This document shows positions 1 through 64,000 of a stretch of DNA of 64,000 nucleotides, piece by piece. The notes beneath the pieces were generated by a model. That model ran no database searches. It saw nothing but the letters and a program-made list of their open reading frames with translations, and had not been told where the DNA came from. Within the stretch, counting starts at the first letter, position 1; each line of letters begins with the position of its first letter. Position numbers and translations under genes: made by a program. This stretch comes from Rhodocollybia butyracea (lineage: Eukaryota; Basidiomycota; Agaricomycetes; Agaricales; Omphalotaceae): contig JADNRY010000193.1 in the NCBI GenBank assembly GCA_015501585.1, forward strand, positions 57,329 to 121,328, written 5' to 3'.

Positions 1-1479
1 ACTGGTTCTCCGCGCACGCAATGGGGGAGAAAAGGAGTGCCATGGCAGGCCAGTCAGTCTGATTCCTTCGCAACGTGTAAGGGAGGGCACGAAGTTCAAA
101 GCCCGCGAACAACATGTTCATCTTTACTGGCGTTGGCTCGTCACCAACTACTACACGGCTGACGATGGATCGAAACTTATTCATATACCAGAGACCATAC
201 TTGAGAGTGAACATGGTGTCGTCGATGATTTTGGGTGAGAGGCGGAGCTGGTTGACGCGAATGCAACAGACAAAATGGGAGCGCTGCATTAGAGAAGCCC
301 TGACAAAGTGTACCGCGATGCCGGGATTGATATCCACCGTCTGGAGGGCTTCAAGGCGAAGGACGTCCTGGATGTCATGGAGCTTGTAGGCAGAAGTACG
401 AGGCGGGGCATACTTATCGACCGCCCCTTTGGCTGGGGGGTTCGATTTTTTTGCCTTTACCTTTGCTTCTAGTAGTGTCTGCTGGCCTGCGGGTCGCGGC
501 ATCTGCAAGGTAGGGGGTGATCGTATGTTCCACTGTAATTCCCAGGTCTTCAAGTAGCTTCATTGTCTGATGGCCATGTTCGGGCACCTTTTCGTTGAGG
601 GTGCTGCCTCCATTGAATGGAATTACCAATATCCATCTCGTCGTGTTCTCTGCAATGAGGCGACGCTGTTCCTCCGGGAACCCCTCATAGAGCCAGGGGG
701 TGTTTCTGAGGAAGCGTTCCCAGGTACCATCGTTCATGGATATGTTCAACGCAGAGAGCTTCTCTACGAAGCTCTCTGCTAGGACCGCGGCTTCTTTAGG
801 TCCATTCAGGCGGGTAGAGGCAATGTACGGGTCTACCTTGATGGCCAGATCATATGGCGGGAGCGTCATACCATCGAATTGATCAGGTCCTGTAGGGGAG
901 GGGACGCTCATAGGAGTTCTCGAGACTGGCGGGTTGGGTTTGGATCGCGGCAAGAATCTGAGCTACGTTGCCTACATTGTGGTTTCCGAGCAGAGTGGTC
1001 AGGCGGTCGAGTTGTTCCTGGGTGAAGCTGTTGGGGGTTGTACCATTTTCCCCATCCACCGGCGGTCCAGGGCGGGCAGCCTGGGAGGGAGCAAAGCCGC
1101 CGCCGCTAGAGGTCCGGGGGGACATGTCTACGTCAGAGTTGGAGCCTGCGGTAGGTCGTCCGTGGATTCCGGGGCTGAATTTGTCATCCGAGGGGGCGAG
1201 CTGAGTGCCGACACCCGAGCCACGTCTCGTGGGGGATCCTGGCGGTTGATTACGGTTCGGAATCCGACGTTTTTCGGGGGAAGCTTCAACTGTTTTTTCC
1301 CTTTCGGTTTGGACAAGCATTTTTTGTTGTTTCCTGGAGACGGCAGGCGTGGCAGCAGTGGGGCCTCCAGTGGTAGAAGGGACGGGAGTGTCCGGAGCGT
1401 TAGCTGGGTTGGTTGTAGGCAGGAAGGGGGCCGACATCTGTGTCCGGGTTAGGTCTTTAGAACCCATGCATGGCTGCAT
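1..1479 (-). pseudogene. Unrecognised protein gene, frameshifted, truncated by the left window edge
   Basis: Three consecutive open minus-strand segments follow each other in three different frames: 1479-883 (starts with Met, Pro/Ser/Thr-rich, low complexity), 953-414 (about 180 residues, globular looking) and about 429-1 (open to the window edge, over 130 codons). The second junction lies at adjacent A7 and C6 runs near 440-455, so a one-base homopolymer indel explains it. The first junction could be another indel or a very short intron (a 37-nt GT-AG stretch exists near 891-927, which is shorter than usual). I recognise no domain. It may be a host gene of unknown function, a decayed element gag, or a gene broken by sequencing error. 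Confidence 0.45.
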
Positions 1480-2654
1480 AGCTTACTTTGGTTGTTAACT
1501 TCTGTTAGGTTTGCAGTCTTAGTGGCTTGGAGGCTTTTGGGAGAGATGCAGCAAGTTCTCGGAAGTTTTCTGGGTATTTGTACAAGCGGATAAGAGTAGG
1601 CGGCCGTGTGGCTCAGCAGCGGAAGCATTTTCTGTAACGGTTTCGCGCGTTTTAGGAACGGGTATAGGTTTAGCCAGCGATTTGCGCTCAATGGTGGCGC
1701 GCGGTCTTCCTACAGAGGGGTGGAGCCAAGTTCGACGGTAGTTCAGGAAAAACAAGTTGTATTCTGGAGATTAGTTAGTTGTTATAAGGTAGGTTGTGAA
1801 GGCGAGAAGTGAGCTTAAGTGTGGCGTCATTTCTGTCAGGAAGGTTCCAATAGCAACGCCATCATTTTATTTCAGATTTCGGAAGGGAACGGGTTCTGCT
1901 GCATAGCCTCAGGAATGCAGTGTGGTTGAAGTTTTCACCAGTGTGCGACTGGTGCGGCTGGTAGGAGATAGTGAGCTTCGTTGTCGTCTGCAGCAATTAC
2001 AGGCTTGTAGTTAGCCTTATATCGATCACGTTTGTTATGTTGAAGCCAAGTTGAAAGTCCCGTTAGGGTGTTAAATTTCTTTGAATTTCGGCCAGTGGTT
2101 CGGGCTCGTAGTCATTCTCATGCTCGGTTCTGGTAGCTAGTCTCCGATAATTCAACTTTAATTAGGTAGCCATTGGTGATACAAAAGCTCTTAGAAGGTT
2201 ATTTTCCTTTCTACATCGCCCGCAGGACAACGAGGGGGATCGCTGCGTTAAGCGCCGACTTGATGGTGGTGGTACCGGATCAAGAAGCCCCCCTCTCTCA
2301 GAACTTTGCATCAGTCCACATCCCTTTCAGTTCGAACCTAATGAGCACTGTAGGCCGAATCCGCAAAACTCCAGCTTCTCGCATGTGTAGTACTGCCACT
2401 ACCGCTGCCGAATCTTCAACTGCTTCTACTAGCGTAAAGGCTTCCAAAGTATTTGTCTCCTTCATCGTTATTGCTAGCTCAGTGGCTCACCAATATATTG
2501 CAGTCTTCTATCTCACTGAATACTAGGAAGAGAGCTACAAAGGTACGGTCCTAGATTCACAACTATGTTACGTTGCTGATCATCACCCATCTCACTAGTC
2601 AAGCAAGGTATCCATCTACTTAGTTGCTTTCGACGTCAATTTACTAAATATTCA
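1480..2654. other. No gene recognised
   Basis: Only short overlapping frames occur here, without a convincing codon pattern, known motif or long repeat. The stretch upstream of the minus-strand gene at 1-1479 and of the plus-strand gene at 2655 could hold both promoters. Confidence 0.4.
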
Positions 2655-3179
2655 ATGTTTTCGCAGTCCCGGTCTGCGCCATACGGTCGGGGTCGGGATC
2701 TTCCACTTGACTGTTCCGCCGCCAGGCCAGCGGATCCAACCTATGACCTTCCACCACAACCTGACAACCCAAACGTCCTATACATCGACCTAAATGATCC
2801 GCGCACCCACGAGCCATGGTGTATCGTTCGCTTGTGGCCTATGTCCGCAACATGGAACGACTTTCTGTTCAACTGGTTCTTCGACATCCTCGACTTGAAC
2901 CGCCAGATGATGCCTGCGCCAAAGGATCTTATGGTTCTTCAAGCTTCAAATGGCGTTTGGCTACCCATCGCGACGCTGGAATCTGGCTACAAGAAGATGT
3001 GGAAATCAGTGGAGGGGGTCCAGGAGTCGAATGAGGAGAAGTTTTTCGCCATGGAGGGGGCTCGTCTGCTGATGTATAAAGGTTTGGATGTGATTGGGGA
3101 GTTCAACATACCTCTTCATTTAGAACGCACGGATCCGTTCGGACAACAGCCCATCCAAGCTCTGAATTTGTATAAATAG
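2655..3179 (+). CDS. Hypothetical protein, 174 residues
   Basis: A single uninterrupted frame begins with ATG at 2655 just after an A/T-rich stretch and ends with TAG at 3179. The protein is Pro/Asp-rich at its N-terminus, then has an aromatic segment (residues about 55-85, with several Trp and Phe), and an acidic middle region. I see no signal peptide, membrane segment or known domain. Nearly even amino-acid use and the lack of stops suggest a real coding region. It may be a downstream exon of a longer gene because the region upstream contains plausible splice sites. Its function is unknown. Confidence 0.45.
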   Translation: MFSQSRSAPYGRGRDLPLDCSAARPADPTYDLPPQPDNPNVLYIDLNDPRTHEPWCIVRLWPMSATWNDFLFNWFFDILDLNRQMMPAPKDLMVLQASNGVWLPIATLESGYKKMWKSVEGVQESNEEKFFAMEGARLLMYKGLDVIGEFNIPLHLERTDPFGQQPIQALNLYK

Positions 3180-3959
3180 TCTAAAGATTTTGGCAACTAT
3201 AACCACTCAAACGTGAAGTGTGTTTTTCTTTGAAAATCTTTCTCTGAATGAAGTTCGGTCAAAACATTCCACCACTTGGCCAGGGGATGCTTTTTTCTCT
3301 TTTGGTATCGAGATGGTCTTGGGGGATTACCACACTCATCCTCATCCTCCGTGGCTACACTCTTTCCGATTTGGACCTTATTACAGCCCTTGGAGTCGTG
3401 TTATCTCTACTCCGTCTCGAAATTGCTGACAACTCCCACAAAGACACCAACAAAGTCCAGTCACTTCACACTTCATCGCGACCCTACAGCACCGATTCCC
3501 GTCTATCTTCCTTTCCAAGATTATGTAGTCTTCATCTAACTTCCCGATTCAAGCAGATGTTTCATGACCACACTTCTTGCGATGATCCAGTCACGGTCGT
3601 TTAAACCTGGTTCGGACCAGCCTACGGTAATGTTAGCCATCGGAAGAGCCTCTATATGGTCTGTCTTACTAAAGTTTACTTGGTGAGAGGTCGATGTGAA
3701 AGTTTATAAGCCGCTACAAATTTTGTATGAGGGAGGCTTGAGAATAGAAATTGTTTCCGGGAAGAACGGCGTGCAGTAGGATAATACTTGACTGCCGATG
3801 TAAGTAGACTCCGAGTAATACAAGGGAGCCCCCTCGCATGATTAATAGACTGTTCATGAATGACTTTCCTTCAAGTGCGTTGCAAATGCGCCAATTCTGA
3901 TGCCTTGAATGTATGCCAAAGCGGCCTACCTTCAACGTCACTTCGCGATTAGAAGTTAT
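3180..3959. other. No gene recognised between hypothetical gene and repeat unit A
   Basis: Several overlapping short frames occur at 3220-3604 on the plus strand and 3714-4007 on the minus strand, but they lack recognisable motifs and overlap each other. The left edge of tandem repeat unit A is not sharp and may start inside this stretch. Confidence 0.35.
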
Positions 3960-4492
3960 CGCTAATGGGAACTTGTTTGTTATTGGGTAAGACCCAAATT
4001 CCGTCACACAAACACGAACACGAATGCAAGCTTAGTATGTTCTCCCAGTCCTCGACCCCAATATCTGAAGCCTTCGAGTTCCAGACCTAGCTGATCTCAA
4101 GAGAGTGTTGAAGAAACTCTTGCGGGTTGCTCTAGCACATGGAGTAGACGGTAAAAAATGTTCTGGTCCCAACATTTGAAACCCCGGAACAGATAGCGAA
4201 AGATTTCAAGCAACCGGAAATTACCCAGACAACAGAGACGTGAATGAAGAGCGACTTGACACAAAACTCTCGCATTAAAAAGGATACCTTGGATCTTACT
4301 CGGGAAAATCGGTTTAATATGCTGGTTCATCGCACTACTATAACATGAGTAATTAGAACGGAAAGAAAAGGGATACAACGGCCAGGTTGTCTCCAAGAGC
4401 TTGGTAGAGAGTGGTCCAGACAGAAACGGCAAGACTGATTGGCTGTTGGACACGCATCTCTGGAGTGCCCTCGCTCTTCAACGTGAACTGAA

Positions 4493-4515
4493 GGTTAGGT
4501 TAGGTTAGGTTAAGG
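4493..4515 (+). repeat. Short (TTAGG)n tract
   Basis: Four GGTTA steps in a row form a short TTAGG-type tract. A three-copy CCTAA tract occurs in unit C at 32086-32103, in the opposite orientation and at a slightly different site. It is too short to be a telomere. Confidence 0.6.
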
Positions 4516-4739
4516 AAACAGTTGTTATTGAGTCGAAAAGGGAAGAGAAACACGAGAAGTAGGATGCGATGAATAATAATACTGATAAATTAATTAATTG
4601 AGGAAATCCTTGTCTGCCTTACATGATCGCAGGGATCTGTGAGACTGCGATAAACCCATATACGGAGACGTATCTGCAATGGGAACCTCCTGATAGCGGT
4701 TAATTAAAACAGAAAAGACACGGCCCCGGTGAAACGCAT

Positions 4740-5370
4740 GAACATACGCCGCTGAGCGTCCCGTATCAGAGACATCTCCTGCTCAAGGAATCACCTTGCC
4801 CAAATAAACCGCCAGAAGTGAAGCCGCTAGAACTGAACATCAACAAGCGGCAGGCTCGCAATTTGGGAAGAACTCACATGGAAAATGCAAGTGCACTGCT
4901 GGAGTTCTCTCCGAAAAGGTTGTAGGTGTTGTTGTGGATAGTTATCTGATCTCTCCCAACGGCGCTATTAACTCCAGCAGAGACGGTAGTGTTGTTTGCT
5001 GGCATAAAAGTGACGTTCGGAGAGTGGTTGTGAGGCTGTCCAGGAGAGTAAGTACTCAACCGAAATGTTCTTGGGAAGGGGCATACCTCTAAATCCGACT
5101 CGTCATCACTGGATGCGTTGCTTGGCCGTAAACAATTTTGACAACGATGATATGACTGCCGTCGGTGCGGATGACGCTGTGAAGTACGAACATCCTAGGG
5201 ATGTGGCGTTAGAACGAGCTCGAGAGAGACTAATCTTGGATCAAACCAACCTCGTCCTCGAAGGTAGAACCCTCGGCATCAGATTCAGAGTCGCTATAAA
5301 CACACATGGAACAGTGATGCCGAGGTGGATTTTTCCAGTGACAATGATGCCAACTCTCCTCCGCGCTCAT
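4740..5370 (-). pseudogene. Remnant of spliced minus-strand gene in unit A
   Basis: On the minus strand an ATG at 5370 opens a short exon with a CSMC motif and an acidic Ser/Asp/Glu tail. A second open segment (about 5157-4887) has a C-x2-C motif, another acidic run, and an Asn-rich tail with the sequence AVGRDQ; it ends at a GTGAGT splice donor. Units B (17726-18552) and C (40700-40159 joined to 32638-32400) carry the same exons with many substitutions that keep the frame, which argues for past coding function. A short AVGRDQ-type block is seen near the N-termini of some agaricomycete STAND/NACHT-like proteins, but no P-loop is visible here, so the family is only a guess. In-frame stops and unclear splice joins make this a probable pseudogene. 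Confidence 0.45.
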
Positions 5371-5607
5371 TGCGCAGAGGATTCAAAAGAGTGACGACGA
5401 TAGGAGCATGTTTGCTCGGAGTATTGATACCATTTGCCCAACACAGCCTTCCTACCCACGTACAGCGCGCGCGGAAAGTTCAACAACTGCTTTGTTAACA
5501 GCTCTATTCTTGCCCCGAGCATTTGCATTCAACAATTGAGTAAAGTGGAACAGCTAAGAAGATAGCTCAGATAGGTGTGTTTTGGGTATGTTCAAGGCGT
5601 ATCTCGG

Positions 5608-5749
5608 TGTAACAGTACAGATCAATCCCCGCCGGACCGATCCTTCCACCCTATATAAGACTCGATTGTAGGTAGATAGAGATTAGTTTACTTCGAATCC
5701 AGCGCTATCCCTGTCATTCCGAGTATCTCTTCGTGTGACTACCGTCACA
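5608..5749 (+). repeat. 5' LTR of gypsy-1
   Basis: It starts TGTAACAG and ends CGTCACA. A TATATAAG box lies at about 5652-5659 and is the likely promoter TATA element. At 142 bp it is short for this group. No clear tRNA primer-binding site follows immediately; the next bases are A/T-rich, so the priming mechanism is unresolved. Confidence 0.93.
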
Positions 5750-5939
5750 TATTTTTGACATACCAGCGACTACAAAACTCTAACAAAAACTTTTCTCTGG
5801 TCGACGCTTCCGGATACCTCTCAGCTTGATCTCCTGGGCAATTCCGACTTCAACCTACTCTCTGCTTTCTCTCTCTCTCTATCTCTCTGTGGTTTTTTTT
5901 TCACTCGAAAAATTTTCACTACAACCAGGAACCTCACAA

Positions 5940-8572
5940 ATGGCTCCCAAACAACCCAACAATCAAATCCCTCAAACACAAAACCGGTACAACACGCGCT
6001 CTGGTAATGGCGGTGTGACTAAACCGGACCCGAAAGATAAGTCCATCGCTGCGGATACTAACATCTCCGCAGCCCGCAGGCTGAGGCCTTAAGTCGCTCC
6101 GTAGCAACTCCAGCTCCGGCTGGGGGGATCGCTACGAGGTCACTCGCCGCTGTGAACTCAGTGGGGGGTGGCCCAGAGTCTGGTGTGCCCATGGCCCCCA
6201 ACTCTATCATGCTCAGCGCTCCTGTAGTGGATGCTAGCGCCTCCGAGTTCAGCTCTCATTACGAGGCTGACTCTGTTAATAAAGTTGTTAAACTTATAGA
6301 TACGGGTTTGAATAAAATTCCTAAATTTGTGTTTGGATCCATATCTAGTGATTCGTCTGATGACGATGGCGCGCATGCGCCTTGGACGACGGTAGTTTAC
6401 CCCCATCAAGCCAGAAGCCTTGAAAATCTCAAGGATTTTAAGCTTAGGAAGGAATTTTTTAAGCCTACTCAGCTTTCTAAGGAAAAGGTTGCTACTGTTC
6501 GTGCCGCTGAGAACACCCTCACTCCTACTCAACGTGAGCTTGTGCAGAAGAGGAACGCTATGGTTAATAGAACTACGGCTCCACGCCGTTCCTCTCCTAC
6601 TCCGGCTCCCGGTCCTTCCTACGTAGCCAAAGGGAAATTCGTTGACAATAACAACGATATAAGTGACTCTGAGCTTAACATTGAAGCGCAGAAAGCTGCG
6701 ATTGATGGCTGGAACGCCATTCGGAAGGCTAGTTTAGCCTCTTCCGAGTCTGATCACAAGGATCGGAAAAATCTCCGAAAGAGGAGAAACGGCTCACAGA
6801 AAGCAAAGGCCCGTAAGGCTAAATTGGCCGCTCACTCGGACAGTGAGAGCTCGTCAGATAATGAGCCTGTGAAGGAAATTAAAAAGTCAGATAAAATTTC
6901 CTCAAAGCAAGCATTGAAAGACATGCTTAAACCGATTTCCTCCAAGTACCAGAAAAGGATTATGGAAGTTGTTAGTGGTAGGGCCGATACACCTTCTCCG
7001 CGTCACGGTAGGGGTGTCTCGGGCCAGCCGTCTGACCGACTGCCAACCAACAATGTTCTGGCAAAGACAATGAGGTTAAAATCAACTTCTCGTAAATACG
7101 AGAGTGCAGACTCTGATTCTGAATCGGATGCATCTCCTTCTACTCCTAGTTCGGGTTCAGACAGTGAGGACTCACCACCTTCAGACTCTAGCGGAGATAG
7201 CTCCGACTCGTATTCAGATACCTCCTCTGGAAGCTCTGGGAGCTTGAGGAGAGGCCGGCGGCACAACCGCCGCAAGTCCAAGACCACTAGGTCCAATCGG
7301 CGTAAGTCGAAGAAGGGTAAATCCAAAAAGGTGAAACGCAACGTGAAACCAATTTCCCCATCTCTGTATAAGGGAGAACCTGATGCGGATGAGTACCAGC
7401 ACTTTATGATGCAGTGCACTGTGTACTGCAAAGCCGGGGGAATTCCGAAAGATGAACAAGTCTTTTACATATCCAATTTCTTGGAAGGGAATGCTTTGAA
7501 ATTTTTCATTCAGAAAGTAGCGAAAAATCATAGTAAATGGACCTTGTCCAAGTTCTTCGAGGGCTTGTTTAACTACTGTTTCCCATTGGACTACCGCGAA
7601 CAACAACGCCGGAAGCTACGCCGTTGTTATCAGAATGGCCGTAGAGTTTCCGAATATATTCATGAGCTCGAAAATCTATTATATTTCGTTGGCGAAATCA
7701 GTGAACGTGAAAAGGTTGTAAAACTTTGGGATGGACTTAGCAGTCATATCCGATACGAGCTTCAGCGCAGTAAGCTGAGCAAAGACGTTCATTCATGGAA
7801 AAAGATAGCTCGTGAAGCTGAATTGATTGAACTTGCTGATCTGGAAAATCACATTAACTCTAATTCGGCGCCAAAGAAGGGCTCAAAATCAAGTTACCAG
7901 AATTATCAGCATTCTGGCGGTGACAACAGTCAGCGTAAATCTAAGAATTTTGTTAAGTTCAAGGAGAATTGTACTTACCAACACAATGACCGTAACTTTA
8001 ATTCGGGTTCATCTAAACCTTCTCAGAGGAGCGTTGAACAGTCTGGAGCAAGTACTGCACAGACAAGCCATGGTGCGGATCGCAACCGCAACAACTACCA
8101 TAACCGAAACCAGGATAACCGACACCAACAGAGTCGACCTGGTAACGGTGGTAAGCATTCCGGTCAGAATAATCGACCATATAATCATAACGGAGGCTCT
8201 ACCTCCAAGGGATCCGATGGCAACTGCTATAAGTGCGGCCAGCCGGGTCACTTAGCACGTAACTGCCCGCAGAATAATATGGTAAGCTCAGGTGCGAGCG
8301 GACCACCAGGCTTATCTGCGCGCGGAATGCAATTTCCATTGACTGACGAGTCATCGGAGTTACTTGCTCAGCTTGCGGATACAACGCAGGGGGCAACAGA
8401 ACTTACTTTGAATATGATGCACTTTGGCCCGTTCAGCGATGAGTTCTATGAGACACTTGGGTTTGAGGACTTGTCCGATTCCGATTCTGCAAGCTGTACC
8501 AGTCTTGCAACACCTACCCCAGAACCTACCCTTGGTTGGAGAGTGAGAATAGCTCACTGCCGCCATTGTTAG
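5940..8572 (+). pseudogene. gag: gypsy-1 Gag, one frameshift near its start
   Basis: Gag is the particle-forming structural protein of the element. An ATG at 5940 opens 50 codons ending with TAA at 6090. A different frame is open from before 6090 to 8572 and carries the rest, so one missing base near 6060-6085 (a CCC run is a candidate) or a -1 recoding event would join them. The main part has a Ser/Asp/Lys-rich region, a conserved retroviral-type capsid-like region (about 7350-7840), an Asn/Gln/Arg-rich basic tail and one CCHC zinc knuckle, CYKCGQPGHLARNC, at about 8224-8265. It overlaps the pol frame by at least 37 bases in the -1 frame. Confidence 0.85.
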
Positions 8573-9861
8573 CCTCAACGCCTACGGAGTATATTGAGGA
8601 TGAGGACGGGATGCCCCCGCTCCAATATGTCTCTGATTCCGAGTGCGAGGAGGATGACGAATTTGACTTCGAGTCAGATTCCGAGGTCAACTTACACAGC
8701 TCTGATCTCTGGCCGCAGTGTACAGACTCCGAACCGGAAGGCGAGGATGGTGAACTTGAATCAGACTTGGATGGAATGCCCCCACTCCAGTATGTCTCGG
8801 ACTCTGAGTATGGAGATGACGATGAATACGAGGGGATGCCCTCCCTCCAATGCGTCTCCGACTCTGAGAGTGAAGACGGTGAATTTGACAATGAGCTACT
8901 ATCAGAGATTGACTTGCCAATAGATTCTATCCGTTTCACAGTAGGGGAAGACGGCAAACTCGAATATTCATTCGCGGACGCTGCTAAAGATATCTTTGGA
9001 TATCCTGAAACACCCTGGTCGAACTTCTTCTTGCACGGGAAGGTCGAACCTGAGCGGTGGCATAATCGCATTAGTGATTTTATTAGTTTGACTACTACAT
9101 TCATATTGAATCATTACGCACCGTACCCTGGTGATGAAATTTACTGGGGATCACAGTCTTCTTACCGCTTCAGTGTCTATAAGAAAAATACAGATACTTA
9201 TGCTATTCTTGATGAGGACTCCAACTATGGAGAGCTCCTAATCTCGACTGAGACTCTGTTAAATCCAGAGTTTCGGCCCGCCGCATGGTATGCGGAACAG
9301 CGGGCTCAGCTTCTTGACTGTGAGATTAACTCACCACATTGCCTTGAAAGTAGAAAAATTGGTGATGTGTACCAGCAAGGAATAATGTTTGTACTCACCT
9401 GTGGAATACCGGCTTATCCAAAGAGCCGAATGCCTCCAGTTGAGGATCCATGAGAACATTTCCTTGTACGTCAGTTGCGTATTGGATCTGAAATTTATTA
9501 CGATTTTACGGACCAAGAAGTTGGAGTCTGCAGTGAGCGTTTAAGTCTTACGCAGTTACAAAACACCAAGTTCGACTTAGTGGGCTGGTGGCGTAAGCGT
9601 TTATCCAAAATTATTGCGGAACAAGACCTCCACTATCAGCGAATGAAACAGTCAGCTGAGCGTAAGGCGTTCCGAGAGGCTAGGAGACTTAACTGGTCAC
9701 GTCGCCGTCAGGGGGAACTGATGGCTCGTGCTGTTGAAGACCGGCTTGAGCTTAGCCAGCCTTTCCCGGGAGACAGTAAATTACTTGAGCCGGGATACAC
9801 TCGGTTTTCAGCTTGGCGCACGCAGAGTGGTCAGTCACTTGTGGTACTTGACCATCTTTGA
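8536..9861 (+). pseudogene. gypsy-1 acidic spacer region upstream of protease
   Basis: This frame is -1 relative to gag and is the same frame as the downstream pol. It holds several copies of an acidic motif containing GMPPLQYVSDSE, then two copies of a module with a pattern like LLNPxFxxxxWYxxRL; a third copy lies at about 10150-10250. An in-frame TGA at 9451-9453 and another at 9859-9861 interrupt it. Neither stop interrupts a region with known catalytic function. A long extra segment between Gag and protease is uncommon in chromoviruses, and its role is unknown. Confidence 0.6.
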
Positions 9862-12800
9862 AATCTAAAACGCTATATTCCAATGTGGTTAGTATGCCGC
9901 CCGAGCTTTGTCCCAGGGGACCATTGGAATGAAGTTTGTGCCATTGCCGCAAGCTTACCTGAATTTGAGGATATGGACTATCCCAGAATGGGGAATGTAC
10001 TGGCTGTTGCGGCGAGAAATACGCTCGCCCGCCACGTTCCATTTATTCCTGACTTTGACGATCCGGAATATACTAGTAGACAGAATTATAATGTTTACGT
10101 TGACCCGGAAGTACCTTCTTTGTACATCATTGAAGACGAAGGTCGTGACTTCAAGACACGCATATCAGTAGAATTTTTACTGAATCCATATTTTAACTTA
10201 CCGGATTGGTATAACAAACGGTTGAAGGTAGCCCATGATGAGCTCCTTAACCGACTTAGGGGACCTGTTGAATATGAGTTTCTTCCAGGTTTTCTTTACG
10301 GCGCGCCGGAGGGCGGGTTTGAACGTGAATTGGACCAATTTGTTGAATGTTCGGACGCAAATTTACATTTCCTCTTCGGAAACCTGCGTTGGGAAGAACG
10401 AAATGGTTTAGTTCATGTAACTAGTATTGCGAGTTCTTATATTGAACCACGTACCTATCCAGGTCTACAACGCAACTCTGGAATTGTGAAGAGTGTTGGG
10501 CGACTTGTTCCCCGACCTATCGTGATTGTTGTAAAGATTAACGATAGGCCTGCGCGTGCGTTAATTGACTCAGGTTCGCTGGGAGATTTTATGTCTACCC
10601 AGTCAGCTGATCAATTGAAGGTAGAAAAGAAATATATGCCTACACCTTTACCTTTGCATCTTGCTATCCAAGGATCACGTTCAAGAATCCTTTGCGGGAC
10701 TACAGTAAATCTGAAATATCAGAAAATTAATGCCCCGCACTACTTCGATATTGCAAACGTATCAAACTACAATATTATTCTGGGTACACCTTGGATATAT
10801 ACGTACAAGGTACAGATAGGATTAAACCCAACAACTGTTGACGTTGGTAGCAACGTTCCTCTCCCTATTCAAGGAGACAACGTCAGCGAGATACACACTC
10901 AATCTATTTCCTTAGAGGAAGAGAACTTAGAGCGTGTGCGGGAGCAACTGCGTGCGTACGCAAAACCCTTGTGCAAGTCCATGGACGAGACGAGTTTACC
11001 TCCTCTCCGTCGGATAAACCACACTATTCCTTTGATAGACAAGAATAAAATATATCCCTGGCGTCCCTCACGGTGTCCAGAGGCGTTCCGTCCTCAGTGG
11101 GATGCTAAGTGTAAAGCTTATGTGGATAGTGGCCGGTGGGTGGTCACTTCATCTCGGAACACAGTCCCGATGATGTTTATTCCTAAAACGAAGGATAAGA
11201 AAGACCTTCGTGTTGTGATAGACTTGCGTGCACGTAACGCAAACACTCACAAGATTGCTTCGCCGCTTCCTAACATAGATGGAATACTACGGCGGGTTGC
11301 AAAAGCGAAGTACCGTAGCTTGATCGATGGGAAGGATGCCTACGAGCAGATCCGTATAATCCCCGAGCATGTGCCGCGCACGACAGTCTCAACTCCTGAC
11401 GGAAATATGGATAGTCAGGTTATCCAGATAGGAGACTGCAACGGCGGTGCAACTTACCAAGCAATAATGAATGATGCTTTCTCATCTTACATTGGTGTCT
11501 TCATGGATGTGTACTTAGATGACATTGTCATCTACTCCGAGACTCTGGAGGACCATATCAAGCACGTTAAATTGGTTCTAGATGTCTTGAAGCGTGAAAA
11601 ATTTTATCTCAGCGAGAAGAAATTGAATTTCTTACCAAAAGCACTCAAGATATTGGGTCAGGTCATTGATAACGATGGTGTCCGTATGGACCCAGAAAAA
11701 GTTGACTCAATCGCCAATTGGAAGGTCCCAACCTCGAAAGAGATGTTAGCGGGATTTCTAGGTGCAGTCGGCTACCTGACTGACAACTTACCTCAAATCC
11801 GGGGCCCGATGGGAATTCTGCATGCGCGTACAGGTGCTGCGGTTCCGTTTCAGTGGACATTCACAGAACAAAGAGCTTTTGACGAGATAAAGGAAATTAC
11901 TCACCGTTGGAGAGACCATGCACGAGTTCCGTTAGACTACTCGCCGGGCCATAAGCCGATATGGGTGGTCACGGATGCTTGCTCTGCAAGCATAGCGGGC
12001 TTCGTCAGTCAAGGCAATGACTGGCGTGATGCAAGAGTGGCCGCGTTCTACTCGGCAAAGCTGAATTCTGCGCAGCAAAATTACGCTGTGCATGAATTGG
12101 AGATGCTGGCCGGCGTTGAAACGATGCTACGCCATCGTGATATTCTCCAAGGTGCAAGATTCACCTGGATCACAGACCACAGGGCGTTGGTCCATCTTCT
12201 GGAGCAGAAGAATTTGTCTGGCCGGCAAGCACGTTGGCTAGAGAAGATCGGCGAATTTGATTATGACATCGAGTACGTACCAGGTGAAGAGAACATGCTC
12301 TCGGATGCTCTATCGCATATGTATCTTAATGACGCTCCGGGCACTGTGCGCGCCCAGTCAGAATATACTGTACACGATGACAACGTGGACAACTCACATC
12401 TCAGCATGCACTCAGTCTCAATGCCGGTGCTCACGGGTGCTGAGGCTCGTACTCGACGCGTTCAAAAACCAGTGGAATCTGCTGATACGGGTCGGCCAGA
12501 AACATCGCGTGAATTTGCCGCACGTATGAAAGACCATGTTCGCGTCGTTGGACCTTGTTCTCGCGGCCAGGAGGGCGGGAGTAACATAGAAACTTCGTCA
12601 AATAAATCTGGCGTGAGTTCAGAATCTAATGCTTCACAGTCAAGTGAAAAACTTACTATTAAAATCCCTGCCAGGTCAAAAGCAAGGAAAGAAAGTGAAG
12701 GAACACCCTCTGCAGTTGGGGGGCTTCAGGAAAGCGAGAATCGGCGACTCTCTAGTATATATGAGAGCCCCGAAACCTTCTCTGACAGCAATGCTGTAAA

Positions 12801-13089
12801 TAATAATGAGGCCGTTAACTTAAATGTTGATAGTGCCGTCAATTCGACGACACCTATTGATCTGTCCAATGCAACTCTATTAAATCTTCTCAGCAATACT
12901 GACGAAGGCTTTGACTTGCATGCCTCCATTAAGGGAAGATATAAGGAGGATTCTCTGTTCAGAAAAATCCTTGAGTCTCCAAAAAGCTTCAATAATTTTG
13001 AAGTATTGAATGACTTGATTTACCTTAAGCAACAAGGTCACCGTGTATTGTGTGTACCTCGTATCGTTGTCAAGGGCCGGGTCATTTAG
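9862..13089 (+). CDS. pol: gypsy-1 Pol: aspartic protease, reverse transcriptase, RNase H
   Basis: This frame continues from 8536 after the TGA at 9859. The retropepsin motif DSG is at about 10567. The reverse transcriptase has motif A with an intact Asp (SLIDGKDAYEQ, about 11320-11350) and the active site YLDD (11512-11523). An RNase H domain follows at about 11960-12320, with acidic residues in VVTDAC and the ELEML helix. A Ser-rich linker then leads to the integrase N-terminus. TAG at 13087-13089 ends the segment, but the next segment is in the same frame. The RT and RNase H core has no visible lesion. Confidence 0.9.
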   Translation, partial: NLKRYIPMWLVCRPSFVPGDHWNEVCAIAASLPEFEDMDYPRMGNVLAVAARNTLARHVPFIPDFDDPEYTSRQNYNVYVDPEVPSLYIIEDEGRDFKTRISVEFLLNPYFNLPDWYNKRLKVAHDELLNRLRGPVEYEFLPGFLYGAPEGGFERELDQFVECSDANLHFLFGNLRWEERNGLVHVTSIASSYIEPRTYPGLQRNSGIVKSVGRLVPRPIVIVVKINDRPARALIDSGSLGDFMSTQSADQLKVEKKYMPTPLPLHLAIQGSRSRILCGTTVNLKYQKINAPHYFDIANVSNYNIILGTPWIYTYKVQIGLNPTTVDVGSNVPLPIQGDNVSEIHTQSISLEEENLERVREQLRAYAKPLCKSMDETSLPPLRRINHTIPLIDKNKIYPWRPSRCPEAFRPQWDAKCKAYVDSGRWVVTSSRNTVPMMFIPKTKDKKDLRVVIDLRARNANTHKIASPLPNIDGILRRVAKAKYRSLIDGKDAYEQIRIIPEHVPRTTVSTPDGNMDSQVIQIGDCNGGATYQAIMNDAFSSYIGVFMDVYLDDIVIYSETLEDHIKHVKLVLDVLKREKFYLSEKKLNFLPKALKILGQVIDNDGVRMDPEKVDSIANWKVPTSKEMLAGFLGAVGYLTDNLPQIRGPMGILHARTGAAVPFQWTFTEQRAFDEIKEITHRWRDHARVPLDYSPGHKPIWVVTDACSASIAGFVSQGNDWRDARVAAFYSAKLNSAQQNYAVHELEMLAGVETMLRHRDILQGARFTWITDHRALVHLLEQKNLSGRQARWLEKIGEFDYDIEYVPGEENMLSDALSHMYLNDAPGTVRAQSEYTVHDDNVDNSHLSMHSVSMPVLTGAEARTRRVQKPVESADTGRPETSREFAARMKDHVRVVGPCSRGQEGGSNIETSSNKSGVSSESNASQSSEKLTIKIPARSKARKESEGTPSAVGGLQESENRRLSSIYESPETFSDSNAVNNNEAVNLNVDSAVNSTTPIDLSNATLLNLLSNTDEGFDLHASIKGRYKEDSLFRKILESPKSFNNFEVLNDLIYLKQQGHRVLCVPRIVVKGRVI

Positions 13090-13902
13090 GAAGTGATTAT
13101 TTCCGAGGCCCATTCATTATTAGCTCATTTGGGTGCCTCGAAAACGATTGACTATCTTCGGGATCATGTCTGGTGGAAAGACATGGTCTCAGACACAAAA
13201 TCTTATTGTGAGACTTGCCATATCTGTAAGATTAGCAAGTCAAGTACTACTAAGCCCCATGGGCCTCTACATCCGCTCGAAATTCCTACCTATCCATGGG
13301 AGGCAATTGGCGTAGACTTTGTTGGACCTTTACCTGAGTCCAAAAATTGTGATGGCACCATCTATGATTCGATGTGTGTTATAATCGATTTGTTTAGTTC
13401 AATGGTACATATTGTACCGTGTAAAACTACTTATTCTGCTCGTCAGTTTGCAGAGTTAATGTTTGAACATGTGTACAAGTTACATGGTTTACCGAAACAA
13501 ATTATTAGTGACCGAGACTCGCTATTCACTAGTATTTTTTGGAAACGGCTCCATGAATTAATTGGGACAGACCTTCACATGTCCAGCGCATACCATCCTC
13601 AGTCTGATGGTGCTACTGAGCGCGCGAATTGCACTGTGACACAGATGTTACGACAATGCGTGTCAGCTACTCAAAAAGATTGGGTACCGAAATTACCTGC
13701 AATTGAGTTTGCTATAAATTCTGCACGTTCAGAGTCTACAGGTTACACGCCGTTTGTACTTAACAATGGCCGTATGCCTCGTGCGATGGTCTGGAACTCA
13801 GACCTCAGCAATGAATATCCGTCTGTACGGACTTTTGCACGCCTCCGGAGACTAGCCATAATGGCTGCACATGATAGTATCTTGGATGCTCGGGTAAAGT
13901 AG
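13090..13902 (+). CDS. gypsy-1 integrase: zinc-binding domain and DDE core
   Basis: The frame is the same as the preceding pol segment, separated only by TAG at 13087. The H-H-C-C zinc-binding region is at about 13111-13240 (HSLLAHLG, CETCHIC). The catalytic core has Asp in GVDFVG (about 13314), Asp in ISDRDS (about 13507) and Glu in GATERAN (about 13617), fitting the D,D-35-E pattern. TAG at 13900-13902 ends it; reading continues in frame into the integrase C-terminus. Confidence 0.9.
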   Translation, partial: EVIISEAHSLLAHLGASKTIDYLRDHVWWKDMVSDTKSYCETCHICKISKSSTTKPHGPLHPLEIPTYPWEAIGVDFVGPLPESKNCDGTIYDSMCVIIDLFSSMVHIVPCKTTYSARQFAELMFEHVYKLHGLPKQIISDRDSLFTSIFWKRLHELIGTDLHMSSAYHPQSDGATERANCTVTQMLRQCVSATQKDWVPKLPAIEFAINSARSESTGYTPFVLNNGRMPRAMVWNSDLSNEYPSVRTFARLRRLAIMAAHDSILDARVK

Positions 13903-15162
13903 ACTCGTGCGGCCAACCGGAAACGGCGGTACGATCCCTTCCAGGGAGGAGATTTAGTATATGTTTCAACTAAAAACTTAACATTTGAGAAGGGATTAGC
14001 TCGTAAGCTTATCCCCAAGTACATTGGTCCTTACAAAATTACAAAGGATTTTGCAAATCACTCGTTCCGAGTTGACCTCCCAGACAGTTTCATTCAACGT
14101 GGAGTACATCCTGTGTTCCATGCTTTGTTATTACGGGTTCACGTCCCTAACGATGATAGGAGGTTCCCGGGGAGACTTGACACTCAGCTCCGTGAAACCC
14201 CTGAAGCTCAGGCCCAGTGGCAGATTGAGAAAATTTTATCTCATTATGGCTCGAAAAATTCAGCTATTTTCCAAGTACGATGGAATACTGGTGACATTAC
14301 CTGGATGCCTAGTGCTGAAATCCAGGATCTACCTTGTCTGAGCGAGTACTTAGACCTTTTGGATATTAATTCCTTGGCACTCCTCCCCAAAGGTACTGGC
14401 GAGGTGCCGGATGAGGTGAAACTCGAGTTTGGATTTGGCTCCATCTCGTTTCAAGATGAAAATTTATTTTTGCAATCCGATTTTTGTTATAAGCAAGGGA
14501 ACTCGTCGAGTCTCCCCACCGCTGATCCTGCTACCTCTCGTTTGTTGTCACACACCTCACACACTATGTCAAACTCTGACTATGAATTCAAAAATCTCCG
14601 GCGTGTCTCCGCTTCGCGTTTTGAAGTTGCGAAGAAGAGCCGGGATGGGGACCACACTACATTTTCGTCCCAGCAGGTCCGATTGTATCTTAGGTACAAT
14701 AAGGCCGTTAGGGCCAAGGCGGGACTTCTTTTGTGGTACCCTGCGGGTTATGACTCCTTTGCCGCAGCCTTCAACGGCGAAGACTTGCCCGAGAAGCTTG
14801 TCACTGTGGAATTCGATGATGATGACGTGGTTATTGGTCTTTTGCATTTAGAGGACCCGTCGCCGAGGGTCGAGATGTTCGGGATTAACCCCATTCAATG
14901 CTTCCCCTCTGACACCTTCACGGTCGTTCGCCCGGGTTATGTACAGGTTCCCGAGGATGAGTACGCTTCCCTCCGTGACATGGCTGTCATGCAGATGCGG
15001 AGCGCAACCAAGGGCCGTCGCGCCGCCGAGCAGCGGAAGTTGGAGAAACACGCGGCGGAAGAGGCTGCTGCCGAGCGTAAGCACTTGCCTAGAGGAAGTG
15101 GCCTTCTGTATGCTCCCAAGCCGAAGGCGGAATCTTCTAAAGGGAAGTCCAAAGCTGTTTAG
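13903..15162 (+). CDS. gypsy-1 integrase C-terminus, chromodomain and long C-terminal extension
   Basis: In the same frame as upstream pol, it first encodes an integrase SH3-like C-terminal region (GGDLVYVSTKNL and KYIGPYKI). At about 14215-14360 there is a chromodomain with the aromatic pattern WQIEKIL ... YLVRW-like core ... TWMP, the mark of chromoviruses, which target integration through histone marks. It then runs on for about 250 more residues, including an internal Met at 14566 and a basic, coiled-coil-like Ala/Glu/Arg/Lys tail. I do not recognise the extension; it could be a separate product started from the internal Met. Confidence 0.82.
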   Translation, partial: TRAANRKRRYDPFQGGDLVYVSTKNLTFEKGLARKLIPKYIGPYKITKDFANHSFRVDLPDSFIQRGVHPVFHALLLRVHVPNDDRRFPGRLDTQLRETPEAQAQWQIEKILSHYGSKNSAIFQVRWNTGDITWMPSAEIQDLPCLSEYLDLLDINSLALLPKGTGEVPDEVKLEFGFGSISFQDENLFLQSDFCYKQGNSSSLPTADPATSRLLSHTSHTMSNSDYEFKNLRRVSASRFEVAKKSRDGDHTTFSSQQVRLYLRYNKAVRAKAGLLLWYPAGYDSFAAAFNGEDLPEKLVTVEFDDDDVVIGLLHLEDPSPRVEMFGINPIQCFPSDTFTVVRPGYVQVPEDEYASLRDMAVMQMRSATKGRRAAEQRKLEKHAAEEAAAERKHLPRGSGLLYAPKPKAESSKGKSKAV

Positions 15163-15331
15163 TTCGGCTCAGAGTTGGTGCTCTTTTTTAAAACACTATT
15201 TCTTTACTTGCCACTTTTAAATAAAAATTCACATAACACGCTCCACGCACTTAAAATTCGTTACATTTTTTTTGCTTACTTACTTTTACTCTTGACTTTT
15301 TGTGGTCTTCTTCGTAGACCAGGAGGGCGTA
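15163..15331 (+). other. gypsy-1 3' untranslated region with weak polypurine tract
   Basis: The stretch between the pol stop and the 3' LTR is T-rich and contains no frame. A short purine run (AGGAGGG, about 15321-15328) near the LTR is the best candidate for a polypurine tract, but it is weak. Confidence 0.45.
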
Positions 15332-15473
15332 TGTAACAGTACGGATCAATCCCCGCCGGACCGATCCTTCCACCCTATATAAGACTCGATTGTAGGTAGA
15401 TAGAGATTAGTTTACTTCGAATCCAGCGCTATCCCTGTCATTCCGAGTATCTCTTCGTGTGACTACCGTCACA
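15332..15473 (+). repeat. 3' LTR of gypsy-1
   Basis: It matches the 5' LTR over all 142 bases except one A/G difference near the 12th base. The duplication CTCGG follows at 15474-15478. One change in 142 bases suggests recent insertion. Confidence 0.93.
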
Positions 15474-17160
15474 CTCGGCCACGTGTTGATCAGGTACAGT
15501 CGAATAGCTCACAATGAATGTACTCACAATGAATAAATCTCATAATGAATGAAATTTTGGTGAAACCAAGTTGGTTCCCCGCCAAATGGGCACTAAAATG
15601 AATAGTGAATAATGAATAGCCATTTTTGGCGTATTATTCATTGTTAGATAACTATTTTAGCAATAAATTATCATTTTAGCAGGCCAAACAGGCTAATCTC
15701 AATGCTAAAAATTGATTTACGTTGTATGTAGGAGTGGAGACTACCTGGCGGACTATTTTCTGCAGCTATTTTATCCTTACTATGCCTTTGGAGCAACTTT
15801 GGAGACCAAGAAATGAAGGGCTGGAATTAATGGAGGTTTTAAGATGCAGTTTAAAAGTTCAGTATATGCAGCAAACACAGCTGGACAGTTTCTTCACTCG
15901 TGAATAGTTGTGCAATATCGCGCAATCTCATGTGTCATTGACCGGCCCGGCTGGGCCAAAATATTCGATTTTTTGTCGATTTTTCAAGTTGAATAATATA
16001 TCACAATGAATAGGAAAATCTTCAAACCAACCCTATTCATTGTGAGCTATCCAACTGTATATTCAACGCTTTGTCTTCTCCCACGTTGTTTGTGTTCCTC
16101 GGACCACCGGGCGTCGCAAAATTGCTGAAGTTCGTGAGCGAAAAGCTGCAGCAAGGGGAAGAGGAGATGGTATCGGTTCAGGGTGACATTGAAACACTGG
16201 CGATGATAGTTATATCCATCTTGCGATAGGTGTTTGAAGACGCCAGAAGTGAGTCTGGTTCGATTCAAATTTTTGTATATCTCTTCGCCTTAGCTGAAGG
16301 CAAGATGCTGGTTAACGTTTTTCAGTCCGTGGCTGATGATTAAATCAATTACTACAATTCTTCCAGAAACTTCTAGGTCCTTCATGTCCCCTTACGCCCT
16401 CGTTCAACTCCAAAATGCTCGTACTGCAAATCTATTGGTAGACCTGGTTGGCAAGATTGTTATACAGTAAAGCTGCTGGAAGTTCAACATAGATCAAGCT
16501 GAACAAAGGCTAGCCAATATTCCTTACTCCATCGGCCTTCCTCCCACCCTGTTGGACTTTAGACATCAAAGCCAGGAGTGTATGATATCGGACCCAAGGG
16601 ATAATGCTACTTCGTCATCGGTATATACTTCAGTCACTGTAATATAACACTAGTCGACAGCAAGAACCGTGCAGACCGGAATCCTAGGAAATATTGCAAT
16701 CAATTATCACCCACGGTTGTGCGTGCGCGCTTCGAGTTTGGGCTCGTTATCGAATACCAATCATCCTTTGAAACCGACTGTGAACTTGAACACTGCAAAG
16801 TTTCAGTTCTCCTCTGATTGGAGCCATAGTTGGTAGAGTTTTTGGTGCGATTTCGCTCATCCTTCTTCTACTTCGCATGAAGAAAAAACAATGGAGATTC
16901 CCCTATATGGGCCCAAGCAGAGCCATGGATCCGTTCAGCGATGAACTGTCCCGAGAGCGCGTAAAGAGTGGATCGGAGGACTTTTTTTTTTTTTTACGGA
17001 ATTATGATGCATTCTTAAGGCCAACAACAGTCAGATTTGCGGTGACAACTTGTACCTATGAATCTAGTTCCACTGGGGGCTTCACAGATTCGGAGTTGCT
17101 TTTGAAGCATAGAGCCGCAAATTCTGCGGAGGTTGAAGCAAATTCGAGGCAAAAGTAGTT
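15474..17160. repeat. Tandem repeat unit A, right part
   Basis: It continues unit A after the gypsy-1 insertion and is interrupted by the MITE at 15497-16057. It matches unit B from about 18757 to 20020, including a shared block near 16370-16640 and 19080-19560. A minus-strand segment at 16268-16047 has a His/Cys-containing frame shared in degraded form with unit B. The T13 run at 16981 is unique to this copy. The boundary with unit B at about 17160 is set by the start of the next copy of the block seen also at 30316. Confidence 0.65.
15497..16057. mobile_element. TA-flanked MITE, probably Tc1/mariner-pogo type
   Basis: Imperfect terminal inverted repeats of about 23 bp begin with CAGT and share ATAGCTCACAATGAAT, with two mismatches between ends. 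The element is flanked by TA at 15495-15496 and 16058-16059. Subterminal copies of CACAATGAAT occur near the left end. No transposase frame fits in its 561 bp, so it would need a transposase in trans. TA duplication plus a CAGT terminus is typical of the Tc1/mariner superfamily; this assignment is an inference. Confidence 0.8.
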
Positions 17161-20053
17161 GTGAAGAAGCCTCACATCTAAGAATACGGACTCTTGTGGT
17201 TTTTACCTTCTTTTAGCAAAGCTTACCGTCTAGAGTGGTCGGATAGTTCTAATATAAACCCATGAACAGCAAAGTAGCTGGATTCCCTATTTTCATTGCC
17301 CTATTTCTATCGACCATCGGAAGCCTTGCTCAACTCCCTCTTTCAAGTTGGGTTGTTTGCATATCCACTGCGCACGTCGTTGATTGGTTGATTCACTGGA
17401 CTTGTGGTTGACTGTGTCATTCGGTTATCAACTTCAGAAACGCTTTAGGCAGGTGAGTACTTACTTTCCGTTTCATTGATATCACTAGCAATGTTTGATA
17501 CTACTTATGTGATTACCAGTTGAAGTCATAGTGAGTGTTTGAGTACATAACAGTAGCCTGAGAGAGGTAAAAACAGGATCACCCCGAAGAAGAATAAAGG
17601 ACGGGAATCTTTCACAGGAGACGGAACCCGCAAGACTTCATACTGATTGTTTACCGATTGGCTATTGGACACGCATCTCTGGAGCGTCCTCACTCTTCTA
17701 GGCGAGTTGGAGAAGTATTATCGAGTCAAAAAGGGAAGAGGAACACTAGAAGTAGGATGCGATAAATGATAATAATATTGATAATTAATCGAGGAAAATC
17801 ACGGCAACGAAATTGACATGGCAATACATAGTGACAATGAACCCATATATGGAGACGTATCTGCAATGGAATTTTAACACAACAAGAAAAAAAAAAAGAC
17901 ACGGCCCCGGTGAAATGCATGAACATACGCCGCTGAGCGTCCCATATCAGAGACATCTCCTGCTCAAGGAATCACCTTGCCCAAATAAACCGCCAGAAGT
18001 GAAGCCGCTAGAACTGAGCGTCAACAAGGGCCAGACTCGCAATTTGGGAGGCACTAACATGAAAAATGCAAGTGCATTGTTTGGATTCTCTCCGAAATTG
18101 AACAAATTGTTGTTGTAGATAATTGTCTGATCTCTCCCAACGGCGCTATTAGTTCCACCAGAGACGGTAGTCTTGTTTGCTGGCAGAAAAGTGACGTTCG
18201 GAGCGTGGTTGCGAGGCTGTCCAGGAAAGTAAGTACTCAACTGAGATGTTCTTGGAAAGGGACATACTTGTAAATCCGCCTCGTCATCACTGAGTGCGTT
18301 GCTTGGTCGTAAACAGTTACGACAATGTCGAGCTGATTGGCGTTGGCGTGGATGACGTTGTAAGGTATGAGCATCCTATGGAGGTGGCAAGTCAAAATGA
18401 GCTCGAGACAAGCTAACCCGGATCAAACCAACCTCGTCCTTGAAGGTAGAACTCTCGGCATCAGACTCGGAGTCGCTGTGAATACACATAGAACAGTAAC
18501 ATCGATGTCGGGTTTTCCGCCGACGACGATGCCAGATCTCCTCCGCGCTCATTGTGGCTTGGGCTTGAAAGAGTTGGGACAAGAAGATATTTGTGGAGGA
18601 CCGGTCATTGTATTTGTATCTGCCCCACAGCTTACACGCGTACAGCGCGTGGAAAGTTCAACAGCTCTATTCTTGCCACTTGCATTCAACAATTGAGTAA
18701 AACAGCTATGAAGATAGCTCAGATAGGTGTGTTTTGGGCGTGTTCAAGGCGTATCTCGGCCACGTGTTGATAACGCTTGTCTTCTACCACGTTGTTTGTG
18801 TTCTTCTATGGACCCGGAACACCGGGCGTCGCAAAATCACTGTAATTCGCGAGCGAAAAGCTGCGGCAAGTGGAAGAGGAGATGGCATCGGTTCAGGGTC
18901 ACGTTGAAGCACTGGCAATAATAGTTACAACCGTCTTGTGATAGGCAAGAAACCAAAAGTGAGTCCGGTTCAGTTTGAATCAATTACTACCTCAACCTGG
19001 AACCAGTTCAGGAGACTGTCCTCTTGTCTTCTGGTCACACTTCAAACTTCTTCAGCTTGCCTTTGGCCTTATCCTGTGTTTCCATCGTCTACAATTCTTC
19101 CCGAAATTCCTAGGTCCTTTGTGTCCCTTTCCGCCCTCATTCAACTCCAAAATACTTGCACTGCAAATCTATTGGTAGCCCTGGTTGGCAAGATTGTTAT
19201 AAAGCTGCTTCAACATAGGTCAAGCTGAACAAAGGATAGCCGATATTCCTTACTCCATCGGCCTCCAATCAGCTTCCCCTTACCCTATTGGACTTTAGAT
19301 CCTTAGTTCTTTAGAGGTCAAAGCCAGGAGTTTCTTCTCGCAGGGCTCGGAGACTTTGCGCATAGCGGAGGATTCCATAGGTCACACCATGGCTTGTGGC
19401 CTGGTTCTGGTATGATATTGGATTCAAGGGACAATGATACTTCGTCATAAACACTTTCTCGGTATATTTTTCAGTCAAAATATAACACTCGTTGATAGCA
19501 ATAACCGCGCAAATTACACCTGGAGTTCTAGGAAATATTGGCAATCGATTATCAGCAATGGTTAGGTGTGTGTGCGATTCAATTCCCGCTCGTTACCGAT
19601 TATTGATTATCCTTTGAAACCGACTGTGAACTTGAACATTGCGAAGTTTCAGTTCTTCCTCTGATTGGAGCCATAGTTGGTGGAGTTTTTGGTGGATTTC
19701 GCTCATCCTTCTTCTACTTGAAAGACAGCAGGACCCAGAATTGAGCCTCCCTTATATGGGCCCAAGCGAAACCAACTCTCCGTTGGTGTTTGAACAGCGA
19801 TGAACTGTCCTGAGAGCATGTAAAGAGGCGATCGCAGGACCTTTTTTAGTGCATCCTCAAGAGCAACAACAGTCAGAAATATCTGGGGTAACAACTCATA
19901 CCTATGAATCTAGTTCCACCGGGAGGTTCAGAGATTCAGAGTTGTTTTTGGAGCATTCAGAGTGCATGAGTCGTTGATGAGGGTCGTAGATTCTTCAGAG
20001 GTTAAAGCAGAGTCGAGGCGGAAGGACCATCGTCCACCCAGGTACAAACAAAC
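17161..20053. repeat. Tandem repeat unit B (uninterrupted)
   Basis: This unit matches the flanks of all the insertions in units A and C and so shows the pre-insertion sequence at each. It begins with the block at 17161-17300 (also at 30316-30450) and runs through the block at 18745-18770 that restores the gypsy-1 target. It ends at about 20030, after which about 24 unmatched bases lead to the inverted repeat at 20054. Confidence 0.7.
17726..18552 (-). pseudogene. Remnant of spliced minus-strand gene in unit B
   Basis: The same exon set as in unit A is present: ATG at 18552 (an upstream Met also exists) with the Cys-x2-Cys and acidic tail exon to about 18400; a second open segment (about 18330-18069) with Cys-x2-Cys and the AVGRDQ motif; and a downstream open segment beginning EMSLI at about 17956. 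In this copy the splice donor after the second segment is GTTAGT rather than GTGAGT. The copy differs from unit A at many third-position and replacement sites. No catalytic domain is visible. Confidence 0.42.
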
Positions 20054-20130
20054 CGGATAATTCTATTTGGCAACCCGGTTGCCAGTGCAGCAACCCCTTT
20101 GTTATTTAGCAACCCAATTGCCAGTGGCCG
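20054..20130 (+). repeat. Left terminal inverted repeat and GCAACC subterminal copies
   Basis: It starts CGGATAATTC and contains four GCAACC or GGTTGC copies within about 70 bases, several spaced by roughly 25 bases. The mirror-image end is at 30239-30315. Repeated subterminal motifs next to a terminal inverted repeat are typical transposase binding arrangements. Confidence 0.7.
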
Positions 20131-20310
20131 GACTGCGCCGCGAGGATGGCCTAAAAGGTCCTATGTGTAACATCATAATAAATTATGTAAACTCAGAATT
20201 AAGTGGCGACCTTGAAGATCTGGGCACTCCGCATCAACGGTGACCTTTAAGATCTGATCTACTGAGTACTCTATGCAGTTATACCCAACAGGGTATACAA
20301 CAGCATGCAA

Positions 20311-22413
20311 GTGGCATCACCTCATATGCCCAGTAGGCCTAGATAGTAGCCTTTGACATGGGGGGTGTGATGGCATAGGCAGTTGTTATGAAGATCCGCT
20401 ATTATACGGTAGCGCAATAAAAGCGCTATATTTCGCATGGACTTCGATGTAAGATATCTCCTGAGTACCGGAAAGTTAGTACTGAGATCACGCGTATGCG
20501 CCTCCCGCCTCGAGTTTTCGCTGCCTCCCGCTCACCTCCAGTTTTCCCGAAGCTTAATATAACATTTACACCACTATAAGCTTTACATACCTCACAGCCA
20601 TACATGCTTTTATGTACACGATCTTGTACACAACCTTGTACATAAGTAAGCCAAATAATGTAAAGTTGTGGCTCCGCCATACAAATAATTCGTTCCATTG
20701 TTCTCCAATAATCGTAAGTGGCTGATGTATGAATAAACTCTCGCTCAACTGTTCAAGCTGCTGTTTGGCTTTGAGAGTGTCTCCGATGAGGCACAAGAGA
20801 CTACCATCTCATCTTCAATAGATACAATGAATAACTCATACATTGGATACATATTTTAAGTCTCGAGTAGTAGTGTGCAGTGTATAGCAATTAGTAAGGT
20901 TGTCTATGTAGTCTATAGGGCTAAATACTATTTTGTGAATACGCTGAACGATGAAGAGAGCTGTGGATGGAGCGTGGGAATGTACCGGAAGTGTTTGCCG
21001 GTGCTTCCGCTCGCTGTTCTAAACAGTGAACACAGGATGAAGACAATTTCTTATCAAGTGCGGACCTCACGGAAGCTCATGAGGATATAGAATCGTTCCT
21101 CCTCAAGCAAAAATTACATGCAAATACACGGGTAGTAGCTTGAAACACCCTCTCCTTTGTAAAGGGATGGGGTAAAACTCGTGCTCACCATCTAAAACAA
21201 CGAGGTCAAGCAAGGAAGACTTGTACTATGGCCTTCAAGCTTGGCCAGTAGGACAGTGTATAATAGCCTTCTATTATCCATTAAATTTGGCCACACTTAA
21301 GTGGTCTGATGATCTTGACATGACCTTACTTACATTCATTTGAGTTGTTGTACTGTACATTGATCCTTAAAGACCTATTACACACTTGAAACTGCTAAAC
21401 TTGTTCAATAACTCTAAGTTTGCCATATTATCTTAATATAGCATACTAAAATCTATCTCCAGTATATCAAGCCCATAGGTAAATTTTTTCCTTCTTGAGA
21501 ACACTGTTTTGTCTCGTGAGCATGAGCTGCACTGTATCCCTTTACAAAGGAGAGGTGTTTCAAGCTACTCCCCGTGTATTTGCGTGTAATTTTTACTTGA
21601 GGAGGAACAATTCTATATCCTCATGAGCTTCCGTGAGGTCCGCACTTGATAAGAAATTGTCTTCATCCTGTGTTCACTGTTTAGAACAGCGAGCGGAAGC
21701 ACCGGCAAACACTTCCGGTACGTTCCCACGCTCCATCCACAGCTCTCTTCATCGTTCAGCGTATTCACGAAATAGTATTTAGCCCTATAGACTACATAGA
21801 CAACCTTACTAATTGCTATACACTGCACACTACTACTCGAGACTTAAAATATGTATCCAATGTATGAGTTATTAACTGTATCTATTGAAGATGAGATGTT
21901 AGTCTCTTGTGCCTCTGAATCGGAGACATTCTCAAAGCCAAACAGCAGCTTGAACAGTTGAGCGAGAGTTTATTCATATATCAACCACTTATGATTATTG
22001 GAGAACAACAGAGAACAATGGAACGAGTTATTTGTATGGCGGAGTCACGACTTTACATGCCCTTATTAGGCTTACTTATGTTACAAGGTCGTGTACAAGG
22101 TCGTGTACATAAAATGTATGGCTGTGAGGTTTTTAAAGCTTATAGTGGTGTAAATGTTATATTAAGCTTCCAGGGGGTGAGGAAAAACTGGAGATGAGCG
22201 GGAGGCGGCACAAACTCAAGGCGGGAGGCGCATACGCGTGATCTCGGTACTAACTCGGGAGATATCTTACATCAAAGTCCATGCAAAATATAGCGCTTTT
22301 ATTGCACTACCGTATAATAGCGGATCTTCATAACAACTGCCTATGCCATCACACCGCCCATGTCAAAGGCTACTATCTAGGCCTACTGGGCATATGAGGT
22401 GAGTGGCATTACA
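20311..22413. repeat. Large imperfect palindrome, arms about 880 bp
   Basis: The left arm (about 20311-21189) and the right arm (about 21517-22413) are inverted copies, with only scattered substitutions and small indels. The same 71-codon frame is readable at 20875-21090 on the plus strand and 21613-21828 on the minus strand with a single residue difference. The unique spacer is about 330 bp. The arms have no recognisable coding content. They could be two copies of one element (for example solo LTRs) inserted head to head, or a foldback element. Confidence 0.85.
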
Positions 22414-22454
22414 AGCTTGACCGCGCCAACCAGTTATAGCGCAAATGCATTCCT

Positions 22455-22526
22455 GGTAGCTGTGCTATTTATTGTGGTGACCGCAATCCCAGCTTTGCAG
22501 TGGCTACAATAAATAGCACAGCCACA
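22455..22526. repeat. Small hairpin repeat, copy 1
   Basis: About 30 bp (GTAGCTGTGCTATTTATTGT and following) is repeated in inverted orientation with a 7-base loop. It is related to copy 3 at 29901-29978, including the ATGCATTCC sequence just left of the stem. Paired changes between arms are present. It is probably a miniature inverted-repeat element. Confidence 0.75.
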
Positions 22527-24242
22527 GTGCACCTATCATTTTGTCATCTGAGTCATAGTGGTCACTAGGCTTGCACATCTTGGCGTTCATGTCAGTACCT
22601 GTCAGGGCTGCCCCGCCAAACCAAGACCAAATTGGTCTGACCAATTGGACTGATCAAAACCGAAAGGACCGATTTGACCGATTAAGACCGATTCTGGCTC
22701 AGGTGACCCCGTGACTTGGGAGAAAAAGGCAGGTCTGACTCATAGAAGGTTGTAGCCTGTCCGACACACTAGGAACCGGCGTAAACTTAAAATATGTATA
22801 CGTACTTCTTGTTTGTACAAGCAGCATTGCTCATATCTAAATTTGGCCTTATTAAGAATGCTGCTTGTGCTTGAGAACTCATAAAGCTCTTTTGGGAGCC
22901 ATCTTCTTACTGCTGCAGTGTATTTTCATAGAGAAGTATTCATATATGATGGATCTTTATGTGCCTCCTTGTAGGACATAAAAACCTCTTGTACTCGGAG
23001 TGCATGTATTTCAGTTTAGGCCAGGGTAGCCGGCCGCCAGAAATGTAGCATAAGCGCCCAATTTCCGAATTTATGTTTCTTCACCTTTTTATCAGTCAAT
23101 AAAATATTATACAGCTTGAATCAAGCCTATGAGAGTATCTAGGTGTGTGACTGCAAAAAAATATCTGATATTCAGCAGAGAAAAGATATTTGAAGGACCG
23201 GAAGAAATACAGTTACAGTAAGTACCCTTTTCTACCTTAATTTACTTCTCTACTAGTAAATCCTTGTGAATCAAGGGACTAGGAGGAATGGGATCTTGGT
23301 GTGCATTTGTCGGTGGAGCACCGCTTATCGAGAGATCTTGGTCCGCATCACCGAATATACGTTACCATATGCCCTTTCGGGCTACCCTGACTTACCTCTC
23401 CGTTGACACTCAGAATATAGACCTCATGCACTTGATTACTAGTACTACTAGCTGAGCCACGAAAGTAAGAGTGGTTATAAGTTTTGAATCATCTTCGTAA
23501 GTCTACAGACGCCAAAATCGCATGATAAACGTGTGATTCGGTTATTTCCATTCATTTTCACCAAAAAGGCAATTGCCGTAAATGCACATGACTCTTTTTG
23601 GCGCTTATTCGGGCTTCACTTCTCGTTGCTCTTATTTCCCTTATCTGTACAGCCAAAGGAGCTCCTGCTGTGGGTAAAGGTATGCTCCTTCTACGTCTTT
23701 CTCTGATAGTTTTCTCTATTCTCGGTGATCTCAGCTTAGATTCTAACAACGGGGCAAGTATGATTCACCTGCCTGCTTCGGCCACACCCTTCACAATCTT
23801 CCCAACCCGCTCACACGTGCATTGACAACTGTTCATCGCAATGGCCGGAATCCAACCTTCTGGTGTTCAATCAGAGTACTCTATTCCCAAATCACCATTC
23901 CACAACGCATACGAGCCATTTGCATCAATCCGTACATCTCTTCTCTAAGGCTTACTTTGATCAGCTGTAACAACTAGATCTCTAACACCATGTCCCAGAG
24001 CGAGTGAACTACACGATTACCTCCTAGCCCATTTGATAGTAATCCTCCTCAGAGTCCTGTTGTCATTGATGAGCGCTGTTGCATTTTGGCTTCGATGGAG
24101 GTGGATGGTCTGCACAACTGGAATTTTCTACCATCGAGCCATGAAAATGGCACTTGGGGTAGTGCTTGTGTATGCTTGGGTATGTCGCCTACTATACATG
24201 CACTCACCAGGGATACTCTAAATAATTTGGAGGCTGTGTAGG
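22527..24242. other. Non-coding stretch, possible secreted-protein remnant near 23598-23690
   Basis: The region lacks a convincing gene. Three GACCGATT copies occur near 22640-22690. At about 23598-23690 a plus-strand frame encodes a hydrophobic stretch ending in Ala-Lys-Gly-Ala-Pro-Ala, resembling a signal peptide and followed by a GTATGC donor, but no in-frame ATG precedes it. It may be a decayed exon. Nothing else is recognised. Confidence 0.3.
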
Positions 24243-24290
24243 TTTGTTTATGCCACCGCAATCCTGGTTTTGCGGTGGCATAAACAAAGC
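24243..24290. repeat. Small hairpin repeat, copy 2 (divergent)
   Basis: The stem GTTTGTTTATGCCACCGCAA pairs almost perfectly across a loop of about 6 bases with TTTGCGGTGGCATAAACAAA. The loop-proximal GCAATCC and TTGCGG resemble copies 1 and 3, but the outer stem is different. Confidence 0.65.
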
Positions 24291-25002
24291 ATGCCAGCAC
24301 TAATACATACCAAATGTCATAAAGCTCTAGGGCTGTAGAATTGTATTGGCACTCTACTTCTCCGTTAACCCTGTGTGCGCGGCAGTTTACAAGCAATTGT
24401 CGGCACTTGAGTATACTGCCGCTTAATGAGAGAGTTAAGAACCTACCGAATCCCTCTGCTGTTTGAAGTAGTCAAAAGAAAAAATAATCCAGCAATCTTG
24501 TTGATAGTTGTGATATCCTTAAGCACTCATTATATTCTAGTACAAAGTAAATTAAAACGTGAAATTTACGTACACAATATTGCAACACGCTGAGTGCCCT
24601 GTTGGCCTGTAAATCCTGTGAATTGAACAGTAAATTGAGCAGTAAATTCTGTAAATTGATGGCTATTAAGTACTTATCATAATTAACAGGGAGGAATACA
24701 ATCCCAAATAAGTTGCACCATTATTCTTCACCGTTCGGAACGCGTGAGCTATGGTCACATGTTCGTGTAATTTTGTTTACTGTTCCTTTACTGTTTACGA
24801 GCATTACCTCAATAATCTATGGCTATACCTACTATACCTTCATCTCATGCTGAAGCTTGTTATAATCCAACAGGATTTTGAACTTTCGGGTTGCAAGAAT
24901 GCAAAAATCAGTGGTCATGGCCATTTGTCTGACTTTGTTTGGAATACTGCGTGGGCAATTGAGACGAATATTAGGAGTATTTTTTCTTCTCTTGCTGCCA
25001 CT

Positions 25003-26739
25003 ATGAGTGAAGACAATATCTGGAAGGTAAGCAGCTACCAGTATCATGACTTCTACACCCTAACACTTGATGATTAGGTGTTAGAGCCACCACAGAAGTA
25101 TACCTCGCTAACGGAAATTTCAATTCACACACTGGAAGGAACACAGCGGCCAATGGTGATTGGCGTCGATGCACGGTATGAAATTATTTCATGCTTTGAT
25201 TCTTAGAGCTGATATGTCATTAGTTATTGGATGCTCAAGGCGCAAGAGCGAGCAGAATGCTATCTTGGCCTACAGAGAGATAAAGAATCAAGATATCTGC
25301 TCCTCCTGTGGATGTGTAAGCTTCGGAAAAAGCCTATAGTTGCAATCTTTGTCTTTGACGGGCCAGATGTCCCTCATCGCACCCATGGACCCTTTACAGC
25401 TCCGTTTGCTGATGATCTCATAAGATTTTTTCAACAACTCATCAGAAGTAACGGATTCTACATTCATCAGGTATCTTTAATCCCCTGAAGTTCTTCACGA
25501 ATCACTAGATGACCATACTCTTAGGCTGCTGGAGATGCAAGTGTGGCACTTTGGCAAATTGATAAACAAGTTGACGCTGTCATGACTGAGGACATCAGAG
25601 TCTTGGTGTTTGGAGCTGTATCGCTTTTCCATACGTACGTATTTTCACTAACCTCTTTGAACCGCTGAAAAAAATAGCACTCAATATCTTTCCAGCGCAA
25701 AGTTTTTTGACGATCTCGACACACTTGCTTTTTTCTCAACCGAAGGCCTCTCCCAGCGCAGCGAAAGACCGTTGACACCTCATGGCATTTTTCTTCTGTT
25801 GATTCTCATGGGAAATGACTATGCGAGCGTGAGGAATGTCATGTCTTTTTGCTTTTATACATGTTTATGTTCGATTTCAGGGTATTCCAATAATTACAGC
25901 TGAATTTGCATATGCTCTCACCAACACGGCACTCAAAAGCCTTCTGATCTTCGCAGCAGAAGACTACATGTCACGGCCGCTCCAGCTTCAAGAATATCTG
26001 TGCACCTGGAAAGACGCTCTTGAAAACGCAATCAGGAGTAATACACACGACTTTTTGCCTTCGGCGTTGCCTGATCTCGCAGAGGTTATTCAAATCACAC
26101 AGAATTTTCCCAATTTCCAGGCAGTGACACGTCTGGCCCAGCCTACCAGCATGCAGCCTACACCTTTTCCAGTATGGCTCGTACAACCCCCAGATTTCAT
26201 GGCCATTGCAGATACATGTCAAGAAGTCTTTGACTATGCTCCTGTGCAACACGTATCGGAGATGCAGCACCATATTTGGAGTGCATATGTTGTAGGATCT
26301 CTTCTCGATGTACGTGTTGATACCATCATATCTTTGCTGATTTCTGACTGTTATCCAGGTTGAATGCAATCGTAGGGCTCATTATGATATTCACGCATCA
26401 ATACGTGTTATCGATATTTGATTCCATGCCTCAATCACCACTTACCGTCTGGATGTTCACGTCAGCGATACTTTCTGCAACACTCACATTCCAGGTAGTA
26501 GGATTCAATTCTGGGTGCCAGCTGTGATAGTGGCCTCAGCACTTTGTTCTGCGGTACAAGACTACCAGATTGACCTCATCATGAACACCAAGTGGCCGAT
26601 TGCATATTCGAAGGCGAAACTTTTTTTAGTACGTCGATTGAAGGAAATCCATTTTCACAAGCTGACATTATTGTTAGTTGCCTCCTCTGTCCACAGCAGG
26701 CGTTATATGTCTTCATCACGCTCTGAAGAATCAAACTGA
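25003..26739 (+). pseudogene. XPG/FEN1-family (PIN-like) nuclease gene, spliced, one in-frame TGA
   Basis: The family comprises structure-specific endonucleases acting on branched DNA. Exons fit at 25003-25026, 25078-25175, 25224-25470, 25525-25634, 25678-25828, 25881-26309 and 26359-26739, with 44-54 bp GT-AG introns and matching phases. XPG-type landmarks in order are: an N-terminal LW-like start, VIGVDAR, FVFDGPDVP, AAGDASVAL (where the family has GEAEAEL), VMTEDIRVLVFGA (family TDDxDxxxFG), LLILMGNDYASGIP (family LxxGxDYxxG). Both Glu of the GEAEA motif and one later Asp are replaced, so catalytic activity is doubtful. A TGA at 26419-26421 interrupts the last exon, while the frame stays open for about 105 codons after it; CGA to TGA would explain it. 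The tyrosine recombinase gene starts 255 bp downstream on the same strand. Confidence 0.75.
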
Positions 26740-26994
26740 TATGATGGAAGCAGACCAGGATGCATTGGAGGTGGAGGTTGAACTATTATCACAGTGAAGT
26801 ACCGTTGTATTAATATTGTCACAACAAACTGGAGAACTATTACTTGTTTGTGTATAAATTTAATCCTGTATTCTCATTTATTACTGTGTTGGGTAAAACG
26901 AAAGTGAATGGCGCTCTGGAAAGAATGAAACAGGGGCTGCCGGCTTTTCAGACGTTGATTCCGTGCTGACGCGCTTTAACTTTTCCGGACTACA

Positions 26995-29289
26995 ATGCCA
27001 AAAGCAAAGACGAAGAAGACATCAAAGTTGACAGCGGAAAAGAATATACCATCGCTTGATGAGCTGAACCAGGCTGGTGCAAAAACTCGTGAAGATCATG
27101 GTCAGGCAGGAAAAACCAAGAAGAACTACAATGGCTACCTGGAACGAGGAGATAAGATTCTTGCTGGAATTGTCCAGGCTCGTAAAGCGGCAGAGAAGGA
27201 AGGGAAGGTGTTTTCTGATGGTGTTGTATCTTCTGAATTGGCCAAAGCATTTGACAATCCACCAAATAAGTGGTCGTCGAAGGCACTCGAGTTGATCTTG
27301 ATTCAGAAATGTATCCATGAAGGATGTGGAAAGAGCACCATGGATGGCATGCATGCTGTGTATGCTAAACGCTGGGACGAAATGTATGTCTTGAAACCTA
27401 AAGTTCAAATAAGCTATCACCTCACAGATTGAACTCGCAGGGATGGCGAAAAGTATGCAGGCGAGACTTATCATTGTGATGAGAAGACAGGAATCATTAC
27501 TGGCAATCCGGCACGCTCTCACCTCATAAATACCTTCCGACAAGTCATCAAGACAAGGGAAGCAGCGAAAGGAGTTGAAGCGACCAGAAACCATGCAGAA
27601 GCAATGACAGTTGAAGATATCGAAGCAATGATTGCTTGGTCAGAGAATACATGTCCAAAATCTGCAGTCGACTCAGTTCTCTCTGGCTCTGACCAGAATG
27701 CCAAAGATGTAATGCTTGTGATTGAGCATACATTTCTCCGAGGGTTCTTAAGTTCGGGTTTTACCCTGTGGACAAGGTACGTCCATGTTTGTGATAAACA
27801 AAATATGTCTAGAATTCAAACATATGTATAGGAACAATGAGCTGTGCAAGTTGCAGTATGGAAATCTTACCTGGAATTGCCGTGGCCTTGCACCGGACTT
27901 TGTAGAACATTTCAAGGTTCACCTTGAGAATCGAAAGGGATGGCAGAAGAAGGCAGGCTATGATGCGCATCCCACAGGTAAGTCGCTTTGATTACAACCT
28001 TTGATTGACTTATTCGATGTCTTTTCAGACAATCACTATGATATCTACCCACAACCAGTCCATGCGATGGACATGCACTACCATCTGCCAGTCTGGATGA
28101 AGGTTTACCGTCATGTTCTTGGGCGAGATTTTGAGTGCGATGACTTTGTTTTTCCATATTTCTCTGTAAATGGAACAATCCAGCCTAAACAAGAGATTCA
28201 GAGCCATGATATGATTCAGTCACTCATCCAGGAGGCTGCAGCGGCAGCAGGGTTGACGAAGATTTTTACAACTCATTCCTTGCGTCGAGGTGGGGCCCAG
28301 TACCGTTTCATGTGGGCGGAAGGGAAACAGCGATGGTCACTCACCATTGTCCGCTGGTGGGGAGGGTGGGCCGAAGATGAACGAGTCAGTGATTCTTAGA
28401 CTAAATCAACCTTTATTTGATCAATGCGCAAAATTTGTAGGTTGATACATTGATGAAATACTTGATGGATTCCTTGCAGAGCTACGAGACTGGACATGGA
28501 AATGCACTCTGTCCTTTGAGACTTGAACCAGCTAAAAGTTTCATGAGTGATCACTCACTGGATCAGCCTGTAACGGTGAACAATTTCCGTTGTTTCACTG
28601 AGGCAATGATGGGTGCGAATCAGCGGGTTATTGATATGCTGTGCAGTGCACCAGAACTCTCTCTGGCACATATGCGCCAGATGTCCTTGGCAGATACAGA
28701 AGCACAAGGAAACACTCTGCAACCTTCTCACATCTCCCGCACTGATCAGTCAATGGAACGTCTCCTGGTAGAGAAGCACTGCCGCCAGAAATCAACCAAG
28801 GAAAGGAGTGCACCTATTCCTGGTGTCATCGTTCCCGATATCCCAAAACATGGTGAAGATTTGTTTCTTGCTGTAGTGAAGCAGTGGGAAGAAGGAGATC
28901 CTTCACAAGGGCTGGTTATGCCATTGAAAGACTGGCCCGTCGAGTGGTATACAGGGAATATGCGCCTTGTCACCGGAACAAAGCGTTCCAACCGTAAACT
29001 GATTGCAGAAGAGTACGAGCGGTGAGTAACTGATGCTGCATAATTTTTGAAGAAAAAAAAATCTTACACTGGTCCCTTCAATAGGCTAGGACGATCCAAC
29101 GATGCATTCAAGGCGGCGTACCCCAGGATCTACAATAACCTGACCAAGCTCTATGCTGCAATCCGAGCAAGAAACCCAGGACGTGCGCGCAAGAGCAAGA
29201 ACGGGTCACGAGAAGAGCGTGAGCATGAGCGCAAGAGACAAAAGAAGCATCCTGACACTCATGAAGGATCCGAAGATGAAGGGGAATAA
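26995..29289 (+). CDS. Tyrosine recombinase (phage-integrase fold), six exons, 670 residues
   Basis: Tyrosine recombinases cut and rejoin DNA through a covalent 3'-phosphotyrosine. Exons at 26995-27383, 27441-27776, 27832-27977, 28029-28384, 28441-29021 and 29085-29289 join with consistent phases and GT-AG introns of 51-63 bp to an intact frame. The N-terminus is Lys-rich (likely nuclear import). The catalytic set can be placed as Arg242 (box I, in TRNNELCKLQ), His373 and Arg376 (HSLRRGG), Trp404 (WWGGWAE) and Tyr416 (LMKYLMD). The C-terminus is basic, with a possible nuclear localisation segment. The pattern resembles eukaryotic Crypton- or DIRS-like recombinases in general; I cannot assign a named family. 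The gene is undamaged, unlike most element genes nearby. Confidence 0.82.
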
Positions 29290-29900
29290 CTGGCTGCAAA
29301 CATTGAATAAATAGAATCAAGTTTTATAATAGTAATTCTGACCTAACTAACTTACCGTATTTTATGTACATTTTACACATTACTTCAATCGCATCGTTAT
29401 AAGTACCAAATCCTAATCTAGACGTCCGTTTGTACTTACCAGCGGGGACGCGTTTTGAATGGGCGTTGAATATACTGCCGGCAACTGATCTTATGTCAAA
29501 CGCTCGGCAAATCCGGCTCACCCGGCTAGCTTCAATAGCGATCCCGATCCGATCAATCTTTATTCAAAACGGTGACGCCAAGCTGAGACCACTACGCCAG
29601 AGTAAGCCTCCGTGGCCGCCTAGTAGTGTAAATTATCAGACATAAGTAAGTATAAGTTGCCCAATGATCAAAAATGCAAGTCAAATGCAAGCAATGATAT
29701 CGAGTCACACAAATATGTAAATGTAGAATGGGCTAGCTCTACCTATTAGTATAGGTACTAAGTTGTTTGCCCAGCCTGAGGTCTGAGGCCTCGGTGGGTT
29801 TGCTTCCGTCTTGAGTCATAGGCCTCAGGCCTTGCGCGTGCGCCTGTGGCGCACGCGAGGCCTCGGTATGACCAATTTACCCATGTCAGAAGATGCATTC
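29290..29900. other. Non-coding stretch downstream of the recombinase, with a GC-rich palindrome
   Basis: No gene is recognised. A GC-rich hairpin (GCGTGCGC, short loop, GCGCACGC) lies at about 29835-29862, between repeated GAGGCCTCGG and GGCCTCAGG motifs. The recombinase's terminator is likely in the A/T-rich sequence just after 29289. Confidence 0.4.
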
Positions 29901-29978
29901 CCGGTGGCTGTGCTATTTGTTGTGGCCACCGCAAAGCAGCAGCTGAGCGGTGACCACAATAAATAGCACAGCCACCGG
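29901..29978. repeat. Small hairpin repeat, copy 3
   Basis: The 32-bp arms beginning CCGGTGGCTGTGCTATTT are inverted around a loop of about 14 bases with two mismatches. It matches copy 1 at 22455-22526 including the left flank ATGCATTCC. Confidence 0.8.
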
Positions 29979-30076
29979 AACGGCGTGACTTTGCCATAGA
30001 TTTAATAATAATATTTTTTCGGTGGGGTCATGCAAGCTCAAGCTCTCCCATAAACTCGAGGCTGAGCATTTGGAAA

Positions 30077-30152
30077 CAGAAACACCCTCTCCCAATCGGG
30101 AAGTATGGTTTACACCGGAACCATACTTCCCGATTGGGAGAGGGTGTTTCTG
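30077..30152. repeat. Perfect 34-bp inverted repeat with 8-base loop
   Basis: The arms at 30077-30110 and 30119-30152 are perfectly complementary, starting CAGAAACACCCTCTCCC, around the loop TACACCGG. GCATTT occurs on both sides (about 30066 and 30159), a possible short direct repeat. It looks like a very recent hairpin or miniature element. Confidence 0.85.
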
Positions 30153-30238
30153 ACCTCCCGGCATTTATACAAACAGTAATTAAGTGTTGCCGTCACTCCG
30201 TGATACAACGGAGCAGGGCCGAGCGGCAACCCCACTGA

Positions 30239-30315
30239 AAAGAAACCCAAAGTAGGGGTTGTCAATTTATGTGGGGTTGCCGCTGTCCAACCGGGTTGCC
30301 AAATAGAATAATCCG
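30239..30315 (-). repeat. Right terminal inverted repeat and GCAACCC subterminal copies
   Basis: Read on the minus strand it starts CGGATTATTC and then continues like the left end at 20054, with GCAACCC copies after it. It abuts, at 30316, sequence matching unit A/B at 17161 (the CTCACATCTA block). Confidence 0.7.
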
Positions 30316-32638
30316 AAGAAACCTCACATCTATAAATACGGACTATTGTGGTTTTTACCTTCTTTTGGCAAAGCTTACCGTCTAGACTGGTCAGATATTT
30401 TAAAATACACCCATGAACAGCGAAGTAGCTGGATTCCCCGTTTCCACTGGCACCACTGGCATATCGACCAGAAGCCTTGCTCGACTCCCTTTTCCAAATC
30501 GGATTGCTTGCATCATGGCTGCGCACGTCGTTGATTTACCGGACTTATTGTTGACTGTGTCATTTGATTAGCAACTTCAGAAACGCTTTAGGGAGGTGAG
30601 TACTTACAATGTTTACTTTCTGTTTCGTTGATATTCCTAGCAGTGATGTTTGATGATATGCCATGACCAGTCGAAGTCATAGCAAGCGTTTGAGTACACA
30701 TCTGTAGACCACTAATCACATCCTCCGTATCGGTCCAAGCTTCGTGCTGTTGTCGCTCATCACCTTTTACTGTGAGGTGTGCAATAAAATTCATTTGGCA
30801 ACTAGCCAACAGTGTGCGTAGCTTGGCCCGCTGAGTCTCCACTCATTGCTTTTCCATCGGAGCTGTAGTTTGGTTGTGGCAAGGCAGCCCAATCGTAAAT
30901 GTCTTCATGTGCAAATAGAACAGTTGTTGTAGAATAGTGCCCATATATGCAATTAGCACTCTTACCATCATCATCCAAAACTATCGAGGTAATCCTACCT
31001 CATAGCACCGTCCGATTCCCATGGGAATCGCCACATACATGCACATAACGAGTGTCTCGCTGCTCCTCTAGTTTAGAGGGCAAAAGTACTCTTTTTCATT
31101 GTCGGCATGGATAACGACGACGAGACTTGGTGATGCGCACTACAGCCACAGCCTCCATCACGGCCCGCTGCCGGACAGCCACATCTTAGTGCGAGACGGC
31201 GCCAGTTTTACTTGCAAAGCATAGATTTAGAACTTCACGTTCATGTTCATAAATGGCAATGTATAGTGTTTGCCGTAGTACTAGAAGATGACAATGAGAT
31301 TTGCTGCTGCGCACCATAGCCACGGCTTCCGTCTCAACCCGCTACCAACAACCACACTTTAGTGTCGTTGCTTGTGCTTGAGACGGTGTCAGTTTCATCT
31401 ATGTGTACACAACGCATAGTCCTGTATGTAGATACTTATTAATTTACCTGTACTCTTGGTCTCTCCTGTGGCTCACGGATCTACCTCTACCAAAGCGTAG
31501 TGAGCTCATCCAGACACCCAGGAGTTGGCCCCAAGACAATAACGTACATACATATAAGTACATTAGGTAGCTTCTCGGATGTATCAGCACTTGGTCCCAA
31601 GCCGGTAATAAACCTAAACTAACCATCACACCAACATGAACACAATCACGCAAGCTTGGCATATTCTCCTAGTTCTCAACCCCAATATCCGAAGTCTTCC
31701 AGACTTACCTCATTTCAAGGGAGCGGATTGGATCCATTCAATTACTTGAAGAAACTCCTGTGAGTCCACGCTCAGCAGATAGAGTAGATAGTGAATATGT
31801 TCTTGGCCTTGAAGATTGGAATCCCCGGGACGGATAGCAAAGGATTTGACCTACCAGAAGCAAATATTTTCAGGGAGTACTAGATAAGAATTAATAACAT
31901 AAAACTCTTGCGTTAATAAGTGTTCAAGGGAAGCTCGCCAAATTTGGATCTTGCGCACCAGTTACTATTTCTGAAATTGGCCTAATACGCCAGTTCATCG
32001 CACTATATTACTACTGAATGGCAACATAAAACGGTTGATTAGGTCGGAAAGAAAAGGGGCATATAGCGGCCAGGTTGTTTCCTAGTAACCTAACCTAACC
32101 TAGAGCCTGGTGGAGACTCGTGATTGGATGGAAACTTGATACTGATTGTTTACTAGTTGGTCGTTGGACATGTATCTTTGGAGCTGTCCTTACTCTTCAA
32201 GGAGAGTTGGAGAAAACATAGTTGTTATCGAGTCAAAAAGGGAAGAACAAGAAGTATGATGCGACAAAAACTAGCCCTACAGGATGTGATAAATAGATGC
32301 ACAGGATGCAATTAAGAACTGATAAATATATCATTTACAGTACCAGTAAACCCATCTACAGAGGCGTATCTGCAATGGGAATACAAACACGAAAGTGAAG
32401 GTGAAAAAAAGACAGGATCCCGGTGAAACGCATGAACATATGCCGCTGAGCGTCCCATATCAGAGACATCTCTTGCTCAAGGAATCACCTTGCCCAAATA
32501 AACCGCTTGAAGTGAATAAACCGCTAGAAATGAACATCAACAAGCACCAGCCTTGCATTTTGGGAGGCACTCACATTAAAAATGCCAATGCTCCGTTTGA
32601 ATTCTCCCCGAAAATGATCAGAGTGTTGTTGGTGTTGT
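30316..32638. repeat. Tandem repeat unit C, left part
   Basis: It starts with the same block as unit B at 17161 and contains a stretch matching unit A at 3960-4500 (about 31620-32180). It ends at 32638 in GGTGTTGT, where the long-TIR element has inserted. Between about 30720 and 31600 it has sequence not seen in unit B. No intact gene is seen; the last 240 bases correspond to the C-terminal exon region of the remnant gene. Confidence 0.65.
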
Positions 32639-32723
32639 CACTTCAGTCACCCCTTTCAATGTCCCAACTTAGGGCCAATTTTTCATCAAATATTGACCCC
32701 TGGGGCAGGCAGTACTGGGCATT

Positions 32724-32766
32724 TACCGACCTTGGTACTACCAGATTGGTAGTACCAAGGTCGGTA
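32724..32766. repeat. Hairpin within the left terminal repeat
   Basis: TACCGACCTTGGTACTACC pairs perfectly with its inverse across a 5-base loop. The copia element has inserted at its right edge, duplicating GGTAA. Confidence 0.8.
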
Positions 32767-32767
32767 A

Positions 32768-33172
32768 TGTCGAAGGGAGTATCTTCGGAGTAAGGAGTCC
32801 CGCCCTTCGCCTCTTTCGGCTTCCGTTGTAGGTGGGACGTGTTTCGTCTGGGGTATGGTTTATCCTCCCGGAGGGGGGTATTATTTTCCTTGATTTCTAT
32901 ATTATTTATCTTACCTATTTCGTTTATCCGAGTGCCTATCTCTGACTTGGCAGTTTCGTGTATTGACTTATATACAGGTCATGTTGTCCTTATCCCTCAG
33001 TCGTTGTCTTGCACACTTCTGAGGGTACGTCTACTTTATTTATATTTCTGTGATACTCATACTTACGCTTATGTACTTAGTTAAGCTTATACGCGTTTCA
33101 CAGGTACTTACCGATCTCAATACGAGTCGTTGTCTTGCACACTTCTGAGGTTAAGCTTATACGCGTTTCACA
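32768..33172 (+). repeat. 5' LTR of the copia element
   Basis: It is 405 bp, TG...CA ended. It contains two nearly identical copies of a segment ending TTATACGCGTTTCACAGG near its 3' end (about 33090-33108 and 33156-33174), an internal direct repeat. The 3' LTR has the same internal repeat. Confidence 0.95.
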
Positions 33173-33184
33173 GGTTATGGGCCC
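33173..33184 (+). promoter_or_regulatory. Primer-binding site, complementary to initiator tRNA-Met anticodon arm
   Basis: GGTTATGGGCCC follows the LTR directly. It is complementary to GGGCCCAUAACC in the anticodon stem-loop of eukaryotic initiator tRNA-Met, rather than to a tRNA 3' end. Drosophila copia is known to use a half-tRNA cut in this loop. Confidence 0.8.
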
Positions 33185-33246
33185 CGCCTATCACTGTTAA
33201 ACACATTTCATTTATCCTCGAATAAGCGACTACACAAATCCTAACA

Positions 33247-36200
33247 ATGGCTAGTAACGGAGCGATACCGCCCCCGCTACCTGATATTCCTGAAGACCAA
33301 AAGTTCGACGGGATACGACTAGCTTGGGCACCGATTGAAAGAAAAATCCAAGTTGCATTGAAAGGTCAGGGGCTAATCGGATACGTAGATGGAACCATTA
33401 GTATCCCCCCCATCGTCCAACTACCACTGAATGCTCCTGGTACAACCGTTACACCGACCCCGGTATACTCCACGAACCCATCCAGGGATGAATGGACGTT
33501 TCGGAATGACCGGGCAAGAGGTATGATCGAGGCGTATGTTCTTGACTTGCCATCTCTTGTCCCTACCGTTGACAAGATGAACGCGTACGAGGTTTTTGAA
33601 GCCTTGAAGAACGAATTCGGGAAGTCGGATGAGATGAAGAAGATCCTCTCGGATCGTCGCCTCAGAAGCCATGTCTTCCGTGATCATGAACCTATTGATA
33701 CCTTCTTCAAGACTTTCAGAGAATTGAGAAGGGAAGCGATAGAGGGAGGAAACGACGTATCAGACAAAGTTTTCAAGGCTGTTATCTTGGCAGCTTTCCC
33801 TACTCTACCCTTTGACACCATTATCCAGAACATCACAGCGAATCCGACTGCTTATCCTACGTCAGCGTCAGTGATACAGCAAATCGTCTTTCAGTATTCT
33901 CGTACCGAGACACGTCCTGATGCGGCCGTGTCAGGGGATAGGCTCCCGCAGGCAAACGTTGCTCTTCAAGCTCGAATTGAGCATCTTGAACGCCAGCTTG
34001 CTGCGGTTACGATTGGAGGTTCAGGAACGAAGGGGAACGGTAATGGGAAGAAGTGCACTAACCCCAACTGCTTGAGGGAGGGGCATCTGGCCGAGGACTG
34101 TTTTAGGAAAGGCGGAGGTAAAGAGGGCCAGTACCCACCATGGTGGAAGGGGAAGAAGGATACTACTTCTCCTACTCCGGCTGCGAATTCCGCCGTTGCC
34201 TCAAACGTCTCGGTAGGGGAGTTAACCCAACACTATGCCGGGTACAGCGCGTCAATGTCGATAACTGATCCTGAAGACGAAACCTTCGCAGACTCAGGAG
34301 CGTCAGACCACTTCTTTAGGAAAAGATCTGACTTTCTTACCTATACGCCTTGCTCACGCTTGAGTAGATCTTCCGAAGCATCAACTACTCTGAAAATAGT
34401 TGGCTATGGCAAAGCTCAGAAATCCTTTATACACGAAGGAAAGATGATTGTAATCACCTTTGAAGAGGCATTCCATTCCCCTTCTGTAACCTCAGACCTC
34501 ATCTCTATCTCCAAACTGTGCGATAAAGGGATGACCACCGTTTTCGGTAAAGAATCAGTCAAGTTCTTCTCCGAGGATGGAACGCATATCCTGACGGGCC
34601 TCAGACACGGTGGCCTGTACCGCTTGCGAGAGAAGAAGACTTCGGCGTTGGTGGTGAAGTCCAGGACCCTGGATAAGCCAGTGGATATTGAGGGATGGCA
34701 CAGACGATTTGGCCATGCAGGTATAACGAGAATTCGCCTCGCGCTAGAGAGAAATTTGCTGGATGGACTCAAAGTGGTAGGAGATCCGAACAGTAAACCG
34801 CCCGAGTGTGATCCGTGCCATATTGGTCAAGCCAAACGAAGGGCCTTCGATGGGAAGACAGAGGTGGAGTCGAGGATACTCGAGAGAATTCACATCGACT
34901 TGACGGGACCGATGCGCACTCGTGCGTTGGGCGGCTTCTTTTACTCGATGCCTATCGTGGATGGGTGTTCGTCGATGACGAGAGATTTCTACCTTATGAA
35001 TAAAGACTCTGCATCCACGCTAGCGGCTCTGGAAAAGTATAAGGCACTTGCCGAGAACGAGACAGGGAAGAAGTTGTTATATGTCCGCGTCGATGGAGGA
35101 AAGGAATTCAGCAGTGGACCGTGGCTGAAATGGGCAGAGGTAAATGGCGTTAAGCTTGAAGTCACTCCAGCGTACTCGTCAGCGGCGAACGGGATAGTAG
35201 AACGGAAACACGGCATTACCTTTGACCATGTTCGCACAATCCTCTACGAATCCAGACTTCCTCCTTATCTTTGGACCTATGCATGTGCGTATATTGTGTA
35301 CACGGAAAATCTTCTTCCTGCAGCTAGGACTGGCTATAAGATTCCGGCTGAGCTCTGGTATGGGAAGAAAATGGATGTAGCGCACCTTCGTCCTTGGGGA
35401 GCCGTGGCTTGGGGAACAATAGTCGACGGAACGCCTGGCAAACTGGATCTAAGAGGTTTCTCGGGTCGGATGATTGGCTACGGGGAGAGGGGCGTATATT
35501 TGCTATACTTGTCTTCGGGTCGTGTGGTTACTAGCAGAGATGTCTCTTTCGACGAGAGGGTACGTGTTCCTTTGACCTCAGTTGCAGGGGAGAGGGGAGA
35601 CGAGAGCGACGGAGAAGTTGAAGAAGGAACTCAACAACTCGACGGCGTCAATACAACTGATGCCGACGGAAACTCCGAATACGTGATCTCCGATAACTTA
35701 AAGGTACCAGATCAGACCCTTATGCCACAGCCACCGCAACTTCGCCGCTCTTCCCGCAATAGAACTCCGTCTGCAATAGCCAAGGCCAGCTCAGAATCTG
35801 AAGACAGAGAGAGAGCAAGTAACCGAGCCCGAATCGAATGGGCTACTGACTCGAGAAGACCACGTGCAAATTTCATTTCCCTTTCCGAGAACCTACCTAC
35901 AGAAGTTGACGACAAATTCAACGCCGCGCTCACTGCTATTGGTCTACCGCCTGTTCCGAAATCATACTCGAAAGCTATGGAGGATTCAAACCGTTGGCTT
36001 CCAGCGATTCAGAAGGAAATCCAGCGGATGGAGGAATTCAAGGTATTTGGACCTCTCCAGAACCCTCCCAAAGGCGCGACAGTTCTGAACCCGTTGTGGG
36101 TTTTTGCACACAAGCTTAATGGGTCAGGGGAGATAGTAGACGAGAAAGCACGCTTGGTAGTAAATGGAGGGTCTCAGGTAGAAGGAAGGGATTTTTTCGA

Positions 36201-37524
36201 AGTCTTTGCTGCAGTTTTGCGCTTCGAGTCACTCCGTATTCTGATCGCGGTCTGGATTTCTCTAGGGTTCTTCATCTGGCAGATCGACTTCGCGTCGGCT
36301 TATCTTAACGCTGACATGGAAGAAGAAATGTATATCAGGCCACCTGAAGGATTTGAAGGGAGAGGAACAGGACAGGTAATGCGGATGAAAAAGTCACTCT
36401 ACGGGTCCATGCAGGCTGGACGAAATTGGTGGAAACTTCTCGATGCTACTTACAAGGACCTAGGCTATCAACGGTCTCAGGCGGACCAGTGTGTTAGGAC
36501 GCGGAAGTCGGACATCGGCGAAACGATGACGGGCACGTACACCGACGATACACTTGGAGGCTCATCATCGAAGGAGGAGATGTCAAGGGCGAAGGAGGAG
36601 ATTGGAAGTCACTACCGAATCAAGGAGACAGATACGGTGCAGTTTGCTCTAGGTATGCGCTTGGTTCACGACAGGGAAACAGGTACAGCTATGCTCTCGA
36701 TGCCAGCTTACTGGGACCAGCTCCTCACCAGGTTTGGGCTTCAGGACTTGAAGCCGAAGGCGACACCCTATCCGCCGGGACTCAAACTGACCAAGGACAT
36801 GTCTCCTAAGACCGAGGCGGACCACCATTTCATGAAGGACAAACCTTTTGCAGAGCTTCTTGGGGGTATTCAGTTTGGGCAAGGAGCGTGTCGACCCGAC
36901 TTCGCCTACGAAACCAACGACCTCGCTCAGTTCACCCAGGACCCTGGACCCGCTCACTGGCACGCTTTAGTTCACCTCTGCCGATACATCTTAGGTACGA
37001 AGGAGAAGGGGATCGTGTTCAAGAAATCGGAGTTGGGCCTTAAACCCAAAACTTATTGCGACGCTAATCACGCAGCGTGCACTGATACGCGACGCTCGGT
37101 CACCGGAGTCCTTACTATGCTGGCAGGAGGTCCTGTGTTCTGGATGTCGAAGCGACAGGATGTCGTCGCGTTGTCTACAACGGAAGCTGAGTATATTGCG
37201 TATGGAAAGGGCGCTCAGCAGGCGAAGTGGATTCACAACTTCATGTCCGAAATTGGTTATCCCTCTCCTTTACCCTCTCAGCTCTATGCCGACAACAAGA
37301 GCGCGATCGCGATCTCCGAGAACCCGAAATTTCACCAGCGGGTTAAGCACATCGACATTCGATTCCATTTCCTCAGAGACTTGGTTGAGTCGGGGGAGAT
37401 CAAGATTAATTATGTCCCATCTGAGGAGAATCTTGCGGATATCCTTACCAAACCGCTGGGGACCACGCTTCACAGGCGTATCGTGGACCTTATGGGGATG
37501 AGAGATGGCGGTGAGCGGGACTAG
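33247..37524 (+). CDS. Copia Gag-Pol polyprotein, 1425 residues, intact
   Basis: The first ATG after the leader starts a frame with no interruption. In order: a copia-type Gag region (residues 20-250), a CCHC knuckle (CTNPNCLREGHLAEDC, about 270), aspartic protease (FADSGASDH, Asp at about 349), a GAG-pre-integrase region (GWHRRFGHAG), integrase with Asp in IHIDLTG (about 550), Asp in VDGGKEFS and Glu in GIVERKHG, then reverse transcriptase with Asp in QIDFASAYLNA and the active site YTDD (about 1098), and RNase H (TYCDANHA and TTEAEYIA). The YTDD in place of the more common YVDD keeps both catalytic Asp. It ends six bases before the 3' LTR. Confidence 0.97.
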   Translation: MASNGAIPPPLPDIPEDQKFDGIRLAWAPIERKIQVALKGQGLIGYVDGTISIPPIVQLPLNAPGTTVTPTPVYSTNPSRDEWTFRNDRARGMIEAYVLDLPSLVPTVDKMNAYEVFEALKNEFGKSDEMKKILSDRRLRSHVFRDHEPIDTFFKTFRELRREAIEGGNDVSDKVFKAVILAAFPTLPFDTIIQNITANPTAYPTSASVIQQIVFQYSRTETRPDAAVSGDRLPQANVALQARIEHLERQLAAVTIGGSGTKGNGNGKKCTNPNCLREGHLAEDCFRKGGGKEGQYPPWWKGKKDTTSPTPAANSAVASNVSVGELTQHYAGYSASMSITDPEDETFADSGASDHFFRKRSDFLTYTPCSRLSRSSEASTTLKIVGYGKAQKSFIHEGKMIVITFEEAFHSPSVTSDLISISKLCDKGMTTVFGKESVKFFSEDGTHILTGLRHGGLYRLREKKTSALVVKSRTLDKPVDIEGWHRRFGHAGITRIRLALERNLLDGLKVVGDPNSKPPECDPCHIGQAKRRAFDGKTEVESRILERIHIDLTGPMRTRALGGFFYSMPIVDGCSSMTRDFYLMNKDSASTLAALEKYKALAENETGKKLLYVRVDGGKEFSSGPWLKWAEVNGVKLEVTPAYSSAANGIVERKHGITFDHVRTILYESRLPPYLWTYACAYIVYTENLLPAARTGYKIPAELWYGKKMDVAHLRPWGAVAWGTIVDGTPGKLDLRGFSGRMIGYGERGVYLLYLSSGRVVTSRDVSFDERVRVPLTSVAGERGDESDGEVEEGTQQLDGVNTTDADGNSEYVISDNLKVPDQTLMPQPPQLRRSSRNRTPSAIAKASSESEDRERASNRARIEWATDSRRPRANFISLSENLPTEVDDKFNAALTAIGLPPVPKSYSKAMEDSNRWLPAIQKEIQRMEEFKVFGPLQNPPKGATVLNPLWVFAHKLNGSGEIVDEKARLVVNGGSQVEGRDFFEVFAAVLRFESLRILIAVWISLGFFIWQIDFASAYLNADMEEEMYIRPPEGFEGRGTGQVMRMKKSLYGSMQAGRNWWKLLDATYKDLGYQRSQADQCVRTRKSDIGETMTGTYTDDTLGGSSSKEEMSRAKEEIGSHYRIKETDTVQFALGMRLVHDRETGTAMLSMPAYWDQLLTRFGLQDLKPKATPYPPGLKLTKDMSPKTEADHHFMKDKPFAELLGGIQFGQGACRPDFAYETNDLAQFTQDPGPAHWHALVHLCRYILGTKEKGIVFKKSELGLKPKTYCDANHAACTDTRRSVTGVLTMLAGGPVFWMSKRQDVVALSTTEAEYIAYGKGAQQAKWIHNFMSEIGYPSPLPSQLYADNKSAIAISENPKFHQRVKHIDIRFHFLRDLVESGEIKINYVPSEENLADILTKPLGTTLHRRIVDLMGMRDGGERD

Positions 37525-37529
37525 GGGAG

Positions 37530-37934
37530 TGTCGAAGGGAGTATCTTCGGAGTAAGGAGTCCCGCCCTTCGCCTCTTTCGGCTTCCGTTGTAGGTGGGAC
37601 GTGTTTCGTCTGGGGTATGGTTTATCCTCCCGGAGGGGGGTATTATTTTCCTTGATTTCTATATTATTTATCTTACCTATTTCGTTTATCCGAGTGCCTA
37701 TCTCTGACTTGGCAGTTTCGTGTATTGACTTATATACAGGTCATGTTGTCCTTATCCCTCAGTCGTTGTCTTGCACACTTCTGAGGGTACGTCTACTTTA
37801 TTTATATTTCTGTGATACTCATACTTACGCTTATGTACTTAGTTAAGCTTATACGCGTTTCACAGGTACTTACCGATCTCAATACGAGTCGTTGTCTTGC
37901 ACACTTCTGAGGTTAAGCTTATACGCGTTTCACA
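37530..37934 (+). repeat. 3' LTR of the copia element
   Basis: It is preceded by the purine run AGGGGAG (37523-37529), the likely polypurine tract. It has the same length and sequence as the 5' LTR as far as I can compare by eye. Confidence 0.95.
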
Positions 37935-38490
37935 GGTAATACCAAGGCCCAGGTGCCAGGGTCCTGGTCTGGTACTACCACCTCGGTACTACCGGATTAA
38001 ATTTTTCAAATCTCTTTTCTGGAGCCCAGAGCCATCCCCTTCAACCCTACCAGTCATCCCTTAAACTAGACTATTCATTGGTCATGCCACATCATTTGCC
38101 TGCCAAATAGGCTCACAGCCTGATCACTGATGGTTGCATGATTCCTGCTGCCTGCAGCCAGAGCCCACCACCACCAGGATATTTTTTCTGCAACAGATTG
38201 ATAACCTGAAACCTGTAATTGCCCTTCTCTTCTATGTGATGGAGACGATGGAATCAGCTGAGCAATTGATTTGCTTGCCAAAGTTTCTCTTGTGGTGTCA
38301 CTTGTTTGTTTTCCCCTGGAGTGCACACTGTGCGGGATATTTATCTATTTATCCTTGTGTTTTACTTTATGTTTTATGTATATCACTCCGTATATTTCTC
38401 CGTAGCTGTAGTCTATTCAAGGTAGCTTACAATATGATTTTCCCCTGCGTGTTTGCTAGGGCTTCTTGCTATTAGACCGGAGTGAACGTT

Positions 38491-38871
38491 GAGCTTATTT
38501 GACGCCTTCTTTAATTCACTCCAACACTATGACTGTGTACATATAGTACATTTATTTACAGGTTTTGAATGTTGCTATAACAATACATAATAAATATTGC
38601 AAGATGGGTGGGTAGAAAGACAGTGCTGTATGCTCTTTCTATGACCCCTCTTATTGTTCTTTGAAGTAGATCTCCCCTGATGAGCTTATTTGACGCCTTC
38701 TTTAATTCACTCCAACACTATGACTGTGTACATATAGTACATTTATTTACAGGTTTTAAATGTTTCTATAACAATACATAATAAATATTGCAAGATGGGT
38801 GGGTAGAAAGACAGTGCTGTATGCTCTTTCTATGACCCTCTTATTGTTCTTTGAAGTAGATCTCCCCTGAT
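38491..38871. repeat. Tandem duplication, two 191-bp copies
   Basis: The copies at 38491-38681 and 38682-38871 differ at only three or four bases. They lie inside the long-TIR element and have no coding content. Confidence 0.9.
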
Positions 38872-39850
38872 AGTTGGAACTTGGGTTGGAAAGAATACCT
38901 TTTATTTAAAGTTAACTAATTAAAACCAAAGTCTCATTGTTACCAAACCATGGAAGAAGGAATTTCACTTTGGTCTATGAATGTTACATGCCTACTTCAG
39001 TCAGCTGAAGTTAAATAAATAGGCATGGTGTATGTAGGGCTTTGTGGATGTTATCTGTACAGTATTATTACTGAATAAATAACTATTACAACTGTTTTTG
39101 GATTCTAATAGCTCTGTAATATGAAGTCTTGGTACTACTGGGTCTGGTACTACCGGTCTGCCAACATGTTATGGACGTTTTGTCAATTACCAATATTTAT
39201 TAACTTGAGTGCTAAATAAATGAATCTGGTTTGGGACCATGAATCCATGCTAATGTTAAGTTTGCTACTCCCAAGAGCTTGGTATTGCCGAGTTTGGTAC
39301 TACCAGACTTGGAAGACCTGGGTATAATATTACTGTCTCGGTTCAGTGGTTTCAATAGCATGACCTGCATCAAGGAGTGGATGCCATTGTGAACATTGGA
39401 CAGGGAACAAAAGCTGGGTGTCTTCTGCACAACTCTAGTAGTGATAGCCTATACATGTACTTTATAACCTCAGATAATGTTCAAGCTATTACCTATATAC
39501 AAATTAATTTACATACACATATGTTGTGTAGGGTAGGTGACAATTTACCTTACCTTATTTACACTCTGCTACCTTACAGCTACCTTATGTATTGAAACTA
39601 CCTTAACCTACCTTAACCTACCTTTAAGGTACTTTAAGGACCTTATTGAACAAATTACCTTATTTGACCTTATTACCTGATTTTACTTCCGCTTGGAAGC
39701 TAGACCTCACAATTAAGTACACCAAATTACACCAAATACTTGCCAATGTCGACTATGATAACGACCTACTGGTTATACACCAGTCTGCTAGTGGATCGCA
39801 AAAATTCAATCTGGCAGCAGGAATCATCATGTAGCAGTCAGATAATGATC
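38872..39850. other. Interior of the long-TIR element, no gene
   Basis: A/T-rich sequence with scattered GGTACTACC- and CTACCTTAA-type repeats (39120-39330, 39560-39660) and no frame with recognisable content. Confidence 0.5.
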
Positions 39851-40158
39851 AGGCTGTGAGCCTATTTAGCAGGCAAACAATGCCCAATGCATAGTCTAGT
39901 GCAAGGGATGACTGGTAGGAGTTGAAGGGGATGGCTCTGGGCTCCAGAAAAGAGATTTGAAAAATTCAATCCGGTAGTACCAGACCAGGACCCCTGGCAC
40001 CTGGGCCCTGGTATTACCGACCTTGGTACTACCAGACCTTGGTACTACCAATCTGGTAATACCAAGGTCGGTAAATGCCCGGTACTGCCTGCCCCAGGGG
40101 GTCAATATTTGATGAAAAATTGGCCCTAAGTTGGGACATTGAAAGGGGTGACTGAAGT

Positions 40159-40712
40159 GGTGTTGTTGATAATCGTCTGATCTCCCCCAACCGTCAACGG
40201 CGCTATTAGTTCCACCAGCGACGGTAATCTCGTTTCCACCGTGTGTAGAGCGTGATGGCAGAAAAGTGACATCCGGAGCATGGTTGCGAGGCTGTCCAGG
40301 AGAGTAAGTACTACTGAACTGAGATGTTGTTGGAAAAGGAGATACCTCTAAAGCCGACTTGTCATCACTGGATGCGTTGCTTGGCCGTAAGCAATTTTGA
40401 CAATGATGATATGACTGCCGCCGGTGCGGATGACCCTGTGAAGTACGAACATCCTAGGGCGGTGGCATCAGAACAAGCTCGAGAGAGACTAATCTTGTAT
40501 CAAACCAACCTCGTCCTCGAAGGTAGAACCCTCGGCATCAGATTCAGAGTCGCTATAAACACACATGGAACAGTGACACCGAGGTGGATTTTTCGGGGGA
40601 CGACTCTGATGCCACCTCTCCCCTTCGCTCATGGCGCAGAGGGTTCGAAAGAGTGACAATGGAAGCACATTTGCTCACTAGTATTTGTGCCATTTGCCCA
40701 ACACAGCCTTCA
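40159..40712. repeat. Tandem repeat unit C, right part (truncated)
   Basis: It continues unit C after the long-TIR element. It matches unit A at about 4930-5450, including the Cys-x2-Cys exons of the remnant gene on the minus strand. Similarity ends at about 40712, so this unit is shorter than A and B, or is cut by an older rearrangement. Confidence 0.7.
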
Positions 40713-41560
40713 CGCGTTTCTGGAGTTGCCGCCTCATTGTTCACATCACTAACCTGGCCAGAGATGCTAGTAACAAGTAATCTACATATGTACAGGATTA
40801 ACTAAGTTGTACAGTGGAAGATATGGCTATATGATGGCAGGCTAGCCCCCTAGTACTTCACTAGCTCAACAATCCTTTAAGTGATTGACTGACTAAGACC
40901 ATGTTCCCTTTGCATATGGACAAAGCTAACTGGCTCGCCTTTGTCATAATCATATATCTACAGTGCAGGAAGCTGTCAGCTCACATATCACCACGTAGTA
41001 TCGAGCTCACCACAGGTACCAGCGTAGTCAATGGACCCACCGCAAGTTCCCAGCCTCCTTGCTCAAGTCTGTTTTCAGCTTGGTTTTCGGGCTCATCCAC
41101 TTCATCCCACTGATCTGGATCCAAGGGAGCCCCTATGTTACCGAGCCATTGGTTCTCAGCAAAATCGAGTCTACTAAGTGGCGGGGAAGTTGTGTCAGAG
41201 GGATCCAGACCATAATCTTGGATGGCGCGGTTAGAAAAAACCCAAAGATTAAGGACAAAACGATTTATCAATATGTTTGGTAGGCTAAAATCAATATTAG
41301 GATGATATGTTGATTGGGCTGGAAATGAAGGATAACTGATATTCATACATTGAAAGAAAAGAGACAATGATGACCAAAACTTGTTGTTCCACAAGGGATG
41401 TCTAGGTTGCCCAGATTATTTAATATTTATTGAAACTGTCGCCCATAAGAAATATACAACATCTCAACTTACTTGGGCTTTAAGCGGAAAAAAGAGGTTC
41501 TGCATTGGAGGTAATGTAAATAAAAAAAACACAAAGTCAAACGAAACTCCTTGCGAAACT
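40713..41560. other. No gene recognised
   Basis: One minus-strand frame of 137 codons (41394-40981) is rich in Pro, Trp and Asp but shows no recognisable motif. It may be a piece of the 3' part of the membrane protein gene downstream on the same strand, or chance. Confidence 0.3.
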
Positions 41561-42837
41561 CACCAGATCAAGAGCAGCTCCAATACTTGTGGATATCAAT
41601 ATAATGCTAGACACAGAAAAATTGGATTGGACTTGAAGGTTGTCACAAATTGAAGACTTCAAAAAGAACATACAAGAAGTATAGAGTACCTATGCACAAA
41701 TGTATATTGAAAATCAGCCATGTTATGGTTGTATTCCAGTAGTTTACTCACCATCATGCAGGACAATCTCAGCAATGCTATGAGTCCCAGATTTTCGTGA
41801 CTGCATAACATGGCGAACTGTTCTGACCAAAGTCAAGATGAAGATGATACTCTCGAAAGTTAATTGTGAGAAAGGAGCAATGCGTTCAACTAGTAGAATA
41901 TTCATTGATTGACCCCTGGATTGACCTGCACCAACATAACCGGTGAAACTTACGACTGCCAGCATTGAAAGATAGAGCAGCCAATATAATGAATAGACAG
42001 GAGCAAGAAATGATGGACATACTAACATTTGAACCTCAAGGTTTGAAGATGAAATGCATGGCGTGAATGGCTGGGCAAATGTTCCTTGACTGGTAGCTAT
42101 TGTAGCTGAGAAATACAACTCCATAGACCAACAAATCTGAATAATTATCTTCAAACCTGCAATGAATAAAGGGCATACCAGAAGATTACCAACAGCATCC
42201 ACAATGACAAATGGGCAAAGCGCAATGAGCAGTGATGGCTTTTGACCAAAGAGTGCGTAAACCCTTAAAATGGAAAGTACTACGGCATACAATCTTCAAT
42301 CCACATTCATTGACAAGGAACAAAGCATACATTTTCCTGCTGTGCTAGCAATAGTGTTACAAACACGCAGTGTAAGAGTGAGATCTTTACAGCTGAGTAT
42401 AATATTCTGAGTCAGCCGCCCACAACCGAATGTTACTGAGGGAAGATAGACCTTATATTTGTCATTTCCAGCATAGGAAGATTCAAGACCATCTGTAAAG
42501 GCAAAGCTGACAGAGTGGTGTAGCGACTAAGAATGAATAATATAGAGGTGCCAGTCACTTGTCTGGACCATATTGATTTAACTTCAGTAGGGAGTGTGAG
42601 GAAGAAGTCATGTAGGTATAAAACTGTGGTTCTGAGCATAAGCAGGGAGATATTCAGTCTCTAATCAGAAGAGGATCTCACCAAACGCAGATAATGTTGC
42701 ATAGCTGGTCAACAACCTATAATCAATGTGACCTATGAATCTTCATGCCAAGTCTAGTATGCTCAACATACTGGATCAATGAAAAATTGACAATTTCTTC
42801 AACTTGAATGGCCTGATCACTGGAAGAGCCAGACATG
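41561..42837 (-). CDS. DUF6533-type multi-pass membrane protein, spliced
   Basis: The N-terminal DUF6533 signature is visible on the minus strand at 42620-42480 (LYLHDFFLTLPTEVKSIW and on to LSRY). The main exon (42292-41744) contains LRVYALFG and several hydrophobic helices, and ends HDG before a GTGAGT donor. Further short hydrophobic segments at about 41690-41640 and 41600-41570 fit continuation. An upstream Met at 42837 with a short Ser/Glu-rich exon is a plausible start. DUF6533 proteins are basidiomycete integral membrane proteins of unknown function. I could not join all exons in phase, so the gene may be damaged. Confidence 0.6.
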
Positions 42838-43959
42838 ATGACAAAAGGAGAATGCTGATATTAAATTTTTAAGACAGGGCAAAAACAGGGTATAAATACT
42901 CTTTGCTGACCATGCAGAGATCATATAGTTGGTAGCCCATCTGCAAAACCAGGGTTTTGGTCAAAGTAGGACTATTCAGTTTAGAGATGTTCACAGGTCC
43001 AGATCTAAGTATACTTGAATCCGTTGCGCAAATACTTGCGACCCATGGGAAATGGATACCGGGATCTGCAAGTAGTCTCACAGATCACAGTCAACACAGA
43101 TAAATTGTAATTCGGTTGATTGAAGGTTCTATAGTATTAGTGCATCCTTTTGGTTTCCAAGATAATACTGTATAATTTCGACCAGATGATTGTGTAACGC
43201 GTAATGCAACCCTGCGATCTTTGCCAATTTGGCAATTGTAATGCATAACATGGGGCTTGGATCATCATAGGACCCCTGATTATGGCAGGCGCACCCAGAT
43301 TCTTGACCCTTCAAGCGATGCCATTTTTGCCCGAACTGTTCTGACCCAAAAGTGCTCAAATTTGCCCGAAATTTGAGTTTAGGTTCGCTCAAATCTTGAT
43401 TTTTGCCTGAAAATCTGTCTGTGGGTTGATTTTTGGCGTTACTAGCTATGGAACCACTTTTTCAGCGTTCTAAGGACTTTAGAATACAATAGTTAGTAAA
43501 ATAAAACAATTTAAAACCCCACATCTCCATCCTCGTCAATGTGAGAACCACTTGTAATGGGGCGTTCAAGTAGTCAACTCCCTTTCCAATCCATTTGTTG
43601 GGCTCAAAGACTATATTGATTTCATTTGCATCATCGCGTGGAGGCGACACACTCTTGATAGAGTGTTGTTGAAGAAAATTTCTAATTTCAAGTACATTTC
43701 ATACACAGTACTGCTTAAGTAGTGGAGTTGCCTGCTAGTCAGTCGCGCGGCCGCCTACTAACTACCCAAAAGTTTGCTAAATTTTCCTGAAAATTGCCCG
43801 AAAACCGGCTTTGAGTTTCCGCCAAAGGTGGTTGTTTTTGCCCGAACCTGGATGTAAGATCAGGTCAAAATCGACCCAAATTTGCCCGAATCTGGATCTA
43901 GACTGCCCACCTTGTAGGAATTTATGGATAGGCATATTTGCAAGTGCCTCCGTGTACAA
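42838..43959. other. Non-coding stretch with dispersed TTTGCCCGAA motifs
   Basis: No gene is recognised. TTGCCCGAA-type words recur at 43330-43400 and 43780-43900, suggesting fragments of a small repeat family. A NotI-like GC-rich cluster (GCGCGGCCGC) occurs near 43745. Confidence 0.35.
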
Positions 43960-44100
43960 AGCTGGACTGACTCATATGAACTGGAGTCATAATGTGTCAA
44001 TATTGCATTGACTCATTTGTAGTACATAGTTACTGTGCATTGAGTCATTGACTGTGCAATGATTCTAAATGACTCATAATGACTTTACATGACTTGCCTG
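43960..44100. repeat. Palindromic TGASTCA cluster
   Basis: Four TGACTCA or TGAGTCA words occur within about 120 bases, with TGTGCAATGA-type words between them. TGASTCA is the consensus of Gcn4/AP-1 type bZIP proteins. A similar cluster is found in gypsy-2 at 56880-57030. Confidence 0.6.
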
Positions 44101-44369
44101 GACTTAAAGCAAGTCAATTCCCTTATGTAGTGTAGTATACAATTGTATAGTATATAAGTACCTAGTTTTATGGAATGAGACTCCATTGGGTTGTTGACCC
44201 AGGGCTTTACCCATCTCTACCCTCTGGTGTGCTTTTGTCCCCACATTTGGAGGATGAGCGTAGCTTGTATTTGAGTTTTTCCCCCTTTTACAACAACACA
44301 ACCCGATACCACCCTTGTAACTTGCAGCCTTTGTACAGTGTGTACATTGACTGGACCTGGAACCTTTGA

Positions 44370-44790
44370 CTGTGCAGGTAGCACAATTAAAGCCGTAACT
44401 GAAGTGGATATTGTACAGTGTACAGGTAGTACAACCACTGCACCCGTAACTGAAGTGGAGATTGTACAGGTAGTACAACCACACCGTAACCCCGGATTGC
44501 ACAGAAAGTGTGCAACAGCGTAACCGTAACCCCGGATTGCACAGAGAGTGTGCAACACACATAACCATATTACCATAAGGATTGTACAGGTAGTACAACA
44601 GAGGTAATATTACCGTAAGGATTGCACAGGTAGTGCAACAGAGGTAACCGAAACCGAAACCCCCGGATTGCACAGGTAGTGCAACAGACGTAACTTGAAA
44701 CACATCCAGATTGCACAGGTAGTGCAATAGTAGCTGGACCATAACCGTAACCCGCAACTGCACAGGTAGTGCACTGTACCGAAATTGTGA
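44370..44790. repeat. Array of about ten small hairpins with conserved AGGTA loop
   Basis: Each unit has a 5-7 bp stem closed over AGGTA (AGAAA or AGAGA in two units). Stems alternate between TTGTAC/GTACAA and TTGCAC/GTGCAA, so changes in one arm are matched in the other. Spacers of about 25-50 bases are variable and contain GTAACC-type words. The array lies just before the truncated copia gag start at 44965. Confidence 0.8.
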
Positions 44791-44964
44791 CTCACATTGA
44801 CTCACCGAAACCGCAACTCACATTGACTATTGCCGTGGGAAATTGGAATTCCCGGAACCGAAATTTGATCTTGTGACCGCAAACCCGCAATGTATAAGTA
44901 GCACTTGTTGTGTTCTGTACCCCAACTGAACCCTGAAACTTGGAAACCATATTGAACAGTAATC

Positions 44965-45042
44965 ATGGCTTCTACTACACCGCTACGTTTTACACTATTG
45001 AATGACACCAACTACAAAACATGGCAGATTCAGATGGAAGCT
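44965..45042 (+). pseudogene. Start of a copia-type gag, cut off by insertion
   Basis: An ATG at 44965 begins 26 codons (MASTTPLRF ... NYKTWQIQMEA) that match the start of copia Gag proteins, where a Trp-x-x-x-Met/Leu helix is typical. Coding stops being copia-like at 45043, where TGTAACGCC starts the next element. The remainder is not found in this window. The sequence upstream (43960-44964) would be its LTR or leader. Confidence 0.65.
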
Positions 45043-46371
45043 TGTAACGCCTCCGCCTCTCCATAATCACCACTGACCGTATCCGGCGATACGGTCATCC
45101 TAGACGCCGCCGATAGACCAAACGGTCTATCTTATCATTCTATTTATTATTAATTATATAATAAATCCGTTACTATAAGTATCGTACGATTACTTAAGAG
45201 TCTAGTTAGTCTTTTACACCGTCGTACACACAATAGTATCCTATTTGTCATGTTCACCGGTGTTCTTAAGGACTTTGCCCATAGGGTGTGTTATACTTTT
45301 TTGAACATCAAAAAATTACTATTGTGTGAATAACACAAAGCTATTAATTTAAAAAGCTAAAAACAGTTATACTACCAAGTATAACAACCATTATTCCAAC
45401 TCGCTACACAATCTATACAAACCCGCTCCATTTTTCCTTCCCGCTATATCATTCACTGTCCCTATGACCTCTCAAAATCAATCAGAGAAGTCATATCAGA
45501 GTGTGCGCGATCGCGCACCTTCCATTCGTGGTGACGTGTCACCACACTCAATCTATTCAGTCGCATCAGCGACTCATTCCGTACGTGCGTCTGAAAGACA
45601 GCACTACAGGCAGGACAAGAGTCCACCTAATGAACAGTCTATGACTATTCGTAAGAAACGGCCAACCCGAGAGGGTTTAAGTGAGATTTCTTCTGCGCTA
45701 CGAGATGTAGCGGCATCACTCGACAAGAGTACGCAAGTACTCAATTGTATTCTCAATATAACTGAGAAATGGGATGCATCTAGCATCCGATCTAATGAAG
45801 AAAGATCTTCTTCATCGAGAAACAGCAATAGAATCACTATTGCTGCACCCACACCGAGACGGCCTGCCATCACACCACCGGTATTGCACAACGCAACACC
45901 ATATATTCATACCGAGATAAACAACTCGGTACGCCAATGGCGTGAGACTGTGCCCAAGGCACCGTCAGTCCAACAATCACTGTTGGACGAACAGTATTCA
46001 CAAGGGATGACCAAGTCACCCTGTCATGTTCCTGTATTCCGATAGGAATACGCACCAGTGTCAGTAACTATACCGACACCCATCTACACATCCCGCATGA
46101 GACAGAGTCCCAATGCGGAGGCAGCGTCTCTGACACTGCAAGGTCCCAGGCCATTACCGGTGACCAAATCTTGCTCACCACAAAGCGCGGTGAACATTAA
46201 AAGTGAACCGAAGTTACCTCGTAACTTCAATCAGGTAGTAGCGATACCACCACAGGAAAGTACAATGTACTTCCCTACTGCAAGGGCGCCAATGGTACCC
46301 AATATTATTACACCTCCAGTAGTTGTACCAAACACTACTGGAAATCATTCCAGTATGGGACCGCAACACGG
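45043..46371 (+). mobile_element. LTR-type element (X), 5' part only, interrupted by gypsy-2
   Basis: It starts with TGTAACGCC after the interrupted copia gag. An A/T-rich stretch with tandem TTATTA words (45120-45180) and no frame runs to about 45460 and could be its LTR; then a gag-like frame begins at 45464. It is cut by the gypsy-2 LTR at 46372. Its 3' part and the second LTR would lie beyond 64000, so the assignment as an LTR element is inferred. Confidence 0.5.
45464..46371 (+). pseudogene. Gag-like protein of element X, in-frame stop, truncated
   Basis: A frame opens with ATG at 45464 (Ser/Arg/Pro-rich, with a coiled-coil-like segment around residues 70-110). It is interrupted by TAG at 46043-46045 and continues in the same frame to the gypsy-2 LTR at 46372. 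No zinc knuckle is reached. Composition and position fit a Gag N-terminus, but there is no diagnostic domain. Confidence 0.4.
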
Positions 46372-47870
46372 TATTAGGCCTAAAATCGGCCTAAGGCGTG
46401 TAACCGTACATTTTGACGCTTTGTACGTGTTATACAATGCAATAAGAGAGTTATACGGAGCCCGAGCGTGATAGCTGTTGCCGAGGCAAAGAACTTAACA
46501 ATAATACTCAGCGAGCCGTGAAGGTACGCCCACAAGCGTAGCCTAGAGCCAAGCTAGCGAGGATACCTGGGCTGCCCGGAAATGTAACGCTAGATCGTCA
46601 ATCTAGTTATACCCAAAGAGTGTAGACTCTCTAAACTACAGGACATCTCGAAGCGGGATAAGTACTAAGCCAACGCGTTACTCGAGGGAAGGAATTATGA
46701 GGGAAGGCATCCCTCGCACTAAGACCCCCAACGAGCTATGTTAAGATGTGGACTTTACAGTCCGTAACAATGGACCAGAACAATCCCGAGGGAAACCGTA
46801 GAGGTCTATTCGCGGCACCGGTTGTAACCGTGAGGACGGTAGAAACATACTTAGCGGTCCTACGGAAAGCTACGCGCCGGGCTAGCCTTGGCAAATCAAA
46901 ACATTTGATTTTAGAAATCATACACGGAGGTCTTATCCGTTAAAGCCGACTATCGGGAATCACTTGTACATACTCAGCGCAGTTGCTCGAGATTATCATA
47001 AGTGGTGTCGTTGGAAAGCTAGATAACAGGCCTTCTCAAGAGAATGTTAATCACACTCAGGATGGACAGAACTATCCGAGGAATAGAATGAAACTCACCC
47101 AAGGGAAACCGGGCGGCGAGTGATCATGAAGCGCAAAGGTACTCCTGACCCGGAGATTTTACCTCTGATATATACCCAAGAATGGACTATTTCTTTATCG
47201 TGTGTACCATATATAGGCTGGAGTTTCCTTTCCGAGCCAGATTCCTCTGTTCCACTCTCTTTCCGTCTCTCTCCGTATCTGTTTCATCTATTTTTCGTAT
47301 TAAACTCTCTCTACTCAGTATATAAGCCAGATATATTTATTCAATAAGACAAGTTTCTTGCCCTCAACTTGACTGCTAAGACCAGTGCTCCGTAGAACGT
47401 CCCCACGGGATCAGTAGCGTGACGCCTCCTGACTTGGTTATCTTAAGAAAGTAATAAACTTCACGCGCTTCGCAAAGCCCATTTAAATCTTGATCGAATT
47501 TAAGTGTGTAGAGTTCTCTCGAACTCCAGATCAACTCAAATCTAGTTGCTTCCTTAGAGGGGACGGCTTCTAGTAAGGGATTATTTGGCTCCAGAGTGAG
47601 GGTTCCTTAGTTGACTTCTTCACGAAGTTAGACGAGCCACTAAGATTGTGGTACGAGTTCCTAGTGATTAAGTTCACTCACAATATCGTAGCTCGGCCCA
47701 GAGTTTGGTCGAGGACTTTACGGCGTCACAGCAGCTAGTGCCAGAGTTTGCCTAGTGTTGTTGACAAACCTCGAGATTACTATTCTAGCTAGAGCCAGAG
47801 TTTGCCTAGGAGAATCTTAGTTTCGTTGTATTGGTTTTGGTTTTGGTTAATTGATTTGGACATACACACC
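46372..47870 (+). repeat. 5' LTR of gypsy-2 (right end approximate)
   Basis: Starts TATTAGGCC. The first 333 bases match 63668-64000 apart from about ten differences, mostly one-base indels in short homopolymers. The right end cannot be fixed because the 3' LTR leaves the window; it must lie before the gag frame. It does not start with the usual TG. Confidence 0.65.
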
Positions 47871-47965
47871 TGGTTCCCTCGTACACTCGTACACCCCAAC
47901 TAGGCTTCTCTCGACTTAGTTCTAAGAGTTGTCTAAGCTTAGTTACCCACGTTAGCGCTACAGTC

Positions 47966-50238
47966 TTGAACCTGGAGCAGTCGCGCGCGTACATCCGATA
48001 TTACAAAGCTTTCCCTCAGGGAATCTCTGACAACCCGCCCTCGCTCCCTTACATATCGATAGTCTGGTTAGGTGCGGTAGTGTTTTTGTTAGGTTGTTTT
48101 ATAGCACCTTTCGCATACCTACACGTAAATACCCAAATATCTGGAGCCCACCGCGAGGGGTGGAATCTAATTTTATCGGATTTTACTACAAAACTAGTCC
48201 TTGGGTTAGTAGAGTTCATCTTCTTTGTCCTTCGTTCGCTAGTCCACAAGATTAGTGATCCCTCGGATAATACACCTGATTCAGAGTCAACTCTTTCCGG
48301 AGTAGGCGAACTTCCTGATCCGGGAACATCTGAATTAAGACGCAGTAAAAGAGTACCTAAACCTCGAGAACGATATAATAGTAGCGTCGAACCCGAACGT
48401 CGACCTCCTTTTTCTGTCACTCGAGCAGGATCTAGCACTCCGTCTTCACGCGGATCTAAACCAAGCATAGTCCGTGCGACTTCTGAAACAACTCACGTTG
48501 CCAAGAAGTCTTTAAAAGGGAAAGCGAAAGCAGATCCCACTGATACTACTCAAGCCAGTTCACGTACAAGGGGTGCTCCAGCCCGTGTGCAAGACAACTT
48601 GACTAGTCAACCTTCATCTTCATCTTCATCTCTTCCTCGTATTCCCGAGGAAATCTCTCAGTTAGCTACAGCAGTTAACCAACTCTCGTCTTCTATTTTA
48701 AACAATCTTACAATGAGTACTACTACAAGCAATAACAACCCGGGTTCGAGCGGGAACGTTGGAGGTTCTAGTGGAAACGCTGGAGGTTCGAGTGGTTCTG
48801 GCGGATCTGGTGGTGCAGCTCCCACGGGAACGAATGCTACGGTTGCACAATTGTTTGGAGACAAAATTAAGTTAACACAAGATGAGCTCGATGAATATAA
48901 CTCAAAGTACCTTCCTAAGCGTAGTAAAACGGCGACACTATTTAATAAAGATGATCCGTCTATGTTGAATGGTTGGATTGAGGATACTACTCGATTCATT
49001 GCCGCGGCAAACATTACCAAGGAAGCAGCGAAAGTGGCGTTGGCGTTGGACTGGATGACTTATTCCACTCGGGAAGCATACAAGTATCTACCCTCCGTCG
49101 CAACTCCTAATTTGCAACAGTTCTTTAGAGATTTACGAGCAATCTTCTCTGAATCGGTAGATAGTGAGCTTGGTTCACGCCAAGAGCTCGAGATCTTAAC
49201 CGGGAAGTTCACACCTCTGGACATTGGTAAACATCAAAAGATCATGATGTATAACCGAGAGTTTAAGAACCTCGTGGATAAGCTGATGAAACCGCCGGCA
49301 ATCCTTTCCAACGCTGAAGCTGTCAAGGCATATCTTGTGCCCATGAGCGAAAGGTTGTATTTAGCGATTTCCGCGCGCGTTTGTCACAGAATGTTACGCA
49401 TGTTCAGTTGTTGTCTCGTCGCCGTGAAGATCCTTATCTACTTTCAGAAGTCATGGAAGCAGCCGAGAGTCCTGATTTCAGAACCCTCGATACCTATTAT
49501 GGTAACGGAGCTCGTCCAACTGGATCTCAAGGTGCTCCTGACTCTGCCGAAACTTATAGTCGAGGTGCATTATCGTTCAGATTCTCTCCTCATCTTCCAG
49601 AGACCACTCCCGCGGATCCCGTGAAAGTGGAACCTAAGCAGGAAGAAGTGTCGGAAGTTCTCGCGGGAATCGCCTCGATTAAAGATACTATCGCTCTGAA
49701 CAGGAAAGAGACTAATTTAGTCTTGGATGGTCACCAAAAGGCTATCTCCTCGATGATGAGCTTAATGAAGGATAATATAGAATCCAAACGCTCAGGATAC
49801 ACGTCAACGCAAGTTACTGCGCCGCAGAATACCTCGAAGACCATTCCGGATTGGGGGCAGGGTTGTTTTATGTGTGGGTCACTAGAACATCGCATGTCGG
49901 AGTGCCAATTCTTTAATTCCTACAAGGATAAAGGATGGTTAGTTCCTGACACTACTCCCGGGTCGAAGAAGTATACTTTGCGCAATGGTACGCCGTTGCC
50001 GAGGAACGACCCTAGTGAATCTCGCCCAGAAAAGATTGCAAGGATTGCAAAATCTAAAGGCTGGGATAAGGGTGGAACCAATGCATTCTTTGTCGAGGAA
50101 GAAGACTACTTGGATACCGAGGAGCAAGAGCCTCACCTCACTTTGTTTTTGGCTTCCATGAAAAAGCTAATGGAGGAACATGAGACAAACGGTCGTTATA
50201 TCGCTGGCTCCGGGGAATCCAAGGAGTCGGGAAACTAA
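47966..50238 (+). pseudogene. gag: gypsy-2 Gag, one frameshift
   Basis: An open frame from 47966 (no ATG at its start; the first in-frame ATG in the main body is at 48713) runs to 49624. Near 49372 the protein sense moves to the -1 frame (open 49381-50238); a missing T in a short T run would explain it. The N-terminal part has two hydrophobic segments and a Ser/Arg/Lys-rich region; then comes a Gly/Ser linker and a capsid-like helical region (about 48850-49370). A CCHC knuckle, CFMCGSLEHRMSEC, lies at about 49864-49905. The upstream part before 48713 looks coding but may need splicing or a non-ATG start. Confidence 0.75.
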
Positions 50239-50249
50239 TTGCTTCGGCG

Positions 50250-51707
50250 ATGCAGGGTAGAGTCACTAGAGGAAATACTCTAGGCAAGCAGGCAGACTCG
50301 AAAAAGCCCACATCTACGAAGGAATTGGTTAAGAAGGTAGGCCCGCCAACAAAAGGTACCCTTAGGGAACCCCTAATTGAAAAGCCACCACCTAAAAGCC
50401 CTGCTATTAAAGAGAAATGTAAACAAGTGGAAGTCGTGATTCCCGTGAAAAAGAAGTTTGTTGAGAAAGCTGTTGTCGGCGACGATGATGAGTTCTCTCG
50501 AGATGGAACTGGAATTATCCTTGATAAGGAAGCTGACGAAGAGTTCGCTTGGAGTCTGGCTGAATTAAGGGAAGAAGCTCCTATTCCCGAGATAACTAAG
50601 GTTACTCATAGACCATTCGACGCGGTGAAACCACATGCGGTTCATCCCATTCGACGCGGTGAAACCACATGCGGTTCATCCCATTCCACGAATCAACCAC
50701 GTGTAGAAACCCAAGATAAAGACAATCCTGTCAAGGAGAAGTCTGTCAAGGATAATGGACCCAAATTTAATATTAGAAGTGGATTTCACTTACCTGGAGT
50801 CGAGGAAGAAGTCGCTCGAAAGTTGTTCGATGCAGAAGTAACGCTGACATCAGAGGAGCTATTAGCGCTGAGTTGTCCTCTCCAGAAAATTATGTTAAGG
50901 AAAGCTAGGAACGTCAGGGTAACTCCTACTAAGAGGAAGAATGCTTATGTTAGTACTCTCCTCGAAGATGGCACTGAAGTACCTGAGGAGCTGGAACTTC
51001 CTCACGGGAACAAATTCGATAGTTATATCTCCATGGATAGCATTAAGCTTGATAGTGAAGAAATCTTCGAAGTCCTCGAGCATAACCATAATGGTTTGAA
51101 GGCCGGTTCTATTGTACAACGGGACCCTGTTGAAGCCTTTAAAGCAGACTTACCCGAGGGTGACAAGCGCCGTAATTTGGTAATTGTCGCGGGAAGATCT
51201 AGTAGTCTCCGGTGTATTAACACAAAGATCAATCATCAGGATGGAACAACCAAGGCAATCCTCGACAGTGGCTGTCAGATCGTAGCAATAGATCGTCAGA
51301 CTGCTGTAGAGTTGAATTTGGTCTGGGACCCTACTGTAACGATTTGTCTGCAGGATGTACACGGAGGTCTCGAGGAAACCGCAGGTCTTGCGAGAAATGT
51401 TCCTTTCCAGATTGGTGAAATTACAATCTATCTGCAACTGCATGTGCAACAGCGGGCACCATTCGAAGTGCTGATTGGTAGGCCATTTGACGTTCTCACG
51501 GAATCCGTGATAAAGAATCATGCGGATGGTAGCCAAGAGGTGATGATTACGGACCCCAACACCGGGAATAAATGTACTATGGGTACACATATTCGCTCTA
51601 CGAGACGAAGACTTAGGACTGACAATCCCGAGTTCAAACCCAAACTAGTTCCGGAGCATGCAGGAAGTAGTAACAATCCCGTCAAGGAGGAACAGGGAAA
51701 TTTTTAA
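50250..51707 (+). CDS. gypsy-2 protease region (retropepsin)
   Basis: A separate ATG-started frame, 12 bases after gag. The first third is Lys/Pro-rich. A helical region (about residues 175-250; SGFHLPGVEEEVARKLF and on) resembles the DUF4100-like segment of other fungal gypsy elements. The retropepsin motif is AILDSGCQIVAID (about 51258-51296), and the flap-distal motif is VLIGRPFDV. A 34-bp tandem duplication at 50612-50679 changes frame inside the linker. Expression from a separate frame would require reinitiation or recoding. Confidence 0.8.
   Translation: MQGRVTRGNTLGKQADSKKPTSTKELVKKVGPPTKGTLREPLIEKPPPKSPAIKEKCKQVEVVIPVKKKFVEKAVVGDDDEFSRDGTGIILDKEADEEFAWSLAELREEAPIPEITKVTHRPFDAVKPHAVHPIRRGETTCGSSHSTNQPRVETQDKDNPVKEKSVKDNGPKFNIRSGFHLPGVEEEVARKLFDAEVTLTSEELLALSCPLQKIMLRKARNVRVTPTKRKNAYVSTLLEDGTEVPEELELPHGNKFDSYISMDSIKLDSEEIFEVLEHNHNGLKAGSIVQRDPVEAFKADLPEGDKRRNLVIVAGRSSSLRCINTKINHQDGTTKAILDSGCQIVAIDRQTAVELNLVWDPTVTICLQDVHGGLEETAGLARNVPFQIGEITIYLQLHVQQRAPFEVLIGRPFDVLTESVIKNHADGSQEVMITDPNTGNKCTMGTHIRSTRRRLRTDNPEFKPKLVPEHAGSSNNPVKEEQGNF
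50612..50679 (+). repeat. 34-bp tandem duplication within protease frame
   Basis: A unit starting CCATTCGACGCGGTG occurs twice in direct succession. Because 34 is not a multiple of three, the second copy is read in another frame than the first. Without the duplication the upstream frame would meet a stop shortly after. Confidence 0.9.
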
Positions 51708-51751
51708 ACCTCGAGGATCTGAGTAGCGATCAAGGAGAGGTAGAATTTGCT

Positions 51752-54700
51752 ATGAGTTTCCATTTTGATGATAATAGTGATATTGTATGTGATGGATATA
51801 AGTTCGCAGAAACGGGTCAGTTTTCCGAGCAGGAGTTAAGCGAGGCCTATGTCATGGCTTCGAGAAATTTCATTGCGCAGAAAGCTCCCGAGGACGATGA
51901 GCTTATTGAAGCCTACGTAAATAAACAACTAGTGGATGGAAATAGACGAGTATTCAACGCTCACAAAGAAGGCTTGGACTACGAAGAACCCGAGGAAGGT
52001 CCTGTACTAGTAAATAGAGAGGAATTGCCCGACTTTGATGACCACGCAAAAGCCTTCGCCGGATTCACTACGAAACCGGGAACTAATGAGCGCCATGCTG
52101 TCTTCAGGAAGGGTGATGCTAAAAGTACGAAAAGGGAGACTCCTAAGTTTCCTGGTTCCCCGAAATTTGTAAAAGGTGGAAAACCTCGTCGCAGCATACC
52201 CAAATTGCCTCCTAGGCCTCTGTCTGACCTTCCACGAGTAAAAGATTATACCTATACGCCGTATACAAAGCCCGAGAGTTATGAACCGCGCAAGAATTCA
52301 ATTCCTCGGAAAAGAACTGCGATTAAAGATCCCAAGAATGGGAAGGTTTATGATTTGGTCGATGCTTTTGGCGCAAAGAAATACAAACCAGTTGGTGTCA
52401 AAGTACATCCTGTGAAAGCGGATCTACCCGAGGAATACAGAGTTCGACGGTGTATCACCGGCAATCCTCTCGAGGGAATGCCTGAATTATCACCCAATCC
52501 GCCTGAGTTCACTCCAACTGGACGCTACACACAGGAAAGAAAAGAGATTATCGACGAAAATCACTCAGAGGATTTCCTATGGCCGGAAGAAAGGAAGTTG
52601 ATTCATCACTTCATGATGCTTCAGGAACAAGCGTTTGCCTGGAATGCAGAGGAAGCTGGTACCTTCAAGGAAGAATTCTTCCCCGCGGTTAAAATTCCAG
52701 TACTCCCGCATGTTCCGTGGGTCATTCGTAACATTCCAATACCACCCGGGATCTTCGAGGACGTGTGTAAGATAATAAAACAAAAGATTGATGCAGGGGT
52801 TTACGAACCTAGTAGTGCCTCCTATCGCTCAAAGTGGTTTTGCGTAGTTAAAAAGGATGGAAAAAGTTTACGTTTGGTCCATAGTCTGGAACCGTTGAAT
52901 GAAGTTACTATACAACATTCTGGTGTACCGCCGGCCCCGGCTGAAGTCTCTAGGGACTTCTGTAGTCGAGCTTGTGGAGCTACTTTCAATCTCTATGTCG
53001 GATACGATGAGAGGCCATTAGCAGTTTCCTCGAGGGATCTAACGACCTTTCAAACACCTTTTGGACCACATAGGCTCGTGAAATTACCAATGGGATGGAC
53101 AAATTCCGTACCAATCTTCCACGACGATGTAACCTATATCCTACAAGATGAAATTCCACACGTTACAGTCCCCTATATTGACGATGTTCCCGTAAAAGGT
53201 CCGAATACTAGGTACGAACTTCCAGACGGAGGTTACGAGACCATATCAGAGAACACCGGGATACGACGATTTGTTTGGGAACACATGCAGAATGTTAACC
53301 GGGTGTGTCAACGGATGAAATATGCCGGGGGTACTTTCTCGGGGAAAAAGACTTTCATTTGTAATCCTGAAATTATCGTCCTAGGACACCGTTGTACTTA
53401 CGAAGGCAGGATGCCTGAGGCTGGGATTGCTGAATCAATCTTGACTTGGCCCGAATGCAAGAATAAGCACGACGTACGAGCTTTTCTTGGGACTGCTGGA
53501 CAGTTGCGAATGTTTATCGAGAACTACGCAAAGAAGGCAATGCCCTTGACCAAGTTAACTAGTGACATGGATTGGGAATGGGGAGATGAACAACGGAAAG
53601 CAATGGACGCTCTCAAGGATGGTGTAAGGAATGCCCCGGCACTCCGAAACATTAACTATGAGTGGGACATTTGTCTCGCAGTTGACACTTCTTACAAAGC
53701 AGTGGGATGGTTTATTTATCAAATAGATCCTGACGATCCTAAAAAGAAGTATTTTAATTACTTTGGATCAACTACGTTAAACGAGCGGGAAGCCCGGTTC
53801 TCTCAGTCTAAGAGAGAACTCTATGGTCTCAAACTATCATTACAATCAAGCTATTACTTAGTCTATGGCTCTCGACGAATGACCGTGGAGACTGATGCAA
53901 GCTACATCAAGGGTATGTTAGATCATCCCAGCTGTGGTCCGAACGCTACAATCAATAGATGGATTGAGGAGATCCGTAAGTTCCACTTCAAGATTTTACA
54001 TGTGAAGGGTATTTTGCACGGACCAGATGGTTTGTCACGGAGACCTCCGGGCGGATATCAATCCCCTCGACCACCAATCGACCCAGATGACTATGAAGAT
54101 TACGATGATGGAGCTCCCGTTGAACTTATCATGGGTGAAGGGGCCAAAGAACCTTTAGATTTTGAGTCCTTCAAGGACGACATTGACCCACGCAGTGGTT
54201 ACCTCGGTGAGCTAGCTTGTCATCCTGAGGACATCCAGGAAGAACTCCAGGAAGCCCTCGATGACGAGAAAGCATCCGAACGTCACCGAAAATCGCTGAT
54301 CAAAAGTCACGGTGAAATCTACTCTTCGTTCAGTCAAACACTTCATATTCCACAAGACTCCGCGGAATGGAGGGCTGATAACCCTTACCCTCGGGAACGT
54401 CGGTCGGAATGGGGAAATAAACTAGATGATATGTTACCTACTATTGCCAAGTGGCATACAGGTGATGAGAAGGATATCACAGAAAACATGAGCGCACCGG
54501 AAGCCCGAAGCTTTTTGCGTCAAGCAAAGAAATTCTTCGTGGATAAGAAAGGTCGGCTTTATAAGAAAGCTACTGAGGAAGGTGCTCAGCATCAATTAGT
54601 GGTTAGTCCTGACCGTCGAATGTATATGCTACATTGCGCACATGATAGCTTAGCACATAAAGGAACGTTTGCTACCCGCGAGTTCCTGGATCGACGTTTT

Positions 54701-55996
54701 TGGTGGCCTGATATGGAAAGCGACGTACATTGGTATGTTGGCTCTTGCATTCCTTGTCAGAACCGTCAATTACGCCTTCTGAAGATTCCCCCGGTTGTAA
54801 CACATACACCCTCATTGTTCCAGAAAGTGCATGTTGATACTATCAATATCACACCCGCGAGCAATAGGTGTAAGTATATTGTTCACGCTAGGGATTCTCT
54901 GTCAAGTTGGTCAGAAGCCCGGGCCTTACCGCAAGAAAACGCGAAGTCCCTGGCCGAGTGGTTCTTTGACGACATAATCTGTCGTTGGGGATGTCCCGAG
55001 GAAGTTGTCACGGATAACGCCCCGGTGATGTTAGCCATGGTTAACTGGCTCGAGAATAAATATGGAATTAGATGGATCCGGGTCTCGCCATATAATTCCC
55101 AAGGGAATGGCAAAATCGAAAGAGCGCACTTTGATATTCGACAGGCTCTGGTAAAAGCGACGGGCGGCGATATCAAGAAGTGGTTCTACTTCCTTAAACA
55201 TGTATTATGGGCTGATAGAATAACGGCGAGGAGAGGTTTTGGTTGTTCACCATTCTTCTTGGTAACCGGCGCGGAACCATTATTACCTTTTGATATCGTT
55301 GAGTCTACATGGTTGGTAAATCCACCAGATTGTATCTTGACTACCGAGGAATTATTGGGTTATCGTGCACAGGCCTTGTCAAAACATAGAACCTTTGTCG
55401 AGGGCATGCGAGAGCGTGTCACTGAAAATAAGAGAAGAGACCTAAGGGAGTTCGAGAAGAAGTATCGCCATGTCATCTTCGACTACGATTTCAAACCCGG
55501 GACGCTTGTTCAGGTTAGAAATACAGCAATCGAAAAGAATCTTGACAGGAAGATGTTCCCTAGATATATGGGACCGATGGTCGTTATCCGTAGAACTAGG
55601 GGAGGTTCTTACATTATCGCGGAAATGGATGGTACCGTGTTGAAAAGCAAAGTTGGTGCATTTAGGGTCTTACCCCACCGTTCCCGATACGAACCTATGA
55701 ACTTACCCGAGGATATACATGATCTCATCGACTTGACCAAGGATCAGTTAGACACCATGGTAAACGATGGTGATGACGATGAGGATGTGGAATTTATCCG
55801 TAAAGGGGGGGACCCCTTGTTTGATCAAATCCCTACCTTGAGAAAACCAGTAGACGGTGATGAAGTGGTTTATAACCCTGAAGACCCGGACTCTGACGAA
55901 GATTCAAGCGAGGAAGAGATTATACCGGAGACAGACGAAGCTCCTTGTGTCAGAACACGCGCGATGCGAAAAGTGATACCTAATAATGAACGCTAA
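51752..55996 (+). CDS. pol: gypsy-2 Pol: reverse transcriptase, RNase H, integrase, 1414 residues
   Basis: One uninterrupted frame. Reverse transcriptase motif A reads FNLYVGYDER, with Asn413 (AAT 52988-52990) where the catalytic Asp is expected. The YIDD box (residues 475-478) and the PMGWTNSVPIF motif are intact. RNase H follows (about 640-780), then an H-H-C-C integrase zinc domain (about 960-1010), the core with Asp in HVDTINI (about 1027), Asp in VVTDNAP (about 1087) and Glu in GKIERAH (about 1121), and an SH3-like C-terminus. There is no chromodomain. The tail is Asp/Glu-rich. Confidence 0.92.
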   Translation: MSFHFDDNSDIVCDGYKFAETGQFSEQELSEAYVMASRNFIAQKAPEDDELIEAYVNKQLVDGNRRVFNAHKEGLDYEEPEEGPVLVNREELPDFDDHAKAFAGFTTKPGTNERHAVFRKGDAKSTKRETPKFPGSPKFVKGGKPRRSIPKLPPRPLSDLPRVKDYTYTPYTKPESYEPRKNSIPRKRTAIKDPKNGKVYDLVDAFGAKKYKPVGVKVHPVKADLPEEYRVRRCITGNPLEGMPELSPNPPEFTPTGRYTQERKEIIDENHSEDFLWPEERKLIHHFMMLQEQAFAWNAEEAGTFKEEFFPAVKIPVLPHVPWVIRNIPIPPGIFEDVCKIIKQKIDAGVYEPSSASYRSKWFCVVKKDGKSLRLVHSLEPLNEVTIQHSGVPPAPAEVSRDFCSRACGATFNLYVGYDERPLAVSSRDLTTFQTPFGPHRLVKLPMGWTNSVPIFHDDVTYILQDEIPHVTVPYIDDVPVKGPNTRYELPDGGYETISENTGIRRFVWEHMQNVNRVCQRMKYAGGTFSGKKTFICNPEIIVLGHRCTYEGRMPEAGIAESILTWPECKNKHDVRAFLGTAGQLRMFIENYAKKAMPLTKLTSDMDWEWGDEQRKAMDALKDGVRNAPALRNINYEWDICLAVDTSYKAVGWFIYQIDPDDPKKKYFNYFGSTTLNEREARFSQSKRELYGLKLSLQSSYYLVYGSRRMTVETDASYIKGMLDHPSCGPNATINRWIEEIRKFHFKILHVKGILHGPDGLSRRPPGGYQSPRPPIDPDDYEDYDDGAPVELIMGEGAKEPLDFESFKDDIDPRSGYLGELACHPEDIQEELQEALDDEKASERHRKSLIKSHGEIYSSFSQTLHIPQDSAEWRADNPYPRERRSEWGNKLDDMLPTIAKWHTGDEKDITENMSAPEARSFLRQAKKFFVDKKGRLYKKATEEGAQHQLVVSPDRRMYMLHCAHDSLAHKGTFATREFLDRRFWWPDMESDVHWYVGSCIPCQNRQLRLLKIPPVVTHTPSLFQKVHVDTINITPASNRCKYIVHARDSLSSWSEARALPQENAKSLAEWFFDDIICRWGCPEEVVTDNAPVMLAMVNWLENKYGIRWIRVSPYNSQGNGKIERAHFDIRQALVKATGGDIKKWFYFLKHVLWADRITARRGFGCSPFFLVTGAEPLLPFDIVESTWLVNPPDCILTTEELLGYRAQALSKHRTFVEGMRERVTENKRRDLREFEKKYRHVIFDYDFKPGTLVQVRNTAIEKNLDRKMFPRYMGPMVVIRRTRGGSYIIAEMDGTVLKSKVGAFRVLPHRSRYEPMNLPEDIHDLIDLTKDQLDTMVNDGDDDEDVEFIRKGGDPLFDQIPTLRKPVDGDEVVYNPEDPDSDEDSSEEEIIPETDEAPCVRTRAMRKVIPNNER

Positions 55997-56297
55997 CGTG
56001 TTCGAGGGATTTATAACACTATGCATTTCCTTGCCGTGGAAAGAAACTTACCTTTGTGTCGAAGTTATGTTAATCTCGCGAACTCCGTGTTATCATCAAT
56101 ACACGTGGATTTATTGGGCTTTTAAGACTGTAATAGTCAGATGTTATGACTCGATCAATAGTCTCGTCCAAACCTTCACAGTACGTAACTCAGCAGTAAA
56201 AATGATAAGAAAAATTAATGAGATTATAGAGCAAGCCTTTCTGTTCGTTGAAACCGCTAGGCAAAAAATATATACTCAAACAACTAGGCTCAAGTAA
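55986..56297 (+). CDS. Small frame overlapping the end of gypsy-2 pol, 103 residues
   Basis: The ATG lies inside the last codons of pol (11-base overlap), as in coupled frames. The product has two hydrophobic segments, several Cys and a basic C-terminus. It has no recognisable family and could be chance or an accessory protein. Confidence 0.3.
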   Translation: MNANVFEGFITLCISLPWKETYLCVEVMLISRTPCYHQYTWIYWAFKTVIVRCYDSINSLVQTFTVRNSAVKMIRKINEIIEQAFLFVETARQKIYTQTTRLK

Positions 56298-56331
56298 AGT
56301 TAGTAACTAGTTTGTAATACGAAACTCACAG

Positions 56332-56750
56332 AAGTTATTATTTGGAGATAGCTCGACAAATAATAATAATAAGATTACCCTCGGAGATAGCTCAACAAGC
56401 AGTAATATGAATCAGAACTAGTACTCGGAGATGGCTCAACAAGTAGTAGTGAGTGTGGTGTCTAGTACTCGGAGATAGCTCAACAAGTAATAGTGAGTGT
56501 GGTGTCTAGTACTCGGAGATAGCTCAACAAGTAATAGTGAGTGTGATGTCTAATACTTGGAGATAGCTCAACAAGTAATAGGAAGTTGCAACTCAGAGAT
56601 AGCTCAACAAGTGGCAATTAAGAAGTATTCACTAGGAGATAGCTCAACAGGTGAATGTTAGTGGATACAACTTGGAGTTAGCTCAACAAGATGTATAAAT
56701 GTGTATTGTAACTTGGAGATAGCTCAACAATATACAATGAGTTGGTCTGG
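56332..56750. repeat. Array of ten hairpins with conserved core GGAGATAGCTCAACA
   Basis: The core occurs ten times with at most two changes each. Sequences on both sides of each core are inverted complements of each other, but differ from unit to unit: for example TTATTATTT/AAATAATAA, TTGCAACT/AGTGGCAA, ATTCAC/GTGAAT, ATACAACTT/AAGATGTAT. Spacers vary in length. This is a stem-loop array with covarying stems, in the sequence right after pol. Confidence 0.85.
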
Positions 56751-56859
56751 TGATTCACACAAGTGATAACAGCAAACAAGTGGGGGTTTGGATTTAAGAA
56801 AAATAATACGTCTAACGTACATTGGTAAATCTAGACTACTTATATACTGTGCAATGTGT

Positions 56860-57200
56860 ACTAGTTAGGAAATGCTGCGGAATGACTAGATTTGAGTCAT
56901 AACTGCGGAAATACTGCGGATGAGTCAGTCTGACTATGTAATGCTGTGCAATGACTAATATTGAGTCATGTATGCGGAACCGTAGTTGACTCAGATATCT
57001 GGCTGTGCAATGACTGATATTGAGTCATTGATGTAAAGAGGCTATGCAATGATGTCATAGCTGTGGAGCAGTGATGTGATATCATAACTGCGGAGCAATG
57101 GAATGACATCATGATTGTGGAGTAGCAAGATGACATCATAGTTGTGGAGCTAGAATGATGTCATGACTGTGCAGACTGTGCAGTGACTGTTAAAGATCAT
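56860..57200. repeat. Array of palindromic TGAGTCA / TGACATCA sites
   Basis: Five TGASTCA words at about 56892-57030 alternate with CTGCGGA or CTGTGCA words. These are followed by TGATGTCAT/TGACATCA-type palindromes separated by CTGTGGAG cores (57050-57170). It resembles the cluster at 43960-44100. The palindromes could be bZIP sites or hairpin arms. Confidence 0.65.
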
Positions 57201-57626
57201 TCTGGTGTTCTGGAAGAATGTGTGCAGCATTAACCCAAATGGTGTTGAATAACTAATGAATGTAAAATGTTAAGTAGAAGTATTAATGATAGTGTTCATA
57301 GTTGGTTACAGAAGAAAAAAGATTGAGGCCTATGTTAAAGATATAAACAAGTGACTATAGGCTTAACTAGTACTGGAATCGAATTGCCGGAGCTCACAGG
57401 CTACCAGGCGAAGAAGATAAAGAGACTGTAAAGACTGTGGTTTCTCGAGAGAAAGTTTATTTAAAGAATTCGACTAGAAGCTCGGTTCAGACAACAATAT
57501 AGTGTCCAGAGAGAAAAACTTACAAGTTATTTACCACTCCAACGATGCTAACAGGGAGGATTGACACATCGCACACTCCATCCCTGTACATTCACAACAA
57601 CCAATGCTCACTGAAGGCATAGTGGA
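57201..57626. other. Non-coding region between tandem arrays and antisense gene 1
   Basis: No frame is recognised. It likely holds the 3' end and terminator of the minus-strand gene at 57627-59259 and plus-strand element sequence. Confidence 0.4.
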
Positions 57627-59259
57627 TTAACGCCCGCTTGTCTGACGATGTTCAAGGGAAAGTTGACGTACACCTTCTACCATTTCTGAGTCCTCTCTGA
57701 ACTTCAAAAGGTGGACCAAGCTGTCTGTGACTTTCTGAGCTTGGAGAGCACGAGCGTAAAAGACCTGGGTCTTACTCAGGTTCCCGAGATACTCGTTCCT
57801 ATGAATATTCAAGAGAACATTGAGATTGGTATCGGTCATCGAGGCAAAGTTGAGTTCGCCAAATTGGCCGGTCAAAGAAGCAAGGAATTGCTTGGCCACA
57901 ACGCATTCGCGTCGCGCACGGGTAACTGCGTAACCGATGTAAGTCGGATTTGTTAAAACATGTTATAAATACTCACCAGCATCCTTGGGAGAGCTATCAA
58001 TGAGCTCAGCGTCGAAACGCATGCGCTTTCCGTACTCATTGACAAGACTGGCCGCTTCATTGGCAACAGGCGTTTCCTCGACTTTCCTCTTAAGTGATGA
58101 AGTACTCACTTCACCGGAAGCCTATGTGGAGACGTCAGCCAAAGTGTTTACAGGGCCCGAGGAAAGGATCTAAGTACCTTGGCCTTCGAGGACTTCCTAG
58201 ACTCTCGGGTCTTCTTCCTCGAAGCCTGAGCGCGAGCCAGCGCGTCAGTAATTTCCGGGGGATCCTGGAACTCTTTAGTCAGTACGACCGCTCGTTGATT
58301 CCAAGCCCGAGAGCCAAATGGTCCTTTTGGGAGAGGCAAGCCCGAGCGTGAATGATAACACTACGGTTCCTTCAGCACAGTTATCGTGGGATCCGTACAG
58401 GCGCACGCTTCATGGATTTTATAATATATGTTAAGAAAAGAGAACTTACAAATGCGATCTGCGTAGTGGGATGATCTTCCTCCATGGGTTCGTCCTCGTC
58501 GTCGATGAGAATGGTACCTTTAGAGCTACTAGAGCTTTTAGTCGACTTCGAGGGTTCTTTGGACTCCTTGGAGAACGAGATGGTAGAAAGAGCGGCGGAT
58601 TTTGCCGCATAATCGGTGGTCTTGTCATCGTTGGCAGCACTGGAAGCCCCTACTACATCGTGTTTAGACGGAAGACAGTAGTCCAGGATGGTAGCATAGC
58701 GAGGAGGCTTACCGCGGGTAGTGGTGAAAGGGCCCGGCCCTGTAGTACCAGTGACCCCCGAGGAAACCTTCTTCGACGCCGCCTGGGTCGGTATCTATAA
58801 GTGTTTGTTCTCGGATATGTTAAACCGGGCTTACCAGCGCAAGGTTGAGCTCGTTGATGAAATTGCCGAGGCGCACAGCAGTCGCAGAATGAGCAGTCTT
58901 AGCGCTGGGACAGATCTTCATCGCGCGGAGAAGGAGATCATGTCCTTGTTCAAGGACACCAACGTTCGCGGGGAATTTGAGTACTTTCTCCTTATGAAAA
59001 GACGTGGTCTATGGAGGCAGGATATCAAGGTCAGGCTCCGTGGAAAAGGCGAAAAGAGGCTCACAAGAAGATCGACGTGCTTTTGTACAGTACTAAGAAC
59101 CTCTGCCTGAAGGAGAGTCTGATCCTCGACGTACTCGATTGCATCACGGAGCCGACTGGTAGCCTCTTTGAGTGTTCTGGTGGAGGCGACGATGGCTTCC
59201 ATAGTATTCTTCATGAACTGCGATTTGTCATCGGTATTTTGGGTGTTCTTGGAAGACAT
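57627..59259 (-). CDS. Antisense spliced gene 1 inside gypsy-2, unknown function
   Basis: ATG at 59259 starts an exon encoding a helical, coiled-coil-like segment. Later exons encode a Ser/Lys-rich region with an acidic patch (LIDDEDEPMEEDHP, about 58780-58450), a basic region with KKTRESRKSSKAK (about 58350-58160), a short exon (about 58108-57978) and a final helical exon ending at 57627. Introns of about 40-60 bp with GT-AG ends fit most joins. A TAG within the fourth exon's apparent frame near 58370 is unexplained and may lie in an intron. No domain is recognised. It is transcribed against the element. Confidence 0.5.
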
Positions 59260-60293
59260 TGTAGAGAGACTTGTAGTTCGAGGAAAAGTTTTCTGAGAAC
59301 TGGGTCTTGAAATGTTTTTCGCGGACGCTTTTATAGGTTAATGTCTTAGAGCGACGGAGTCCTACGGGTCCCCGGCGCGTTATGAAACCCAAGTGCTCAA
59401 CTGAGGACAGTTGATATCATTAGTTTGGGGGAGGGAAGCGCATGGTGCCAAGACACCATAGCTCCAGGCAGTCCACCATCACGAGGAGAATTTTGAATTA
59501 TTCAACGACATCTATGACCAAAATAGGAACCATAACATTGCTCAACAAAGGGGAGAACACTAGGCAAAACATAAAGCGAACGCTTAAAGAGTATTAGAAC
59601 CGGCACGGGGAAACCTAACGCAGGTACCTCACCGCGATAATTCTCCGGAAGACGAAAACGCTAGGAAAAACCTTACACCCATAATATCGAGCATCAATGG
59701 ATTTCAGTTTGACGGTCATCACTATGCCCTAAACAGGACCTGATCCAAGATTGGATGTTGTATTGAAAGAATGTCAATATCTAGGGAAAGATTGCATCGC
59801 ACCCAGCTTACTTAGGGATGATGAGTCTTCTCTAGGCTTTCCCTCGAAGACTTGATTACACCTTTAACGAACCGTATAGGTTCCCAAGGGCGGGAATTCG
59901 AGTCATAAAAAGCTTTCCGCGAGTATACTCTCACATGCTACAAAGAGCTGGTACGATACTCAAGGAAAACTTATGCTATTATAACCAAAACTCTCGAGAA
60001 TAGGCTGGCGTGCTGTAAGCCTTTCCGAGAGTAAACTTAAGACTTAGGAAGTCACTCGAGTATGATATGTACACGTGACCGAAGGTCTTGATATTGATAG
60101 GCTTTATTTACGGTATTCTAAAGGTGCCTATATACCTAAGAATACCACGATACTGCCCCAGAAAGGGGAGACAAAAGCGAAATCCCCATGCGAGGGGCGA
60201 GCGACGAAATATGATATAAAGAAAATTTATTTAACGTCCGAGGACGAACAGCAATGCCAACGGCGGCCCAGACTCCGAGAAGAACAAGGAAAG
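59260..60293. other. Inter-gene region with internal polypurine-tract-like sequence
   Basis: ATCATTAGTTTGGGGGAG at 59418-59435 is identical to 18 bases just before the 3' LTR (63647-63664). Around it, no frame is recognised. The promoter of antisense gene 1 should lie here. Otherwise nothing is seen. Confidence 0.5.
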
Positions 60294-63210
60294 CTAAGGG
60301 GAAGTGGTTTTGACATCTGATAATGTCTCAACTCCCTCCATTAGCTGGTCCACTGGCTCGTCCTGGTCGATAACAGACCCAGACACAGGTGAACCCGGGT
60401 TCTCACGGGGAGTACCAGCCATCGACGCTTCTTCATCTCGAGGACTCCCAGTAGGTGGCACGACTGATTCTTCATCGAAAAGACCAGTTGCCGAACGAGA
60501 AGGAGATCCTCGGGGAGACGAAGTACCAGCGGGCACCCCGGAATCGTTCTCGAGGGCGCTCTCCACAGAAGCCGGAACCACGGCGGCGTGCACGATGCTC
60601 TTCAGGAAGTCTTGATAAGCCTGATTGGTCGGGAAGGAGTAGTCCGATCTCCACTTCATAAAGGAGCATAAGAAACTCCAATCCGTGAGAGACAACTCCT
60701 TCTCGGGAAGGATCGGCACGAAAGACTCGAGGAAAACCTGAGGGTCGGGAGCCATGCTGCGGAGCTCTTGTACTTCATGCTGCAAAGCGTCAAAAGTGCT
60801 CGAGATGGACACGTTGAGCTGTTCCCTGGCCTTAATTGCTGCATCGTAAGAAGTACGGATGCGAGCAATCGTGTTGACCTGCTTGGCGATGTCTAAACAT
60901 GAACGTTAGTAAAAAGAAGTTAAAAAGAACAAAAGAAAACTACTCACTAACTCGCGAACCCTTCGACGCTTCGTAGGTCTCATCGAGTACCTCAACTACT
61001 TCTGGTACGTGGAGCGTGTCCGAGCAAGTCTGATGGGAGAGTGCACAATTATCGCAAGAAGCACCAAACCTCCGGTTTCCGTCGTCATCTAGACGATAGG
61101 TACACGGTAGGCGGTCCTCTCCCTTGGAATCTGTCGGTCGGCGCGCAGCACATTGGAGGCAAGGTATCTCGCGAGCGACAACATCCGTCTAAAAACGGAA
61201 AATATTAATAAAGTCATAACCGTTGGAAAAGTTTACATACGTTACAGAAGGCACGGTTGGCGCGAAGGAAGACTCGCCAAGACATCTGGTGCGTCCCGGT
61301 ACTAACGGCCGGGAGGTCCAGGAAAGCGTCTAACTCGGGTGTGACACCCCAAGTCATGCTAGTCTTGAAAAGCTCCTTTGGCTTCTGAAAGGGCAGGCAT
61401 TAGTCTACGAACAAGTTACGAGAAAGGGGGACAGACGAACCTGGTTGCCGCGTGGAAGGATTTCCTCGAACGAGGGCAAATCCAGGGCGTCTCGCTCAAA
61501 GCGTACGATAACCGTCCTATACTCCGTAGACCCCGGGGCCACAAACTCCTTCGAGGAACGGGATGCCAGGCGTTGAAAGAGACTATCAAGGTCCAGAGAA
61601 TCTACGTCCTCATCAGGAACGAGGAAGACCAGGTTTTCCGGCGGAACTGGGGCGGGAGTAGGTTCACGAGAAGGCTCTAAAGGAGCGGTATTCTTGAGCC
61701 TCGAGCTAGATGCTACGGGAACCGGAATTTCCACCACCGGAACGAGCTTCTTACCGGCCTTTGTTGGACGAGGGACAGGAATGCTCTCCGCCTCAGCCTC
61801 ATCAACCACGTCGTTGAGGCGCTTGCGCTTAAGACTGGGAGGCTGGTAGAAGGTGTTAAAATAAGTCTAGGGAGAAAGGAGAAGGAAACTTACCACGACT
61901 GGGTCGGATATCACCTCCTTTCCCTTTCCTTTCGCATCCTGCACCTTGTTTTTGCTCTTACCCTTGGGAGGTCCCGCGAGTTTGGTAACTGCTGGTGGTG
62001 CTTTGGGCTTCGACGTTTCCTTTGTCTTGACGTCAGGAGAGATCCTGGAGGTTTTTGGGACTTTAGGAATGGACAAGGTTTTCACCTCTTTCGAGGCTTT
62101 AGGAACAGTTCGTGGTGTTGGAGTCTTCTTAACCTTCGAAGGAACAACTTTAGGAGGCGGGGCCGGAGAAGTTCTTTTCGCTTTACGCGCCTTGGTCTTT
62201 CGAGTCTGATAACGGGAAGGTCTCTCCTCAGCAGAAGACGCCTAAAGAAAACAAATATTACAAAGAAATCTATGATAAGGAAAGAAAACATACCCTCGAA
62301 GGAGATGGCGGCGCCTCATAAGCTGACCGTTCATCTTCAGAAGGGACATCGTTGTCCTCTTCTACCTCCTCTTCTCCTTCCTCAGAAATAGACCCGGGAG
62401 CGTCAGGCACACCGTCGTCAACGGGTTCCTGGTCTCCGAGCCAATCGGTTTCCCGGCAGCCTTTGTCTAGGGGGATTGGAATAGGACGGTCAGGCGTGTG
62501 GAAGTGAAGGTTAGCGTACTCCTATAACGCGCCAATAAGTTAAATCCAGACAAAATAATAAATAACAACGTACCAGGATTTCCCGGACCATATGGTCGGC
62601 CAGGTACCATGCTGGTTCGGTACTAGGAGAAGTCTCTGTTCGCCGAACGATCCGAGACAGTCTCTGGCAAGCTGCGATTATGCTTTCGATAATTAGCGGG
62701 CAAGACCGACGACCTAAAGACGTGTGTACGAAGGAAAACCTATTAAACGATAAAGTTAAAAGTTAGAAAAGTGCCTTATAAGAAAGAGAGCGAGAAGCAC
62801 TTACGAGTCGGGGGGTCAAGACAGAAAAAGCAAGGCGGATGGATCTCGTTTCCTCGCCGGGCTGATAAGACTTGTCCTTGGCGACAGCCAAAAGGTGTGG
62901 TGACAGCTTGCGCTGAATAGCGGCGGCCGATGCCCATATCAGTCAAGCAGAGTACTGCTGTGGAATGTCTCCCGTAATAGGGAGTCGACCAAGATCTTGA
63001 CCAATGAAATACGAGTCAATTATGAGTCAGGTCAGGAATGTTGAATTTCTGCACCAGTGGCTCAGCCAGTGCGAAAAAGGAAGGTTTCTTGCTTTCGAAA
63101 TTGTCGAGGAGATCATCCGAGTCAGAAGTAGAGGAGAGAGCAAGATAAGCCTCGATGATGTCGGTAGACAATGTGGGCCACCAGTCGGGAAGGCCTTGTT
63201 CAGTGGACAT
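60294..63210 (-). CDS. Antisense spliced gene 2 inside gypsy-2, Cys-rich motif and coiled coil
   Basis: ATG at 63210 starts an acidic exon. About nine exons follow, with GT-AG introns of about 45-60 bp at, for example, 62235-62294, 61846-61889, 61387-61440, 61194-61242 and 60898-60952. The product has an acidic region (EEGEEEVEEDND), a basic Pro/Lys/Ser-rich region, and a Cys cluster (CLQC ... C ... CDNCALSHQTC, about 61170-61030) that could bind zinc. A helical C-terminus (60896-60560) and a Ser/Pro/Glu-rich tail end at 60294. One TGA near 62950 interrupts the apparent second exon and may be real damage or an unrecognised intron. I do not know its function. Confidence 0.55.
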
Positions 63211-63646
63211 GGTGGTGGGAGAGACGATGATGGGACTTGTTGAAAAATTTCAACATGGCCTTATTAATAGATGCTGCCCGAAGCCGTAGCCGAAGTGACC
63301 GGCATCTGTCTTAAGACGTAAAACCACATATCACAAAAATACAAATGTGATAGAGGCGTTCGAGATTCTCGAGACTTAAACGCTAAACTTAAGAAAATGT
63401 TATCGAGGAAATGATTGGAATCCCCAATCAGGAGTCTAGGCGCCCGCGGCATATGTTGTCTTGTAGATCAATTCAATTGTTGACACCTGATTCACATAAG
63501 CGCCCGACTCGAGAATGATCCCAGTTAAACTTAGGGTAGTACGTCCAGACTAGTCCGCGGGAAAGGAATTAGAATGCTAAATGCCGAGAACATAAAAGGG
63601 ATTGCTAGCAGGTCATCCTAGGCTTGGTGGGCTGACCGGGGACGTC
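63211..63646. other. Non-coding region upstream of antisense gene 2
   Basis: No frame is recognised. It should contain the promoter of antisense gene 2. Confidence 0.4.
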
Positions 63647-63667
63647 AGATCATTAGTTTGGGGGAGA
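63647..63667 (+). promoter_or_regulatory. Polypurine tract of gypsy-2
   Basis: TTTGGGGGAGA directly precedes the 3' LTR at 63668, the required position for plus-strand priming. Confidence 0.75.
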
Positions 63668-64000
63668 TATTAGGCCTAAAATGGCCTAAGGCGTGTAACG
63701 TACATTTTGACGCTTTGTACGTGTTATACAATGCAATAAGAGAGTTATACGGAGCCCGAGCGTGATAGCTGTTGCCGAGGCAAAGAACTTAACAATAATA
63801 CTCAGCGAGCCGTGAAGTACGCCCACAAGCATAGCCTAGAGCCAAGCTAGCGAGGATACCTGGCTGCCCGGAGATGTAACGCTAGATTCGTCAATCTAGT
63901 TATACCCAAAGAGTGTAGACTCTCTAAAACTACAGGACATCTCGAAGCGGGATAAGTACTAAGCCAACCACGTTACTCGAGGGAAGGAATTATGAGGGAA
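63668..64000 (+). repeat. 3' LTR of gypsy-2, cut by the window end
   Basis: It matches 46372-46704 with about ten differences. Most are single-base insertions or deletions, with a few transitions. The window ends inside it. Confidence 0.85.

Follow-up and report, generated by a model that had tools for sequence, protein, structure and literature searches.

A probable Crypton-type tyrosine-recombinase element carrying a GEN1/XPG-like gene, nested in a TIR/MITE-type element of Rhodocollybia butyracea

Does a stretch of fungal DNA that is bounded by inverted repeats, and that holds an XPG-like nuclease gene beside a tyrosine recombinase (YR) gene, constitute one new mobile element? A preliminary description of the window (the whole 64,000-nucleotide stretch analysed here) suggested as much, and we have pursued the question across one genome, the 95.6 Mb of Rhodocollybia butyracea. 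The inverted repeat at the ends is real, with 28-nt arms (20054-20081 and 30288-30315) that are 96% complementary. Its 20-mer has 16 exact matches in the genome and its 21-mer finds 78 matches at up to three mismatches, as opposed to none for the reversed pattern, so the terminal inverted repeat (TIR), GGATAATTCTATTTGGCAACCCGG, is not a product of chance. The two spliced genes are likewise present on the same (forward) strand, the XPG-like gene starting at 25003 and the YR gene occupying 26995-29290. The proposed union of ends and genes does not survive: the segment 20055-30314 is very probably a nest of four layers, the innermost of which is a Crypton-type YR element at 23219-29648, and the gene pair is part of that innermost layer only.

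The outermost layer is a TIR/MITE-type host element on the forward strand (20055-30314), whose own sequence amounts to roughly 20055-20317, 22410-22595 and 29890-30314. Immediately outside it lie the 9-mers AAACAAACC (20046-20054) and GAAGAAACC (30315-30323), identical at seven of nine positions; within the family, the target-site duplication (TSD) is an exact 9 bp in C453, matches at 8/9 in C816a and at 7/9 in C918, as in the window, and is not clear in C816b. The outer layer has, then, both the TIRs and the target-site duplication of a TIR transposon or MITE. Inside it sits a palindromic 2.08 kb element (layer 2, 20318-22401, no strand assigned) flanked by the TSD AGTGGCAT (20310-20317 and 22402-22409), and also a dispersed repeat, X (layer 3, 22596-29881, no strand assigned; own sequence 22596-23218 and 29649-29881), flanked by the TSD CATGTCAG (22588-22595 and 29882-29889). 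In C453, C816 and C918, which are short copies from the TIR family, the sequence is continuous across the places occupied in the window by 20318-22401 and 22596-29881. Layer 2 is missing from C453 and C918, each with a single AGTGGCAT, and the single CATGTCAG in C816 and C918 represents the empty site of layer 3. The locus C918 is near-allelic to the window (97.8% over 3765 bp), with the MITE present and layers 2-4 absent. A search of 19900-30500 against Rfam gave no match. A further candidate home for the gene pair, the interval 22596-29881 between the two copies of the 8-bp sequence CATGTCAG, was rejected because the ends of the other copies lie at 23219 and 29648 and the flanking stretch is repeat X.

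Layer 4, which lies within X, spans 6430 bp on the forward strand (23219-29648), a length that includes both copies of a terminal direct repeat, TAAGTA, at 23219-23224 on the left and 29643-29648 on the right; its end sequences are TAAGTACCYTTTTCTACC and CTGTAAATTATCAGACATAAGTA. Genome-wide, these ends are found 19 times (left) and 18 times (right), with none in reversed-pattern controls, and the boundaries at 23219 and 29648 are common to copies lying in unrelated flanks. TAAGTA is present at 13/13 left and 9/12 right ends that were read, and in 15/19 left and 14/18 right ends when all end matches are counted. By eye, terminal inverted repeats are absent from the left ends of 13 copies and the right ends of 12, and a search of the window for repeats of 25 nt or longer returned no inverted pair at 23219/29648.

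Empty sites can be read for layers 2, 3 and 4 of the nest. Four of the 12 two-ended copies were taken through an empty-site test, and all four gave uninterrupted matches with a single hexamer. The flanks of the window's own element, joined by one TAAGTA (552 nt of X), are matched without interruption at seven loci at 97-98%, with one TAAGTA in 7/7 junctions read. For three other copies, from which four junctions were read, the empty sites comprise one locus for C312 (100% over 403 nt, as rounded by the search), eight loci for C645 (89-97%) and 16 loci for C540 (81-82%). Comparison of empty with filled sites, in one case nearly identical to each other, pins the crossover to the hexamer. In the case of C540 the empty site reads TAAGTC, while the filled site has TAAGTA on the left and TAAGTC on the right; this agrees with the prediction of hexamer exchange, and a single comparison of this kind reveals which hexamer copy derives from the target.

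These sites also decide the fate of a single TIR-bounded element of 10.26 kb, mobilised by the YR or else a DDE-type TIR transposon that would carry the pair as cargo, a reading under which the short copies would be internal deletions. Its ends are correctly oriented and near-matching 9-mers do lie outside them, but the short copies run through the insert sites, lacking each insert plus one copy of its 8-bp repeat, the pair is found again, within boundaries of its own, at six other loci on contigs without a TIR match, and the inner boundary 23219/29648 has empty sites of its own. A single TIR-bounded element is ruled out by the empty sites, and we would give it next to no probability. The locus fits neither of the two readings first offered, a recombinase element with TIRs or a TIR transposon that has the pair as its cargo. 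The true ends, 23219 and 29648, carry a direct repeat of 6 bp and lack an inverted one. What the preliminary description had itself named as fatal to its reading is what is found: the outer ends are those of a small MITE-like family, and elsewhere the gene pair is found without them. Stacked insertions, we would caution, may imitate new composite elements.

What kind of element is the innermost layer? Its YR gene, as modelled (exons 26995-27383, 27441-27776, 27832-27977, 28029-28384, 28441-29021 and 29085-29290), is open and encodes a predicted tyrosine recombinase of 670 aa. The residues R242, K277, H373, R376, W404 and Y416 are common to the window's protein and a 39%-identical relative, and these six catalytic positions are kept in 15/15 mapped rows with the sole exception of R376, which is C in C549. 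Profile similarity is weak: the catalytic domains of all four members searched give weak Pfam matches to Phage_integrase and DUF3435 (E 0.034 for the catalytic domain from the window, whose full-length protein has no match); PHROG integrases are matched by 3 and by 1 of 4 members (best E 5.3e-5), the window's member matching none; and PDB recombinases are scarcely reached (IntI4, E 1.2). Pattern matches to YR relatives in bacterial/archaeal and viral contigs (84 in genome_contigs, 60 in viral_contigs) yielded none that was confirmed.

The element has the traits of a Crypton, namely a YR, no TIRs, and terminal direct repeats of 4-6 bp that serve as the insertion site. In the sections of Kojima and Jurka (2011; PMC3212892) consulted here, fungal CryptonF elements are alike in having a YR, no TIR and terminal direct repeats of 6 bp that are the likely site of recombination. 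They differ in carrying a GCR1_C domain, for which the present YR members and their C-terminal pieces give no hit even at E 10, whereas the present element has an additional GEN1/XPG-like gene. As additional enzymes, those sections name a C48 peptidase and also, for a single composite, a mariner transposase. Our own literature search found no paper joining Crypton and XPG, and none treating Crypton as a transposable element in Agaricomycetes; among the best 12-20 matches listed, judged by titles and abstract openings, there was no description of an XPG-like and YR pair.

The weak DUF3435 similarity of the YR catalytic core also raises the prospect of a small Starship relative with a DUF3435 captain. 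Starships are giant cargo elements, and the captain is the first gene at their 5' end. The best DUF3435 match in the family has E 2.4e-4, in a relative, and the best score (20.6 bits, in the relative C590) falls below the curated cut-off of 25.8. Against such kinship, the present element is 6.4 kb long with two genes in a different order, the YR lying towards the 3' end, and we regard it as very unlikely.

Taking the innermost layer as Crypton-type, the YR would move it at TAAGTA, one hexamer in the empty site becoming two after insertion. The element would be excised by the YR as a circle holding one TAAGTA, with the predicted junction ...CAGACATAAGTACC..., and the circle would recombine through the YR into a TAAGTA-like target. 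Such excision and integration at short repeats has been proposed for Cryptons from their sequence ends, as set out in the same study (PMC3212892).

That the XPG-like gene and the YR gene are conserved as a pair and travel in a mobile element is borne out at seven loci: the former lies just upstream of the latter in seven of about 15 close YR copies, and the other six pair loci are on contigs without a TIR match. In the window the GEN1/XPG-like gene occupies 25003-26421 on the forward strand (modelled exons 25003-25026, 25078-25175, 25224-25470, 25525-25634, 25678-25828, 25881-26309 and 26359-26421), ending in a premature TGA at 26419-26421 that is not at that place in the other six copies, several of which are interrupted by stops or shifts at other positions. 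As modelled, each of the seven pair copies lacks an open frame for at least one of its two genes. Between diverged copies, dN/dS is 0.20-0.26 for the XPG-like gene (12 deep copy pairs) and 0.09-0.17 for the YR gene, with similar dS in both genes for the same copy pairs; as judged from these substitutions, purifying selection has acted on both. Might the XPG-like gene nonetheless be a host-captured passenger, of no use to recombination or to the element? Eight of the roughly 15 close YR copies have no adjoining XPG match, and a tree that includes a distant outgroup gives a weak indication that the gene was gained within the family. The low dN/dS, together with dS like that of the YR, argues instead for long joint retention under constraint, and we consider a passenger unlikely. 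Five of the XPG-less copies (C639, C724, C1157, C656 and C549) have the same left end, and the YR of C724 is open, so the XPG-like gene is dispensable for some elements. A search for XPG remnants in six XPG-less copies (C549 and C656 in part) gave nothing better than E 0.43.

The nearest solved relative of the accessory protein is the Holliday-junction resolvase GEN1 of Chaetomium thermophilum (5CNQ; E 1.2e-11, aligned over residues 17-307; PMC4695337). The present gene differs in its location within a mobile element and in the replacement of the carboxylates equivalent to E122 and D143. With catalytic positions matched through alignments, E122 is S in 7/7 copies, and D143 is R in 6/7 and a stop in the seventh; E120 is D in all seven, while D38 (7/7), D141 (7/7), D199 (6/7) and D79 (5/7) are kept. 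By these alignments the protein falls short of the seven catalytic acidic residues of a GEN1-type enzyme. An active nuclease for junctions or flaps, processing the element's recombination intermediates, would fit the kinship with GEN1, the retained aspartates and the change of E120 to D, but the loss of E122 and D143 tells against it and leaves this reading doubtful.

Tyrosine recombinases of this type pass through a Holliday junction. We tentatively suggest that the GEN1-like protein, two metal-binding carboxylates short, may bind the junction and shape or protect it instead of cutting. On an equally tentative footing, a Crypton lineage may have recruited a GEN1-like resolvase that lost its cutting site and became a dedicated Holliday-junction partner, controlling the recombinase's intermediate at excision or integration, in what would be a two-component YR transposon. 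Should the partner act on the junction made by the recombinase, it would count as an accessory factor of eukaryotic YR transposons, and control of Crypton excision and integration would become testable.

The XPG_I profile has 18 matches in the whole genome, all of them outside the YR elements of this family, and missed all seven XPG-like copies, which were found with a protein query. Seven further ORFs in the YR element were compared with Pfam at an E limit of 0.1; six were without a match and the seventh gave only Hit1_C (0.033). The stretch 23219-24990 looks non-coding, its tblastx similarities among the matches listed (C722 and the start of C540) falling in many frames on both strands.

The preliminary description of this locus had proposed that a 10.26-kb segment, bounded by inverted ends and carrying an XPG-like nuclease gene and a tyrosine recombinase (YR) gene, is a candidate new mobile element. 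The inverted ends are present, as 28-nt arms at 20054-20081 and 30288-30315 (96% in a repeat search of the window). In the genome containing the window (95.6 Mb, 1381 contigs), the 20-mer of the TIR end has 16 exact occurrences; with up to three mismatches allowed, a 21-mer has 78 matches and the reversed pattern 0. Because four further TIR pairs, each examined in full, enclose 0.83-2.38 kb, the ends are assigned to a MITE-like family, the alternative that the description had itself set against its proposal. The other six XPG-like/YR gene pairs lie on contigs with no TIR match, which argues against the inverted repeat and the gene pair forming one element.

The segment is best read as a nest. 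Short copies on C453, C816 (its first TIR pair) and C918 align to 20055-20320 and then to 22402-22595, with the long intervening stretches of the window absent, and a third aligned block begins at 29882, 29981 or 29915 and runs toward 30314. The first-pair copy on C816 has its own insertion inside 22402-22595; the second pair on that contig is more diverged and matches the window near the ends only. The sequence AGTGGCAT is found twice in the window (20310-20317 and 22402-22409) and once each in C453 and C918, and is the target-site duplication (TSD) of a 2.08-kb palindromic element (20318-22401), mostly one long inverted repeat with arms of 362, 150, 90 and 75 nt at 91-98% in the same repeat search. 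CATGTCAG, in turn, is found twice in the window (22588-22595 and 29882-29889) and once each in C816 and C918; the dispersed repeat X (22596-23218 and 29649-29881) has an 8-bp TSD and, by eye, no clear terminal inverted repeat. A 552-nt part of X recurs at 7 loci at 97-98%, 2 at 85-87% and 20 at 75-77%. C918 has the MITE at the same site as the window without the later layers; its two sides match the window at 97.8% (3765 bp) and 96.7% (646 bp), which makes it a near-allelic locus or very recent paralogue.

The innermost layer is a Crypton-type YR element whose left (23219) and right (29648) boundaries are common to the aligned copies, while the flanks differ. Genome-wide, at up to three mismatches, the left-end pattern has 19 matches and the right-end pattern 18 (controls, 0); both ends occur in the right order and orientation on 12 contigs, the remaining matches being single ends. 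These ends show no terminal inverted repeat. Among ends examined with their flanks, the hexamer TAAGTA is present at 13/13 left and 9/12 right ends, the three right-end exceptions being TAAGTC in two copies that share the same flanks and TAATTT in one; over all end matches it is present at 15/19 left and 14/18 right ends. GTAAAT-type inverted repeats in the terminal sequence (ATTTAC-N10-GTAAAT at the left end of most copies, GTAAAT at the right) are possible recombinase binding sites.

Empty sites bear out these boundaries. The window flanks, joined with a single TAAGTA, match uninterrupted at 97-98% in 7 loci, all seven junctions having one TAAGTA, and 22 further loci match the greater part of the query at 75-87%; this flank is therefore a dispersed repeat (X). 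Three further copies were tested individually: C312 has one uninterrupted locus (100% as rounded by the search, with one mismatch in a later-aligned stretch), C645 has 8 at 89-97% (2 junctions examined) and C540 has 16 at 81-82% (1 junction examined). The C540 empty target reads TAAGTC, and in the filled site the left hexamer is TAAGTA and the right one TAAGTC; in this copy, then, the left hexamer is element-derived and the right target-derived, with one mismatch tolerated. The element inserts at a hexamer without longer duplication, has a two-gene structure, and both genes are constrained.

A YR protein query finds 15 high-identity loci and more distant ones. At seven of these (C487, which holds the window, and C169, C312, C540, C568, C645 and C1050), YR (26995-29290, + strand in the window) is directly preceded by the XPG-like gene (25003-26421, +) in the same orientation; eight have no adjacent XPG match, and C548 and C477 have close XPG matches without YR. 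Twelve deep pairs among six XPG carriers (C568 left out; XPG exons 1-6) give dN/dS of 0.20-0.26 for the XPG-like gene (dS 0.60-0.75) and 0.10-0.14 for YR (dS 0.56-0.65). The ratios of the three recent pairs exceed these (0.41-0.45 and 0.51-0.74), a pattern that decaying copies should produce. YR pairs with XPG-lacking copies give 0.09-0.17, except the very recent pair C724/C639 (0.36). In a YR tree rooted on two distant YRs, the copies without the XPG-like gene group towards the outgroup; this suggests, though weakly since the outgroup branch is very long, that the gene was gained within the family. C722, placed among the carriers and lacking the stretch matching 24789-26793, probably lost the gene by deletion.

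The window YR is modelled as 6 exons and 670 aa with no stop. A relative of 39% identity shares its R242, K277, H373, R376, W404 and Y416, and these are kept in 15/15 mapped rows, except for R376, which is C in C549. The full-length protein has no Pfam match; the catalytic domain of 4/4 members weakly matches Phage_integrase (best E 0.0028) and DUF3435 (best E 0.0014), and members other than the window's match PHROG integrases (best E 5.3e-5). A GCR1_C domain was sought in YR and not found. Two distant YR relatives (C839, C590) carry WTRN, HCFRRGGAQ and WWGGW motifs.

The partner protein falls slightly under the XPG_I cut-off (23.7 vs 24.9 bits). Its top solved-structure relative is Chaetomium thermophilum GEN1 (5cnq, E 1.2e-11); XPG itself scores less well (3e-7). 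Seven acidic residues are described in that GEN1, alanine substitutions of which leave DNA binding almost unaffected and impair cleavage, D38 relatively little (PMC4695337). The element's copies retain D38 and D141 (7/7), D199 (6/7) and D79 (5/7), but have S for E122 and D for E120 in 7/7, and R for D143 in six, with a stop codon in the seventh. An XPG-like relative on C477 (59200-60700), which shares 55% identity with the element-encoded protein and lies on a contig without a YR match, has lysine at the D143 position. Exon 7 of the window copy contains a premature stop that is missing from the other six copies, several of which have stops or shifts elsewhere; as modelled, 0/7 copies are open in both genes.

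Tyrosine recombinases act through a Holliday-junction step. Given the GEN1 kinship and altered active site, our best guess is that the partner would bind this junction without cutting. The element would be excised as a circle, with YR performing strand exchange, as in the model stated for Cryptons (PMC3212892). Its Crypton anatomy is of an already known type; a search of largely non-subscription literature found no text that mentions both Crypton and XPG.

Elsewhere in the window, two 300-nt direct repeats (32763-33062 and 37525-37824, 99% identical, 4.76 kb apart) are possibly the LTRs of a young retroelement. Diverged repeated units at 4706-5405, 17887-18587, 32404-32631 and 40253-40664, spaced by at least 13 kb, belong to the array that the nest interrupts, and a 33-nt repeat runs to ten copies at 56340-56743, with spacings of 36-44 bases.
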